Source of the DNA: Nannobrachium achirus
Taxonomy: Eukaryota; Chordata; Actinopteri; Myctophiformes; Myctophidae
Assembly (NCBI GenBank): GCA_963921795.1
Contig: OY997653.1
Location: forward strand, 62,134,635 to 62,198,634
DNA: 64,000 nucleotides
Reading direction: 5' to 3'
Made by a program: the position numbers and the translations under genes. Positions 1 to 64,000 of this stretch are shown here, one piece after another; position 1 is the stretch's first letter, and every line of letters begins with the position of its first letter. The notes under the pieces were generated by a model. That model was not told the DNA's origin. It saw only the letters and a program-made list of their open reading frames with translations, and did not search any database.

Positions 1-43
1 CGGCACCCCAGGGTGCCCCGTCACCCACTTTGAAAACCCCTGA
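1..43 (-). mobile_element. Terminus of a hAT-like MITE, cut by window edge
   Basis: The minus strand starts CAGGGGTTTTCAAAGTGGG, a common teleost hAT-type end, and the same type of end is seen near 8780. Only one end is inside the window, so neither target duplication nor length can be judged. Confidence 0.5.
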
Positions 44-365
44 TGTACAGTATGAATCCATGTGAGAATGTTTACACAGCTCCATGACATGTAGAGGTGA
101 CTTTAACTTTTGCAACAACAATGACATTCTGGTTAACCAGCGTATTTCATGGATTGAGAGAGATGGTTAGTAATATGTGTTCCTAGAATTCCTGTGCTGC
201 CATTTCCATGGGCAGACACCAGCCTGGCATACAGTGTATGGGCAACATCACATCATCCTGATACAAATTTCCTTAAATTAAGACTATTCTTTTCCTATAA
301 ATGGCGAACATTCACAATGTAATGGCTACCAAAGGTAGCAGCTAAGCCTAAAACCCATCAGGCAG

Positions 366-600
366 TAGATGGCTTCAGCTCAGGAGGCAGAGCGATTGTC
401 TTGAAATCAGAAGGTTCCTGGTTAGATCCCAGGCTCCTAGAGTCTTCAATTTATATCAAAGTGTCCTTGAGCAAGACAACCTCTAACTGACGCTGATGAG
501 CAGGTTGGTACCTTGCATGGTTGCCTCTGCCATCGGTGTGTGAATGAAATGCACGTTGTAAAACCCTTTGGAGAAAGGCACTATATAAATGCACCATTTA
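366..600 (+). mobile_element. tRNA-derived SINE copy
   Basis: The copy has a degenerate tRNA-like head (GGTTCCTGGTTAGATCCCAG resembles a B box), the phrase TGTCCTTGAGCAAGACA, and a tail with CCTTTGGAGAAAGGCACTAT followed by ATAAATGCACCATTTACC. The same organisation is cleaner at 10811-11090, which identifies this as an older, mutated member of that family. No coding capacity. Confidence 0.7.
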
Positions 601-832
601 CCATTTAATTGAAGGGTTGCAGTTTTTACATTCAGTAATTTTACCCCAGTGGAGTAAAGCAGAACCATGGTAGTGTTTCAGAGAGACAGAACACTGCTCA
701 GGTATGTGACAGCTAATAGACCATTAGCCATGGCTACAACAAATAGTGATTGAAAGTGTTGAAAATGGTCACAGTACCATTAAGTTTCACACGAAGACAG
801 ACAAAGGGCACATTATCTAGACGCAGTGGTTC

Positions 833-1034
833 CCAAATGCTTTAGCCCGTGACCCAAAAGAGAGATTAGACTTTTGCCCAGGACCCACACTAGTGAAAAC
901 TAGCAGATCTACAAGCTCACAACATGTCGCTTCGCACTGAGTTGCGAGCTTGTAGATAGGCTATTTTCACTACTTCTTCTTCTTTGTGTCCGCGACCCAC
1001 AAATGGGTCCTGACCCACTGTTTGGTAAACAGTG
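833..1034. mobile_element. Short hAT-like MITE whose core is the palindromic hairpin
   Basis: The left end reads GCAGTGGTTCCCAAATG and the right end mirrors it imperfectly (ending AAACAGTG). Flanking octamers ATCTAGAC (825-832) and ATCTAGAG (1035-1042) match at 7 of 8 positions, as expected of an old hAT target duplication. The centre (893-970) is a copy of the window-wide hairpin module: GTGAAAAC...AGCAGATCTACAAGCTCACAA then its reverse complement. Non-coding. Confidence 0.65.
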
Positions 1035-1211
1035 ATCTAGAGAGATAAACAAGTAGATAGAATGTTATTGATCCCGCGAGAGAAAGTTTTTGTCTTTGCT
1101 ATAAATAATTGCTTTTATTTATATTAGACACTTTTCCAATAGAGCACCTTGGCAAGAATAAGTATCCATGCAGTAGCGCTCTTAGTGTCCTTTAGAATAT
1201 TAAAAGCCATA

Positions 1212-1475
1212 TCGTCCCTGTCGGCCAGAAACCTTGTATCTCCAAGTTTAAAATGTGTACGTTTTTTCGTAAATTAAAGCCATACAGTCGTATAAGACAG
1301 TTGCACAAAACGAGTGAAAATAGCAGATCTACAAGAACACAATGCCTTACGGTGCGAGGTACGTGTGCTTGTAGATCAGCTATTTTCTCTAGTTTAAATC
1401 ATTTTGAAAATGATGAATGCAAAACGAACGGTTTTGGACATACTGAACAAGGTTTCCACCTGACAACAACAAAAT
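1212..1475. mobile_element. MITE with TGTCGGGCAGAAACC-type ends
   Basis: The left end reads CGTCCCTGTCGGCCAGAAAC and the right end, reverse-complemented, begins GTTGTCAGGTGGAAACCTTG. Both ends recur at 51645-51897 and 60337-60578, which defines a family. A hairpin-module copy occupies 1314-1388. Non-coding; the short ORF here is chance. Confidence 0.6.
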
Positions 1476-2532
1476 GCGTCTTCGGCAACAGAAGGAAGCT
1501 ATTACTATTACTTAGACCTCATTATAGCTAATACTCACAGTCAGGCCTGTGATTTGGACATTTTAGGGACACAGCCTCTTGACCTTTGAAGTTGTAAATT
1601 GTTTGAGGGCACAAAGGCCACATGCCATGGCAGCCAGGAAGGCCATCAAACTAAACAATGATTTTAAAGCCACGACAAAGACAACATAATAATTTAAATA
1701 TATACAGTATATATATTCTATTGGTAATTACAGATTACCAATAATTGTGGCCCTTCACATTAAATAAGCTTTTTCCACTAGCCCGATGAAAGGGCTAGCC
1801 AATCAGGGCTGTAGGTTTGGGGCATGTGGTGGGTGGTGGCCTGGTTCAGAACACCATTCAGCCAATCAGGCGAGTCTGTGTGTATACTACAAACACATCC
1901 CCCCTCCACTCTAATTACAGACATCAAAAAGGTCGTAGTCTTTGATGCTTTCATTGACTAAAGAGCTATTGACAGTTGTATGGCTCAATCAATTACCGCA
2001 GTTCACAACCCTTTTGAAGTTCAAAGGGAGCAATTAAGAGCTCTGGCTGACTTCACCAGGCTTTAGCCCGCTCCCCCAGAAATGGAATCTCTCCCTGCAA
2101 TCCCAGACTCTCTTCCCAAAACGAAGTGTGTGATAGAGGCTGGCACCGCCAGGCAACATCACCGTGGCCTTATGACACATAATTTGTTTAGGGTCAGAAA
2201 GTCAAACTGAGAGGCCACGGTGACCATGGCCTTTATGGCCTCCATGAAATTCCTGCCCTGCTCACAGCACAACACATTTGACACAATAATCTTCCCACAT
2301 ACTCTAGTCCCAACCTACACCAAGTACTCTATTCACCAGATGAACGTTGCATAATAATGCTACAACAATACTACACACAGGGTTCCCACACATCTTTACC
2401 AATTAATTTCCAAAACTTTTCCAAAACTTTTCCAGAATATTTAACCCGATTTCCAGGACTATATAACAATAATTCAGCTCAATAACGAGTCGCTTATTCC
2501 TATGCGCAATGCCCAAAGACAGGTAGTGTATG
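1476..2532. other. Stretch without recognised gene or repeat
   Basis: No splice-flanked exon, RNA gene or clear repeat was seen. The part 1560-2300 is low in simple repeats and not obviously transposon-like, so it is a reasonable place to look for conserved non-coding sequence within the presumed ryr3 intron. Confidence 0.4.
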
Positions 2533-2745
2533 CCAGTGGTTCTCAACCTTTTCAGGCCGTAACCCCCGAAATAATCATATTTGAAGAGAGTTGAGGAATT
2601 TTGTATAACGCGGTTTTATTGTGAAAATAGACGATCTACATGCTCACAACGCCTCGCAGCGCGAGGCGTTGTGAGCATGTAGATCTGCTATTTTCACAAT
2701 TTCTGCCTCTAATATTTGACAATTTGGCCAATGTTTAATTTGTCA
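2533..2745. mobile_element. hAT-like fragment (CAGTGGTTCTCAA end) with perfect hairpin
   Basis: It begins CAGTGGTTCTCAACCTTTTC and continues with a GTAACCCCCGAAATAATCAT phrase that recurs near 48050 and 56640. The hairpin at 2621-2697 is one of the best preserved: arms of roughly 38 bp pair with almost no mismatch around the centre GCCTCGCAGCGCGAGGC. The right end was not resolved. Confidence 0.55.
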
Positions 2746-3090
2746 TTTGTCAGGTATTAACAAAATCAATAACCAAAGACAATGCATAGCTACCTTTTCC
2801 AATACCTTCCAGGACCCTTGATCAATTCCAAAACTTTTCCAGTACTGGAAAAATATTGTTCTAATTTCAAAATATTTCCAGGAATGTCATGACCGTAGGA
2901 ACCCTGTACACATGGCCTACACATGGCCATGAAAGTACATTCCAGAGACAAAAAATGGATAAAAGCTTAGGTCCACTCAAATACTGTATATTGTGTGGGG
3001 TCCTACAGTACACCACTATCCCAGAATAGGCTGAAGTGAATGAGCATGCAAGGGTTGGCACCACATACAGTAAGTATATACTTAGCTGAC

Positions 3091-3227
3091 CGGGTCACCC
3101 AGGGTTCTCTACTTGATACCCTCCCCTTTCCCTCTACACCAAATCTCATCACTGAAAAAAGCTGAACTACGAGCTCATAACACACTGTGTTGCGACACGT
3201 TGTGAGCTTGTAGATCGGCAATTTTTT
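3091..3227 (+). mobile_element. Reverse-transcriptase-motif relic with hairpin copy
   Basis: CCCAGGGTTCTCTACTTGAT is a decayed version of the segment that encodes the VPQGSILGP motif of LINE reverse transcriptases, better preserved at 61765-61815. A hairpin copy follows at 3153-3227. Similar juxtaposition occurs at 24763-24901. Confidence 0.4.
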
Positions 3228-4670
<1,443 letters not shown>

Positions 4671-4834
4671 TGCACCTGCGTGCGCACACAAGTGCATAGT
4701 GCATGGGTGTTGTGTGTGAATGTCTCTGTGTGGGATGTCTGCCTGTTCTTTTGCCCGTTCAAATTCAAAGATGTACAACAAGAGGCCATTTTCCAATGCA
4801 ATTGCTATCATGACGTGTCTGAAAGAAGCAAGTA

Positions 4835-5300
4835 GAACTCAGGAGCTTAGAGCAGGTAATCCAATGATCCGTGGGTCGGCGGTACGAATCCCAGCTCCTC
4901 CTCCTGTCCACATGTCAAGGTGTCCTTGGGCAAGACACTGAACCCCACATTGCCTCCAGTGAGTGGGTCGGTACAAGACACTGAACCCCACATTGCCTCC
5001 AGTGAGTGGGTCGGTACAAGACACTGAACCCCACATTGCCTCCAGTGAGTGGGTCGGTACAAGACACTGAACCCCACATTGCCTCCAATGAGTGGGTCGG
5101 TACAAGACACTGAACCCCACATCGCCTCCAATGAGTCAGTCGGTGTCAGCTTGCCACGATTGGTGTGTGTGAACGGTGGGAAGTGAGGAGGCTGGCGTCA
5201 ACTGTTTGCTGCTTCACCTCCCAATGAATGAATGAATGAATGAATGAACCATTCATTGTAAAGCGCTTTGAGCACTTTGAAAAGCGCTGTAAAATGCAAT
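4835..5300 (+). mobile_element. tRNA-derived SINE with internal tandem expansion
   Basis: The head (GGTACGAATCCCAGCTCC resembles a B box) and the tail GTAAAGCGCTTTGAGCACTT show a SINE of the type at 10811-11090. Its middle is expanded: a 43-bp unit starting CAAGACACTGAACCCCACAT begins at 4931, 4974, 5017, 5060 and 5103 in perfect register. A (TGAA)n stretch follows at 5222-5247. Confidence 0.8.
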
Positions 5301-5422
5301 TAATTATTATTATAGCTGACATCGCTTTCAGATCACTCGAAAGCGGAAGCGATCCGACTCAAAGCGCGATGACAGGCAATTCCACATGGACTGGATAATG
5401 TCTGTGACAGACTGACAGGAAC

Positions 5423-5425
<3 letters not shown>

Positions 5426-5501
<76 letters not shown>
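5426..5501. repeat. (TG)n microsatellite followed by G-rich run
   Basis: Pure TG run followed by a G-rich tail to about 5523. Confidence 0.95.
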
Positions 5502-5504
<3 letters not shown>

Positions 5505-5706
5505 GGGGGGTGGGGGGTGGGGGAGCATTCAGTACTGCAGACACAGACTAAAGCTAAACTAATGCCTGATTTATATTTGTGTGCCATCATGTCATCAAGC
5601 AGCAAAACGTGTGTGAGCTTGTAGATCTACTATTTGCAGTGTGCAACACCAGTTCACACAGCTAATTATAAACCAAGCATGAAACAAACTACAACCACCA
5701 GTGATT

Positions 5707-5776
5707 TGAAAATAGCCAATCTAGACAACGCCTCGTGATGTGACGCGTTGTGAGCTTGTAGATCTGCTATTTTCAA
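5707..5776. repeat. Hairpin module copy
   Basis: The right arm GTTGTGAGCTTGTAGATCTG is intact and followed by CTATTTTC; the left arm has lost several bases (GAAAATAGCCAATCTAG). A right-arm-only remnant lies at 5605-5640. Confidence 0.75.
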
Positions 5777-5920
5777 AAGATTTTTTTATACATGAAACCT
5801 GTGAAATTGGACATTCTGTATAATGGTTAGTTGGGTACTTTTCCTTATGGTAATTTAAGTATATTGTGATACCAATACTTTTGTACTTTAACTCAAGTAT
5901 CGCAGTATTGATATATTTAC

Positions 5921-6310
5921 TTAAAGATGCAGTGCCATCATTGTTTCCCCCTCTAAAACATGATTATCAGGTATTATGATTATACTAGGAGGAAGATTTT
6001 TTCAAAGAAAGTGTACAGAAAGTGTTAAAATTGGGTTTTTATGTGGCCACACCCACCAGTTCATTAAGTATGCCTGGTTGTCTGGTGACCAGCTGAGGTT
6101 AGCCACACCCACAGTGTTGCGTGAATGGTAAAAGGGGAGGGGATGAGTTTATGATGTCATTTAATCCGTGTTTTTCGACTGGGCGTCAGTCAGGGAAGAC
6201 AAATGGGCACATTATAATCACACCTGGCAGTCTATTAGAGTAATGTCAACTCCACATATACAAAACATACAAAACAGAAAAAGTACAAAACTATAGCACC
6301 ACCTCTTTAA
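5921..6310. mobile_element. TTAA-flanked MITE nested in a hAT-like MITE
   Basis: TTAA at 5921-5924 and 6307-6310 bracket imperfect inverted ends (TTAAAGATGCAGTGCCAT against TTAAAGAGGTGGTGCTAT). TTAA duplications are typical of piggyBac-type elements. The flanks (left ...TTTGTACTTTAACTCAAGTA, right ...CTACTTTTTCCACCACTG) look like the two sides of a common CAGTGGTGGA-type hAT MITE, so this seems a transposon within a transposon. Non-coding. Confidence 0.55.
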
Positions 6311-6537
6311 ATACAAAATTCAACTACTTTTTCCACCACTGAAACAGCGATGGTCCAGGATAGTGCCATCATCACATATAATCAAATATATCCATCACTA
6401 AGATCACAACGTTTGCATTAAAATGAAAGTGTAAAGTTTAAATATAACCACACCCAGACAGTCTATCCTAACAGAGCTAATCTCTCACCTCCATCCCTCT
6501 TGTCTCTCTCCCTCTTTCATCTCTCTCTCCTCCCTCC

Positions 6538-6928
6538 TAAGCCTGTCACAATTATTACATAATTGCCTAATCGCAATTATTTGAGATAATCACTATTATT
6601 TTTCATAATCGTTTCCATGTTGAAAAACGTTCACATATTTTCAAACCTTTTAGAAAATAGTGTAACTAGCAGATGCAACGTGTTGTGAGCTTGTGGATCG
6701 ACTATTTCCACTATTAATTAATGTTATTAAATACGTCAGTCATTTCTTTGTAGGTTATTTGTCATACAGTACCTGCCCTTGCAACTTTAAGCTAAACTAA
6801 AATAAATTGAATTTCTATTCATACATTCCAGTGTTCAGCGACAAAAACACAATTAAATCGTTAATCGCAATTATCTGTGTGACAATCAATCGTCATGTAA
6901 AATATCCTAATCGTGAATGATAGCCCTA
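6538..6928. mobile_element. hAT-type MITE with perfect 8-bp target duplication
   Basis: The octamer CTCCCTCC flanks it on both sides (6530-6537 and 6929-6936). The ends are TAAGCCTGTCACAATTA and, reverse-complemented, TAGGGCTATCATTCACGAT. A paralogue lies at 28324-28662. This copy carries a degenerate hairpin module at about 6651-6712, where the paralogue keeps only a short remnant. Non-coding. Confidence 0.85.
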
Positions 6929-6968
6929 CTCCCTCCACTCCTCACTTTCCTCCCTGTCCCCCGCAATC

Positions 6969-6982
6969 ACTCACTCTCTCTC

Positions 6983-7018
<36 letters not shown>
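6969..7018. repeat. (CT)n microsatellite
   Basis: TCTCTC run directly downstream of the MITE target duplication. Confidence 0.85.
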
Positions 7019-7019
<1 letters not shown>

Positions 7020-7453
7020 AGGCCCCTGACTTGATCCCGGGCCAGGGAATCTGGTGAATCTGCAGCAAAGTGATCCGCAAGGCATCTGCTAGACCGCTAC
7101 GGTTTTGATTTATACGTCGTCGTGCGACAGTGTCGCTTGTCTTGAAAAGAACAGATCTACAAGCTAAGAATGCGTCACACAACATCAGTTCTTTTCAGCA
7201 AGCAACAATATAAATTAGTCTTAACCAGAGTAACATCATGGTCTATGTATAGGGCTGTGTCCCGGAGGGGGTTGAGGAGGGGGGTTGGGCGGGGCAACTG
7301 GCAAGTGTACAGTGTCAAATTGATCCTGCCTTCTCTTCCCCCCCCCCCCCCCCCCACCCCCCCCACTCCACCCCCATGCCTTTCCCAGCAGACCCCAACC
7401 AGGCCCTCAGCCATTCAACAATGGCAACAAAACCTCTTGTCACAACTTCCTCA

Positions 7454-7766
7454 GGAGAGTATTTTTTGCAGGTCTTTGAGTCCCAGTGTATCAAAAAAGC
7501 AACTGGGTTAAAGGGCCGTTGGTCCGACCAGTTTAACATTCACCAGGTTAGCATTCACCAGCGTCGGCAGGTTAGCATTCACCAGGTTAGCATTCACCAG
7601 CGTTCGTTTTACTGAGGTTAAGGTTAGGGTTAAGGTTGGGTTTAGGTGTATCTCTGTCCCCCAGACTTATAGTCACCTCCGCGCAGCCAATCACAAGCTT
7701 CCGCTGCCTTAACCCAGTTGCTTTTTTGATACACTCGGACTGAACGACCTGCTAAAAACACTCTCC
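7454..7766. mobile_element. Long-TIR MITE with telomere-like interior (first copy)
   Basis: Long imperfect terminal inverted repeats start GGAGAGTATTTTTTGCAGG and GGAGAGTGTTTTTAGCAGG and run inward through GTGTATCAAAAAAGCAACTG, over 50 bp in all. The interior holds GTTAGCATTCACCAG repeats, then ACTGAGGTTAAGGTTAGGGT, then CAGCCAATCACAAGCTTCC. That interior is shared with the element at 29545-29871 although the ends differ. Similar 10-12-mers (AACTTCCTCAGG, AACCTCCTCAGG) lie next to each end, but the exact target duplication is uncertain. Confidence 0.65.
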
Positions 7767-7867
7767 CCAACCTCCTCAGGGCTTTCCTTGACACTCAACT
7801 GGGACACACAGGTATGCTGCTGCCCTTCTGGAGACCCTTCACTTTTGCCACCCTCCCTTTAACCATG

Positions 7868-8041
<174 letters not shown>

Positions 8042-8075
8042 GCGACGCGCGCCTTTCGTTCAGCCCCCCTAACAC

Positions 8076-8782
8076 CCGAGGGGTTTTCAAATGTTGTCAT
8101 GGCACAGACCCCCATTGGTCTGTGGATCCCCATTTCAAATAATTGTGAGGCCCTTGTATTAAATTATGTTTTGGTTTTAATTCAATTACATTTTCTATTG
8201 AATTACATTTTGTTCATCAGAAATAGATTCATAGCGGCAATCTGTTAGAATAGCCACTCATACGTTTTCTTTGCATTGAACACATTTTGAGTGAATTGAA
8301 GTGTAGTTAAAAGGAGCTATAGTCAACTTTTTCTTGAAAAACGGACGCTAAAATAAAGATAATGTTTCGAAAATATTTTATAAAAAAGATTAAGCTTCAT
8401 ATATGTGTTTCTATTCAAAAATTACCACAAAAAGCGTAAAATAATGATAAAATAATCATTTTGGCCGTTGTCAGCCTGACTTTGTTTACATCCCTCTTTT
8501 ACATCCTTCTATTCTTTTATATGGATTGATAAGGGATATAAACAAAGTCAGTCTGACAACGGCCAAAATGATTATTTTATCATTATTTTATGCTTTCTGT
8601 GGTCATTTTTGAACAGAAACACATTTATGAAGCTTAATCTTTTTTATAAAATATCTTCGAAACATTATTTTTATTTTAGCGTCCGTTTTTCAAGAAAAAG
8701 TTGACTATAGCTCCTTTAAATTAAACTATCCCTCCACATTTGGATGATGACCCCCTGGGACCCACTTTGAAAAACCCCTAAC
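8076..8782. mobile_element. hAT-like MITE split by a TTAA MITE
   Basis: The left end (AGGGGTTTTCAAATGTTG) and right end (reverse complement AGGGGTTTTTCAAAGTGG) are the two ends of a known type of teleost hAT MITE. The foldback element at 8307-8719 lies entirely between them. The flanking octamers (AACACCCG, AACAGACA) agree at only 5 of 8 positions, so the target duplication is weak. Confidence 0.5.
8307..8719. mobile_element. TTAA-flanked foldback MITE, arms near 190 bp
   Basis: TTAA at 8307-8310 and 8716-8719 flank two long inverted arms that start AAGGAGCTATAGTCAACTTT; the arms match almost base for base up to a centre near 8510. TTAA duplication suggests mobilisation by a piggyBac-type transposase (inference). 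A transcript would form a very long double-stranded hairpin. Confidence 0.8.
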
Positions 8783-9290
8783 AGACAACAGCAGGTGTGT
8801 GCGTGTGCGGCCCAACGCGCTCACTGCTCGAAACCCGAGAACTCCCAGAGCTCCAGCATGCCAAATAAACTCCCACAAGTCACCCGGCGCTGCCACCGAT
8901 GTGAACTTGAGAAAAGGTGAATCTGCTCAGTCCCTCAAGCGCTGCTATTTTGACACACATGTCGCCGTGCGCTGCTCTGTCAGCCAGCGACAGGACAGAC
9001 TTTGGGGAGGAAAAAGGCGGGTCAGTGGTTAAAAAACCCAAGGGGAATTCGTTGCATAGAATTCCGCCCGGTTCGTCTCCTTGTTCGCACTCTCTCGGGT
9101 GCTTTGCCTTTCTAAACGGCTGGATTGGCTCGGGGGTCGTGTTTCTCATAAATGTCAGGCGAGGTGATAAGTACAGACTGAGCTACAGGTTTTTAGTTAA
9201 GCTTACAGTAGCTGTAGCTAAGAACATAGAGATCAAAGGCCATGGAGCAGTGAGAAACACGGTCAGATAGAAGCCCTGATAAGGTCCTGA
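8783..9290. other. GC-richer, repeat-poor island in the ryr3 flank
   Basis: This part has higher GC and more CpG than its surroundings and no recognisable transposon ends. Overlapping short ORFs exist on both strands but show no known domain and no convincing splice sites. It could be a regulatory element or a non-coding exon. No function is assigned. Confidence 0.3.
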
Positions 9291-9675
9291 ATGATGCTAG
9301 TGCCTCCACTCCAACCGCCATCCGTCTTGAACTAACATTTTACATTTGGGCATTGAGCTCATCCAGAGGGACTGTCAAAACGTGTGACCAGTCTGACCAC
9401 AGAGGAGGCTGCAGTTGTACCACGCCAACAACATATCTTGCAGAAGATGCTAACAAGATATCTACAGTACAAGGTAGTTTAGGAACTTGAACAGGTTGTG
9501 GGTTTGATGCAAACCAGTCTCTTCATAACAACAAAAATACTACAACTAATAATACTTAAAGCAGAGTGGATCCACACTTTGGGCCGTGGGGGGGACAATA
9601 GCACCGCTGCTTTTCTGTCCAAGTTGATCTAGTCCCTGATTACACATGAGGAGGATTACAAGGATATCAGGAGAA

Positions 9676-9884
9676 TGTAATTCATATCCTGAAAAGAGGG
9701 AGATGACATGCACATCCATGACCCAAGTTGGGTTAGGTGCTGAGCGACGAGTAGATACTAGATAAAGAAATAAAGCGCTAGCACACTGTGGGCTCACATG
9801 CGAAACAAGTGCTTTTATTGCACCAAATACAGGTTGTGACGTTTCGAGCACACTGCTCTTCTTCAGACTGTAATTCATGTCCTG
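9676..9884 (-). mobile_element. Penelope-like fragment with hammerhead-like core
   Basis: Direct repeats TGTAATTCATATCCTG (9676-9691) and TGTAATTCATGTCCTG (9869-9884) bracket the segment and look like a target duplication. On the minus strand, 9840-9866 reads CTGAAGA, a 5-bp stem GAGCA/TGCTC with a 3-nt loop, then GAAAC: the conserved core of a hammerhead ribozyme. Penelope-like retroelements are known to carry such motifs. Helices I and III are not clearly resolved. Confidence 0.55.
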
Positions 9885-10810
9885 GCAGGATGGAATACAT
9901 GCTGAGTACCAGGGGACGCACAACTTAAAACTGCTGTTAGGATTAATTGGCGAACCACGGTTTGGACTCTGGGTCTGCCAGCAGCACAATATAAAAACAG
10001 ACAAAAGACAGAGAGAGGACTGTAGTAGGGCTTCAGACTGTAGCATCAGGCTGAAGTGTTGGATCCATCAGCCTCTGAGGGCCCGAGTATAAAAAACAAC
10101 ATTTTAATCAACATCGTTCCAATATCCTCTTAAATTTAAAAGACCATTATCTTCATAATAATGGGACAAAAGACATAGAGAGAGAGCAAGGAAACAAGAT
10201 AAACTGTGAAAAGAGAAAGAGTGTATAAGAAACTACTGTAATAGTAAGTAAGTAATCTTACAAAGTTGAGAGAGAGGTTGTTAAAGATACAGAGGGAAAG
10301 AAATGGACATTGACGTTTTATATCTAAAAATAACAAAGTGCTAAAAAAAGAAAACGGCAGTAGCTCCCAAAAACAGAAACACCTACAACATCAATACACC
10401 CAAAGTGAGAGAGATCGAGGCACTGACCGGGAGAGAAATCAATGTTTGGCAATCTGCAGAACACTTGAAAGTTTCCCGTGCGCCTGAAATGAAAGGTTTT
10501 CCGGGAACCCAGCTCGGTTTAGAGTATCAGTAGGAGTAGCAGCTATGTTTTGATGTTGTTGTTATAGAGCCTAAGTGGGCCTGTTCGTAATGACAGCTTA
10601 ATGAGTTGTGGGCACAAGACGTATATATCCTCCTCTCGCCACCAGCCAGCCATCAAGGCCAAACAAAATGGTCTCTGTGGAATCAACATGAGGGCAGTGA
10701 ACCGCTTGAATGGGAACCAGTCCCCCACTATCTATTTAGGATACATTTCATAACTTTATGCAGCATTTTATAGTCTACAGCCAAAGTCCAAAGTATCTAT
10801 TTTCTTGGTT
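9885..10810. other. Stretch without recognised gene or repeat
   Basis: Nothing exon-like with splice signals was found. It contains purine-rich runs around 10165-10300 but no transposon ends. Confidence 0.35.
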
Positions 10811-11090
10811 GTGGGGCGGCATAGCTCAGGGGTAGAGAAATCGTTATTAGAGCACGAAGGGTTCCCGAAGGGTTCCCAGTTCGAATCCGGGCTCCCCCTG
10901 AGTTAATGTCGAAGGGGGTCCTTGGGCAAGACTCTGAACCCCACATTGTTCCCGGTGAGCAGGTTGGTGTCTTGCATGGTTTCCTCCGCCACCGGTGTAT
11001 GAATGTGTGTGTGAATGGGTGAATGTAATGCACAATCTCTGTAAAGCGCTTTGGATAAAAGCGCTATATAAAACGCACCATTTACCATTT
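10811..11090 (+). mobile_element. tRNA-derived SINE, well preserved
   Basis: The head has A-box-like GGCATAGCTCAGGGGTAGAG and B-box-like GGTTCCCAGTTCGAATCCGG, typical of Pol III promoters taken from a tRNA. The body reads GGTCCTTGGGCAAGACTCTG and the tail GTAAAGCGCTTTGGATAAAA, then GCGCTATATAAAACGCACC. This is the reference copy for the fragments at 366, 4835 and 40553. Non-coding. Confidence 0.85.
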
Positions 11091-11371
11091 TGGTTATATT
11101 GCCTGTTGCCACAAAATATCTATTTAAGAAAATGTAAGTTATTGGTACACTTTCTGACACAACTACTGGATTTCACTATCAGAACTTGACCTCCAACAAT
11201 AATGTCACTCCAGAAAACGTTATCCTTCCAAGAATGTTTTGAAAGAGTTGAAAGAGAAAAAAGAAAATGACTGTCTCATACACAATTCACGAAGACTAGA
11301 AATAGGCCTGCCTTTCTGAATAACACATGACGAATCGTAATGAAAAATGCATTTAATACTTTGCTATTACT

Positions 11372-11410
11372 GACGTGGGTGCGTGCGTGCGTGCGTGCGT
11401 GCGTGTGTGT
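11372..11410. repeat. (GCGT)n/(GT)n microsatellite
   Basis: Short GCGT tetranucleotide run passing into GTGT. Confidence 0.85.
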
Positions 11411-11646
11411 GTATATAGAAGATATCTAGCCAAACTCTTTGAATAAAGCCCTCCCACCCAAGCCACAAAGTAAGAAAATCAAATCAAATTCCAGATCACA
11501 GACACCAATCTAACAAATTGGATTTCCTTGGCTTAGCTTGCAACCATACAGTACCTTCCTTGACAGAGTGGGTCCAAATAACTGACCAAAGCTCGCTCTG
11601 CCCAAAGCCACAGCTAGAAGAGGCGTGAACAAATTTCTAATGTATG

Positions 11647-14600
11647 CAGTCGTGGACAAAGTACTCAACCCCAGTACTTGAGTTAAAGTACTGAATAAAT
11701 ATTTACTGTATAAATACTCCTGGTCAAATATTACTCAACTACAAGTTAAAGTTGCTCAGTCAAATCTTTTACTTGCTTTTTAAAGATATTTGAGTATTCA
11801 AAGGTGCATGCTTTCAAAGTACATTTTATTTTTAATATCAATGCATTGCTGTATTGACATTTTGAAATCTTCCCCCAGAATTCTTAGAAATCTTCAAAAA
11901 GTGCAAAAATTACACCTATAGAGTGAAGTGAGCGGTGCCATTTATGGGTTAATGTGACCCTGGTCGAACAACAAACTTTGAGCGCGTTGTGCCAAGATGT
12001 AGGTCAGATGTAGGCCACGCTTCAGAGCCTGGACATTTAGTGGGCGTACAGCAAACTTTGAGCGCTTTTGCCAAAGATGTAGCTACGCCAGGCCACGCTT
12101 CGCATCCAAAGATGTAACTACGCCAGGCCACGCTACGCATCCAAAGATGTAACTACGCCAGGCCACGCTACGCATCCAAAGATGTAACTACGCCAGGCCA
12201 CGCTACGCATCCAAAGATGTAACTACGCCAGGCCACGCTACGCATCCAAAGATGTAACTACGCCAGGCCACGCTACGCATCCAAAGATGCAGCTACGCCA
12301 GGCCACGCTTCGCATCCAAAGATGTAACTACGCCAGGCCACGCTACGCATCCAAAGATGTAACTACGCCAGGCCACGCTACGCATCCAAAGATGTAACTA
12401 CGCCAGGCCACGCTTCGCATCCAAAGATGTAGCTACGCCAGGCCACGCTACGCATCCAAAGATGTAACTACGCCAGGCCACGCTACGCATCCAAAGATGT
12501 AACTACGCCAGGCCACGCTTCGCATCCAAAGATGTAGCTACGCCAGGCCACGCTTCGCATCCAAAGATGTAGCTACGCCAGGCCACGCTTCGCATCCAAA
12601 GATGTAGCAACGCCAGGCCACGCTTCCCATCCAAAGATGTAGCTACGCCAGGCCACGCTTCGCATCCAAAGATGTAACTACGCCAGGCCACGCTTCGCAT
12701 CCAAAGATGTAACTACGCCAGGCCACGCTACGCATCCAAAGATGTAACTACGCCAGGCCACGCTACGCATCCAAAGATGTAGCTACGCCAGGCCACGCTA
12801 CGCATCCAAAGATGTAGCTACGCCAGGCCACGCTTCGCATCCAAAGATGTAACTACGCCAGGCCACGCTACGCATCCAAAGATGTAACTACGCCAGGCCA
12901 CGCTTCGCATCCAAAGATGTAGCTACGCCAGGCCACGCTACGCATCCAAAGATGTAACTACGCCAGGCCACGCTTCGCATCCAAAGATGTAGCTACGCCA
13001 GGCCACGCTTTGCATCCAAAGATGTAGCAACGCCAGGCCACGCTTCCCATCCAAAGATGTAGCTACGCCAGGCCACGCTTCGCATCCAAAGATGTAACTA
13101 CGCCAGGCCACGCTACGCATCCAAAGATGTAACTACGCCAGGCCACGCTTCGCATCCAAAGATGTAGCTACGCCAGGCCACGCTACGCATCCAAAGATGT
13201 AACTACGCCAGGCCACGCTTCGCATCCAAAGATGTAACTACGCCAGGCCACGCTACGCATCCAAAGATGTAACTACGCCAGGCCACGCTTCGCATCCAAA
13301 GATGTAGCTACGCCAGGCCACGCTTCGCATCCAAAGATGTAACTACGCCAGGCCACGCTTCCCATCCAAAGATGTAGCTACGCCAGGCCACGCTACGCAT
13401 CCAAAGATGTAACTACGCCAGGCCACGCTACGCATCCAAAGATGTAACTACGCCAGGCCACGCTACGCATCCAAAGATGCAGCTACGCCAGGCCACGCTA
13501 CGCATCCAAAGATGTAGCTACGCCAGGCCACGCTACGCATCCAAAGATGTAACTACGCCAGGCCACGCTACGCATCCAAAGATGTAACTACGCCAGGCCA
13601 CGCTTCCCATCCAAAGATGTAACTACGCCAGGCCACGCTACGCATCCAAAGATGTAACTACGCCAGGCCACGCTACGCATCCAAAGATGTAACTACGCCA
13701 GGCCACGCTACGCATCCAAAGATGCAGCTACGCCAGGCCACGCTACGCATCCAAAGATGTAGCTACGCCAGGCCACGCTACGCATCCAAAGATGTAACTA
13801 CGCCAGGCCACGCTACGCATCCAAAGATGTAACTACGCCAGGCCACGCTTCCCATCCAAAGATGTAACTACGCCAGGCCACGCTTCGCATCCAAAGATGT
13901 AACTACGCCAGGCCACGCTACGCATCCAAAGATGTAACTACGCCAGGCCACGCTTCGCATCCAAAGATGTAGCTACGCCAGGCCACGCTACGCATCCAAA
14001 GATGTAACTACGCCAGGCCACGCTTCGCATCCAAAGATGTAACTACGCCAGGCCACGCTACGCATCCAAAGATGTAACTACGCCAGGCCACGCTTCGCAT
14101 CCAAAGATGTAGCTACGCCAGGCCACGCTTCGCATCCAAAGATGTAACTACGCCAGGCCACGCTACGCATCCAAAGATGTAACTACGCCAGGCCACGCTA
14201 CGCATCCAAAGATGTAGCTACGCCAGGCCACGCTACGCATCCAAAGATGTAACTACGCCAGGCCACGCTTCCCATCCAAAGATGTAGCTACGCCAGGCCA
14301 CGCTACGCATCCAAAGATGTAACTACGCCAGGCCACGCTTCCCATCCAAAGATGTAACTACGCCAGGCCACGCTACGCATCCAAAGATGTAACTACGCCA
14401 GGCCACGCTTCCCATCCAAAGATGTAACTACGCCAGGCCACGCTACGCATCCAAAGATGTAACTACGCCAGGCCACGCTACGCATCCAAAGATGTAGCTA
14501 CGCCAGGCCACGCTACGCATCCAAAGATGTAACTACGCCAGGCCACGCTTCGCATCCAAAGATGTAGCTACGCCAGGCCACGCTACGCATCCAAAGATGT

Positions 14601-17003
14601 AACTACGCCAGGCCACGCTTCGCATCCAAAGATGTAGCTACGCCAGGCCACGCTTTGCATCCAAAGATGTAGCAACGCCAGGCCACGCTTCCCATCCAAA
14701 GATGTAGCTACGCCAGGCCACGCTTCGCATCCAAAGATGTAACTACGCCAGGCCACGCTTCGCATCCAAAGATGTAACTACGCCAGGCCACGCTTCGCAT
14801 CCAAAGATGTAGCAACGCCAGGCCACGCTTCCCATCCAAAGATGTAACTACGCCAGGCCACGCTTCGCATCCAAAGATGTAACTACGCCAGGCCACGCTT
14901 CGCATCCAAAGATGTAACTACGCCAGGCCACGCTTCGCATCCAAAGATGTAACTACGCCAGGCCACGCTACGCATCCAAAGATGTAGCTACGCCAGGCCA
15001 CGCTTCGCATCCAAAGATGTAGCTACGCCAGGCCACGCTTCGCATCCAAAGATGTAGCTACGCCAGGCCACGCTACGCATCCAAAGATGTAACTACGCCA
15101 GGCCACGCTTCGCATCCAAAGATGTAACTACGCCAGGCCACGCTACGCATCCAAAGATGTAACTACGCCAGGCCACGCTTCGCATCCAAAGATGTAGCTA
15201 CGCCAGGCCACGCTACGCATCCAAAGATGTAACTACGCCAGGCCACGCTTCGCATCCAAAGATGTAACTACGCCAGGCCACGCTACGCATCCAAAGATGT
15301 AACTACGCCAGGCCACGCTTCGCATCCAAAGATGTAGCTACGCCAGGCCACGCTTCGCATCCAAAGATGTAACTACGCCAGGCCACGCTTCCCATCCAAA
15401 GATGTAGCTACGCCAGGCCACGCTACGCATCCAAAGATGTAACTACGCCAGGCCACGCTACGCATCCAAAGATGTAACTACGCCAGGCCACGCTACGCAT
15501 CCAAAGATGCAGCTACGCCAGGCCACGCTACGCATCCAAAGATGTAGCTACGCCAGGCCACGCTACGCATCCAAAGATGTAACTACGCCAGGCCACGCTA
15601 CGCATCCAAAGATGTAACTACGCCAGGCCACGCTTCCCATCCAAAGATGTAACTACGCCAGGCCACGCTTCGCATCCAAAGATGTAACTACGCCAGGCCA
15701 CGCTACGCATCCAAAGATGTAACTACGCCAGGCCACGCTTCGCATCCAAAGATGTAGCTACGCCAGGCCACGCTACGCATCCAAAGATGTAACTACGCCA
15801 GGCCACGCTTCGCATCCAAAGATGTAACTACGCCAGGCCACGCTACGCATCCAAAGATGTAACTACGCCAGGCCACGCTTCGCATCCAAAGATGTAGCTA
15901 CGCCAGGCCACGCTTCGCATCCAAAGATGTAACTACGCCAGGCCACGCTACGCATCCAAAGATGTAACTACGCCAGGCCACGCTACGCATCCAAAGATGT
16001 AGCTACGCCAGGCCACGCTACGCATCCAAAGATGTAACTACGCCAGGCCACGCTTCCCATCCAAAGATGTAGCTACGCCAGGCCACGCTACGCATCCAAA
16101 GATGTAACTACGCCAGGCCACGCTTCCCATCCAAAGATGTAACTACGCCAGGCCACGCTACGCATCCAAAGATGTAACTACGCCAGGCCACGCTTCCCAT
16201 CCAAAGATGTAGCTACGCCAGGCCACGCTACGCATCCAAAGATGTAACTACGCCAGGCCACGCTTCCCATCCAAAGATGTAACTACGCCAGGCCACGCTA
16301 CGCATCCAAAGATGTAACTACGCCAGGCCACGCTTCGCATCCAAAGATGTAACTACGCCAGGCCACGCTTCGCATCCAAAGATGTAACTACGCCAGGCCA
16401 CGCTACGCATCCAAAGATGTAACTACGCCAGGCCACGCTACGCATCCAAAGATGTAACTACGCCAGGCCACGCTACGCATCCAAAGATGTAGCTACGCCA
16501 GGCCACGCTTCGCATCCATAGATGTAGCTACTCCAGGCCACGCTTCGCATCCAAAGATGTAACTACGCCAGGCCACGCTTCGCATCCAAAGATGCAGCTA
16601 CGCCAGGCCACACTTCACATCCAAAGATGTAGCTACACCAGGCCACGCTTCGCATCCCGGACAAAACTAGATGTTGGAACCTAGCTCCTTCCAGGAACAC
16701 CGCTCAAAATGAGTTAACATAGCAGATCTACAAGTTCACAATGTATTGCAATAGATTGGCTATCTTCACTATTTTTAAATAGAGCTTAAGCGGTAAATTC
16801 AAAATGTATTTTTTGTAACTTTTGGTCCCGGGGGTCCCTTCCTCGAAATGTAATGGAGTAAAAAGTACAATTTGTCTTTGAAATGTAGGGGAGTGAAAAG
16901 TCACAAGCTTTCCAAAAAAGAAATACACAAGTACTGATACTCAAAGAATTTACACAGTACAGTACAGTACTCAAGCAAATGTACTTGCTGTCCACCACCG
17001 CTG
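11647..17003. mobile_element. hAT-like MITE inflated by an internal satellite
   Basis: The left end CAGTCGTGGACAAAGTACTC and the right end (reverse complement CAGCGGTGGTGGACAGCAAG) belong to the abundant teleost CAGTGGTGGA-type MITEs, which carry inward GTACTTGAGT-type motifs as here. Flanking octamers AATGTATG (11639-11646) and AATATTTG (17004-17011) match at 6 of 8 positions. Between the ends lie a 4.6-kb satellite (12076-16657) and a degenerate hairpin module near 16717-16772. Ordinary members of this type are a few hundred bp, so the excess length is the satellite. Confidence 0.65.
12076..16657. repeat. 35-bp satellite, 131 units
   Basis: The unit contains GATGTAACTACGCCAGGCC, then ACGCTACGCATCCAAA. 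Landmark variants stay in exact 35-bp register over the whole array: GATGC variants begin at 12286, 13476, 13721, 15506 and 16591, all separated by whole units. Three sites vary most: GTAACTA/GTAGCTA/GCAGCTA, GCTACGC/GCTTCGC and GCTTCCC. The combination GCTTTGCAT followed by GTAGCAACG recurs 47 units apart (13011 and 14656), which points to segmental duplication inside the array. A degenerate precursor lies at 11985-12075. Minus-strand ORFs of about 60 codons arise because three units equal 35 codons; they are not genes. Confidence 0.97.
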
Positions 17004-17011
17004 AATATTTG

Positions 17012-17328
17012 CCATAATAATTGTCCAGATACAAAGGGAGGAGCCCAGGGTCTCCTTGGGTGTTGGGAATGTGTGGGTTGGGGTTGATAAGCATGTGTTT
17101 CCTTGTGTGCTGTCAGGTGGTGGTGGTGATAAAACAGAGAACAATCCATCATTGCTTTATATTCAAGACAAGTAAAGTAAAAGCGCCATAGACGATGAGA
17201 GCTGAGAGCAGGTGAAGCAGACAATCGCCCCCAAGAATACTTAAACTCAATTTTTCTTCCTCTGAGCTCTCAGGTTTCGACCCGGGACAATAATGGCCTT
17301 GCTGTCCACAAAAGCCCCACCAGTGTCT
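17012..17328. other. Short spacer between two satellites
   Basis: Overlapping minus-strand ORFs here have no recognisable domain. Nothing supports a gene or transposon. Confidence 0.3.
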
Positions 17329-17999
17329 GTGAGAGTCAGACACACTGTAGGTATCACTGCATACTAAGCATATTGTGAGAGTCAGACACACTGTAGGTAT
17401 CACTGCATACTAAGACACACTGTAGGTATCACTGCATACTAAGCATATTGTGAGAGTCAGACACACTGTAGGTATCACTGCATACTAAGCATATTGTGAG
17501 AGTCAGACACACTGTAGGTATCACTGCATACTAAGCATATTGTGAGAGTCAGACACACTGTAGGTATCACTGCATACTAAGCATATTGTGAGAGTCAGAC
17601 ACACTGTAGGTATCACTGCATACTAAGCATATTGTGAGTCAGACACACTGTAGGTATCACTGCATACTAAGCATATTGTGAGAGTCAGACACACTGTAGG
17701 TATCACTGCATACTAAGCATATTGTGAGAGTCAGACACACTGTAGGTATCACTGCATACTAAGCATATTGTGAGAGTCAGACACACTGTAGGTATCACTG
17801 CATACTAAGCATATTGTGAGAGTCAGACACACTGTAGGTATCACTGCATACTAAGCATATTGTGAGAGTCAGACACACTGTAGGTATCACTGCATACTAA
17901 GCATATTGTGAGAGTCAGACACACTGTAGGTATCACTGCATACTAAGTGTCTGTGAGAGTCAGACACACTGTAGGTATCACTGCATACTAAGCATATTG
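17329..17999. repeat. 46-bp satellite, about 15 units
   Basis: The unit is GTGAGAGTCAGACACACTGT, then AGGTATCACTGCATACTAAG, then CATATT. Most units are nearly identical. Exceptions are a partial unit near 17412, a unit lacking four bases near 17636 and a TGTCTGTGAGAG junction near 17947. Unlike the 35-bp array it has no detected transposon host. Confidence 0.95.
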
Positions 18000-18328
18000 G
18001 AGCACTCAGAAGGTATGTGGGGAATAAGTCACTGTTCCTATCCTATCTACATATTATGATGACACAAAGTTTAGTTCACAACTTCAGTTTTTGCAGTGGT
18101 GCAATTGTTTGATGGCGGAATAGATTCTAGCATTTCAAAACGTATCAAATGACACTGTCCTGAAAACCTCCCCAACGAGGATGGACATTGTCCGTAGAAT
18201 TGTCAATGAGATGTTATCTCTGATCTGTTGCTGTTATCAACATTTGCACAGTAAATAAAAAACAGTTATCTTGGAGCAACACAAACCGACAACAGACAGC
18301 AGACACACAATAGACAGATCCATCGAAC

Positions 18329-18641
18329 TTAAAGGGGAAGACCACCCATTTTCAATATTGAACTATGTCATTAATATACCTTAGTGGAGTTGTGTGGAAA
18401 TAGAAAAAAAGTTCCCCCCCTTCTGTGTAGCCTAGAACTGGAGGATTGATTTTTGGGTTTGTATTGTAAAGTACAACGTGATGACATCACACGTTGTACT
18501 TTACAATACAAACCCCAAAATCAATCCTCCAGTTCTAAGCAACACAGAAGGGGGGGAACTTTTTTTCTATTTCCACACAACTCCTCTAAGTTATATTAAT
18601 GACATAGTTCAATATTGAAAATGGGTGGTCTTCCCCTTTAA
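18329..18641. mobile_element. TTAA-flanked near-perfect foldback MITE
   Basis: TTAA at 18329-18332 and 18638-18641 flank arms starting AGGGGAAGACCACCCATTTT. The arms match for about 150 bp each and meet at GATGACATCA near 18483. High arm identity suggests recent activity or gene conversion. Non-coding. Confidence 0.85.
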
Positions 18642-19944
18642 GTGAAAGGCCTTGAGGTCCATTCCCCTTGTCAGAAATAATCAGAGATAATTAGTGATTC
18701 AAAATGATGCATAATCATGATCCATAATCATAAGCCAACTGATTCTATCAAGCAAACCGTTAATGGCTGAGGACGAGCCAGGAGCAGACAGACAGGCGGT
18801 GGTATAAATTAAAATAAACCTGATATCCTTGGGGGCAAACAAACCTCAGAGAAGCGCACGTCTGTACATATTTCAGTCCTGCATTGATTAATGACGGTAA
18901 TAATTTAATTTGAGAGCGCCACTCACACTGCCACAAGAGAACCCAAACCCTCTCATGAAACTTTTAACTTTTTATCATAGTCTTTAAAATTGGGTCCTTA
19001 ATCATATTGAAACAAAAGTCAAAGGCTACACTATCGCTTTCAACAATACAATGAAGGCTCTTCTCTGGCTGAAGCCTTTTAACGGTCCACAGTACCAACA
19101 CTGTGGAATCCAACCAACATGATTCATGAGTATTTCATGAGCTTGTCAACACTGCTTTAAGGCCCTAGACATAATGCAAATATGACAGCTCACTGCAGAA
19201 CAAAGGGCCACAGGGGCACTAAGAGATGTCATAAAGTATGACCCCCTCTTGGCAGCACCTTCAGATACCATAAATAACGTCCCTTGTGGCACTAATAATA
19301 CAACCATCGCCAGCTTTAACATTAGTTCTGTCTTCCGCATGTAAACTAAGCTCTGCTGACAATAAACAAAAGCTTTTTTTTTTATCACGTGACATGTACA
19401 GTAGAATGACAGAATGTGATGGATATATCATATTTTATAGAAGTATACAACACTAAAATAGGCCTACCCCCAACTTCAGAAATGAGGAGATGATAGGATG
19501 TCATAAGCCAATAACAACGGTACATAAACTATTCATATAATACTCAATTGAATCAGCAAATCTGTGAAATTGCTTTCCCAACATCTATGCATATTTAAAA
19601 TTCTGTGAGCCAAGTCATTCAGAGCATTATACTATAACCATTAACTCATTCACTGCCAATTCTGTGTTTTTCCGGAATTTTATGTTTTTTTACCACAGTG
19701 CCAATCCTGTTACTTTTTAGCATTTTCCAAAACTAGCGATAAGCCCCAGCTGGTGTAAAAGAATTGGAAACACCCTGGAACCGCTCCATCAACTTCCTGT
19801 TTATTATTTTCACAGAATCACCATTTTCCCCAATCTGTGTCACGCCATGTAATGGCGGATGGTGGAGGAGTTTATAGTCAGTGATAGATATTGATTGCAA
19901 TGGCCAAATGAGTCGCTTTTTGCTTCGCTTTTTTGTCCACCGAC
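18642..19944. other. Repeat-poor AT-rich stretch
   Basis: No exon or clear complete transposon was found. The part 18750-19350 is free of simple repeats and could be conserved non-coding sequence. A TTAACTCATTCACTGCCAAT phrase at about 19640 resembles the left end of a TTAA-type MITE, but its right end was not found. Confidence 0.35.
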
Positions 19945-19953
19945 TGTCCCTCC

Positions 19954-20001
<48 letters not shown>

Positions 20002-20002
20002 G
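19945..20002. repeat. (TCTG)n microsatellite
   Basis: About 13 TCTG/TGTC units. ORFs over it are repeat-derived. Confidence 0.95.
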
Positions 20003-20365
20003 CCAGCCACATCAAACTTTTGGCCCTACTCATATCTCTGCCACCGTTGCCCCTATCCATGCCGCACACATACTCCTTGGCTGGCAAACCACAACCTCCA
20101 GCCTTCTCACATGGTTCTCTTCTAGAGCCACCATGAGGCCGATTTTTGCAAAACACATTTTTGGACACTGCTCCAACAGATTTTGCCCTAAAATCACGCA
20201 AAGCGGTACACAGTATCTCATGTCATCTACATGGATCTGTCCCATTTCCCATATTCCCTCCTGATTGGCTACGATTGCCTTCTAAAGTTTGTCTATGCGA
20301 CCTGACGGGCGCTTATCTCCTGATTAGGGAGACTTACTGGTTTGTTATGTGAAAGTCCTATGACG

Positions 20366-22080
20366 TCTATGACATCTGACAGTATACCCTTTTATGCCCA
20401 TACATGGAGATCCCTTTCTGTAGAACCAGCCACACAGATATGGGCTGTCTTCAGGGCTCGAGACTAACGGCATCCCTACGTCCCAGGGACTTAAATATAT
20501 GTGTTCGGGACGCAAATGAATCTCCCCTGGGACGCATTCGGGACGTAGAGGATTTTTTTGAGCCAACGGCGCATATCAATGTCACTGCTCAAACCATGGT
20601 GTGCAAACTCGCAGCATGAGACTCACAGAAAATGAATAGGCTATGATGTAAACAGAATGTTTAAGAAGTTACCACAGGCAGTGCTGATCATCCTTTTCAG
20701 GTACTTAGTTGCTAAAATGCTGCGCAATTTGAAGAGATTAACTAGCAGAATGAGGCAGAGAACAGACTGTCTGGGTTACAACTAGTGGAAAATACCCGAT
20801 CTACAAGCTGTGGCTGAGAGATAAATCTTAGCATCCCCGCCCCCTGCTTCGCCTCGTAACATTATATGATTTGGATTGTGATTATTAATGAAAATGTAAA
20901 ACGGAACACTGTCAATGCACCAAGCACAGACACATAGCCTACGTTTAGTGAGCAGCACGAGCAGTTGTTTGGATATTGGAGTAGGACACATTGTAATTAA
21001 ATCAACGGTTTGTTTAACTTTTGTCATCTCTATAAACCTATAGCCTATATTCCCAATTACAAGACGTTATGTGAATATGTTCGTCTAATCGTCTAATCAA
21101 CTTCATCACAACCAGCCGTGAGCCGTGCAAGCTGGCATTCATTTTACAAAGTTCCCGTGCCGTGTGTGGCAGCTTATTTTCTCCAGTCCAGTAGTGTCTC
21201 TAAAACTCTCAAAAACAACCGGTCCACTCATAATAAATAACTCCATTTCGGCAACAGTTCATCTGAATCGCTTGCTGTGAAGCACAGAGCAGACTGCACG
21301 CGTCTGCACTCTCCACTCGATGAAGCGTGGATGGCACTAACTCTATGGGATGGCACTGGTTATACTTCCTGTCAGTACGACGGTGTTGTGCGGTGCGGTG
21401 AGCATATAGACGATCTAAAAGCCCTCAAAGCCCTGAGGATGCGCGTAGTTGTAGGGTTGTAGATTAGCGCGCAACACGTTCGTACGGACAAAGTACAAAC
21501 CCAGTTTTACCGTAATTCCTCCAACAGTCGTGCATGATTGGTTCTTTAGTTTACCGTATATGACAATCACACCAGCAAACTGGCTGAGGTAAGATTTTTA
21601 GAAGCCACAAATGACAGTATAAAAATAGAAAGGATTGTCAAGCCAATTTCACCAGCAGCAACAACAACAAAAACAACAACAACAACAATATAAAAACAAT
21701 AACAATAATAATAAATATTATTATAATAGTAATACTAATAGGCCTGCAATAATTTATTATTATTTTTATTATTTTTTGGGACGGATTACATTCATTTGGG
21801 GACGGTTCAATTTGTATTTTGGGACGGTCCCGGGACGTAGGTGAAAAAAGTTAGTCTGGAGCCCTGGCTGTCTTGGCCATATTTATTGGCCCTAAGGATT
21901 CTGTTAGTGTGGTATGTGGCCGATGTGGCATCCATATATGGGCATTCCCATATGAAGTCCTGTTAGATATGGGCTTAATATTGATGACATCAGGGAACTC
22001 CATTTATGGGCATAAAAGGGATTCTGATAGTGTGATACAGTATCACAATGAAGCCAGAGTGTGATGTCAATGCGGAAAAC
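20366..22080. repeat. Inverted dispersed repeat interrupted by a hAT element
   Basis: The phrase TTTATGCCCATACATGGAGA near 20390 is inverted relative to GGGAACTCCATTTATGGGCA, then TAAAAGGG, near 21990, and related text recurs at 45735-45935. The hAT element 20452-21866 lies between the two inverted parts, so an older foldback repeat seems to have been split by it. Confidence 0.5.
20452..21866. mobile_element. Non-autonomous hAT element, 1415 bp, perfect 8-bp duplication
   Basis: The octamer GCTGTCTT occurs at 20444-20451 and 21867-21874. The ends are CAGGGCTCGAGACTAACGG and, reverse-complemented, CAGGGCTCCAGACTAACTTT, followed inward by ACGTCCCGGGACC-type text. No transposase-like reading frame was found, so it would depend on a transposase in trans. 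A CAA-rich stretch (21655-21700) lies inside. Confidence 0.9.
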
Positions 22081-22254
22081 CCATTCTGTTAAGAGTGGTT
22101 CCCCTGACATCACAGTGACATCAGAGCATGATGTCAGAGCGACCACAGTGTCAGGCGTTATAGACAGAGATACATACATACCGTACATACGGACAAGCTT
22201 TGACCGTTCACATACTAATCTGCGACCTACGGTCGCCATAACAGTACTGTACAT

Positions 22255-23165
22255 TAGAGGTCTTCACGGGTCCAATTTGAACTACCCGAACCCAAAAGGA
22301 CCCGGGGGAAATGGACCCGGACCCATATGGCCCCGTCTATCATTTGGAATTTGAGAACCGTTACCCGATCAGCCCCGAGACGTGATGGATCCGATCCGAA
22401 CGGCCCCGCCTGTTATTAGAAAAATTGGATCCGATACCCGAGCAGAACGAGAGATCCGAGACCCGAACCTGTCGCCCCGAAATGAAAGAATGCCAACGTT
22501 ATTATATTAAGAGTTGTATCAGACATATTTCTTACCTAACGTCGCCACGGTGCTGCTGTTGCTGTCAGCGGCGCTGTGCCTCTCGCTCTCGCCAAAAGAT
22601 GATCTTTTCCCAGACCAGTAAGTCAATGCGGACAGTTTGTAAATACAAATAAATCCATGTTTTTATTCCTTCTTCTTTGCCTAGCCAATGCTAATGCTAT
22701 CGTTTTCTGTCGCATGTGTTGTTCATTATATCTTTCTGCTTTGAGTGTCCATTTTGCTCTGCAGAGCATGACAACACGCAATGACAACTCCATTGTAAAC
22801 CGTTAACCAAAACGTTACGTTAATATCTTTGATAATAATAACAATCCAACTGATACAGTCAGTGTTGTTGTGACTGAGTGAGTTCTACTTCTCAGTTCTC
22901 ACAACCAATGCAACAGATTACATGCTGCATCTTTAGTGCCATCGTGTGGCGTTATCTATTTGGTGCAGTTGTTGCGTTCACTTTCACTTCAATCTCGGCC
23001 TGTCTCGGCTCCACTCGGGTAACAGGAGATACCCGGGGAACCGGGGCAGACGGCCCCGGCCCCGGCCCGCCCCGCGGTAAAAGCTCGAAAACGGCCCCGT
23101 TACCCGGCTCGGTTCGGTTCGGATCGCGGGTAATTTCGGATCTCGGGCAGGTCCGAAGACCTCTA
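22255..23165. mobile_element. Non-autonomous hAT element, 911 bp, perfect 8-bp duplication
   Basis: The octamer CTGTACAT occurs at 22247-22254 and 23166-23173. The ends are TAGAGGTCTTCACGGGTCC and, reverse-complemented, TAGAGGTCTTCGGACCTGCC. Subterminal regions are rich in ACCCGAACC/GGTTCGG motifs that could be transposase binding repeats (inference). ORFs inside match nothing recognised. Confidence 0.9.
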
Positions 23166-23173
23166 CTGTACAT

Positions 23174-23862
23174 GAACTATGAACAACAGGTATTCATACA
23201 ATACTCAATTGAATCAGCGGGTCTGTGAAATCAACATGATCACTTTTGTGTACATCTATGCATATTTAAAATGGTGTTATTTTCAGAACATTAACCATTT
23301 ATACCCTCTATACTTAGCAGGTCAGAGTGACTTATTGTCAGTATTGCCAGGAACGAGGGTGTCTGATGGATTCCAATGCACCACTGATAGATGGACTGCT
23401 GAGGTGGAGCGCAACACCTACTATCAGCTTATCTGACTATTTTCCCAAACTGTGCCTTTTACAGGCTTGTAGAATGGCTATTTCAGTGAATGTTCCCCCC
23501 AGAATAGGGATGCTATAGTGTATAAGTGCTTAAAGCAGTTAGTCAACTAAAAATATCCTCTGTACTAGTTAGTCCACTATTGGACGAAGGAACTGCTCAA
23601 GTGTAAATCAGGTTCAGCCATCGCAGGCCGTGACACTTTTACGTCGAAGTTGTGTAAATGATAGGAATAGGTGCAGGCATTCTGTCTTGCAGCACTGATG
23701 ACTCTACTCTGAGTGCTGCTGAACTGCCAGAGCCAGAGAACAGACTGAGACCTCTGCCTCCAGCTGCCTCCAGCTCCATCAATATGGATTATGGAAGGAA
23801 GTCCTCGTTCAATTTGACCAAGTTAGGGAAGTTCACCTGAGGATGCAGCACACAACACAACA

Positions 23863-23898
<36 letters not shown>

Positions 23899-24317
23899 TT
23901 TTCTCTCTCTCTCTCTACCACTGCCCCCTCCTCTTTCTCCCATCTCTCAGTTCACACTGCTAACTTTGCAAGGGTATCAACTGGTGCAATAATATCCAAC
24001 CTGGCAATGATTTGGATTCTCTCTTTTCCTTCCCACAGACAACAACAGTTAAGGAGCAATTCAAAAACAACAAAACAATGTTGCTGCTGGTGTGGAAAGC
24101 ACTATGGATTAAAAATCAACTAATGCTAAAAAGCTTCTTGACAATAAATATGACCAAAGAAATGCAATTTGTTCAACTAGTCCCCAACATGACAGCTGCC
24201 ACGTAGAAAACAGATTTGATTGATATATCTAGTATTTTATTCCTTAAATGATTGCTGCTTAATCTTGCGGTGTAATTAGCCCCATACAATTTTACTTTGT
24301 GCAGCTGATGTCAAAAT
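23174..24317. other. Stretch without recognised gene
   Basis: It holds a (CT)n run at about 23862-23918. No exon with recognisable protein or splice context was seen. Confidence 0.35.
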
Positions 24318-24500
24318 CAGTGGTTCTCAAAGTGAGGGCCAGAGACCCTCATGGTTCCTGGAGGAGGTTAAAAATGTACCCTTACAGATCTGTAACTCTG
24401 AGAGTGTACAAAAGGAACCAAATGGACCTGTATGTGTAACTGGGTTATTGGGGACCCTGGATAAATATAACATTTTGGATTATCCCCATAAACATGGTGT
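24318..24500 (+). mobile_element. hAT-like MITE fragment (CAGTGGTTCTCAAAG end)
   Basis: It begins CAGTGGTTCTCAAAGTGAGG and contains a GTGTACAAAAGGAACCAAAT phrase that recurs as an inverted pair at 29970-30040. The right end was not resolved. Confidence 0.5.
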
Positions 24501-24762
24501 TAAAGAGCCAGAGTTTTGTGACGCTCAGGCTGAAGCAATGACCCCGTGTGGTATGGTGCCAGGAGACCCAGGGCTGTACTGTATGTGCTGTGGAAGCATC
24601 AGCTTTTAAAAGGCTAAATTTAACCCCCCAGAGTCTTGGCCTTGGTATGCAGATGGCTTCCAGAACAACATAAACTCCAAATAAGCCCCGGGGGCTGCTA
24701 CATAGGGTGAATGGAAGAGGACTGCATGTGGATCACCTGGGTGCCTTTAAGCACTTAAAACC

Positions 24763-24901
24763 TACATACTTTGTTGACAGGGGTCTCCCAGGGATCTATA
24801 CTGGGTCTCCTCCTTTTCTCTCTCTCTCTGCACTAAATCTATAAGCTCACAACAAGTCCTGTTGCCATGCATTGTGAGCTTGCAGAACTGCTACTTTCGG
24901 T
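24763..24901 (+). mobile_element. Reverse-transcriptase-motif relic with hairpin copy
   Basis: The reading TGVSQGSILG at about 24775-24810 is a decayed form of the VPQGSILGP motif of LINE reverse transcriptases. A hairpin-module copy follows at 24828-24901 (ATAAGCTCACAAC...GTGAGCTTGCAGA). Related to 3091 and 61765. Confidence 0.5.
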
Positions 24902-25561
24902 GAACATTTGGTGAAGGTTTAGCAGAATGTTCACTTATTAAGAGATGCACCAAAATAGGGATGCTGGGGTTGATTGCGTACTATTGATGCACATTTAAAT
25001 TAATTCTTGAGGTTGGTTACCATAATCTATTATATCTATAAATATTTTGAGATATTTTGATTGGCAGGACTTTGTTATACAGATCATTAGACCCAGAGCA
25101 ATAATCACCCTATCTCCCAGACTCCCTCCCCCATCAGAGTTCAGAGTTTTAATGAATGCAGAATTATGTGCAAGATGTAATTTCCAATAAATTAGTTAAC
25201 TTCATTTAATTGACGTTTAAAAAAGAATTAATGACAAATAGTTTGACATATTTTGATTGGCAGGACATTGTTATAACGATCATTAGACCTAGAGCAATAA
25301 TACACCAATCTTCCCGACTCCCTCCCGAGTCAGATTTCAGAGTTTTAATTAATTTGGAAGTATGTTATTAGCTGTATATTAGGTAACGGGCACACTGCCA
25401 GTGTGCCCGTGATCACCCTCCCCTGTGCCACTGTTGGCACCTGTGCTGCCTACCCCTGATCTAAACTGACAAGTCCCCTTTCTCAGTTCTCCTACAATTC
25501 CCATGGTGCATTTCACAAGCAAGCATCAGCCTGGTATGCCCATTATGTTTTATGGCACACC

Positions 25562-26329
25562 CAGTATTGGGAAAGATCACTTTCTACATGAACTAGTTAA
25601 GTTTACAAATTTAAAATGAACTACCGGTAGTTCAGTTCATAGTTCAAAATTCCAATTTTTGAACTAAAGGTTAATGGTTTAAAAAATGAACTAGTTTAGT
25701 TATTTTGTATTTTCTTCTTCTTTTTTCCTTTTTTCCCCCATTGAGGCCCACAATGTTTAGGTGCCCACTCTTCCTGCAGCCCTTTGCAATGTGAATTGAA
25801 TCCATTATTCTTTCCCACGTTGCTTCGTGAAGGCAAAAGTAAAACATCCCACATGATACATCACATACTGCAAGTTTCTGCATGGTGAAAATAGCAGATC
25901 TCACTACGTGTTGCGGATGCGACGTGTTGTGAGCTTGCAGATCAGCTATTTTTGCATGGTTGTGTTACTGTTGCTGGTCGAGGAGGCAATGCATTGCACA
26001 CACAACGCTTCAACTTCAAGCAACCCTCGACCAGGCAGACAGACAAGCGCCAATGAATCGTCGGCCGTGTATGGCTCCCTATTAATCAGCCCGGTGATTA
26101 CGGGGCGTTGTGTGGCTAGGGGCAACTAGTGAAATGTGAAATCTCAACCCACAACACAAAGAAAGACGAGAAAGACGACAAGCGACGGGGAGCGGCCGCC
26201 AAGGAGCCGACGAGCTCCGTTCATGAACGGCAGAATGAACGCGTTCAGAATAAACGTTCATCAAGCGGAAATAAAGAACGTTCCGTTCACGTCTGTCAAA
26301 AATATGAACGAGATTCAGGCACAACACTG
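25562..26329. mobile_element. Non-autonomous hAT element, 768 bp, with hairpin
   Basis: The ends are CAGTATTGGGAAAGATC and, reverse-complemented, CAGTGTTGTGCCTGAATC. Flanking octamers GGCACACC (25554-25561) and GGCACAGC (26330-26337) match at 7 of 8 positions. Subterminal GAACTAGTT and GTTCATGAAC motifs repeat at both sides. A hairpin-module copy lies at 25885-25953. A 135-codon ORF overlapping the right half and flank has no known domain. Confidence 0.8.
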
Positions 26330-26589
26330 GGCACAGCATTATATAAACCCGATTCATTTATTCTGAACTCAAGACCGCTATTGTACCATAAACACGGTGA
26401 ACAAGGACAATATCATAGCAATTTGGGTATCAACTACAAACCAGGAATTAAGAGCCGTAGTTTTCACATTCACCATACATACTTTTTAGCACAACCAGAC
26501 TATAATTTCAGATACAGAACACTGCTCGTGGAATGACTGCTAATGGAATAGCCTTATAGAGATTGTGTTGAAAATTGTCAGATGGTGGC

Positions 26590-26865
26590 AGAACTACTTT
26601 TTGTACTTGATCAGCTATGTTCAGCTAAAGCTTTCCCCACAATAGAACTACGTATTGTACTTGATCAGCTATTTTCAGCTAAAGCTTTCCCCACAATAGA
26701 ACTACGTATTGTACTTGATCAGCTATTTTCAGCTAAAGCTTTCTCCACAATAGAACTACGTATTGTACTTGATCATTTTCAGCTAAAGCTTTCCCCACAA
26801 TAGAACTACGTATTGTACTTGATCATTTTCAGCTAAAGCTTAAAGCTTTCCCCACAATAGCAGAC
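26590..26865. repeat. 54-bp tandem repeat, about 5 units
   Basis: The unit AGAACTACGTATTGTACTTG, then ATCAGCTATTTTCAGCTAAA, then GCTTTCCCCACAAT starts at 26644, 26698 and 26752. Later units lost four bases (26802). The unit includes GATCAGCTATTTTCA, the right arm end of the hairpin module, so the array may have grown from a hairpin remnant. Confidence 0.85.
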
Positions 26866-26930
26866 AACTAAAAAAAGACACTAGTATAGAGCCTTGAGGG
26901 ACTCCGCTCAACCATATGGGGTTTAAGAGG

Positions 26931-27241
26931 TTAAAGGAGTAGTTCACCCCCAAAATGCCTCTTTTTCATTGATTATTCACACCATGGAGACTTTAGTTCA
27001 ATAATATTCTTTTGAATTTGTCGCATTCCTAAGACAAAAAGAAATATTATAGTACATATAATATGGGGTCCCAAATGCATTTGGGTCCCCATACGGAATC
27101 AATGGGGGTACGGTACATTTATTGTAATAAAGGTATTGTCTTAGGAATGCGACAAAAAACAAAATATTATTGAACTAAAGTGTAGATGGCATGAGTAATC
27201 AATAGAACAACATTCATTTCGGGGGTGAACTACTCCTTTAA
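26931..27241. mobile_element. TTAA-flanked MITE
   Basis: TTAA at 26931-26934 and 27238-27241 flank ends AGGAGTAGTTCACCCCCAAA and, reverse-complemented, AGGAGTAGTTCACCCCCGAA. Inverted arms include CGCATTCCTAAGACAA, mirrored near 27140. Non-coding. Confidence 0.85.
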
Positions 27242-27640
27242 GTAAAAGTAACACTACCACAATACAAAAAATTACCAAAGTAAAAATAGGGTATGAAATT
27301 ACAAAAATAAAAAAAAAAGCTAATCTACAAGCTCACAACATGTCGTGTCACGATGCGTTGCTTGTAGATCAGCTATTTTCAAATAGCCAAAGTATAAAAA
27401 AGTTCTGAAGTGGTTAACATTTTAATAATCTAAATCTGCAAAGTAGCTGGTAACTAAAGTTTTCAAATGATTGTAGAGGAGTAAAAAGCACAATATTTGC
27501 CTCAGAGATGTAATGGAGAATAAGTCCTATTTAAAAATTGAAATACTCAAGAAAAGTAAACGTGCCTCAAAATTGTACTTAAAGTAAAGTACTTAAGTAA
27601 ATGTACTTAGTTACTTTACACCAGTGAAAATTGTGTCCCT
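27242..27640. mobile_element. Probable CAGTGGTGGA-type hAT MITE with hairpin
   Basis: It has GTACTTAAAGTAAAGTACTT and a right terminus ACTTTACACCAGTG, typical of these MITEs, and a hairpin-module copy at 27313-27381. The left end seems to have been replaced by the TTAA MITE insertion next door. Boundaries are approximate. Confidence 0.45.
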
Positions 27641-28025
27641 TTCAGTGTAGAGCAGTGTTAAGCTTCAACTGACTGTAAAAAAGCTTACGTTTAGAGTAAA
27701 TTCAGCAAAGCAGCGCAGTTCTTATATGAAAATACAGTTTGACATATGTAACTAAGATGTGTTTTGGTTGATTTTGAGTGTGATCACCTTCCTTCAAATA
27801 GGAAGACCAGATGGTCCACATGTAATTCAATCATGGCAATGGTAGAAATAGTGTAAGAGAGAACATTGGCCACCATTTCCAATTAGCACTGCGACTAGAT
27901 AGCCTATTACTAACGCACTTGAAATAACATCATAATTGACAGATCAGTGTGAAAAGGTAACTCAATTATTTAATGCTGAGCTTAACTTGTAGGATTTTAG
28001 GGTACTTCATTACTTCTAAGCAGAG

Positions 28026-28099
28026 AGAATGGCCGATATACAAGCTCACTCTGCGCCACATCGCAACGTGTTGTGAGATTGTAGATCGGCTATTTTCAC
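28026..28099. repeat. Hairpin module copy
   Basis: Left arm GGCCGATATACAAGCTCACT, right arm GTTGTGAGATTGTAGATCGG, then CTATTTTCAC. No host element could be delimited. Confidence 0.7.
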
Positions 28100-28323
28100 T
28101 AATTTTGAACATGAACAGGAATTATTATTTTTGCTGCTGCTCTTGCATTTTGTGATGGAGAACAACAATCATCTTCACAACAAAAACAATGAGAGAATCT
28201 ATCTTGAATTCTTTTGAATAGGCCTATTTTTACCATCACCACTTGAAACTGACCCGTTGCACATCAATGATTGTATCTCTAGATACCACAATGGCCATGA
28301 CACCAACTGAAGTGAGCGGTGCT

Positions 28324-28662
28324 TAGGGCTGTCACAATTATTACATAAACGTCTAATCGCAATTATTTGACATAATCGCAAATATTTTGTCATAATCGTC
28401 ATAATCGTGAATGTTGAAGAATGTTCATACATTTACAAACATTTTCAGAAATAGCGGATTTTTTAAGTAGTAAGTTGTCAAATATGTCAGTAATTTCTTT
28501 GTATATTTAGGTTATGTGTCATATCTACCATGTACAACTTCAAAGCCTAAAAGCCAAACAGAAATGTAATTATCAACGACAAAAACACAATTAAATCGTT
28601 AATCGCCAATTATTTGAGTGACAATTAATCGTCATGTAAAATGTCATATCGTGACAACCCTA
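28324..28662. mobile_element. hAT-type MITE, 339 bp, perfect 8-bp duplication
   Basis: GCGGTGCT flanks both sides (28316-28323 and 28663-28670). The ends TAGGGCTGTCACAATTA and, reverse-complemented, TAGGGTTGTCACGATATG make it a sister of 6538-6928. The hairpin present in the sister is reduced here to AGAAATAGCGGAT near 28450. Confidence 0.9.
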
Positions 28663-28894
28663 GCGGTGCTCGCTTCACAGTTCACACTAGAAAATACTGT
28701 TCCTGAAGAAACAGTGTGGGTTCAACAAGCACGCTACTGTAAGTACAGTATGATGATGTTGTATGATGATTTATGATGATGTATAGAACCACATGATATT
28801 GTTATATTGTCCAATCAGAAAAGGGACATACGGATAGAATAGAAAAACCACATGTTGAGCTGTCAGAGATGAAGATTATAGATGTTATTCAAAA

Positions 28895-29195
28895 GCCCCT
28901 TTTCCACTGCAAGGTGGAACCAGAACTTTCAGGAACCTGAACCTATTTTTTTGGTTCTGGTTTTGTTTCCATTGCGTACGGCCCGGTTCCAGACGAGGTT
29001 CCTGCCTGGAACCTTTTTTATGTCCTGCTCCTGAGGTAGAACTAAACTTATGTTTACATATAACCAGTTAGTTCTGATTATAGGTAAACACAAGCAGAAT
29101 AATTGGTCCCGGAACTTCACAGGTTCTTGAAAGTTCTTGGTTCTGGAAAGTTCTATAGTTCTAGTTCTGGGTCGGCCCTACAGTGGAAATGGTGC
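28895..29195. mobile_element. MITE with CCTTTTCCACTG ends
   Basis: The left end CCCCTTTTCCACTGCAAGG is mirrored by the right end (reverse complement ACCATTTCCACTGTAGGG). The interior is full of GGTTCC/GAACC/TTCTGG motifs in both orientations, as in teleost hAT MITEs of this kind. The target duplication was not resolved. Confidence 0.65.
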
Positions 29196-29236
29196 TCTTC
29201 TCTATAACATCATGAAGTGTGTGAAAGTGGGGTGGG

Positions 29237-29265
29237 GTGGTGGGGGGGGGGGGGGGGGGGGTGAC
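29237..29265. repeat. Poly-G run
   Basis: About 20 consecutive G in a G-rich stretch. G-quadruplex potential is likely. Confidence 0.85.
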
Positions 29266-29544
29266 GTCAAGAACCAGTAGTGACCGGTGGGGAGGGGGGT
29301 GGTGGAGGGTGACATCAGGAAGGAGGGATAAGCACAGGCAGGCAGGGGGGAAAAGTGTGAGGTGCCGAAGATCAGCTGGGATAATCCTTTTCACTTTGCG
29401 GTAAGAGGTGTGATACAGTCTCCACTCAATGGCTTTACATTATGTCCTTTTGATTTGACGGACAACGTGTCATCACTGCCAGCTCACGCAATGTTACACT
29501 TGGACAGCAAGGTGTGCCTCGTGATCAGGAGGGTGTCTCTGGAG

Positions 29545-29871
29545 AGTTATTGGAAATCACACCGCAGTTCTGGGCGGAGCCGTTTGTTTACACATCCGTC
29601 GGCAGGTTAGTTACTCAGAGCGTTAGTTTCACTGAGGTTAAGGTTAAGGTTAGGGTTAGGGTTAGGCATAGTTTTACTGAGGTTAAGGTTAGGGTTAGGG
29701 TTAGGCATAGTTTTACTGAGGTTAAGGTTAGGGTTAGGGTTAGGTTTAAGTGATCGCACCTCCGTGCGGTCCAAGCGAACAAAAAGGAGCGCTCCCTAGC
29801 GCCAGTTCAGCCAATCAAAAGCTTCCATGGGCGGGGTTTGCCTGGAGCTGTGGTGTGATTTCCAATAACGC
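29545..29871. mobile_element. MITE with 10-bp duplication and telomere-like interior (second copy)
   Basis: The decamer GTCTCTGGAG occurs at 29535-29544 and 29872-29881. The ends share GTTATTGGAAATCACACC as an inverted repeat. The interior has three ACTGAGGTTAAGGTTAGGGT runs with GTTAGGGTTAGG and then CAGCCAATCAAAAGCTTCC. A 10-bp duplication is more like Mutator-type than hAT elements (inference). The interior is homologous to 7454-7766. Confidence 0.75.
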
Positions 29872-29944
29872 GTCTCTGGAGCCCTCCAATGTTATGTTAG
29901 CTATAACCAAGGTCATGATACACCGGTGTTTCTGAAACTTTCAA

Positions 29945-30120
29945 ATTTCAAGGTCTTCCCTTAATTCTGACAGTGTACAAATGGAACCAAATGGACCCGT
30001 CGGTCAGGGTTCATTTGGTTCCATTTGTACACTGTCAGAGTTACAGACTTGTATGGGTCAATTTAGACCCCCCTAAAGGGACCCACAGAGTCCCTGGAAT
30101 CCACTTTGAGAACCACTGTC
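29945..30120. mobile_element. hAT-like foldback fragment
   Basis: Inverted arms GTACAAATGGAACCAAATGG face each other around 30000, and the right end is CACTTTGAGAACCACTG (reverse complement CAGTGGTTCTCAAAGTGG). It belongs with the fragment at 24318; another related end lies near 63815. Confidence 0.6.
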
Positions 30121-30339
30121 ATACACCATAACAGTTGGGATAGAGAGGTTTCAGCAGATGTAGCTCATCATGTACTCTCGAACATATCATCTTTTTTCTC
30201 ATGAAATAATTCCAAATTTTATACTTGACATTGTCATGTAAAATCAAACCTCGGTTCGAAGTGGAGCGGTGAATCTGAGCAGCTATACCCTGTGTGTGTT
30301 GCTAAATGCCTAAACTGTAAACTGTGCCTGTGAGTGAGT

Positions 30340-30577
30340 GGTGAGTGTGCCTGGCCTGCACAAAACAGCGCCCCTCCTTTAACTAGTGTGTTGTGTGTGG
30401 CCACTCAAGGTATTGCCAGGCTACGGACACGGCCAGCCACCCAGCCACCCAGCCACCCAGCCAGGGACATACCCACGGACATACCTGTCTATTGGGAGCG
30501 CTTTCACCGCTCCAAAAATAGCAGATATAAGCTCACAATGGGTCGAATTGTGAAGTGCTGTGAGCTTGTACAGGCTA
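30340..30577. repeat. Dispersed repeat pair member, with hairpin
   Basis: Text around AACAGCGCCCCTCCTTTAAC, then a GTGGCCACTCAAGGTATTGC phrase, recurs in altered form at 36745-36840. A (CCAGCCAC)n stretch lies at 30435-30465 and a hairpin-module copy at 30514-30577. Confidence 0.55.
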
Positions 30578-30659
30578 ACACGGAACAGGTTATTATTTTT
30601 TTTACATTTCCTGAAAGGTTTTTGGACCTACAAGGTTTCTGCCTGACAGTGAAGGATGG

Positions 30660-31975
30660 CATCTGAACATAAGATTATGAGTTCCTCTGAAATGCCATTG
30701 GGAAACAGTTTGAGAGAAGAGGGCTCTGCTGATTGGTTCTGTGTAAAAGACAGGCCCTTGTCAATGTCACAACGCCACCACTAAAAACCTTACGTTTCTA
30801 TTCTGGACCATAACAAAATGAGCAAACTAAACAATGTGTGTCAATATCAGTGTAACGATATAAGTCTTTCCAATAATGTCAAACCAAGAAGTGGTACACA
30901 AAGCTCGAGTCATTGTAAAATCCTAGACAGATTATCATCGTGTGTAGAGTAGACTCATACATTTAACTGGAGCTTGGTGCAGGGTCACAACTAAGTTTTC
31001 TTTGTGAATCAACCTTGACAACAAGCCTATGTGGTCCTAGGGAAGCCCACGCTTTACAAACTGCTGTTGTCATCAGATAATCAAGATGCCATTGTGACAG
31101 TGGCATCCGAGATGCGTGGGTCAGCATATCAACAGCTTGCTGTTGTTAAATGCAGGCTCCAGGTCTGCCAACCAGCCCAGCCCAGCCTATATAGCTCCCT
31201 CAGGGCTTCCACATGGGCCAACATCTCAGGGCCGCCGACAACAATCAATAACATAATTCACCGTGACAGAGGCAGGTACAGGTAGGCCAACAAAGTATTT
31301 TCAGTTTTCCTGCAGAATAGTTCCAACTCCTGTCGTTGTTAGTTTGCACTGACACATGACAGCTGCCACTGTTTCCCACACAAATGTGTCACAGCCCTGG
31401 GTCTGAGCCAGACTTTTGCAGTGTTTGCTTTATTTAGATACAGGACTCAGGAGAGCGCAGAGAGACGGGAGACTGAGGGAAGACATGACAGACAAGACGG
31501 ACTAGCGACTCGAGGAGCATGTGGTTAGTGGCCGCAGCACTATGCAGGCACCCCAGCCTTATGACACTGTCCCAAAAGGTCTCTTATGGAACTCTTATAG
31601 GCTTGTTTTGTACATCAGAGAAACACTTGAGTACCCAGCTTTACAACAAACACCATCATTCTGACTTAAAGCCTATTCCATGTCTCACATTCAGAGACAA
31701 ATATAGCTTAGCTGGTATTATATTTAAACCGATTATGATGAGAACGACAGTCTTTCAAAAAACCAGGCCCATCTGAGGACCATGTAACTGAAAATCAATG
31801 TGTTTAGTCATGTAATATGCCCTGTCAATTAACTACTGAACTTGGGCGATAATAAAGGAACAGGTCTCCTACTGTATGTCAAAAATCTGTGGGGCAATAA
31901 TTACGTGGTCGCCCCACTGTGATAGCTATTCCCACCACACCAACATACAACCTGTTAGAGGCTATCAATTACAAG
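30660..31975. other. Stretch without recognised gene
   Basis: Several ORFs of 80-110 codons lack recognisable domains and splice context. No repeat boundaries were seen. Confidence 0.3.
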
Positions 31976-31978
31976 CAC

Positions 31979-32101
31979 AACTGCTGTAGCCTACATACAG
32001 TATAACTAACCACATCACTGCTGTAGCCTACATACAGTAACTAAACTAACCACATCACTGCTGTAGCCTACATACAGTAACTAAACTAACCACATCACTG
32101 C
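31979..32101. repeat. 43-bp tandem repeat, about 3 units
   Basis: The unit reads CTGCTGTAGCCTACATACAG, then TAACTAAACTAACCACATCA. The last two units are nearly identical. Confidence 0.85.
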
Positions 32102-32835
32102 AAGCAATCTGCGTCAAACAAACTAAAATAGTATTATTGCAAAAGGGTGCCTGGAGTGCGAACACCAACTTATTGAAACTCTTCTGCCAACAGCACGAAA
32201 TTAATCCATAAAAGTAAAAATAGCTTTGCCTGTTTATGTCAAAGGAAATTAACCCACAGGGAATGAAATATCATGCTGCCGAATAGCATTTCACCCACAC
32301 TGCAACGTATTAGACCACACAAATAAATAACTGTCTGACAGACAGGTATCAAGATAATTAAAACGGTCGTATAAAATGACAGGGACCTTAATCCGTTAAA
32401 GTAATTTCGCCCTTTGCACCTGCACATGGAACTCTCATTGACATTCCACAGCCTCGCTGAGGAAGAAGCATCTCGACAGGTGCTCTGACTGAGGGCGAAT
32501 ATGCCGCTCTCCGTCCGTCCGCGCTGGCCGGCGGTTGAGGGTTGAGGCACCTGCGACAAGTTCGCCAGGCGGACCAGAATAATTCACAATTCATGCAAGT
32601 GGCAAAACCAGAATAAATAAGAATAAATAACAGCAAACGGTTTTAAAATAAAGTTCAAAATATGTAAACTTGGTCCACTTATTTGGCCATTCGGTCCAAG
32701 CAAGCACTATAGTAGGCTATTGGTTGTGGACCAAGCACAGACAGGCTCGTTCCTGATAACGGTAACGGCATAGAACTAACGGTGCCTAAACGCGGAGAGC
32801 CCGACGACAATGAATGAATAAATCTTTTTACTTAC

Positions 32836-32883
32836 AGTTCTCAAGAACTGAATCTCATCTTCCCCTTCTCCGCCCTCAGCCAT
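32836..32883 (-). CDS. ryr3: Ryanodine receptor 3, first coding exon (partial gene)
   Basis: This 48-nt minus-strand exon encodes MAEGGEGEDEIQFLRT and ends at a consensus donor, GTAAG. Ryanodine receptors begin with a 16-17 residue first exon ending in the conserved QFLRT. MAEGGEG fits RYR3 better than RYR2 (MADGGEGEDEIQFLRT) or RYR1 (MGDAEGEDEVQFLRT), from memory of the family. The protein is the giant calcium-release channel of the sarcoplasmic/endoplasmic reticulum; this exon gives only the extreme cytosolic N-terminus, before the beta-trefoil domains. The start context is good (G at -3 and +4). The next exon should lie at lower coordinates on this strand, but none was found in 1-32835, so intron 1 likely exceeds 32 kb. 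Divergent neighbour fmn1 starts 2 kb away, matching vertebrate synteny. RYR2 cannot be fully excluded from 16 residues alone. Confidence 0.85.
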
Positions 32884-33112
32884 GGCTGTGAAGGAGCCTG
32901 CTTAGACTCTGAAAAGCCACTGACTTGTCGGCAGAAACGCGATGCTGTTGCCCCTCAAGCCGATATTAGCGTAGAGCTCATCTCACAGCCATATAGGGCA
33001 GACCGGGCAAGCCCACCGCAGCGCACCGCTGATTGTCACTCACTCGTTGCACAGCACCCTGCACCCTCCCTCTGCCTGCACCCTGGTGCCAGCAGCACAG
33101 TGCCTGCATGCG
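32884..33112 (-). promoter_or_regulatory. ryr3: Presumed ryr3 5' UTR and proximal promoter
   Basis: The sequence upstream of the ryr3 start is GC-richer than the surroundings. It contains CCATATAGGG at 32989-32998, one base off a CArG box (SRF site), which could also act as a TATA-like element read on the minus strand as CCCTATATGG. The transcription start cannot be fixed from sequence. Confidence 0.35.
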
Positions 33113-33215
33113 GACACACACACACACACACACGCGCGCGCGCGCACGCACGCACGCACGCAGGCACGCACACACACGCACACACACGCACGCACGCAAG
33201 CATGCACTCACACAC
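33113..33215. repeat. (CA)n/(CGCA)n microsatellite
   Basis: CACACA passing into CGCGCG and CGCACGCA units, about 100 bp, between the divergent ryr3 and fmn1 starts. Alternating purine-pyrimidine DNA of this type can adopt Z-form. Confidence 0.9.
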
Positions 33216-34937
33216 ACAGAGAGCGCTCAATGGGAGCACAAGAGGACGAGGCAGGTGATGCTGCTTGCTGCTAGCCATAATAATGCTGACCAACTACTTA
33301 AACATACATTCTAACCAAAGTTTAGGAGGATCATTAAAGATGTATCCCAGTCTCTCAATTACACAGTCATGCTATTACACGTTCAAGTGGGCGCGCACGC
33401 ACGCGCGTTGACTGAGGTCTTTCTTTGATGAGACAAGTCAAATTTGATGCAACGTGTGATGATGAACACTGCCCAGTGCTTTTCTGTTATGCTAGCCTCC
33501 CCTACTTATTATAACTCTATGGCTAGCCTACAACAGTGCAGTTATTTTTATTAAATTGATTAATTGAAACCTATTATAGCCATGGGCCTTTATCTAATGA
33601 AAGATTTATGGGTTGCTGACTTCTGCAAACAGAAAATAACTTTTAGAATTTTAATTAAAAAAGAAAAAGGCTCCACAAACCATGAAGTGAGATGCTTTTT
33701 GAGAGCATCCCAATTGGATTACATATGATAGGCCTATAATATGTATAGCTTACTGGATATATACTGTATATTTTCTGAACTAACAAATAGGCTACCTTAT
33801 GGAATCAGATTGCAGCCAATATAAACAATAGATAGATACTGTATGGGTCGGGATCATTGGGATGGCTGTGGAAAATAGTTGTAGCCTACTGACTATTTGG
33901 GCTATGCCGTTGGAATAGATACATTCAATGAACAAATACAATTAATTACTTCTTTAACACCAGAATGTCCTGGACCAATGATGGGGCCTATAAGTCATAG
34001 GCCTACTACTACTGTATTCCCTCAATCAACTATTATAATTGTTTTTTTAAGGTGGCAACAGATGCATGCTGCTACAGCCATCGCTGACATCTAGTGGACT
34101 TACTAGCTTATAATGTCAATTTTGTTTTAGGCACAAGTAGACTACCTGAATTTTATAATATCATAATGACATTTGATTTTTGTCTTCGAAGTTGTGTGAG
34201 TATAATCAATATCTGTTCAGTGGATAGTTTTCAGAACTAACATTCTATTTAACAAATTTAATCCTGGCGTTATCTATTATGCAGCCCAGTTACCTGAGCT
34301 TGCACTTGATGGGAAAGTCAAAAACCCACATGTATACCATATGGTTCTGGTTAATAAAGGGACAATATGGACAAAACACTTAAGCCCATATTACCTCTAC
34401 TTCTTGTTCCTATATGCACTATATGTATAGCCTACTATATGCCATGTCAGTGGCAATTGTTATTTTTGACCACAGAGTGGGACTGTGGCACTTACATGTA
34501 CAATTAAGCAATATTATCACATTAAGTGCAGCTAGTTTCTATTTTGGTGAATGTCTTTTATGACAAACAAGAAATGAATGTCAGATATCATTTATCATAA
34601 TTCATAAGCCCTGTGTGAGCAGCACACTATACTAACCATATAAAATCATGGAGGGCACACACTGTACATTCCTATCTAACAGAAGAGCTCTATGAGTTCA
34701 TCCTTCTACATCTGCAGGGGTCCAGCTTCCCCCTACCAGGCCCCTCTCAAGCACAGACCGACGCTAACCTCTAACGTGATGGAGGAGGTACCAGCCGAGA
34801 CAGTGCAGAGCGGTCAAGCAGATCAATTGGGACTCGAGGACTTTAAAGAGCGCCCGACTGTAATGGATTGTTATTCTGAGCTCCGCTGCCCGATAGAATT
34901 GATATCTCTGTGCATGAATTGAAAGGATTTCATTGCC
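33216..34937. other. ryr3-fmn1 intergenic region and fmn1 5' flank
   Basis: No clear transposon ends were found. An ORF at 34692-34922 ends 15 nt before the fmn1 start codon and may be an upstream ORF in the 5' UTR. A possible acceptor TCTGCAG lies at about 34712-34718. In-frame TGA at 34920-34922 separates this ORF from the fmn1 reading frame. Confidence 0.4.
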
Positions 34938-36602
34938 ATGGGCAATCATCAGGGCATAAAGACCAAGTATACCCAGGGTTATCCGGATAACCAGGATATT
35001 TCTGCCAGATCTCCCAGCCTTCACACCCGCAGCAAGAGAAGGAGAAGTATGGAGGGTTTTGGCTGTACCAGCACCCTCCAGCACACTCTCAAGCCATCCC
35101 CGGCAACCCCACGGGTAGGACCAAGCAGAAGGAGACTGAAGAAACTGTGGATGATGAGTGCTTCGCCAATGGAGAGCCAGCACCAGGAGTGGGATATAAT
35201 GGAGCAGAGGCCAGCCATCGCCACACCGATACCCAGAAGAAAGATAGTCACAGGGAAAGCCAGATGGGAGAAAGGCTCTGCTTGCATGTTCGGAGATGGG
35301 GAGGAGGAATCCACACTTACAACCCCAACTCTGGGAGTGCAGATGCTATGTCACCCCCCTGCAACAAACACTGAATCCCCCAGCCAGGTAATCTGCAACC
35401 CCCGTTGCCCTGGAGAGATTACTGCTGCTGCAAGAGAAGAGCCTAGCTTCGTTGAATCAGACACAGACCTCTCAGAGTACGACAATGACTTATTCACAAC
35501 GTGCCTCTCTCACCCCAGCCAGGGGGATTATGAGTTTCTAGGCTGCACCGGACAGTCTCTGCATGGGGAGACCCCGAGCCCAGCTCAGCAGGAAAGTTGT
35601 GCAGGTGTTTCGTTTGATGAGAAAAGGGACACACGTCGAGTAATGGGGAAGATTGAGGACGTGGAGGGGATCCTACGCAGGGTCAACCTGGCCACCAGCA
35701 CCGACTCGATCGGTAGCAACAGAGGAGGAGGAAGAACTGACCCGTCGAATCCCGCACCAGACAGATGTGTGTGTGAGGAGGACGCTCCCCAGCTGCACCA
35801 GACAAAACTTCAATATGAGCGTCAAGCTGAACTTTGTTCCGCTTCCCAGCTGCTTCCCACATCTCAAACCGAGAACATCCAGGAGGAGGGTTTAGCGTCC
35901 GGGCAGAATGAGTCTCTTGCAAACGAGGAGCTCGGCACTCTGGGTGAAGCTCTGAGCGAGAGCCTGACTACAGCCCTGAGGAGGGATCGCCAGCAGGGGA
36001 TCAACAGATCAACAGAGCCTCAGCCTGTGAAGGCAGACGGAGAACCTCTCACAGAAACTACAAAGTCACACATTGGCCAGTGGAACTCCACGACACCATG
36101 GAGGCCTCAGAATCAGTTATCAAGTCCTGCATCCAGCTATGCTGGCTGCAATCTGAGCCCCAACCCCTTGAGAGTGCAAAGAAATGACCGTCCCTCCAGT
36201 CTCTTGGGTACCATGGACAACTCACCCATGACCTTTGCAATCCTAGATGGGTCTCCGAGGACATTGAGCAGCTTCAATAGCATATCTCCCATGCCGTCTC
36301 CTCTGTTTTCCTCTCAGTCCAACCTTGAGCCCAGCTACAACTGCTTGTCTCCAGGTGTGAATAATGAACCAAACAAAGCAGGACAGAGGGAATTGAAGGA
36401 GTTAGCAGTGGACAGTGTTGTCTCTCAGCAGGCTGGAAGCGGTTTGACTGACACTGTGGTCACCAGTGTAACAAATACAGACCAAGCAAGTAAATGGCAT
36501 AAAGAGGCCGGGTTGGAGCTGAACCCGAGTAACCAGAACCAGACCCACACCCACAGAAGCATCAATGAGACCACATCTACTTCTGTGCTCTCTTCTGGTA
36601 CG
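34938..36602 (+). CDS. fmn1: Formin 1, long first coding exon
   Basis: The frame opens at ATGGGC in a strong start context (G at -3 and +4), with an in-frame TGA 18 nt upstream. It encodes about 555 residues beginning MGNHQGIK, comparable with the MGN-x-x-G-K start of formin 1 and 2, then a basic patch TRSKRRRS (residues about 31-38), an acidic phrase DTDLSEYDNDLF near 175-186 and a short predicted helix KIEDVEGILRRV. The rest is Ser/Pro/Thr/Gln-rich and probably disordered. Formin 1 nucleates and elongates actin filaments and also links to microtubules and adherens junctions; its N-terminus is poorly conserved and regulatory. The frame stays open to a TAA at 36633. Two donors fit: ACG|GTAAAT (end 36602, phase 0, to join 52145) and TCTG|GTACGG (end 36597, phase 1, to join 43854). 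The fmn1 call comes mainly from the downstream exons and the ryr3 neighbour. Confidence 0.8.
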
Positions 36603-36673
36603 GTAAATAATATACAACATGAATACCAGTGTTAAAAAAAAAATCACACCCGTGTGAACTGAGCGGTGGTTTA

Positions 36674-36697
36674 CCCCCCCCCCCCCCCCCCTTCCCC

Positions 36698-36744
<47 letters not shown>

Positions 36745-36758
36745 GTGTGTGCCTGGTC
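36674..36758. repeat. Poly-C run and (GT)n microsatellite
   Basis: About 22 C residues, CTTCCCCCC, then pure GT to about 36758, just inside the intron after the fmn1 first exon. Confidence 0.9.
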
Positions 36759-36840
36759 TGGCCTGGCCTGAACAACAGCGCCCCTCCCTTAACATGTGTG
36801 GTCATAAAAGGTACTGCAGGCCTGCAGGCTACATACAGAC
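36745..36840. repeat. Dispersed repeat pair member
   Basis: Contains AACAGCGCCCCTCCCTTAAC and GGTACTGCAGGCCTGCAGGC, a variant of 30345-30430. A CA-rich microsatellite follows at 36838-36875. Confidence 0.5.
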
Positions 36841-36989
36841 ACACACACACGCACACACACACGCATACACACACGGCCACGTATAGGAGACGGTGTAACC
36901 ACCGCTCAAAAAGAATGTGTGAAAAATGCTCAGGTATCAGGTATAACTAGAAGCAGTGCTCTTCTGCGCACAGGTCTCCACCAGGTCAG

Positions 36990-37500
36990 GTAGGTTATTC
37001 TGGCCTCCTGGTGGCGCTATAAGAGGCCAATGTGAAAATGGTGCCTTCTTCGGCCTTTCACGGCCGCTTCATGGACGCTGCATGTATGATTTTGTTCCAT
37101 TTCCTTTGTGCAAAAGTCGACCTGATGGTGGCGCTATGACAGGCCAATGTGAAAAGGATGGAATTTGTTCCTTGACCTCGTGGGAATGTGTGCAAAGTTT
37201 CACGCAAAGCGCAAGCTGCGTCATTATTTGAGGCATTTTCTTTTCAAGATGGACCAATCTTGCAAAGTTTGGAGGACAATCTTAGCTAATCAGATTGAAT
37301 TTGAAATCGGACAGAAAAACGATTGGCATCATGGTGGCACTATAAAAGGCCCATGTGAAGAATGTGGTCGGAGCAGAGGTTCTGGATTGACATCCAGGGA
37401 GTGTGTGTGCACAGTTTGGCCGAGACCGGGCCAACTGTGTCGGAGATTAGCTGGTAACAGACGGACGGACGCACACACGCACAGACGGACAGGGGTGAAA
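36990..37500. repeat. Degenerate repeat with GGTGGCGCTATA units
   Basis: The phrase CTGGTGGCGCTATAAGAGGC and relatives occur three times (about 37005, 37125, 37330), each followed by CCAATGTGAA-type text. This resembles a dispersed family common in fish that ends in GGTAACAGACGGACGGAC. No coding capacity. Confidence 0.5.
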
Positions 37501-37788
37501 ACATAGTCTTCCCAGGCTGGTGGAGACAAAAATACTTCAGTAGGTAGGACAGGGTTTAGGTAGAAGACAAGACAAATTGTAACAATTTAAAATATTTTGA
37601 AAGTTACAATGCAAGTTTGACTAACGCTCTCCATTTGCTTGTCAACAGAATCACTTTAGAAATTCAAATACTTCCTGGTGCAGATTTTATTATTTTCTTC
37701 TCTCAATATTGTGGCTATATTATAGCCACTTGAACTGCCTTAAAGGATGTGTGGTAGTCTGCGAATAATGACCCCATGCTGACTCGAC

Positions 37789-37857
<69 letters not shown>
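37789..37857. repeat. (TG)n microsatellite
   Basis: Pure TG dinucleotide run. Confidence 0.95.
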
Positions 37858-37858
<1 letters not shown>

Positions 37859-38429
37859 CAGACATGAAGCACTAGATAAGCACCTGATATGGATCATCAG
37901 GGAGCAAGTTGGTGGTTGGATGTGAAATACCCGTTGACCTGAAACTGACACAGCTCACTCTGAAGAACAGATTAGCGTGTGCGCGTGCATTCATGCATTC
38001 ACATGCTCGCATCCATGAGTTTCTAATCGCTTGTTGTACAACGAATAGCAATATTAGCAGATCTACAAGCTATGAATGCTATCAAATGTTCAAAATGTTT
38101 TATCTATAACATGCCCAAAATAGGGTTGCCAGGGTTAAGAGAAACAGAAAACCTAATCTATACTGAGTTAGCAGCAGTTAAAAGTTATTATAGATTGCAC
38201 TTTGCAGTCCTCAGCAAGCATTGAATTCAAGTGAACCCGATTAACTTGTGATTTACATTTATTGATGCTTATAAGAACCATGCTATTGTTCATTTCCATT
38301 ACCTGAAATCACTGAGGACATTACATCCTTGCAAAGGGATTTGACATCATCTCAGTGTTGTCAGGTTCTTGAGCAACATTAGGCAATCAATGTTGGCAAA
38401 CTGTTGCCTGTGACGTTGTGATTATTTTT

Positions 38430-38585
38430 TATTGATAGGACAGTAGACTGACAGGAAATGGGGAGAGAGATGGGGAGAGGCACGCAGCAAAGGTAGTCAG
38501 GAGTGGGATTCGAACCCGCGACACGCTGTCAGGCATCAGAGCCTATGTGGTATGGACCTGGACCGCAAGGCCAGCGGGCGCCCCC
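38430..38585 (-). mobile_element. tRNA-derived SINE, second family, reverse orientation
   Basis: On the minus strand it starts GGGGGCGCCCGCTGGCC, has B-box-like GGGTTCGAATCCCACTCC and a body CCATCTCTCTCCCC then CTGTCAGTCTACTG with an A/T-rich tail. The same family appears at 44950 and 57658. Confidence 0.8.
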
Positions 38586-38708
38586 ATTGTGACATTTTGT
38601 AAAGACTTGACCTGCCTCTGTGGATCCTATGCCTGGGTTCGATTTTAAATCATATAGTTACAACACTGACTATGAAACTTAGCGTCCCTATTTTGGGGAG
38701 AACATTTG

Positions 38709-38750
38709 GTGAAAATAACAGATCTACAAGCTCACAACGTGTCGCGATGG
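38709..38750 (+). repeat. Hairpin module, left arm only
   Basis: GTGAAAATAACAGATCTACA then AGCTCACAACGTGTCGCGAT. The right arm is missing. A comparable half copy lies near 38053. Confidence 0.7.
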
Positions 38751-39114
38751 TAATTCTTGCCGTACACTAGAGGGAAAAATGAGTGGACCAAGTATAGAGC
38801 CCCAAGTAGGGTTCAACTGGTTCATACTCAACAGATCCTTTACATTACAATACATGCAACAGAAATAAGGAATTCCCATGATTACATAGACCTTTATGAA
38901 TAAATCATCACTGAACAATTAATCATTGTTTATTAAATATTAGATCTAATTGCTGTATAGACATGTACTTGCCATGCTCTCCCATTCCACACACACACCC
39001 GCACATGTACAGACACACACAACGTACACACACACACACACACACACATGATAAAAGGTTAAAGCTGTTGTTCTCTTTTCCCTTGACAATTGGGCCACGA
39101 CATTTCCAAAAAAA

Positions 39115-39500
39115 GTACGTACATACAGTACGTACAGTACGTACATACCGTACGTACAGTACGTACATACCGTACATACAGTACGTACAGTACGTACATA
39201 CAGTACGTACAGTACGTACATACAGTACGTACAGTACGTACAGTACGTACGTACAGTACGTACAGTACGTACATACCGTACGTACAGTACGTACATACAG
39301 TACGTACATACCGTACATACAGTACGTACATACAGTACGTACATACCGTACATACAGTACGTACATACAGTACGTACAGTACGTACATACCGTACATACA
39401 GTACGTACATACCATACATACAGTACGTACATACCGTACATACAGTACGTACATACCGTACGTACATACCGTACATACAGTACGTACATACCGTACATAC
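39115..39500. repeat. GTACGTACATACAGTAC-type palindromic tandem repeat
   Basis: About 385 bp built from GTAC, CATAC and AGTAC words in mixed order (GTACGTACATACAGTACGTA). GTAC is self-complementary, so both strands read alike and long Tyr/Val/Arg/Thr ORFs appear on both; none is a gene. Remnants GTACGTACAGT recur near 39877. Confidence 0.95.
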
Positions 39501-39504
39501 AAAC

Positions 39505-40545
39505 TGACAAAGACAGAAGTATAAAACACATTTTCAAAAAATGTAAAAGTGGCAAAAATGGAAGATCTACAAACTCACAGATTGGCTGTTTTCGATGTCA
39601 TTATTGGGTAAATACTTTTTCAAAAGACTTCAAATATTTCCAAAAATAATCAAATATTCAATAATCAAATATTGTCTGTTTTCGCTTTCGACATAAAACA
39701 AAATATAGAGGTCTTAAAGCATGCAAATGGTGACTTGCAAAAAACATTCCAAACACAATTATGGAGGTGAGACTATAAGCAAACACTCCTCCATCCAGAC
39801 GGCCAAGCAGCTCACCAGTCTATAGCGCTCGGAAACAAGCAGGATAAACTCACATTAGCCGCATGTGGCAGCTACTGTACGTACAGTAAAATGATACATT
39901 TTATCAACTTACTTTGGGAAGGCAGTAAACGCCACGAAGGGCTGGCATAGTAACAAAAACTCTGTGCTAAATAATGCAGACAGAAATAGAACAAATAAAA
40001 TAACTAATCACCAACAGTACAAAAGAGCAGTAGCAGGCAGGGTCTACAAAAGATAAATTAGCACTCTCTCAACCAAATAAAAGTGAGTTTTCTGCCTCCT
40101 ATGCTTACTGTTCTGCAGTAACATCCTCACTGGGAATTGAGGGTAGAGCTCAAGAAGATGGTGATAGACAATATAGGCAGGACTCTGGAGGGTACAAAAA
40201 AGTACAAAAATATTTAAATGCAATTCAGGGTGCAAACCCTGCCCACACCAACATCTTAGTTCTACTTCTCTTTGCTCCTGATATAACTGATTGTGTCATT
40301 TTGACCTTCAACTTGATTGTGTGACCTTTAACTTTTCAACCCAAATGTGAATTATCTCTTTGGACAAGGCTGTCAAGTCTGTCCTGGTGCAGTTGAGTTG
40401 GTATTCTCTGATGATGTTTAGTTCCTGGCCAGTATCACAGAGTATGTGCCCTGCCTTATTTCTCTCTATTCTTCTCTATCTGAATTCAGTGTTTTAAGGG
40501 CTGCGATCTGTTCGTCTTTCCCAGTCTGTTCCATTGGCTGTGACT
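39505..40545. other. Stretch without recognised gene
   Basis: A half hairpin copy lies near 39560 (GAAGATCTACAAACTCACAG). The remainder shows no gene or transposon ends. Confidence 0.3.
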
Positions 40546-40549
40546 AGGG

Positions 40550-40740
40550 GCGGCAGTTACCTCAGGAGGTAGAGCGGCCCACCTTGGAAGTGGAATGTTC
40601 CTGGTTCTATCCCCGGCTTCTCCTTACATGGTTGCCTCCGCTATATCAGTGTGAAGGGGGTGAGATTCATAATTCATTGCAAAGCGCATTTGAGTGGTCA
40701 GATGACTAGAAGAAGCGCTGTGTAAATACAGTTCATTTAA
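40550..40740 (+). mobile_element. tRNA-derived SINE, first family
   Basis: GGCGGCAGTTACCTCAGGAG begins it, TGGTTCTATCCCCGGCTTC stands for the B box, and the tail has AAAGCGCATTTGAGTGGTCA then AAGCGCTGTGTAAATACA. It lies just beyond the 3' end of the antisense kelch retrocopy. Confidence 0.75.
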
Positions 40741-40785
40741 CTTGAGTTCTGCCATTGTCGGCTTTTTTCTTTATAGCGGGCTATC

Positions 40786-41898
40786 TTAGTTGTTCTGTGC
40801 TGTTATGGCTGCGAGTTCCCACCTGATGTCGTGTGGGAGTCCCAGCTGTTCCAGACCATACCAAATAACTGCTAGCTTGCATAACATCTTCAGGCTAGGA
40901 CCTAAATCTAAGATGTACAGATCATCAGGTTTGTATCCTCCAAAGAGAATGATACGATCTCCAACCATGCAAGAGCACATCCTAGACATCCATGAACACG
41001 ACGGGCCTTTCCCCTTGGGTTTAACCTTCTTCCAGGAGAAGGTCTCTGGATTGAACTTCCACAGATATTTGACGGTCCGTGGCTGAAAAATGTCGTCGCC
41101 ACCAAATATGTATAGCTCTTCGTTGTAGGCAAAGGCTGTATGACGGTCGCATACCTCTGGAAGGACCTGTGAAGAATGCGTGCTCAGCCAGCAGTTGATC
41201 TCCGTGTCAAACACATAGATTGCGTTGTTGTGGCAGATGTGGCCCGTTTGGCCTCCAAACACAAAGATCTTTGTCCCGATGACGGTAGCAGAATGTTTAT
41301 GTATAGCAGGCGCAGGAGTGCCTCTGGTGTTAATGAACGTCCAGACCATTGCTGTCGTGTCCAACTTGTAGATGTCATTGTAATTTCGGAATCCTTCACC
41401 GTTATCCAAGATGAATCCTCCAAACACGTACATAACCTTTCCGATGACACACGCCGAGTGGTAGCGCCTCGCCCCCGGAACAGCCCCAGAAACCTTGGGC
41501 TTGAACCATCTGTGGGTGTCCACGTCAAATGCATAAAGTACTTTGCAGTGAGTTTTCCATGTGTAAGTAAAACCCCCCCAGATGTAGATGATGTCTTCGA
41601 TCAGCACGGCTGTGTGTCCATAGCGCTTTGAGGGAACCTCCAGGAGATGTTCTCTTTCGGTCGTCACCGGGGGCAACTTTGTCCAGTGCAGAGACACTGT
41701 GTTGAAGACGTGCACATCGATCTGATGCACATCAATCTGACCCATGTAGATGCTTGAGATCCTCGAGACCCCGGTACAGCACCCTCCAAAGGCGTACATG
41801 TTCTGTCCCACTGCCACGTTAGCAGTTATCACATTCTGGTAGGTGAGTGCTGACGGTACTCTCTCCAGATGTACCGTCCAGCGCAACATTTCACACAC
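40786..41898 (-). CDS. Kelch-repeat protein, intronless klhdc3-like retrocopy
   Basis: An uninterrupted 370-codon frame encodes a kelch beta-propeller. Several blade motifs are visible: MYAFGGCC, IYIWGGF, MYVFGGF, IFVFGGQ, LYIFGG, IILFGGY, each preceded by a strand and often followed by W. The start MLRWTVHLE, the middle LYAFDVDTHRWF...SGAVPGAR and the end LPHDIRWEL match what I recall of KLHDC3, whose length (about 382) is also close. KLHDC3 is a substrate receptor for Cullin-2 ubiquitin ligases that reads C-terminal degrons. Parental klhdc3 genes have many introns; none here, so it is a retrocopy lying antisense in an fmn1 intron. A weak A-rich stretch (AAAGAAAAAA on the minus strand near 40770) could be a decayed poly(A). 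The intact frame despite heavy divergence suggests selection, but promoter and expression are unknown. Confidence 0.8.
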   Translation of the reverse strand: MCEMLRWTVHLERVPSALTYQNVITANVAVGQNMYAFGGCCTGVSRISSIYMGQIDVHQIDVHVFNTVSLHWTKLPPVTTEREHLLEVPSKRYGHTAVLIEDIIYIWGGFTYTWKTHCKVLYAFDVDTHRWFKPKVSGAVPGARRYHSACVIGKVMYVFGGFILDNGEGFRNYNDIYKLDTTAMVWTFINTRGTPAPAIHKHSATVIGTKIFVFGGQTGHICHNNAIYVFDTEINCWLSTHSSQVLPEVCDRHTAFAYNEELYIFGGDDIFQPRTVKYLWKFNPETFSWKKVKPKGKGPSCSWMSRMCSCMVGDRIILFGGYKPDDLYILDLGPSLKMLCKLAVIWYGLEQLGLPHDIRWELAAITAQNN

Positions 41899-41899
41899 C

Positions 41900-43720
41900 A
41901 GTGCAAGCAGTGGACTTAAATGACTCGCTTCGTTTTTCTTTTCATGTTAAGTCCTGTTGTGCATGCCTGCCGTTTATATTGGTACGGCGGCACAAACATT
42001 CTGGGAAGCTTGGCCAGTCTGTGAGGAGGATGGGGTTGGGTTGGCCAATCACGGAGGACGATACATGTTGATCTCCCTAATAATATGGCATATTGATCAC
42101 CACAGCAACCCCAGACCAGGCTCTGGAAATCCCCTGTGCCATGCAGCATTCTACCAAAAAACGCATTGTTATACATATTGAATTATAGCATCAGTTTGTT
42201 GTTGTACATTATATAAAGTGCATCACAGTTTATTTACAAAGGTCTCTGGAGTGCATTAGTTAACACTAGAGGAGAACGTTCTGAAGCTTGACTCTACCTT
42301 GAAACTTCATTGCCACAAAATGGCCTTCATAAACAAGTTACTATATTATTTTGTTACTGTATAAAGTATTTGGTGTGTGTTAACAGGTAATAGAACAATG
42401 TAAGCCAGCCTGGTCTATATAGGGAGCATTTTTCAGTATTTACTTAATTATTCAGATACATCATTCCTGTTTATTATTTAAATACTGTACTTTGTGTGTA
42501 CCAGTAGTCGTTTAGTTTTTGCCAGCTTCCTTATGTTGTATCTTTGTTACCCTCCTTTAATTAATCCATATTCAGCCTTCTGAATGGTCCCTGACTGACC
42601 AACCAGCAGGTTTTGCTGGTTGTTTGCTAAACATGAGTTTGCTAAAAATTAGGAAAATATCCAGTTTCCTGTCAGATGGGTGGGCCGGCTGGGCCAGAGC
42701 GCTTTTGAAATTAAAGTGGCCCCAGAAAAGGTTGAGAATCACTGTGCTGATGTGGTGTGTTGCTTCCCTTATGGTTAGATCGCCATCCTGTGGAACAAAG
42801 TGACACTGCAATAATGTGTCAAGTGAACAAATTTCTATTCTTATTCTCGACCACGCACATATTCAACTGTTATACTGTATATGCAAGCCTTATTGGCAGT
42901 GTTCACTGTTAACTGAATAAATATGACAAAGATTCAGCTGGCCTTCCCTCCTTGTCCTGACAGGCACCCCTCAGTGACACTACTACACCAACCAACACGT
43001 TTCAAACAGTAGCAAGTAGTCAAGTCAAAAGTATTTACAGTATACAGTATAGCACATTTCATAATTATGACAGGCATAGCAAACTCAATGTTTTTTAAAT
43101 AAAAACCAGAATATGCAACCATGTCATCAACCATGACAAACATAAGGTCATTATATTGTTATACTGACTTTAACCTTTAAAGGCTTGAGAAAAGAGATGT
43201 GTTTTTGTTTATACACTGTAGAAGACCTTAGTTCAAGTGGTAGACACTATAATCTAATATATTCTCAATTTAATTAGCTTTGGGATCTTTATCTGATAAT
43301 CTCTAAGGCTAAGCAGTTCTGTTCAGTGCATATTGAGTGAGGATGGTACAGACATAGCAAGGAAGGACCTGAGCAATGAATTGGTTGCCACAGTGTGTGT
43401 GGTTGTTTCTTTGAAACCTTGTGCACTCTGCCATCAATAATTGCCAAACATCTTCTTATTGTGACCGTAGGTTTCTAATTAGTATAAAAGCCACCAGATC
43501 CTGTCTGTCACTCAAAATCCCTCATTAGTTTGTCACTCTTCCTGTCACTCAAAATCCCTCATTACTTTGTCACTCCTCTTTGTCACTCTTCTGACATCAC
43601 AATATAGCTGACCTGTTCTGACATCACCTCATCCCAGCTCAGCAGGAGGATATAGGATTATCGATTGATAAAATAAAATGATCTTAGGGCCGAAGACATG
43701 ATCTGTCGTGTTGCTGCCGT
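41900..43720. other. fmn1 intron stretch without recognised exon
   Basis: It includes a hAT-like right end near 42690-42755 (ending GGTTGAGAATCACTGTG). No exon or complete mobile element was recognised. Confidence 0.35.
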
Positions 43721-43853
43721 GTTAAGTGGTCAGATGGGTGGGCTGTGAACACTTTGGAGATGTTCAAGTGGGCCCTGATAAAGAAAAGGTTGGGAACCGC
43801 TGCTCCAACTGAGTGCAATCTTTCTACATCTGACTGTGTTTGTCCCTCTCCAG

Positions 43854-44011
43854 ATGCCCTCCAGAGACTGGAGGAGACCTGGCAGCAGGAGGTGGAGGAG
43901 TCCCTCTACGTCCATCACACCACCAGGCCCAAACACCTCCACCCGCTAAACACCACGGCCACCCATGATGTCATCGATGGTGATACACCCATGCTTACAC
44001 CCGCCTCCCAC
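43854..44011 (+). CDS. fmn1: Probable fmn1 internal exon
   Basis: A 158-nt open segment is bounded by a good acceptor (TGTCCCTCTCCAG) and a consensus donor (GTAAGT). The only open frame begins with the last two bases of a codon and ends in phase 0, so it fits after the alternative donor at 36597 and before the exon at 52145. The peptide (DALQRLEETWQQEVEESLYV, then a His/Thr-rich part ending PMLTPASH) starts with a short amphipathic helix. Human formin 1 has an ELYLDLHPDHSL stretch shortly before the conserved [12 protein letters not shown], which may correspond to ESLYVHH here; the match is weak. It could be an alternatively used exon. Confidence 0.6.
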
Positions 44012-44151
44012 GTAAGTATAACGAAGTGTGCCAGCCAGATAGTATCTCAGATCGGCTGGAAATTCGTGACTTTTTCCACTCCGTAACACAGGGTCCAAAA
44101 CAAACAAAAAACACGGAAAAAGAAACAAAAAATAGCTGTGTCACAATTGGT

Positions 44152-44212
44152 GTAATAGCAGATCTACAAGCTGACAACTTGTCACAGTGTGAGCTTGTAG
44201 ATCTGCTATTAA
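44152..44212. repeat. Compact hairpin module copy
   Basis: AATAGCAGATCTACAAGCTG and GAGCTTGTAGATCTGCTATT pair almost perfectly around a short loop. It lies 140 bp after the probable fmn1 exon 43854-44011. A host transposon was not detected. Confidence 0.8.
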
Positions 44213-44422
44213 AACATCTTATGAATTTGAATATGTAAACAGAAACAATTGTTTTTTGTTAGTTTTTTTTAAGTCAAATAACCATCAAACCGCGTGTATC
44301 CATAATCTTGTTCTTTCGCTCATGATCAACACCATAGATGAGAGTAAGAATGAAGATTAATCGGTATCGAGAGCTTTGCCTGTTTGTTCAGCTCTTTTCA
44401 TCGGTATGTGTACCAGCATTCA

Positions 44423-44423
<1 letters not shown>

Positions 44424-44486
<63 letters not shown>
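44424..44486. repeat. (AT)n microsatellite
   Basis: Pure AT dinucleotide run, about 31 units. Confidence 0.95.
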
Positions 44487-44491
<5 letters not shown>

Positions 44492-44949
44492 GCCCCTAAG
44501 TAGTTCTCCCTAGCAGCCCCCACATCGAAGCCTTCGAGTTTTCCTTCAACTCAATCAATGAAAGAAGGGATTATTGGAGTACAGTTCAGACGAGGGCAAC
44601 CTCAACTTGTGTGCAGTTTATTTAGTTCATACTGTAGCTTTTTGTCTCTGTAATGTTGTGTAATTGTATTGTATTGACCTATATATGTTTTCCTTGATGC
44701 AGTCAAGCTTCTTGCCACCTTTGCCGTGTAACCTAAGCACCAGGCTCATGAAATGCCCCAATGTGCTACAGCCGAGCGATGCATTATCGCTGAAAGAATG
44801 TTTTCCTTCTAATGGTTACATAATGGAAGGCGGATTTAACAGACCTGTGTAGATGCATTATATAGACCCTCCAGAAATACGCGGGCAAAAATCTTTGATT
44901 ATGCAGGCTAAAATCCTTGATTTTGCGATGAAATATGCAGGGTTTTTTT

Positions 44950-45143
44950 TTCTTTTTTTTAAAGATTTGTTTTTGGGCTTTTATGCCTTTATTGGATAGT
45001 ACAGTAGACTGACAGGAAACAGGGGGAGAGATGGGGAGAGACATGCGGCAAAGGTCGTCCGGATCAGGAATCGAAGCGGCGACGCCGCCAGGCATCAATG
45101 CCTATATGGTATGCGCTTAGACCAGTAGGCCACCGGGTGCCCC
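44950..45143 (-). mobile_element. tRNA-derived SINE, second family, reverse orientation
   Basis: On the minus strand it begins GGGGCACCCGGTGGCCTAC, has a degenerate B box and GTTTCCTGTCAGTCTACTG, and ends in A-rich sequence after a CAAAAACAAATCTT tail, as at 57658-57840. Confidence 0.8.
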
Positions 45144-45309
45144 TGAAATATGCAGGGTTTTTACGTGATTTTATGCTGTGAAATTGCGGTTGCGAAATAT
45201 GCGGAAAGTTGCGAAATATGCGGGATGTTACGTGAAATATGCAAAAAGTTGCAAATTATGCTAAATGTGTGAAAAGTTGTGAAATATTCGAAAATTATGT
45301 GATCGCATA
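45144..45309. repeat. Short degenerate GAAATATGCGG repeats
   Basis: GAAATATGC, AAGTTGC and ATGTTACGTG words repeat irregularly, a divergent simple array in which the SINE and the LTR element are embedded (GAAATATGCAGGG also occurs before the SINE). Confidence 0.5.
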
Positions 45310-45692
45310 TGTGGCGGAGAGAGTCGCAGCCCCAGCCTGAAGGCTCAAAAGTCTAGTATCTGCCCTCGTTCCATAGGGATACCCCTTTGGAGTAATGGTT
45401 AAGATATTGGACTTTCACGTGGGAGACCTGGGTTCGAAGCCGGGTGGGGAGGTTCGGATCACCTCCGTTACATTGGTGCCGTGACCCGGATCCGGGCTTC
45501 CCCGTAGGAGGAGGTCAAAGGGGGGTGAGTGTGGCGGAGAGAGTCGCAGCCCCAGCCTGAAGGCTCAAAAGTCTAGTATCTGCCCTCGTTCCATAGGGAT
45601 ATCCCTTTGGAGTAATGGTTAAGATATTGGACTTTCACGTGGGAGACCCGGGTTCGAAGCCGGGTGGGGAGGTTCGGATCACCTCCGTTACA
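45310..45692 (+). mobile_element. Miniature LTR retrotransposon (TRIM) with tRNA-like LTRs
   Basis: Two 163-bp direct repeats (45310-45472 and 45530-45692) begin TGTGGCGG and end CGTTACA, giving the TG...CA borders of LTRs. They differ at only two positions. The 57-bp interior starts one base after LTR1 with TGGTGCCGTGACCCGGAT, a primer-binding-site-like sequence, and ends with the purine tract CAAAGGGGGGTGAG directly before LTR2. It has no coding room, so it must be mobilised in trans. Flanks (GCATA / CATCT) suggest an imperfect target duplication. Each LTR contains a tRNA-like segment described separately. The strand follows PBS and purine-tract order. Confidence 0.85.
45374..45455 (+). promoter_or_regulatory. 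tRNA-like Pol III promoter within LTR (repeated at 45594-45675)
   Basis: TTTGGAGTAATGGTTAAG fits an A box and GGTTCGAAGCC fits a B box, at tRNA-like spacing. The intervening ATATTGGACTTTCACG resembles the anticodon arm of a tRNA-Glu with anticodon TTC. The T-arm stem is broken (CCGGG on both sides of the TTCGAAG loop), so it is unlikely to be a working tRNA. It could drive Pol III transcription of the element. Confidence 0.6.
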
Positions 45693-47937
45693 CATCTCTC
45701 TCTGTGCAAATCCACCTAGTGGTCACATGTGGATTGTTGATTTGTCAGATATTGATTACATCAGGGATCTCCATGGGCATAAAAGGGACAGGGACGGAAT
45801 TAATTTTCAAGTGTGACTCGCGTTGCGGTTGGTTGTTTAAGTTGGACAAAATGTGGACATATTTTCCCAAATATGGATGAGCACTGTCACGCACATGGGC
45901 TTAATATTGATCAGGGATATCCATATATGGGCATACAATGTACAAGTGTACCTAGTTTAATGCTTTAATGAAAAAGTTAACATTATTTACACTTACATGT
46001 GCAGAGCAGACAATGTGAATGCCTTATTATAGGATCAGTATGTGAAAACTGAGGGGAAGACTGGGGGGAAAAAAAGAACATTTAAACACATGTTGATCCA
46101 TGTATACCCATAGACTTAACTCCCAGCCCACCCATTTAAGCTTCTAAAGGTTTTGCACATTATGTCCCAGTTCCCGAGGTAGGCTGGTCAATAGTAGTCA
46201 TAAGTATTAATCATCAGCATCGCCACCAACATAAATACACATATATAAATACAATACAATAACTTACATAAATTATTTGAAATAATATTTCAAAAATCGA
46301 GGTAATTGAAAGAATAATCATTAAGAAAATAACATTATAGTTGCAGCCCTAATTCTATGGTCTATTAGGCTGGACATCATTACTGATAGAGAGAAGACAC
46401 AATGGAATAATAGATCCATACATTTCACATTTAATTCATCCATCTAATATGGTAATCATGGCCGGTGAATTTGTACAGCTCGTTTGTGTTGTGCACAGAC
46501 CCATACTAATTTGATAGGATTATCTAGATTCATTACCATTACATAAGTCTTGCATAAAGGCCACAATGGCCCAAACCATACCATTAAAGTCCCATTGGAA
46601 TTTGAAACCTTGTGTTGCAGCTTAGGTTCTGTACAGTACATAGTAAAAAAATGTCTCCCAACACATGCAGGATATTGAACCTTGGATCATATTACATAAT
46701 GATATCAGGGGATGTTGATCTTTCGCTCACCAGCAGGCTCTTAGGGAGCAATATCTTAACATTAAAACAAACATGGGTGTAACAAGTTGTGAGAATAACT
46801 GTGTGAGGTAGTCCTTAGGCTAATTTTAGAATAGTTGAGGATACCTTTTCCTTTGTCTCGCAGGTCATAGTACAGTGATATTCAACTGGTGGCCTGTGGG
46901 CCAAATGCGGCCCCTGAGGAGCTTTCTTGTGGCCGCATTCCAGATTCCAAATACTGCATGTGTTATTTTATTACTTTTATGGCTTACATGGTGGCTGTCC
47001 AGCCACCATGTATCAAAGGTGCAACTGCTTCATGATTTCTTACACGTTAAACATGGCGAGAAAAGGCATCACTTGAGTGAAAGTATACTCTGTCTACAGG
47101 TATATCTTACAGATATTTCACTATTGTAAAAGTCAAAATCTTCCATAATAAAATAATTTGGGTCAAAGTGTTGCAGTTCACATGTAGAAAGGTATCTGGT
47201 AATCTATTTAAGTATCAAAAGTAAAAGTACAATAAGTATCAAAAGTACAGTATAAAGACCCTTTTCCCTGTACAAAGAAACAAAACAGACAGAAATGTTG
47301 TCTACTTTTACTACTTCTGTACATCTCAGTGCTTTCAAAATGATGTAGCTTTAAGCAACAGATGAGTTTTGAGTGCAGTCAGTTCATCACATGCCATATC
47401 TCCATCCATTTGTAGCAACTATTTCTGGATTTTGAGAGGATGTTGTCCATTACATCAAAGAAATAATTCTTATTTCCATTTTCCATCTCCATCCACTTGA
47501 AGGTTTTACACAGTATGTTTCTTTCATCCTAGTTTCTTTCATCCTTTCATCAGATCCGGTCTGGTCTGAAAGATGGTAGAGCTCAACTAATGGTGCATGA
47601 AACACATCAGTAAAGCCAGTGATCCCATCAGCTGGGTTTCTCACAAAGACGCATCCATGCCAGGGATCCGTGCATAGAACATACTGAAATATCTACTTCC
47701 TATTTTCTTAATATCAAAATCAAAACATGTGCACTATAAAGGACTGCCACAGATATCATCCTACGTGCATCAAAATGCATGAATGCAGTATAAAGCAGGC
47801 CCTGATAAGTTATATAATGGACACAACATGTCCATTGTTGAGTCATATAAGACCTATAGCACAACAAACAGTCAAACTGATAACCGTGAACATTTGTTCG
47901 TTTTTGTGGCCCCTAACTTGAAGTCATTTTTATTGTT
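45693..47937. other. fmn1 intron stretch without recognised exon
   Basis: The part 45735-45935 repeats text seen near 21910-22080 (ATGGGCATAAAAGGGA, ATGGGCTTAATATTGAT). No exon was recognised. The part 47330-47700 is free of obvious repeats. Confidence 0.35.
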
Positions 47938-48363
47938 TTCTCTTTAAAAGATATATAGTTTATAGAGCTTGGCTAGATAGGATTAAGTCATATGAATGAG
48001 TTGTCAATGCCCCTGGTGGATGAATTTGTTAATGCTCTATACCAGGGGTTCTCAAACCTTTTTAGGCTGTGACCCCCAAAATAAACATATTTGAACTGGG
48101 GACCCCCACCCTGACAAGCACTTGGAATTTAGGTATTACATTTAATGTGACTCGGTTCCACAGATAACTATTGTGAAAATAGCAGATCTACACGCTCACA
48201 ACGCCTCGCAACGCGAGGCGTTGTGAGCATGTAGATCTGCTATTTTCACCTCTTGCTTACTTAATATTTGACAGTTTGGCCAGTCCTGTCGAATATTCGA
48301 CTATTCGAATACTTTGAGGTCGAATAATTCGAATACTAATAATCACTATTCGTGAATGGCCTA
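47938..48363. mobile_element. Relative of the intron-forming MITE, left end decayed
   Basis: From TTCTCTTTAAAAGATATATA onward it parallels the intron-forming element at 56445-56982: GAATGAGTTGTCAATG, ACCAGGGGTTCTCAAAC, the hairpin (48173-48249), GTCGAATATTCGACTATTCG and the end GTGAATGGCCTA. The left terminus is not recognisable. It is useful as an independent family member for dating the exon insertion. Confidence 0.75.
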
Positions 48364-49445
48364 ATGTGAACATACAGTAAAGCGTTATACTCTAATTATA
48401 GCCTGCAAACATAATATTTGTGACAAACTCAATTGTTATTATTATATGTGTTAATTTCCATGTTCCATGTCATTTGATTTGCTCAGTGTAAATGAGATGC
48501 AAGTGGGGGCGAGTGTAGGTGGGATTAGACCTTCTACTTACTAATTAGCACAGATTAGAGTGCTGTTCCTCTGTGCCTACTGGGGATGGGACAGACCTCT
48601 GTGTTGTTGTTGTTTCAGAGCCAAATGTTCAAGCTGTTTGCCCTTCTCTCTCCCTGGGTGTGGTGCACTCACTCTGGAAGGTTTTCCTATGCAGTGCAGC
48701 TCACTGATCCCACAGGGTGAGGTCTGACAAACAGTGGCAGCCACCGCAGAGGCCGGCAAATCCCAGCGAGGAAAAGTTTTACCCTCTCGGACGGACCAAT
48801 ACGGAAGACGCCATCTGTTTTCAATTTTGTGGTGACAACCTGTTGGATCTGGACCAAGATGCTACTGCTGTGTTGTTGGTAAACCACAGCAGCAGCAGGT
48901 GCAGGGGAGCTACAGTACACAGACGATACTGGGAAAGGAAATTTGGATGTGAATGAACTTCAGATCTGGTTTACAGCTGTGGTGAAGTACAGTACCTCAC
49001 TCTCCGCTTCTGAGTCACTCTCCAGTGAGCAAAACCACGGAGCTGGGCTTGGCAGACGTTTTTTTTTCCATTACTCTTTGGGAATTCTCTCTTTGGTTAA
49101 AATGAGTGACTAACAGTCATAGTTAGAGCTCGGCTAGAACTTGAAGTAAGAACAAGTAACGGTTGTGAATAGCATTCTCACTGATTTACAACAAACTGGA
49201 GCGAACACAGGTTGGATTTTCTGTGGCGATACCATGGCTTTCTAGGGTTGTGGGTAGACGTCTACTATATTGCTTGAATTGTGCGTAGATTCTATATAAA
49301 ATAAACTGCATGGTCCTGGAATGCATGATTAGATGAAAGGCATTTCTGGTTCAAGGACTGCATGCTTAACACTAGAGAGACTGTAGACTGAGATGTATTG
49401 TTTTCTTGTGTAAGATTATATGCAGAGACTGTGTAAACACAAGTC
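48364..49445 (+). promoter_or_regulatory. fmn1: Flank of second long fmn1 exon; possible alternative promoter
   Basis: No transposon ends were seen from about 48470 on. The stretch precedes an ORF that has an in-frame TAA 12 nt upstream of its ATG and no good polypyrimidine-AG acceptor nearby, which suggests a transcription start here rather than an internal exon. The position of the start is unknown. Confidence 0.35.
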
Positions 49446-51377
49446 ATGGATATGAGCATAGTAAACGCTAACAATGTTGACATCCTGGGAAATAAATCCC
49501 TCCCAGAGGTGCCTTGTTGTAACTCACTCCTGGACAAGTTCCAGTTCTCCACCCTCTTCACTCGCTGCCAACACGAGGGTCAGGAGCCTGCCACCCTGAA
49601 GTTCATCCGGACCCTCTCTGCAGAGGAAACCCCTGAGAACGGTGCTATCATGTTGACTGATGCAAAACCTGACGGCACTTCGAAGCTGAATGGGCATTCC
49701 AGCTTCGGATGTGTTCTGAAGCATTACAAACATTTCCCCGATCGAATCCTATCACCTGTCGTAGGAGAGGTAATGTCATATGGCTCGGTGGAGCCCGACA
49801 TGAATCGAAATGAGGAAACGGGAAGTGACGAAGAGCCAACAGAGGAGGGCGGTAATGATATCAGCCAAACAGAGGATGAAACCAATAAAGAAATACGCAG
49901 CAAGCAGAACATGTCTATGAATGAAAGCAGTCTGCTGGGCTGCAGGATGGAAACTAAGGCCTCAGAGATGTCTAAGAATAACGGGAAAGTGTCCTTAGAC
50001 AACTCAAATCAACATGAGCACACTGGGGGAAACAATGTCAACGACAGCATAGATTATCGCAGCAAAAGCAGAACAGAGGATTTAGCAGTCGACTTAAATG
50101 AATCTCCAGAATGCATTTCAACCAATGGTGGAGAGAAAAATATCCTGCCAATCACAGACAACCGCGATGAGACCAAAGAACACAACCAGGAAGTGACTGT
50201 GGATAACACCGTTCAAAATGTCGACCACAGCGTCGAGAACATGCTCGCTTGTAACAGTGGAGAGGAATCCAGGGACAATGAATACATCATTACAGATGTT
50301 TCTAATTACAGCACGTCAGATATGTGTAGCGACTATGCGCTCGCTGATGCTGGGTGCCGTTCTACCGAGAATGTGATGAAATCTGATACCAGCGAATCCA
50401 AAAGCAGAACGGTAGTGATAACGCTGTCCAGGATAGATCCGGATTCTGAGGAGCACGCCACATCATCAGCAGAAGCAGCCACACCGACTTGGACACATAC
50501 TGAGGAGGACCCTAGCAGAGGGCCTTCTCAATATTATATACCTGTGGGGTTGAAGGTGGTAGGGAAGGACGATGAAGCAGCAGCAGAGAACAGAGACACG
50601 ATTCCAGAAGCAGATTCCATGGCCTGGCGGCCCGGCCCTAAAGACAATTCACCATCACCTACTGTATCCCCAACGGGTGGCCCTCCGCCTGGCTCCACCT
50701 CAACCAGGACCACCTTCTCTCCAGTTTCCCCAACAGCAGACAAGCCTATCCAGCTCCCTGCCCTCTTCAGTGGCCTCAGGGTGCTCAGGAAAGGGGTGAC
50801 GGGACCCGAGCACGATACCGTGGCCCAGATCAGAGCAGCATCGTCCCAGGGAACGAAGAGAGAACTCTTCCCTGAACCCGATAAAGACTCCAGAGCAAAC
50901 CAGAGCGAACCCAAAGGCAACTTCCTGGCCCAAATTTCACAGTTTTTAAATCGCGAGATGAAAGAGGACGGGATGGATGAAAGAAAGTACGAACAGAGGA
51001 ACGAACAGAGGAAGACAGAATCAGAAGAACCCTCAGAAGAGTTGGAATCAGTCGATAGGGAGGCTGAGAGAGAGACGTGCGAGATCACAGAAAAGCATGA
51101 AAATGAAGACAATCGGGAAAGAGAAATCACAAAGGAAGTATGGGAGGCTACAGACTCCTCAGAGGCGCAGGATTCAAAAGCTCCGCTCTCCAGCGCGGAA
51201 GCAGCCTTTGACGCCTTCAAGGCCTTCTTTACCCCCAAACCTCTGAAGAAAGACCCGGAGAAGGTAGACCTTGACGCAGTGAGAAAGAAGATAAGAGGGG
51301 ATAAAGATGTGCTGAAAACCCTCTTTGAGAGAACCTCCAAAAAGACGACGCCGAAGACAAGCCTTTCTGATAGCAAA
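49446..51377 (+). CDS. fmn1: Formin 1, alternative long first coding exon
   Basis: A 644-codon segment starts MDMSIVNANNVDIL with a good context (G at -3 and +4) and an in-frame TAA 12 nt upstream. It ends at AAA|GTATGC in phase 0, which joins exactly to the exon at 52145. Reading through the donor would add only VCIVL and stop. The first 100 residues look ordered (NSLLDKFQFSTLFTRC, ATLKFIRTLS). The middle is acidic and Glu/Asp/Ser/Asn-rich. A proline segment lies near residues 400-430. The last 60 residues are compact and basic (AAFDAFKAFFTPKPLKK, VDLDAVRKKIRGDKDVLKTL). Formin 1 is known for several isoforms from alternative 5' exons, and this fits such a start. It may instead be internal if an upstream acceptor is used. 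Confidence 0.75.
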
Positions 51378-51644
51378 GTATGCATTGTGTTGTGAAACGT
51401 GTACATTTCCATGTGAGCATAGCAATGTATGTAACTCTGTAAGCTAGACATATTACAGTTACAGTACACGTGTCCAGGGACGTGCTGGGCCCCTGAGTCA
51501 GCCCGGGAAAAAGAGTTGGAGAGGCCCTCATTGTTCGCTATAGAGAGAGATCTCTCTCTATAGCGCTGCTGCTACTCAAAGATTTGCCATTTCAGATCAT
51601 GACAAGTGACAAGCCAGTGGGCCAATTACATGAGTTATATTTTG

Positions 51645-51897
51645 TCGTTGTCGGGTGGAAACCTTGTATGTACAAAAATCGTTTGTTTTGTATTTATCAT
51701 TTTAAAAATGATTTAAACTAGTGAAAACAGCCGATCTACAAGCACACAACGCCTCGCGGTGCGAGGCGTTGTGTGCTTGTAGATCTGCTGTTTTCACGAT
51801 ACTTTTGTGCGACAGCCTTGTATGATGAAGCAGGGCTTTGCGAAAGAATTTACAAATTTGAAACTTGGAGATACGAGGTTTCTGCCCGACAGTGACG
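51645..51897. mobile_element. MITE with TGTCGGG ends and perfect hairpin
   Basis: The left end CGTTGTCGGGTGGAAACC and right end (reverse complement CGTCACTGTCGGGCAGAAAC) define the family with 1212-1475 and 60337-60578. The hairpin at 51721-51797 has arms GTGAAAACAGCCGATCTACA and mirror, with only few mismatches. Confidence 0.8.
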
Positions 51898-52144
51898 ATT
51901 TACTTTGTTGGCCGCCCAGCCCTCAAAATGGAACCAAAGCCGACATTTTATTTTACATTTTTTCCTAATGGCCGGCCTGGACCGTCCGGGAATGAACCGG
52001 CCGTTTGGGAGTTGTCCCGCTTTTCCCAATGGCCAGCACGTCCCTGCACGTGTCCTCAGTCTAATACTGCTGGTTATAAAAACATACCTGCTGTTGCTAT
52101 GAATTGTTTGGGTTGAATCTCTCTTTTAAACTCTCCCTGTCCAG

Positions 52145-52259
52145 TCGGAGGCATCCGCACCAGGAGAGGGTGATGAGAGGACTCCAGGCCGCCTGCAAGC
52201 TGTCTGGCCACCACTCAAGGAGGAGGAGGAGAAAGTTGGGCTGAAATATACAGAAGCAG
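52145..52259 (+). CDS. fmn1: Formin 1, conserved linker exon
   Basis: The exon lies between acceptor CCCTGTCCAG and donor G|GTAACA, with entry phase 0 and exit phase 1. It encodes [14 protein letters not shown] and [11 protein letters not shown], nearly identical to the formin 1 segment [14 protein letters not shown]...[11 protein letters not shown] that precedes the coiled coil. This is one of the strongest pieces of evidence that the locus is fmn1 and not fmn2. Both long first exons can splice to it in frame. Confidence 0.93.
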
Positions 52260-52327
52260 GTAACAAAAACACATTTTATTTTATTTACTGTATTTATGTA
52301 CAGTAAGTGTGTATACTGTATATGTAT

Positions 52328-52330
<3 letters not shown>

Positions 52331-52403
<73 letters not shown>

Positions 52404-52408
52404 TGTGT
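52331..52408. repeat. (GT)n then (GCGT)n microsatellite
   Basis: GTGTGT passing into eleven or so GCGT units, 70 bp after the linker exon. Confidence 0.9.
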
Positions 52409-52409
52409 A

Positions 52410-53320
52410 TATATAGGCCTATATAAACTTTTTAAGTTGCTTTAAATATTAAGAGAAATGAGAGGAAAACTGAAATCCAGATTTTCCTGAAATCAGGAAA
52501 GCAATGTTTTAATGTACTTATTATGCAAAGATAACTCGTATGGTCGAATCTAGATAAATACATGGTTCAAGGGTGATCTTTTGGGTCCACCAATACATAC
52601 ACACCTGTTTTGCCTGTTAAACAGCTGGATAGATTTAGACCCAGATGTTAATCAATCTACTATAAATACAGAAGGTGTCTCCATTATTGGATTCAATCAT
52701 GAAAATCCATGTGGGCATGGATTAACAACACATTGACAGTGATGAGCAGTGTAGGGATTGGCAGTGTTTGTTCTGTGGTATCATTTCATGGAGTGACTGT
52801 ATAATAATATGGTCCACTGCCTGCAAGGTAAACACATCTCCACCCTTAGCCCCATATAGAACCTCACCCATCGCCCTGTGTGTGTAGTCGTGTGTACAGC
52901 AGAGAACTGTGGTGTCACATGTGATTACTTAAAACATACCCCTACCGGCCATAACAATTTATTGGGTATCAATGTTACTCTGCAGCAAATCCAACACTGA
53001 CTTCTTTACATTTAAAGAAAGATCCAGAGTCTCCAAGGTTCAAAATGTACATACTACAGTATAATTCACTGTAATGTTTGTTTGTCAGAGTTTCTTTTAC
53101 TTTTGGAGATGTACTGCCATCTGCTGACAAATGTATGCATTGCTATGTACACCAAAAGTAGTAGTACAATATCATTCTTCTCTCCCCCTCCTCAGGATCA
53201 CCTCTAAATCCAGTGACAGACTGAATATACCATTCGATTCTGTGCACTTACATTATTAAATAGCCCATAGCTGTCTACCCAGAGGCGTAAATTGGGTATG
53301 GCAAGCTATGGCAGCAGATC
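52410..53320. other. fmn1 intron stretch without recognised exon
   Basis: No repeat boundary or exon-like segment was recognised. Confidence 0.3.
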
Positions 53321-53379
53321 AATCAATCAATACCTTGGCAACTGGGGGGAAATAATAAAATGTACCTTTCATTGTTTTG

Positions 53380-54138
53380 ATTGATTGATTGAAGGCTTTA
53401 TTAGAAGTTTGCATAGGAAAATGTACAGATTCATGACGGTACAGTTCACTGGTACAAGGTCTACTAAAAGGAGATCCATGAAAAGACTAAGCTTATTTCA
53501 ACAGGAAACCATTTAAGTATCTCATATAACATTGAATGACAGACAAATAGAACACAGTACTATGCAGTAGATATGTAAAGAAAAGGGGGGAAAAAAAGAA
53601 AAGAAAACAGTAAATCTAAACAAACAGTAGCCTAATATACAAGGAATATACAGTAAATCTAAACAAACAGTAAGTATATACAAGGAATATACAAGTATAC
53701 AAGTATATACAAGGAAGGGGCAGGGAGGGTAGGGTTGGGCTAGGTTTTTTACCAGTTGCGAACGGCTGCTGCCTGTAAGTGGTTTTTCAGGGCAATTTTA
53801 AAGGATGCTAGTGATCCACACTCCTTTATGGCCTTCGGTAAGGCATTCCACATTTTTGTGGTATAGCAGAAGAACGAGTTCGACCCTTTCTTTGAGTTGA
53901 CTCTGGGTTGAACGTGATCTGTGGCGCTGCCTCTGGTGTTGTAATTATGGACATCCTTAACGTTTTTAAAGTATTTTGACAGGTACTTGGGTATCATAGT
54001 GGTGTAGTGTATCTTGTACACCAGGCCCATTGCAAGTTGCTGTACTCTGTCATCTACTCTGAGCCACCCCACTCTTAACTGGTGCCTGTTGCAAAGGTAT
54101 GGCAACATGACTGGTGTCTTGCACGCGCGCGTTGCCAT
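53380..54138 (-). mobile_element. 5'-truncated non-LTR retrotransposon (LINE) 3' part
   Basis: A 129-codon minus-strand frame (53749-54138) ends with the typical C-terminus of LINE-encoded reverse transcriptase proteins: HNYNTRGSA, NSKKGSNSFFCYTTKMWNAL, PKAIKE, then SLASFKIALKNHL. The endonuclease and polymerase core are missing, as expected of 5' truncation. A 3' UTR of about 350 bp follows, ending in a (TCAA)n tail on this strand (plus-strand TTGATTGATTGATTG at about 53377). The clade cannot be fixed; L2/CR1-like clades carry similar termini. Confidence 0.75.
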
Positions 54139-55212
54139 ACCTTAGCGTTTGCTGAACTGACGCTACTGTGTTTACCGGTGTCATGTGAATTATAACTGTA
54201 GGCTACTACTGTTCTCAAATAATGTAAAGACAGGTAGATAGGCTTGCCTTTATGCCTGTGTTTAGTTATTTGCGTAGATAATGATACCTACGTACGTTTT
54301 CAGACAACAATAAAACATTTCACACACAACAATGCATGAGAATACAATATTATCTCGCGGGTTTCAGGTTGTTTAGCCTACTTTATTGGCCCGTCAGTCA
54401 CGTATACAGACAAGTGAATGGATGCAGGACACTACTGTACACTGTACACTACTGGCCTAACTACGTCGTTATTACGTTACAATGTATTATTTGACGCATA
54501 CCTTGGCTTTTTATTAGTTATTTGTCGTGTTGCTTCTTCTGTCTTCTAACTCTTCTTGCTGTAGTTGTAGGTTAGCATAGGCCTACAACCTTTTTACAGC
54601 CATGTCACCAGATAAACATTCGGGCAATATATCTTTTTTTATGTAATTATTCTCTTATTTTGTGTTGCAAGAAGTGTCTTATTTGCTAGTCTGTTTGTGT
54701 TTTGAAACAACATCTCCCGAGTCCCACACAATTCAACTGTCACACCTGTGTCTTTTACCTGATTAAGTGACGTGAGTCGGAGTCCCATCACCAATGTTTT
54801 AATGCCCTCTAGTGGCGAGGCACAGTAATAACCCCAAATGTATTAATAAGACCTCCACCACCAAAACATATTTTAGTTACAGTAGTTAATTAGTTAGTTA
54901 GTTAGTCAGTTAGTTAGTTATCCCAAGTAAACTATTAAAGATACATTAACTATAAAAGGTATAGTTTTGAAAAGCATTCTAAATCAAGTGGATGAAAACC
55001 ACACACCACAATACAAAAATGATAGACATTGGGAAAGCAATTTGGATAATAGGCTATACACTCCTAATTATTAATATATTAGATATTACCAGTATATAAT
55101 ATATTAGCCTACCCCAACTTTATCAGTTTGTGCTAAACCTATATAAACCACTGCAGAGTGGATATAATTGAAAACCTTTTATCTCAGATGGTACCAAGCA
55201 TATGTAAATACA
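54139..55212. other. fmn1 intron stretch without recognised exon
   Basis: Contains (GTTA)n near 54890-54920. No transposon ends or coding signals were recognised. Confidence 0.3.
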
Positions 55213-55215
55213 GTA

Positions 55216-55259
55216 TCTCTCCTCTCCTCTCCTCTCCTCTCCTCTCCTCTCCTCTCCTC
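55216..55259 (+). repeat. (CTCTC)n pentanucleotide acting as polypyrimidine tract
   Basis: Nine CTCTC-type units run into the acceptor CTCAG of the next fmn1 exon, so a length-variable microsatellite forms its polypyrimidine tract. CU-rich repeats are binding sites for PTB-type splicing regulators (known); an effect here is inference. Confidence 0.85.
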
Positions 55260-55261
55260 AG

Positions 55262-55323
55262 AGCACCAGGCCGCCCTGCTACAGCTGCAGAGAGAATGCA
55301 AGGAGGACATGGAGAACTTACAG
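55262..55323 (+). CDS. fmn1: Formin 1, coiled-coil exon
   Basis: This 62-nt exon starts in phase 1 and ends in phase 0 at CAG|GTGTGT. It encodes EHQAALLQLQRECKEDMENL, matching formin 1 EYQAAILHLKREHKEEIENL, the beginning of the coiled coil before FH1. The acceptor follows a pentanucleotide microsatellite. Confidence 0.92.
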
Positions 55324-55401
55324 GTGTGTGAAGTATAAAGTCTGAGATGAGAATACACACGCTGTAGGCCTAAGTACTAAGTGTTATTTTAAATAACTAA
55401 A

Positions 55402-55455
55402 AATATAACAGTTATACAAGCTCACAGCTGCAAGCTTGTAGATCTGCTATTTTTG
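55402..55455. repeat. Short hairpin module copy
   Basis: TATACAAGCTCACAGC and GCAAGCTTGTAGATCTGCTA then TTTTT. It lies 80 bp after an fmn1 exon; the left arm is shortened. Confidence 0.6.
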
Positions 55456-55629
55456 AAAAATCGTGAAAATGTGTGCACATTTTTGAATGTATATATTTCT
55501 AAAGCAGTCATTTGTAACGCAAATCCTTCTTTAGGTCCTTGGAACAAAATATTTTCAGATGTGGGTCCGTGGTCAAATACATATAATTCTAAGGGGTCCT
55601 TGACATGAAAAGTTTGATAGCCACTGATA

Positions 55630-55990
55630 GGGCCTTTCTGTGTGGAGTTTGCATGTTCTCCCCGTGTCTCCTAGGGTTGATACCCTCACAAAAACATGCA
55701 GTAATCCTGGTCTCAATAATGCCTCCCCCTGGCCAGCCGGGGCGCTTGATGGAGGGGAAAGGAACTGGTTGGAATAAAGTGTTCCTTCCACGCGCTACGT
55801 CCATCCTGGGGAAAATCCCCCCTGTCAGGTGAAAAGAAACAACTTGGACTCCTCATGCATAGAAGGAAGCATGAGGTCAGTCCGTTGTCTCCCCAGGCGC
55901 GGCAGAGGGAGAGCAGAGCCCAGGATTACATAGGCAATTGGCACTGGGTGAAAAAATGGGTTGCAAAATCGTGGGATAAAAATTATAGAG
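55630..55990 (+). mobile_element. tRNA-derived SINE, third family, 5' truncated
   Basis: GGAGTTTGCATGTTCTCCCC, AAAAACATGCAGTAATCCTG and GTGGGATAAAAATTATAGAG match the body and tail of the fuller copy at 60676-61060. The tRNA-like head is absent. Confidence 0.75.
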
Positions 55991-56086
55991 AAAAAAAAAG
56001 AGAGCCACTGACAGAGAAACATAGGTTTTCCAGAAAACAGGCCTAAATGTAATACTGAAAGTGTAAAAATGTTTTTCTTTTCTCAG

Positions 56087-56443
56087 GAGGACTATGTCCA
56101 GGAGATGTCCAGGCTGCGGGTGGAGCAAGAGGAGGTGGTCTCCTGCCTGGAGCTGGCCCTGGCCCACCTACGCTCCCAGCTGTCCCTGGGCGGAGGAGGA
56201 GGTCTCTGCCGCGGCCGGGACCTCCGCGACGCCGCCGTCTCCACGGAAGACGACCTCGTTCGCAGGGCCTTCCGCACCGTCTGCGTTCAGACGGACAAGG
56301 AGACCTTCGTCAGGGCCGAGGAGGAGGACGAGGAGGAGAAGCCGGGTGGAAGCGGTGGGAGCCCTCAGGCCCGAAAGGAGCCTCCTAAGAAGCTGGACCT
56401 GGCCTCCATCAGCCTCTGCCTGGCTCGACAGAGGGTGGAGGAG
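56087..56443 (+). CDS. fmn1: Formin 1, coiled-coil and pre-FH1 exon
   Basis: The exon has an acceptor TTTTCTTTTCTCAG, is 357 nt long and phase 0 at both ends. It continues the coiled coil (EDYVQEMSRLRVEQEEVVSC, then LELALAHLRSQL). It then carries VSTEDD...FRTVCVQTDKETF, which matches formin 1 ISTDDD...FRNVCVQTDRETF closely, and PKKLDLASISLC, which matches PKKLNISSLSQL. The acidic run EEEDEEEKPGG is less conserved. It ends ARQRVEE at GAG|GTAGGG. That donor is made by a transposon insertion: the last base of the target copy gives G and the first base of the element gives T. Confidence 0.93.
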
Positions 56444-56983
56444 GTAGGGCATTCACCAGATATTCGAATATCAAAGTCACTATTCAACGTTGTTCACCGA
56501 AGTCGATTATTCGCTTTTTTTCTCTCTTTTTTTTTTTCTCTTTAAAAAAATATATAGTTTATAAAGCTTGGCTAGATAGGAAGTCATAAGAATGAGTTGT
56601 CAATGACCCTGGTGGATGAATTTGTTAATGCTCTATACCAGGGGTTCTCAATCCTTTTTCGGCCTTGACCCCCAAAATAAACATATTTGAACTGGGGACC
56701 CCCACCCTGACAAGCACTTGGAATTGTAGGTATTACATTTAATGTGACTCGGTTCCACAGATAAATATTGTGAAAATAGCAGATCTGCATGCTCACAACG
56801 CCTCGTGTTGCGAGGCGTTGTGAGCATGTAGATCGGGCATGTAGTTCGGCTATTTTCACAATGTTCGCCTCTAGCTTACTTAATATTTGACAGTTTGGCC
56901 AGTCCTGTCGAATATTCGACCATTCGAATGCTTTGAGGTTGAATAATTCTAATACTAATAATCACTATTGGTGAATGCCCTAG
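56444..56983 (+). other. fmn1: fmn1 intron created by transposon insertion
   Basis: This 540-nt intron is the 538-bp element plus one base of each target duplication copy. The donor is G (target) + T (element); the acceptor is A (element) + G (target). A TACTAAT sequence (56953-56959), about 25 nt before the AG, is a very good branch-point candidate. The polypyrimidine tract is poor. Removal joins GTGGAGGAG to GAGGAGGTG, adding exactly two codons (Glu-Glu) to the ancestral V-E-E-V-S and keeping the frame. Confidence 0.85.
56445..56982. mobile_element. hAT-like MITE forming an intron, 538 bp
   Basis: The terminal inverted repeats are 14 bp and perfect: TAGGGCATTCACCA at the left, its reverse complement at the right. 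The octamer GGAGGAGG occurs directly before (56437-56444) and after (56983-56990), a perfect 8-bp target duplication as made by hAT transposases. The interior contains a CAGGGGTTCTCAATCC segment, a hairpin module (56770-56859) and GAATATTCG palindromes. No coding capacity. A diverged relative lies at 47938-48363. Confidence 0.92.
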
Positions 56984-57423
56984 GAGGAGGTGTCTCCTGC
57001 CTCGGCGCCGTGTGTCCCAGCATCCCCTCGTCTTCGTCCTGGAGGAGCACCGCCGACCGCAGCAGAATCAGCACCAGCTCCGCCTTCTGCCCTGGCTTCC
57101 CAGAACCTTCCATCAGCCAACAACTCCACCACCACTCAGCCACCCACCGCTCCCCCTCCAGCACCTCCCTGTGTTGCCTCCTCCGTCCCAAACCTCTCAC
57201 AGTCATCTAATGGCCCTCCCCCTCCCCCTCCACCTCCTCCACCACCACCACCACCACCACCACCTCCACCCACACCAGGCTTGGCCCCCCCACCACCACC
57301 ACCTCCCCCTCCTCCTCCAGGTGGGACGTTCACGGAGGACAAGCCCCCCCGAAAGGAGACCGTGGAGCCGTCATGTCCCATGAAGCCCCTGTACTGGACC
57401 AGGATACAGATCCAAGGCAAAAA
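56984..57423 (+). CDS. fmn1: Formin 1, FH1 polyproline exon and FH2 start
   Basis: The exon is 440 nt, entry phase 0, exit phase 2 at AAAAA|GTAAGA. After an Ala/Pro/Ser-rich stretch it encodes two long proline runs interrupted by TPGLA, the FH1 domain that binds profilin-actin. It then reads [16 protein letters not shown], the hallmark opening of the formin 1 FH2 domain ([16 protein letters not shown] in mammals). The proline runs are coded by CCA/CCT/CCC repeats that are themselves microsatellite-like (57218-57320), so their length may vary between alleles. The exon start is defined by the transposon-born acceptor CCCTAG. Confidence 0.93.
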
Positions 57424-57465
57424 GTAAGACGTCGTTTATTGTCGCGGGCCAGCGTCACATGTAAA

Positions 57466-57510
57466 GAATAGCCAATGTACAAGCTCAAAACATGTCGCAG
57501 TGCTATTGAC
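57466..57510 (+). repeat. Hairpin module, left arm remnant
   Basis: AATAGCCAATGTACAAGCTC then AAAACATGTCGCAGTG, starting 42 bp after the FH1 exon donor. No matching right arm. Confidence 0.55.
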
Positions 57511-57657
57511 ATGCAAGTGAAAGAGTGGACACACGTGGTCACAAACATTGTGCTTCACACAGGCCCATATATGGAGGTCTGCTGAGGCCGCTATTGCGTG
57601 TCATTTTAGGAGTGTATATGCATGCATACTACGCATGTCTGAACTATGAATTAGTTG

Positions 57658-57840
57658 GGGCGCCTGCTGGCCTACTGGTCCAGGCGCATACCACTTGACA
57701 TTGCCACATAGACATGGATGCCTGGTGGCGTCGCCGGTTTGATTCCCGATCCAGACAACCTTTGCTGCGTGTCACTACCCATCTCTCCCCCCATTTCCTG
57801 TCAGTCTATCTATAGTCATATCTACGAAAACCCAAAAAAA
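57658..57840 (+). mobile_element. tRNA-derived SINE, second family
   Basis: GGGCGCCTGCTGGCCTACTG begins it, with a degenerate GCCGGTTTGATTCCCGATCC B box and CCATTTCCTGTCAGTCTATC, and it ends in A-rich AAACCCAAAAAAACAAATC. Confidence 0.85.
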
Positions 57841-58639
57841 CAAATCTTTGAACTATGAATTAGTCTTTAGGCTAGACAGGATAAGTATTATTATTGGGAA
57901 AGCATCCTGACATGGTTTGTGGTCCACTGACCATTCTAGTTTGTTTTAGTATTTAGTCTATCACTACTTGCATGATTCCTGTACACCATATCCCCCCCCT
58001 ATGATGCATTATTAGTGGCTTAGGCAACAGTGCCAGGGATTACAGTTTGTGACAGTTAATGATAGTTTTCCCAAAACCGGAGTCACTGTCAGATTCACTT
58101 TAATAGCTATTAAAGGACAATAAACATTTAGGAACTGATCTTGTGGTAAAATTGGTGCAGAGATTTGTTGACAACTGAACGTTATATTATTACAACGCCT
58201 GCATTGTCCTCGTACGACAAAATGGACAGGAACCAAGTTGCTGTTGTGTCTTCTTCCTCTGCTGAAAGTTGATGCCTTGTGAAAAGGCCTCTGTCAAAAC
58301 CCACACTCACAAGTTTGCTTAATGCTTAATATATACTGTGCTTTGCTGAAACTATAGAGTGACTTCATCAGTGCGTCATTTGATTGAGCTTTAATCGGTA
58401 GGTCTAGGCCCCAAATGACATCGCCGGAGGAGAGACCGTCCATTGACTCTTAATAACTCTAAAACCAATTTAAATTGTGCAACCATGCTTGAAATATATG
58501 AATCTATGGGACACAGAAGATATAGCCAGGATATTTTTGGAAGAGTTCCCTTTAACAGATGCAGTAGCATAAATTAAATAAATCACTGTCTCTCTCCAGG
58601 GTCTCCTCATCTCACAAACCTTAACTCTCTCTTCCTCAG
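57841..58639. other. fmn1 intron stretch without recognised exon
   Basis: No repeat or coding signal was recognised before the next exon. Confidence 0.3.
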
Positions 58640-58781
58640 TAATGACACGCTCTGGAACTCCTTGGAGGAAGTGAACATAATCGACACCAGCGAGTTTGAA
58701 GACCTCTTTGCCAAGACCACCGCGCAGACCAAGAGGAAGCCTCTGTCAGAGGCCTACGAAAAGAAAGCCAAAGCCAGGAAG
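58640..58781 (+). CDS. fmn1: Formin 1, FH2 exon (lasso/linker part)
   Basis: The acceptor is CTCTTCCTCAG, entry phase 2, exit phase 0 at AAG|GTAATT, 142 nt. With two bases from the previous exon it encodes [24 protein letters not shown] and [17 protein letters not shown], aligning with formin 1 TPTLWDSLEEP, SEFEYLFSKDTTQ and KKKPLSETYEKKNKVKK. The W of LWNSL belongs to the lasso segment that wraps the partner subunit in FH2 dimers, a known feature of the family. Confidence 0.94.
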
Positions 58782-58983
58782 GTAATTATAGCCTTCAGTT
58801 TGTGTCCAAACACACAACAACAGAGTCCCTGATTATCAGCAGGATCTTTCAAATATGTGTCTAATAAATTAATAAATGGTTTCTCTGGCATTTTATCCGG
58901 CTTAGGCCTGCTGAGTTGTTGGGTGAATATACACAACAGCAAAATAAGCCAACATTGCACATACAAGGGAAAATAAACACAGG

Positions 58984-59464
58984 TTAACCCTGCAAGGCCC
59001 AGCGTTGCTTTTTGGCAACGTTTTTTAAATCATTTAAAAAAAAAATAGTTTTCCTGTTCTTTTTTCACATTAACATCACCATTAAATCCTATTGTTTAGT
59101 ATTACAATGCCATTGGCCACGATATTTGCATATAAATACCCCCCACAGTGGCTGACATTCACACCTCCCAACATCTCACTTTTTAACTGAAGCTATTCCT
59201 TACTAAAACATAAGTAAAATGCCTGTAATATTGTTTTTCGTGATCATTAGAATGTCTAGAACATGTACATATGTCATTATTGTGAAAAATATCCCCAAAA
59301 TGCAAATTAGAGCATGATTTATGATTTATGGCTATAAAACCTTACAAAAACATTTTTAATTTTTTAACATTACATTTTCCTGTGATTGGGACTCCTACAA
59401 CACCATCTGATTTTTTTAAATTCTTTTGGGCCAGTAGAAATTAATTCGGGCCTTGCAGGGTTAA
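58984..59464. mobile_element. piggyBac-type MITE, TTAA-CCCT ends
   Basis: TTAA (58984-58987) and TTAA (59461-59464) flank CCCTGCAAGGCCC and its exact inverse GGGCCTTGCAGGG. CCCT...AGGG ends with TTAA duplication are the classic piggyBac signature. The 481-bp element is AT-rich inside and has no transposase frame. Confidence 0.9.
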
Positions 59465-59944
59465 AGAGCTATTTGACATTCTGTACTGTAAGTCAGGAGG
59501 AATCAGGATAAGCATCATGACGCAAACAAACACAAGCAGCATTTTGTAAGAGTTAGTATTCAGCTAGTATGGATAGTGGGTGCTTTGTGCACATTTAGTG
59601 TTCCATTGTTGGAATAAGTCCAAGATTCTATTAAGCGTCTTCATCCACTAGAGGGAGTTGATGCCATTGACCTCAAGACACCATACAGTATGTAGATTTC
59701 ATGAATGAAATGTCCTAGTTTGTATGCCTAAAGTGGCATGGATGGACACAATTACTGTATGCCATAGTTGATGGTCTGCAGCACAGGAGATTGTCTGAAA
59801 ATGAACACAGTTTTCCAAATGTGCTCCTAAAGGTGCCATCAATCAGATGTTATAAGCTTTTCTACCAATGAGGTGGTAGAACATGCTATGATCTGTGTTT
59901 GTTCAGTCCCTTAACAATAGAACCACTGCTAATGAAGCCACTAA

Positions 59945-59948
<4 letters not shown>
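59465..59948. other. fmn1 intron stretch without recognised exon
   Basis: Nothing recognisable before the GT tract. Confidence 0.3.
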
Positions 59949-60039
<91 letters not shown>

Positions 60040-60042
60040 CAC

Positions 60043-60107
<65 letters not shown>

Positions 60108-60122
60108 CGTGTGTGTGTGTGT
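59949..60122 (+). repeat. fmn1: (GT)n microsatellite abutting a splice acceptor
   Basis: About 170 bp of GT with two short interruptions (GCGCGCGCACGC near 60033 and GCGTGC near 60103) runs to CAG at 60123-60125, the acceptor of the next fmn1 exon. No ordinary polypyrimidine tract exists. UG repeats at this place are known TDP-43 binding sites that weaken exon inclusion in CFTR exon 9; the same could apply here (inference). Confidence 0.95.
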
Positions 60123-60125
60123 CAG

Positions 60126-60213
60126 ATCATTAAGCTCCTGGAAGGGAAGCGCTCCCAGGCTGTAGGGATCCTCATTTCGAGTCTCCACCTGGAGATGAAG
60201 GACATAAAGCAAG
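60126..60213 (+). CDS. fmn1: Formin 1, FH2 exon (knob region), last in window
   Basis: This 88-nt exon has entry phase 0 and exit phase 1 at CAAG|GTTGGT. It encodes [20 protein letters not shown] then HLEMKDIKQ, almost identical to formin 1 [20 protein letters not shown] then HLEMKDIQQ. It contains the conserved isoleucine of the FH2 knob helix (GILISSL), which contacts actin and is essential in other formins. The remaining FH2 exons were not found before 64000, so the gene continues beyond the window. Confidence 0.95.
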
Positions 60214-60336
60214 GTTGGTTACAGGAACAAGCCTCATCTGCACTTTAGATAGTCCTACTGTACATTCACTGCATGTTCTGCAATAGGCTGATGATTACAC
60301 ATTTTACTTCACTGTTTATGAACATGGAAAATATAT

Positions 60337-60578
60337 CGTCATTGTCAGGTGGAAACCTTGTATCTCCAAAACCATTTGTTTTGTATTTACCATTTTAAAA
60401 TCAATTTAAACTAGTGAAAACAGCCGTTCTACAAGCACACAACACCTCGCACCGCAAGGCGTTGTGTGCTTGTAGATCTGCTCTTTTCACTACTCTTGTG
60501 CGACAGTCTTGTATGATGAAGCAGGGCTTTACTTTATGAAAAAAAAAACATTTGAAACGTTTCTGCCCGACAGTGGCG
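60337..60578. mobile_element. MITE with TGTCGGG ends and hairpin
   Basis: The left end CGTCATTGTCAGGTGGAAAC and right end (reverse complement CGCCACTGTCGGGCAGAAAC) match 51645-51897. ATATAT flanks both sides. The hairpin at 60414-60490 has arms interrupted by few mismatches. Confidence 0.8.
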
Positions 60579-60675
60579 ATATATATGTACTGTATGTATG
60601 AAATATAAATAATGTACTGTACATGAAAGAAATTCCTACTTGAAAGAGATCTTTAGTTTAATTTGTCATTTTGTA

Positions 60676-61060
60676 GGGGCACGGTGGTGCAGTGGTTAGC
60701 ACTTTGCCTCACAGTTAGAAGGTCCTGGGTTCAATTCCCGCCGGGGGAAGCTGTGGGCGCTGGGGGTGTATTCCTCCACCCGCGTCATCAGCACCCACAC
60801 CCTAGGTGGGGTTGGCGATAGGGCCTCTCTGTGGTGAGTTTGCATGTTCTCCCTGTGTCTCCTTGGGCATAGGCCTTCACACAAAAACATGCAGTAGTCC
60901 TGGTTTCTATACTACCTCCCCCTAGCCAGCCGGGTGCTCCCCAATGTCCCCTGGCGCGGCAGGGGGAGAGCGGAAACCAGGACTACAGGTTAGGTAGTCA
61001 CCGGGTGAGAAAAATGGGTTACAAAAACCGTGGGATAAAAAACATAAAAAAAAAAAAAAA
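60676..61060 (+). mobile_element. tRNA-derived SINE, third family, near full length
   Basis: GGGGCACGGTGGTGCAGTGG then TTAGCACTTTGCC gives an A box, and GGTTCAATTCCCGCCGG a B box. The body contains GAGTTTGCATGTTCTCCCTG, and the tail ends in TGGGATAAAAAACAT plus a run of A. Confidence 0.85.
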
Positions 61061-61650
61061 AAACATTTTGTAATAAAAGCGAATAAGTGCTGCTAATTCA
61101 ACAAGGACCATATTCCACCACGTGATCTTTGTCAGCGGTGGCCTACAATGCACTACAAATGCATACACGGGGCCTTCTTAGTGCCACGACGGTCTACCGC
61201 CATATTTGCCTCCGAGCAAATCATCTGGGGAGGCCATCAGGGACTGACTCCACAATGAATGGATCATTGCTGATCGTTGTTAAATTATGACCGTTTCAAT
61301 TCCCCCAGCTACAGTAGATTGTCTAGATCTTTCCCTGTTGATCCAGGAAGTGAAAGCCGCAGCCTTCCAGTCACAGGCTTGGCTGCCACAGCACCTTAAA
61401 TATCACCGGTTTACCGTATGCCATAATACCCCGAGCCATTACATCCTAATGGTTTTCTGAAAAAACGTATGTTTCTTTATCTGTGGTGCTCAAAGTTTTT
61501 AATGTCAAGGACCCCTAGAATTATATGTATTTGACCGTGGACCCCCCATCTCAAATTGGTATTTATCGGGGACCCTCCAGAAGCAAAGATTTGAGTTTAA
61601 AATGTTCGCTTCAAAAGAATATAATTCAAAGATTTGCACAAATTTTCAAG

Positions 61651-61720
61651 TTTTCTCTACAAGCTCATAGCGTGGCACTCTGTGCCGTGCCGCGCTATGA
61701 GCTTGTATATCTGCTTTTTG
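61651..61720. repeat. Hairpin module copy
   Basis: CTCTACAAGCTCATAGCG and CGCTATGAGCTTGTATATCT flank a GTGCCG-rich centre. The variant CTCATAG occurs in both arms, so the arms changed together: a compensatory or conversion-like pattern. Confidence 0.75.
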
Positions 61721-61761
61721 AATAGCCAAACTATACACAATAAATAATGGTTAAAGTGGTT

Positions 61762-61880
61762 AAACCCTATATGACTGGAGTCCCCCAGGGCTCTATATTA
61801 GGCCCCTTCCTTATTTCCCTCTGCAATAAATGTCTTATTAGCCGATATGTTCACAACGTGCCGCATTGTGACACACCTTT
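61762..61880 (+). mobile_element. Reverse-transcriptase-motif relic
   Basis: The frame reads TGVPQGSILGPFLISLCNKC. GVPQGSILGPFLF is the conserved core motif of non-LTR reverse transcriptases. It is a short fragment, followed by a hairpin-like remnant (GTTCACAACGTGCCGC) near 61849. Confidence 0.6.
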
Positions 61881-61926
61881 CTTTTTAGCTTTTTGCACTG
61901 AATGTTCACCTATTATTGGTGCATTT

Positions 61927-62012
61927 TGCATCATATGATGCATCATGCTGCATCATATGATGCATCATGCTGCATCATATGATGCATCATGCTGCATCAT
62001 ATGATGCAAAAT
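61927..62012. repeat. 22-bp tandem repeat of palindromic units
   Basis: GCATCATATGATGCATCATG then CT repeats about 3.5 times. GCATCATATGATGC is itself a perfect palindrome. GATGCATTGCGATGCATC near 62103 is related. Confidence 0.9.
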
Positions 62013-63250
62013 GCATCACTAGTCATGCTGAAATACTAAAATATCTCAAAACACAGATTGAACACAAAAAATAACGATTCGATTCTGTTCAATTCAATTC
62101 TACGATGCATTGCGATGCATCACACTTTTCTATATTACTGCAAAACATGGCAAATTCTTCATCAGCCAATAAAAGCAGTCAGATATACTGAACAACATAT
62201 TTTATAGATTATGGTTGCCGCATTGAATTGAATTGAATTATCAATTCGATTATTCGATTATTGATTATTATTTTTGACACCACTAGTTAAACCTTCCCCT
62301 CCCTAATTAGCATTTCACTTTCATTTTCACTTTGCATTCAACCATTGAATATGAGCTGTTGGTGAATTTCAAGTAGGGTTAAAAGCATTGGCCAAAGACT
62401 ATCTGCTTTGCTAATCTCCAACTCCAGTCTCTGAAGCCAGTTTCTCAAATGTTCTGTCTGTCTTCATGTGAGCGGGTTATGGAGGCCCTCTGGGATCTGG
62501 GCTCGTAGATCCCAGCCTTTTCAATTTTCTTTATCTGTTCTTCCCAATAAATCAGACCCAGGATCGTCATCATACTGTAGATTCAACAAAGGAATGTAGT
62601 TATAGTAAATCATATGAAATGGGACTTTGTCTTACTAGTGGTTTTTATTTATTTAAATCAATGTTGAGCTACTGTAGAACCAAGTCAAAATATTATATAT
62701 CATCTTTATCTATTGATTATGTGCTCTGTGAAGACTGTGATCAGGGCACCAGAAGTAGCGAATCTATTCAAAGCAGGTTCTAAAAATCACACCTTTAGTA
62801 CATAACGGAACGCAAACAAAACAGATTCTTTATTAGAAACAACAACAAAAACCGAAAGTGTGGACACTCAAACAACATTTTTTCATACTATATCGGCTCG
62901 CATAACATTTTGGCCTATAACTCTTGAACCGTGGGTCAGATAATATTAAATGTTTTCCCTGGGTTCCTTGGATCATGACGACGCAACTCCTATGCCTGCC
63001 TAACTAGATTTTCCACTGCTCCTTCGTCCATGACTCACACAAATCACAACACATTATCATGTGGTTACGTCTTATTGGACATTATTCCTAGACTTTTTTG
63101 ATAGTAGTAAGCTGACGAAATGTAAAGCAAGAGATGGCACTAACAACTTAAGGTCAACAATTATGTATAAATACATATTTTAAAGAAAAAATAATGCACA
63201 TCCTCCGTTGTTTGGTGCTGAGCTGTACTAACTGCCAGAGCAGCATTACT
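62013..63250. other. fmn1 intron stretch without recognised exon
   Basis: AATTGAATTGAATT and TCGATTATTCGATTATTGAT at 62225-62265 look like the end of a hAT-type MITE. No FH2 exon was recognised. Confidence 0.3.
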
Positions 63251-63257
63251 AACAAAC

Positions 63258-63393
63258 AAAAAATGGATCGCAACTCACTTTTAATAGCTCCAATATTTAT
63301 TTCAGACGACAGGCAGCAGACATAAACGTTTCGACCAGTGTTTGGTCTTCTTCAGTACCAAGCTATTAAAAGAGAGTTGCAAGCCATTTTTTG
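63258..63393 (-). mobile_element. Inverted-repeat Penelope-like fragment with hammerhead-like core
   Basis: Arms AAAAAATGGATCGCAACTCA (left) and the inverse near 63375-63392 enclose a minus-strand motif at 63327-63355: CTGAAGA, stem GACCA/TGGTC with a 5-nt loop, then GAAAC. This matches the catalytic core of hammerhead ribozymes as found in Penelope-like retroelements. A GTC about 10 nt downstream of GAAAC could be the cleavage triplet. Confidence 0.6.
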
Positions 63394-63582
63394 TTCCTAA
63401 ACACATCTTTTATACATCAATCCACAAAAAACATATTTTGAGATTATTTTCGTTATGCAATGAGGGTGAATGGAATCACTAGCACAGAGGCAACACGTAA
63501 AGGTGATCAACAATATGTGGACTGTACAATACATCACAAGGTTCTGCCAAAGTTCAACATGACTTGAAAAATAGTCTGACAT

Positions 63583-63999
63583 ATGCGTGGGCGATATGGA
63601 AAAATACAATATCACAATATTTCCCCAAGCTGTATCACGATACACAATTTTATCGCGATTCTTTTTTCACGTTGGGTTTTATGTCAAGTTACTTGACAAA
63701 CTCTCTGGGTTCCTTTTGGGAGGTCTAAATTGAACTTTGCAAGTATGTAACTCTGACATTTGTATACTGTCAGAGTTAAGTGGAGACCTTAACATTTTAA
63801 AGTTTGAGAACTACTGATTTAGACCAAAATGCAGGTTTAAATTGAATTCTGCAATGAATCTCTCTATAATGATTAAACAGGATTTTTTACAAGACTCCCT
63901 CAGTTGTATCACGATATATATACGATACCTCTGAAAAGACATATCGTGGAGACATTGTATCGTCTCAACGATAATCATCACCATACCGCCCACCCCTAG
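63583..63999. mobile_element. hAT-like MITE with GTGGGCGATATGG ends
   Basis: The left end GCGTGGGCGATATGGAAAAA faces the right end, which reverse-complemented begins CTAGGGGTGGGCGGTATGG. The interior has repeated ATATCACGATA and ATCGTC motifs in both orientations. A CAGTAGTTCTCAAACTTTAA-type hAT end (63800-63820, reverse) is nested inside. The window stops at the element boundary, so the target duplication cannot be checked. Confidence 0.65.
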
Positions 64000-64000
64000 T

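Follow-up and report, generated by a model that had tools for sequence, protein, structure and literature searches.

A hAT-like transposon in a coding exon of a presumed fmn1 gene probably forms its own intron and belongs to an introner-like family

Can a DNA transposon that lands in a coding exon of a vertebrate gene bring its own splice sites and persist as a new spliceosomal intron? The question was raised by a window of 64,000 nucleotides (the whole stretch of DNA that was analysed), which we placed at C16:62134635-62198634 in a 1.66-Gb genome of 564 contigs; genes and genome size point to a ray-finned fish. Within this window a coding exon of a gene that we take to be fmn1, a formin (the name was given from the gene's sequence), is split by a mobile element. 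The initial annotation had proposed that a hAT-like transposon created an intron de novo at this position. The core of this idea is well supported and could be extended to the family of the element through five read-through proteins and a sixth open frame, but the rule for the origin of the splice sites had to be amended and the acceptor CCCTA|G was recognised as only one option. The features of the fmn1 insertion are as follows.

56087..56443, plus strand: 5' part of the fmn1 coding exon, with the frame open from the acceptor ttctcag and ending ...CLARQRVEE at GAG
56437..56444, plus strand: left target-site duplication GGAGGAGG, whose last G is the first base of the proposed intron
56445..56982, plus strand: hAT-like element, non-autonomous, 538 bp, delimited by its borders and by the family copies
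56445..56458, plus strand: left terminal inverted repeat TAGGGCATTCACCA, which with the preceding G makes the donor GAG|GTAGGG
56953..56959, plus strand: branch-point candidate TACTAAT (the family majority is TACTAAA)
56969..56982, plus strand: right terminal inverted repeat TGGTGAATGCCCTA, whose last A and the next G make the first acceptor AG
56983..56990, plus strand: right target-site duplication GGAGGAGG, with in-frame acceptors ending at 56983, 56986 and 56989
56444..56983 (or to 56986 / 56989), plus strand: proposed new spliceosomal intron
56984..57424, plus strand: 3' part of the fmn1 coding exon (pre-FH1, FH1), with the same frame open for 147 codons

The anatomy given initially, i.e., a 538-bp element whose 14-bp inverted ends match perfectly and which, flanked by an error-free 8-bp duplication, splits an open fmn1 exon, proved exact. 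The termini of the element are complementary at 14/14 positions, and the right flank encodes a P/A/S-rich stretch. A formin paralogue from the same genome, located on C20, aligned without interruption across the insertion position, with a weak match on the 3' side. This paralogue (L012:300-1500, minus strand) carries an intron of approximately 1.2 kb within the FH1 region. Upstream in the window, positions 49437-51392 (plus strand) hold an intact open frame of 652 codons, ending near ...FKAFFTPKPLKKDPEKVDLDAVRKKI..., which is probably a large 5' exon of fmn1. Besides, a 570-codon open frame further upstream (34923-36632, plus strand) may represent a further first exon of fmn1 or a gene of its own, and a 386-codon kelch-like open frame lies on the opposite strand within the fmn1 region (40789-41946, minus strand); it has the look of a retrocopy, presumably of a KLHDC3-type gene.

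With the donor GAG|GTAGGG the last exon base is 56443, and with the first acceptor ...CCCTAG the last intron base is 56983; excision of 56444-56983 keeps the fmn1 frame open and adds two Glu residues (EE). The right duplication holds two extra in-frame AG acceptors, 56986 and 56989, the latter of which restores the pre-insertion fmn1 mRNA with zero extra Glu. The TACTAAT motif, named at the outset as a branch-point candidate, is indeed present at 56953-56959, about 25 nt upstream of the first acceptor. Motifs of the TACTAAT type serve as branch points, and splicing generally prefers the first AG downstream of the branch point. The first AG past the candidate is thus the likeliest acceptor, so that the gain of two Glu is plausible for fmn1; the gain claimed initially is in frame with the acceptor 56983, but it is only one of three in-frame outcomes. 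The pyrimidine tract of the fmn1 acceptor is weak. If the element were retained, an in-frame TAA would follow after 33 element codons. We infer the splicing itself, the choice of the acceptor and the fixation of the insertion from these arrangements.

The course of events would be the following. A short hAT-like transposon integrated into the fmn1 exon, and the octamer GGAGGAGG was copied in the process. This target-site repeat, ending in AGG, together with the element start TAGGG would give the left border AG|GTAGGG, a usable donor, and the right border CCCTA together with the second copy of the duplication would give AG acceptors approximately 25-31 nt past the branch-point-like TACTAA. The spliceosome could then remove the element, leaving the gene in frame. 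Likewise, a duplication of the type NNNNNAGG on the coding strand would enable further family members to turn into introns or to take the place of donors already present.

To what family does the element belong? A similarity search with the fmn1 element returned 4,916 first-look candidates, 40 of which were scored. The 39 other scored copies are 86-92% identical to the fmn1 element; the alignment starts at query position 3-9 in 22/39 (the border being at 9) and ends at 545-548 in 33/39 (the border being at 546). Perfect 8-bp duplications were seen in 6/7 further copies that were opened, one of the six sitting in an AC repeat, where a duplication has little meaning. The exact family end TAGGGCATTCAC matched the genome 8,824 times, compared with 14 matches for the reversed control. 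The inverted ends of the fmn1 element and of the family are short and of the TAGGG type, and TAGGG ends are typical of hAT elements. The target consensus of hAT transposons is nTnnnnAn; position 2 of the duplication is T in 40/61 copies that had been preselected for G1 and A6 G7 G8, and the fmn1 duplication does not have this T. Size, ends, duplication and stops in all frames fit a non-autonomous hAT-like family (MITE). One family end lies within a short tandem array at C18:61353669-61354326, with 18 exact pattern matches, mostly at 29 bp spacing.

The fmn1 copy diverges by 5.0% from the majority sequence of 41 copies, in an alignment with 8 unreliable rows. Restricted to well-conserved sites in 33 rows the figure is 3.6%, and differences private to the fmn1 copy amount to 1.8%. 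The eight of 41 badly aligned copies (38-48% apparent divergence) were dropped from the 33-row divergence and from the frame-survival estimates. With a divergence of 1.8-5%, the insertion is not brand new. Over such a time the fmn1 exon alone has a chance of 0.01-0.24 of staying open without selection, and the upstream 652-codon frame, if part of fmn1, a chance of 0.0025-0.02 of staying intact.

If the element is able to be an intron, sister copies are expected in coding sequence wherever the duplication supplies the splice sites. Among the 8,824 exact ends, 165 are preceded by AGG and 8,659 are not. The former comprise 83 ends with G at position 1 of the duplication (G-class) and 82 without it (H-class). 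For the G-class the flanks were read for 63/83 ends; of the remainder, 18 represent one satellite array and 2 are further places. For the H-class, left flanks were fetched for 74/82 ends and right flanks for 12, picked for a coding-looking left flank, and the far end could be located in 10. In 43/61 AGG-class copies the second end was recovered, with no more than two mismatches in the duplication; in 18/61 it was not found. T directly follows the duplication in 27/43 copies, which indicates that AGG|T sites are favoured.

This genome scan, which the initial annotation had named as a check, yielded six copies besides fmn1 inside coding sequence among the AGG-class copies read, each with one frame open across the joined flanks, and five of them with protein evidence:

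L048: pentraxin domain split; Pfam 71.4 bits for the right part alone, 89.1 bits joined
L134/L162, C16:26577563-26578460: DISP1 split; joined flanks align gapless to 6xe6 over 139 residues, E 1.2e-76
L150/L166, C24:7809158-7810050: SRCR domain split; Pfam 30.6 bits for the left part, 92.3 bits joined
L118/L167, C9:59516695-59517590: AURKAIP1 split; E 7.6e-17, with small gaps about the junction
L104/L159, C7:11067334-11068230: FN3 protein split; Pfam 28.4 bits for the left part, 51.7 bits joined in two stretches
L089/L168, C2:57944720-57945620: unnamed open frame split; frame only, no Pfam match

The borders, the duplications, the membership in the family, the frames and the continuity of the protein at the five sister loci are all directly observed. 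The mid-coding copies carry intron-border hallmarks (duplications and inverted ends), with single-base changes in L048, L104 and L118. In all six cases GT-AG removal from AG|GTAGGG to the AG at position 7 of the duplication gives the pre-insertion mRNA, the one exception being a later base change in L118. The position-7 AG is the only AG of the duplication in 4/6 copies (L048, L104, L134 and L150). In the pentraxin copy, the element's own acceptor bases A|G read T|T (CCCTTT), and the sole AG left is the one that restores the mRNA exactly. Hence, the acceptor CCCTA|G favoured initially is present and usable at fmn1, but it is one option only and is lost in the pentraxin gene. A similar amendment concerns the proposed octamer that starts and ends with G. 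The duplication does supply the splice sites, but the first base is not G in 5/5 mid-coding cases from the H-class, so that a G start is not needed and the working rule is a duplication ending in AGG. Such a duplication provides both the acceptor AG and the donor G, and the mRNA is thereby restored exactly. Seven other copies with sense frames (L037, L061, L074, L016, L050, L058 and L054) were not counted, no recognised protein running across the junction. Neither were L132, with a coding left flank in a tRNA-synthetase exon and the far end of the element not found, and L136, with a coding left flank in a FERM exon and only this flank read.

The orientation of the element was 6 plus to 1 minus in the mid-coding copies and 38 plus to 23 minus among 61 G-class donor ends (34 and 4 were sorted by program and the 23 unsorted ends by eye). 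These counts are too few for claiming a TACTAA requirement.

The sister loci bear on two other readings of the fmn1 element. It might be spliced at other sites, e.g., at an internal acceptor AG near 56558, with a part of the element exonised, as a T-rich tract followed by AG is visible within it. The retained sequence, however, has stops in all three frames, and the sister copies keep the protein intact only with the AGs derived from the duplication, which makes this reading very unlikely. The second reading, in which the element stays unspliced and truncates fmn1 and likewise the other genes, leaving null alleles or decaying paralogues, draws on the in-frame stop of the retained element and on the paralogues that some hosts have. 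The AURKAIP1 paralogue on C1 is 66% identical and reads through the insertion position in one frame; with this second copy present, loss of the split AURKAIP1 could be tolerated. On the other hand, DISP1 has one close locus in the genome, the next match, a paralogue on C20 that reads through the insertion position inside a frame of 1,127 residues, being 43% identical. Both fmn1 flanks are open despite the divergence of the element from its relatives, the upstream 652-codon frame, if it belongs to fmn1, is intact against the low chance given above, and 7/7 cases lie in the splice-competent sense. We regard truncation as highly improbable. Removal of the element at the duplication-derived sites is the reading that we prefer.

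How much of this could arise from chance open frames? The control used 136 unique AGG-class flanks without fmn1 and took open frames touching the element within 222 bp. In the sense direction, 139 ORFs were scanned and up to 14 members matched a Pfam family, one local duplicate pair included; two of the matches, to ADP-ribosyl cyclase and DUF3915, were not traced to a locus. In the antisense direction, Pfam matches were obtained for 2 of the 139 ORFs given (162 in total, 23 having been left out as coming from loci already taken as sense-coding). By eye, the exons of these two, tubulin (L035) and FN3 (L023), begin some way from the element, and both look like intronic insertions near an exon. 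The antisense frames of L015, L102, L128 and L050 may be partly coding, judged by eye. In L050 (minus strand), an exon-like frame with WFGDFNFRL, presumably inositol-phosphatase-like, ends about 10 bases from the element, and the copy seems to lie just inside an intron. Among the AGG-class flanks, neither Pfam nor inspection by eye revealed an antisense copy that interrupts a recognised protein.

Without fmn1, the mid-coding insertions thus number 6 sense versus 0 antisense, which is not a matched count and compares left flanks only. The left flanks of L048, L134, L118 and L089, lacking a Pfam match, were judged coding by eye; with left-flank Pfam matches as the sole criterion the numbers are 2 sense (L104 and L150) versus 0 antisense. 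In the 42 G-class loci for which both ends were available, a set that does not include fmn1, joint frames of no fewer than 40 codons in each flank occurred in 9 sense and 5 antisense cases. Frame alone therefore proves little, and since it does not discriminate, the weight rests on the five read-through proteins. The fmn1 and L089 cases lean on the open frame.

Besides the mid-coding copies, nine copies with both ends seen were read as abutting a coding exon precisely at its end, the right duplication being followed at once by what is left of an old donor (TA or TG): L040, L043, L051 and L073 of the G-class, and L093, L125, L143, L147 and L149 of the H-class. Pfam assigned the exons of the latter to F-box (L093), Ig (L125), ligand-gated channel (L143) and ankyrin (L147 and L149), and we take the hosts of L040, L043, L051 and L073 to be KCTD3/SHKBP1, rabenosyn, MCTP and KRR1, respectively. 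We read these nine copies as re-creating the donors that they landed on. L051, L073 and L149 were called borders on the repeat-like or intron-like look of the right stretch; the sense frame is still open over the stretch read, so that these three calls are less secure. The right duplication of L043 closes with A and the left one with G; had G been original, the old donor would be lost and the gene would depend there on the donor of the element. In L093 an extra TAGG before the element start changes the donor to ACG|GTAGGT. That such landings are tolerated is indirect evidence for G|TAGGG working as a donor.

A pattern search for borders (right end, 5 bases, AGGTRAG) hit 6 places, with a coding left flank recognised in only two, L040 and L051; most of the donor-border copies were therefore identified through their left flanks. 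Two more copies, L027 and L036, abut coding exons (matched by Pfam to CYRI and intermediate filament), with the far end of the element not found. A search for left duplications opening with the G of a pyrimidine-tract AG gave 35 candidate acceptor-border takeovers. At L077 (C4:50590606) the sequence to the right of the element looks coding from the duplication onwards, following CCCTACTTCCAG|G, which might represent takeover of an acceptor border.

The donor-border copies give substance to a third alternative, that the fmn1 element landed on the donor of an old 114-nt intron (GAG|GTGTCT ... 57103 AG|AACC) and merely replaced it, with no new intron made. Landings of this kind are common in the family, as the nine other genes illustrate, and a good in-frame acceptor is present 114 nt downstream (57103 AG|AACC). 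Moreover, third-position GC is 0.42 in the first 40 codons right of the element versus 0.84 on the left, and in the formin paralogue an intron occurs beyond this point, within the FH1 region. Against this, the supposed old donor is weak, scoring 4.58 bits versus 7.94 bits for the donor of the element with the same donor matrix, the frame runs open through the 114 nt, and GC reaches 65% over 56991-57200 compared with 37-42% for the nearby introns. The paralogue, weakly on the right side, aligns there without interruption. An old intron is on balance unlikely.

Altogether, these results suggest that the fmn1 intron is probably real and most likely one of a set of new introns derived from one introner-like family. 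Judged from the DNA sequence, it is likely that the fmn1 element makes its own intron and that the family behaves as an introner in this genome. Related sequences lie within several unrelated genes, five of them mid-coding with protein evidence and two, fmn1 and L089, by frame, and would be introns there. The broader proposition also appears likely: a vertebrate hAT-like family would be a working introner that has given at least five, probably seven or more, introns in unrelated genes, in either orientation and at duplications ending in AGG, most with the mRNA unchanged, and has taken over about nine donors. In the features tested, the family appears to work like an introner.

Dissociation (Ds) of maize, a hAT element, reportedly made an intron in an exon (a case said to come from Giroux et al. 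1994). Ds is a plant case, whereas here there are several independent insertions in one animal genome. The published introners of algae and other eukaryotes resemble the fmn1 family in being DNA-transposon-like; many carry inverted ends and target duplications, splice sites are recruited at the duplication, and some add codons, as in an Aureococcus case with an 8-bp duplication (PMC9860276). The same survey places introners in 175 of 3,325 genomes; within animals and land plants only two groups have them, each belonging to the animals, and vertebrates are among the species for which it describes no pattern of gain (Gozashti et al. 2022, PMC9860276). In contrast to the introners described there, the host here appears to be a vertebrate, and most copies (8,659/8,824 ends) lack a preceding AGG.

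A close model is the transposon insertion at AGGT, in which a duplicated AG|G site supplies both splice sites and leaves the coding sequence unchanged (Yenerall and Zhou 2012, PMC3443670). The table for this mechanism holds Oryza, Drosophila, Oikopleura and Zea and no vertebrate case (PMC3443670). The fmn1 family differs from that model in that the element itself contributes the T of the donor, and AGG therefore suffices. As described in the same paper, an intron gained in the jawed-vertebrate ancestor arose from a duplicated AGGT by tandem duplication (Hellsten et al. 2011, in PMC3443670); it is like fmn1 a vertebrate gain, but no mobile element took part. Other reports concern new introns of fish in which pieces of transposons occur, with no demonstration that transposons made them (PMC3151243), new introns without repeat similarity (PMC2746811) and intronization in the human lineage (PMC12124190). 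In the literature searched, chiefly open-access papers, no vertebrate introner or transposon-made intron was found.

Intron gain in vertebrates is an open question. The intact duplications, the many copies, the identifiable hosts and an explicit rule (a duplication ending in AGG and an element start TAGGG) make the birth of introns testable here. The family would also offer a simple account of new introns at AG|G sites, in which the transposon's own target duplication makes both splice sites.
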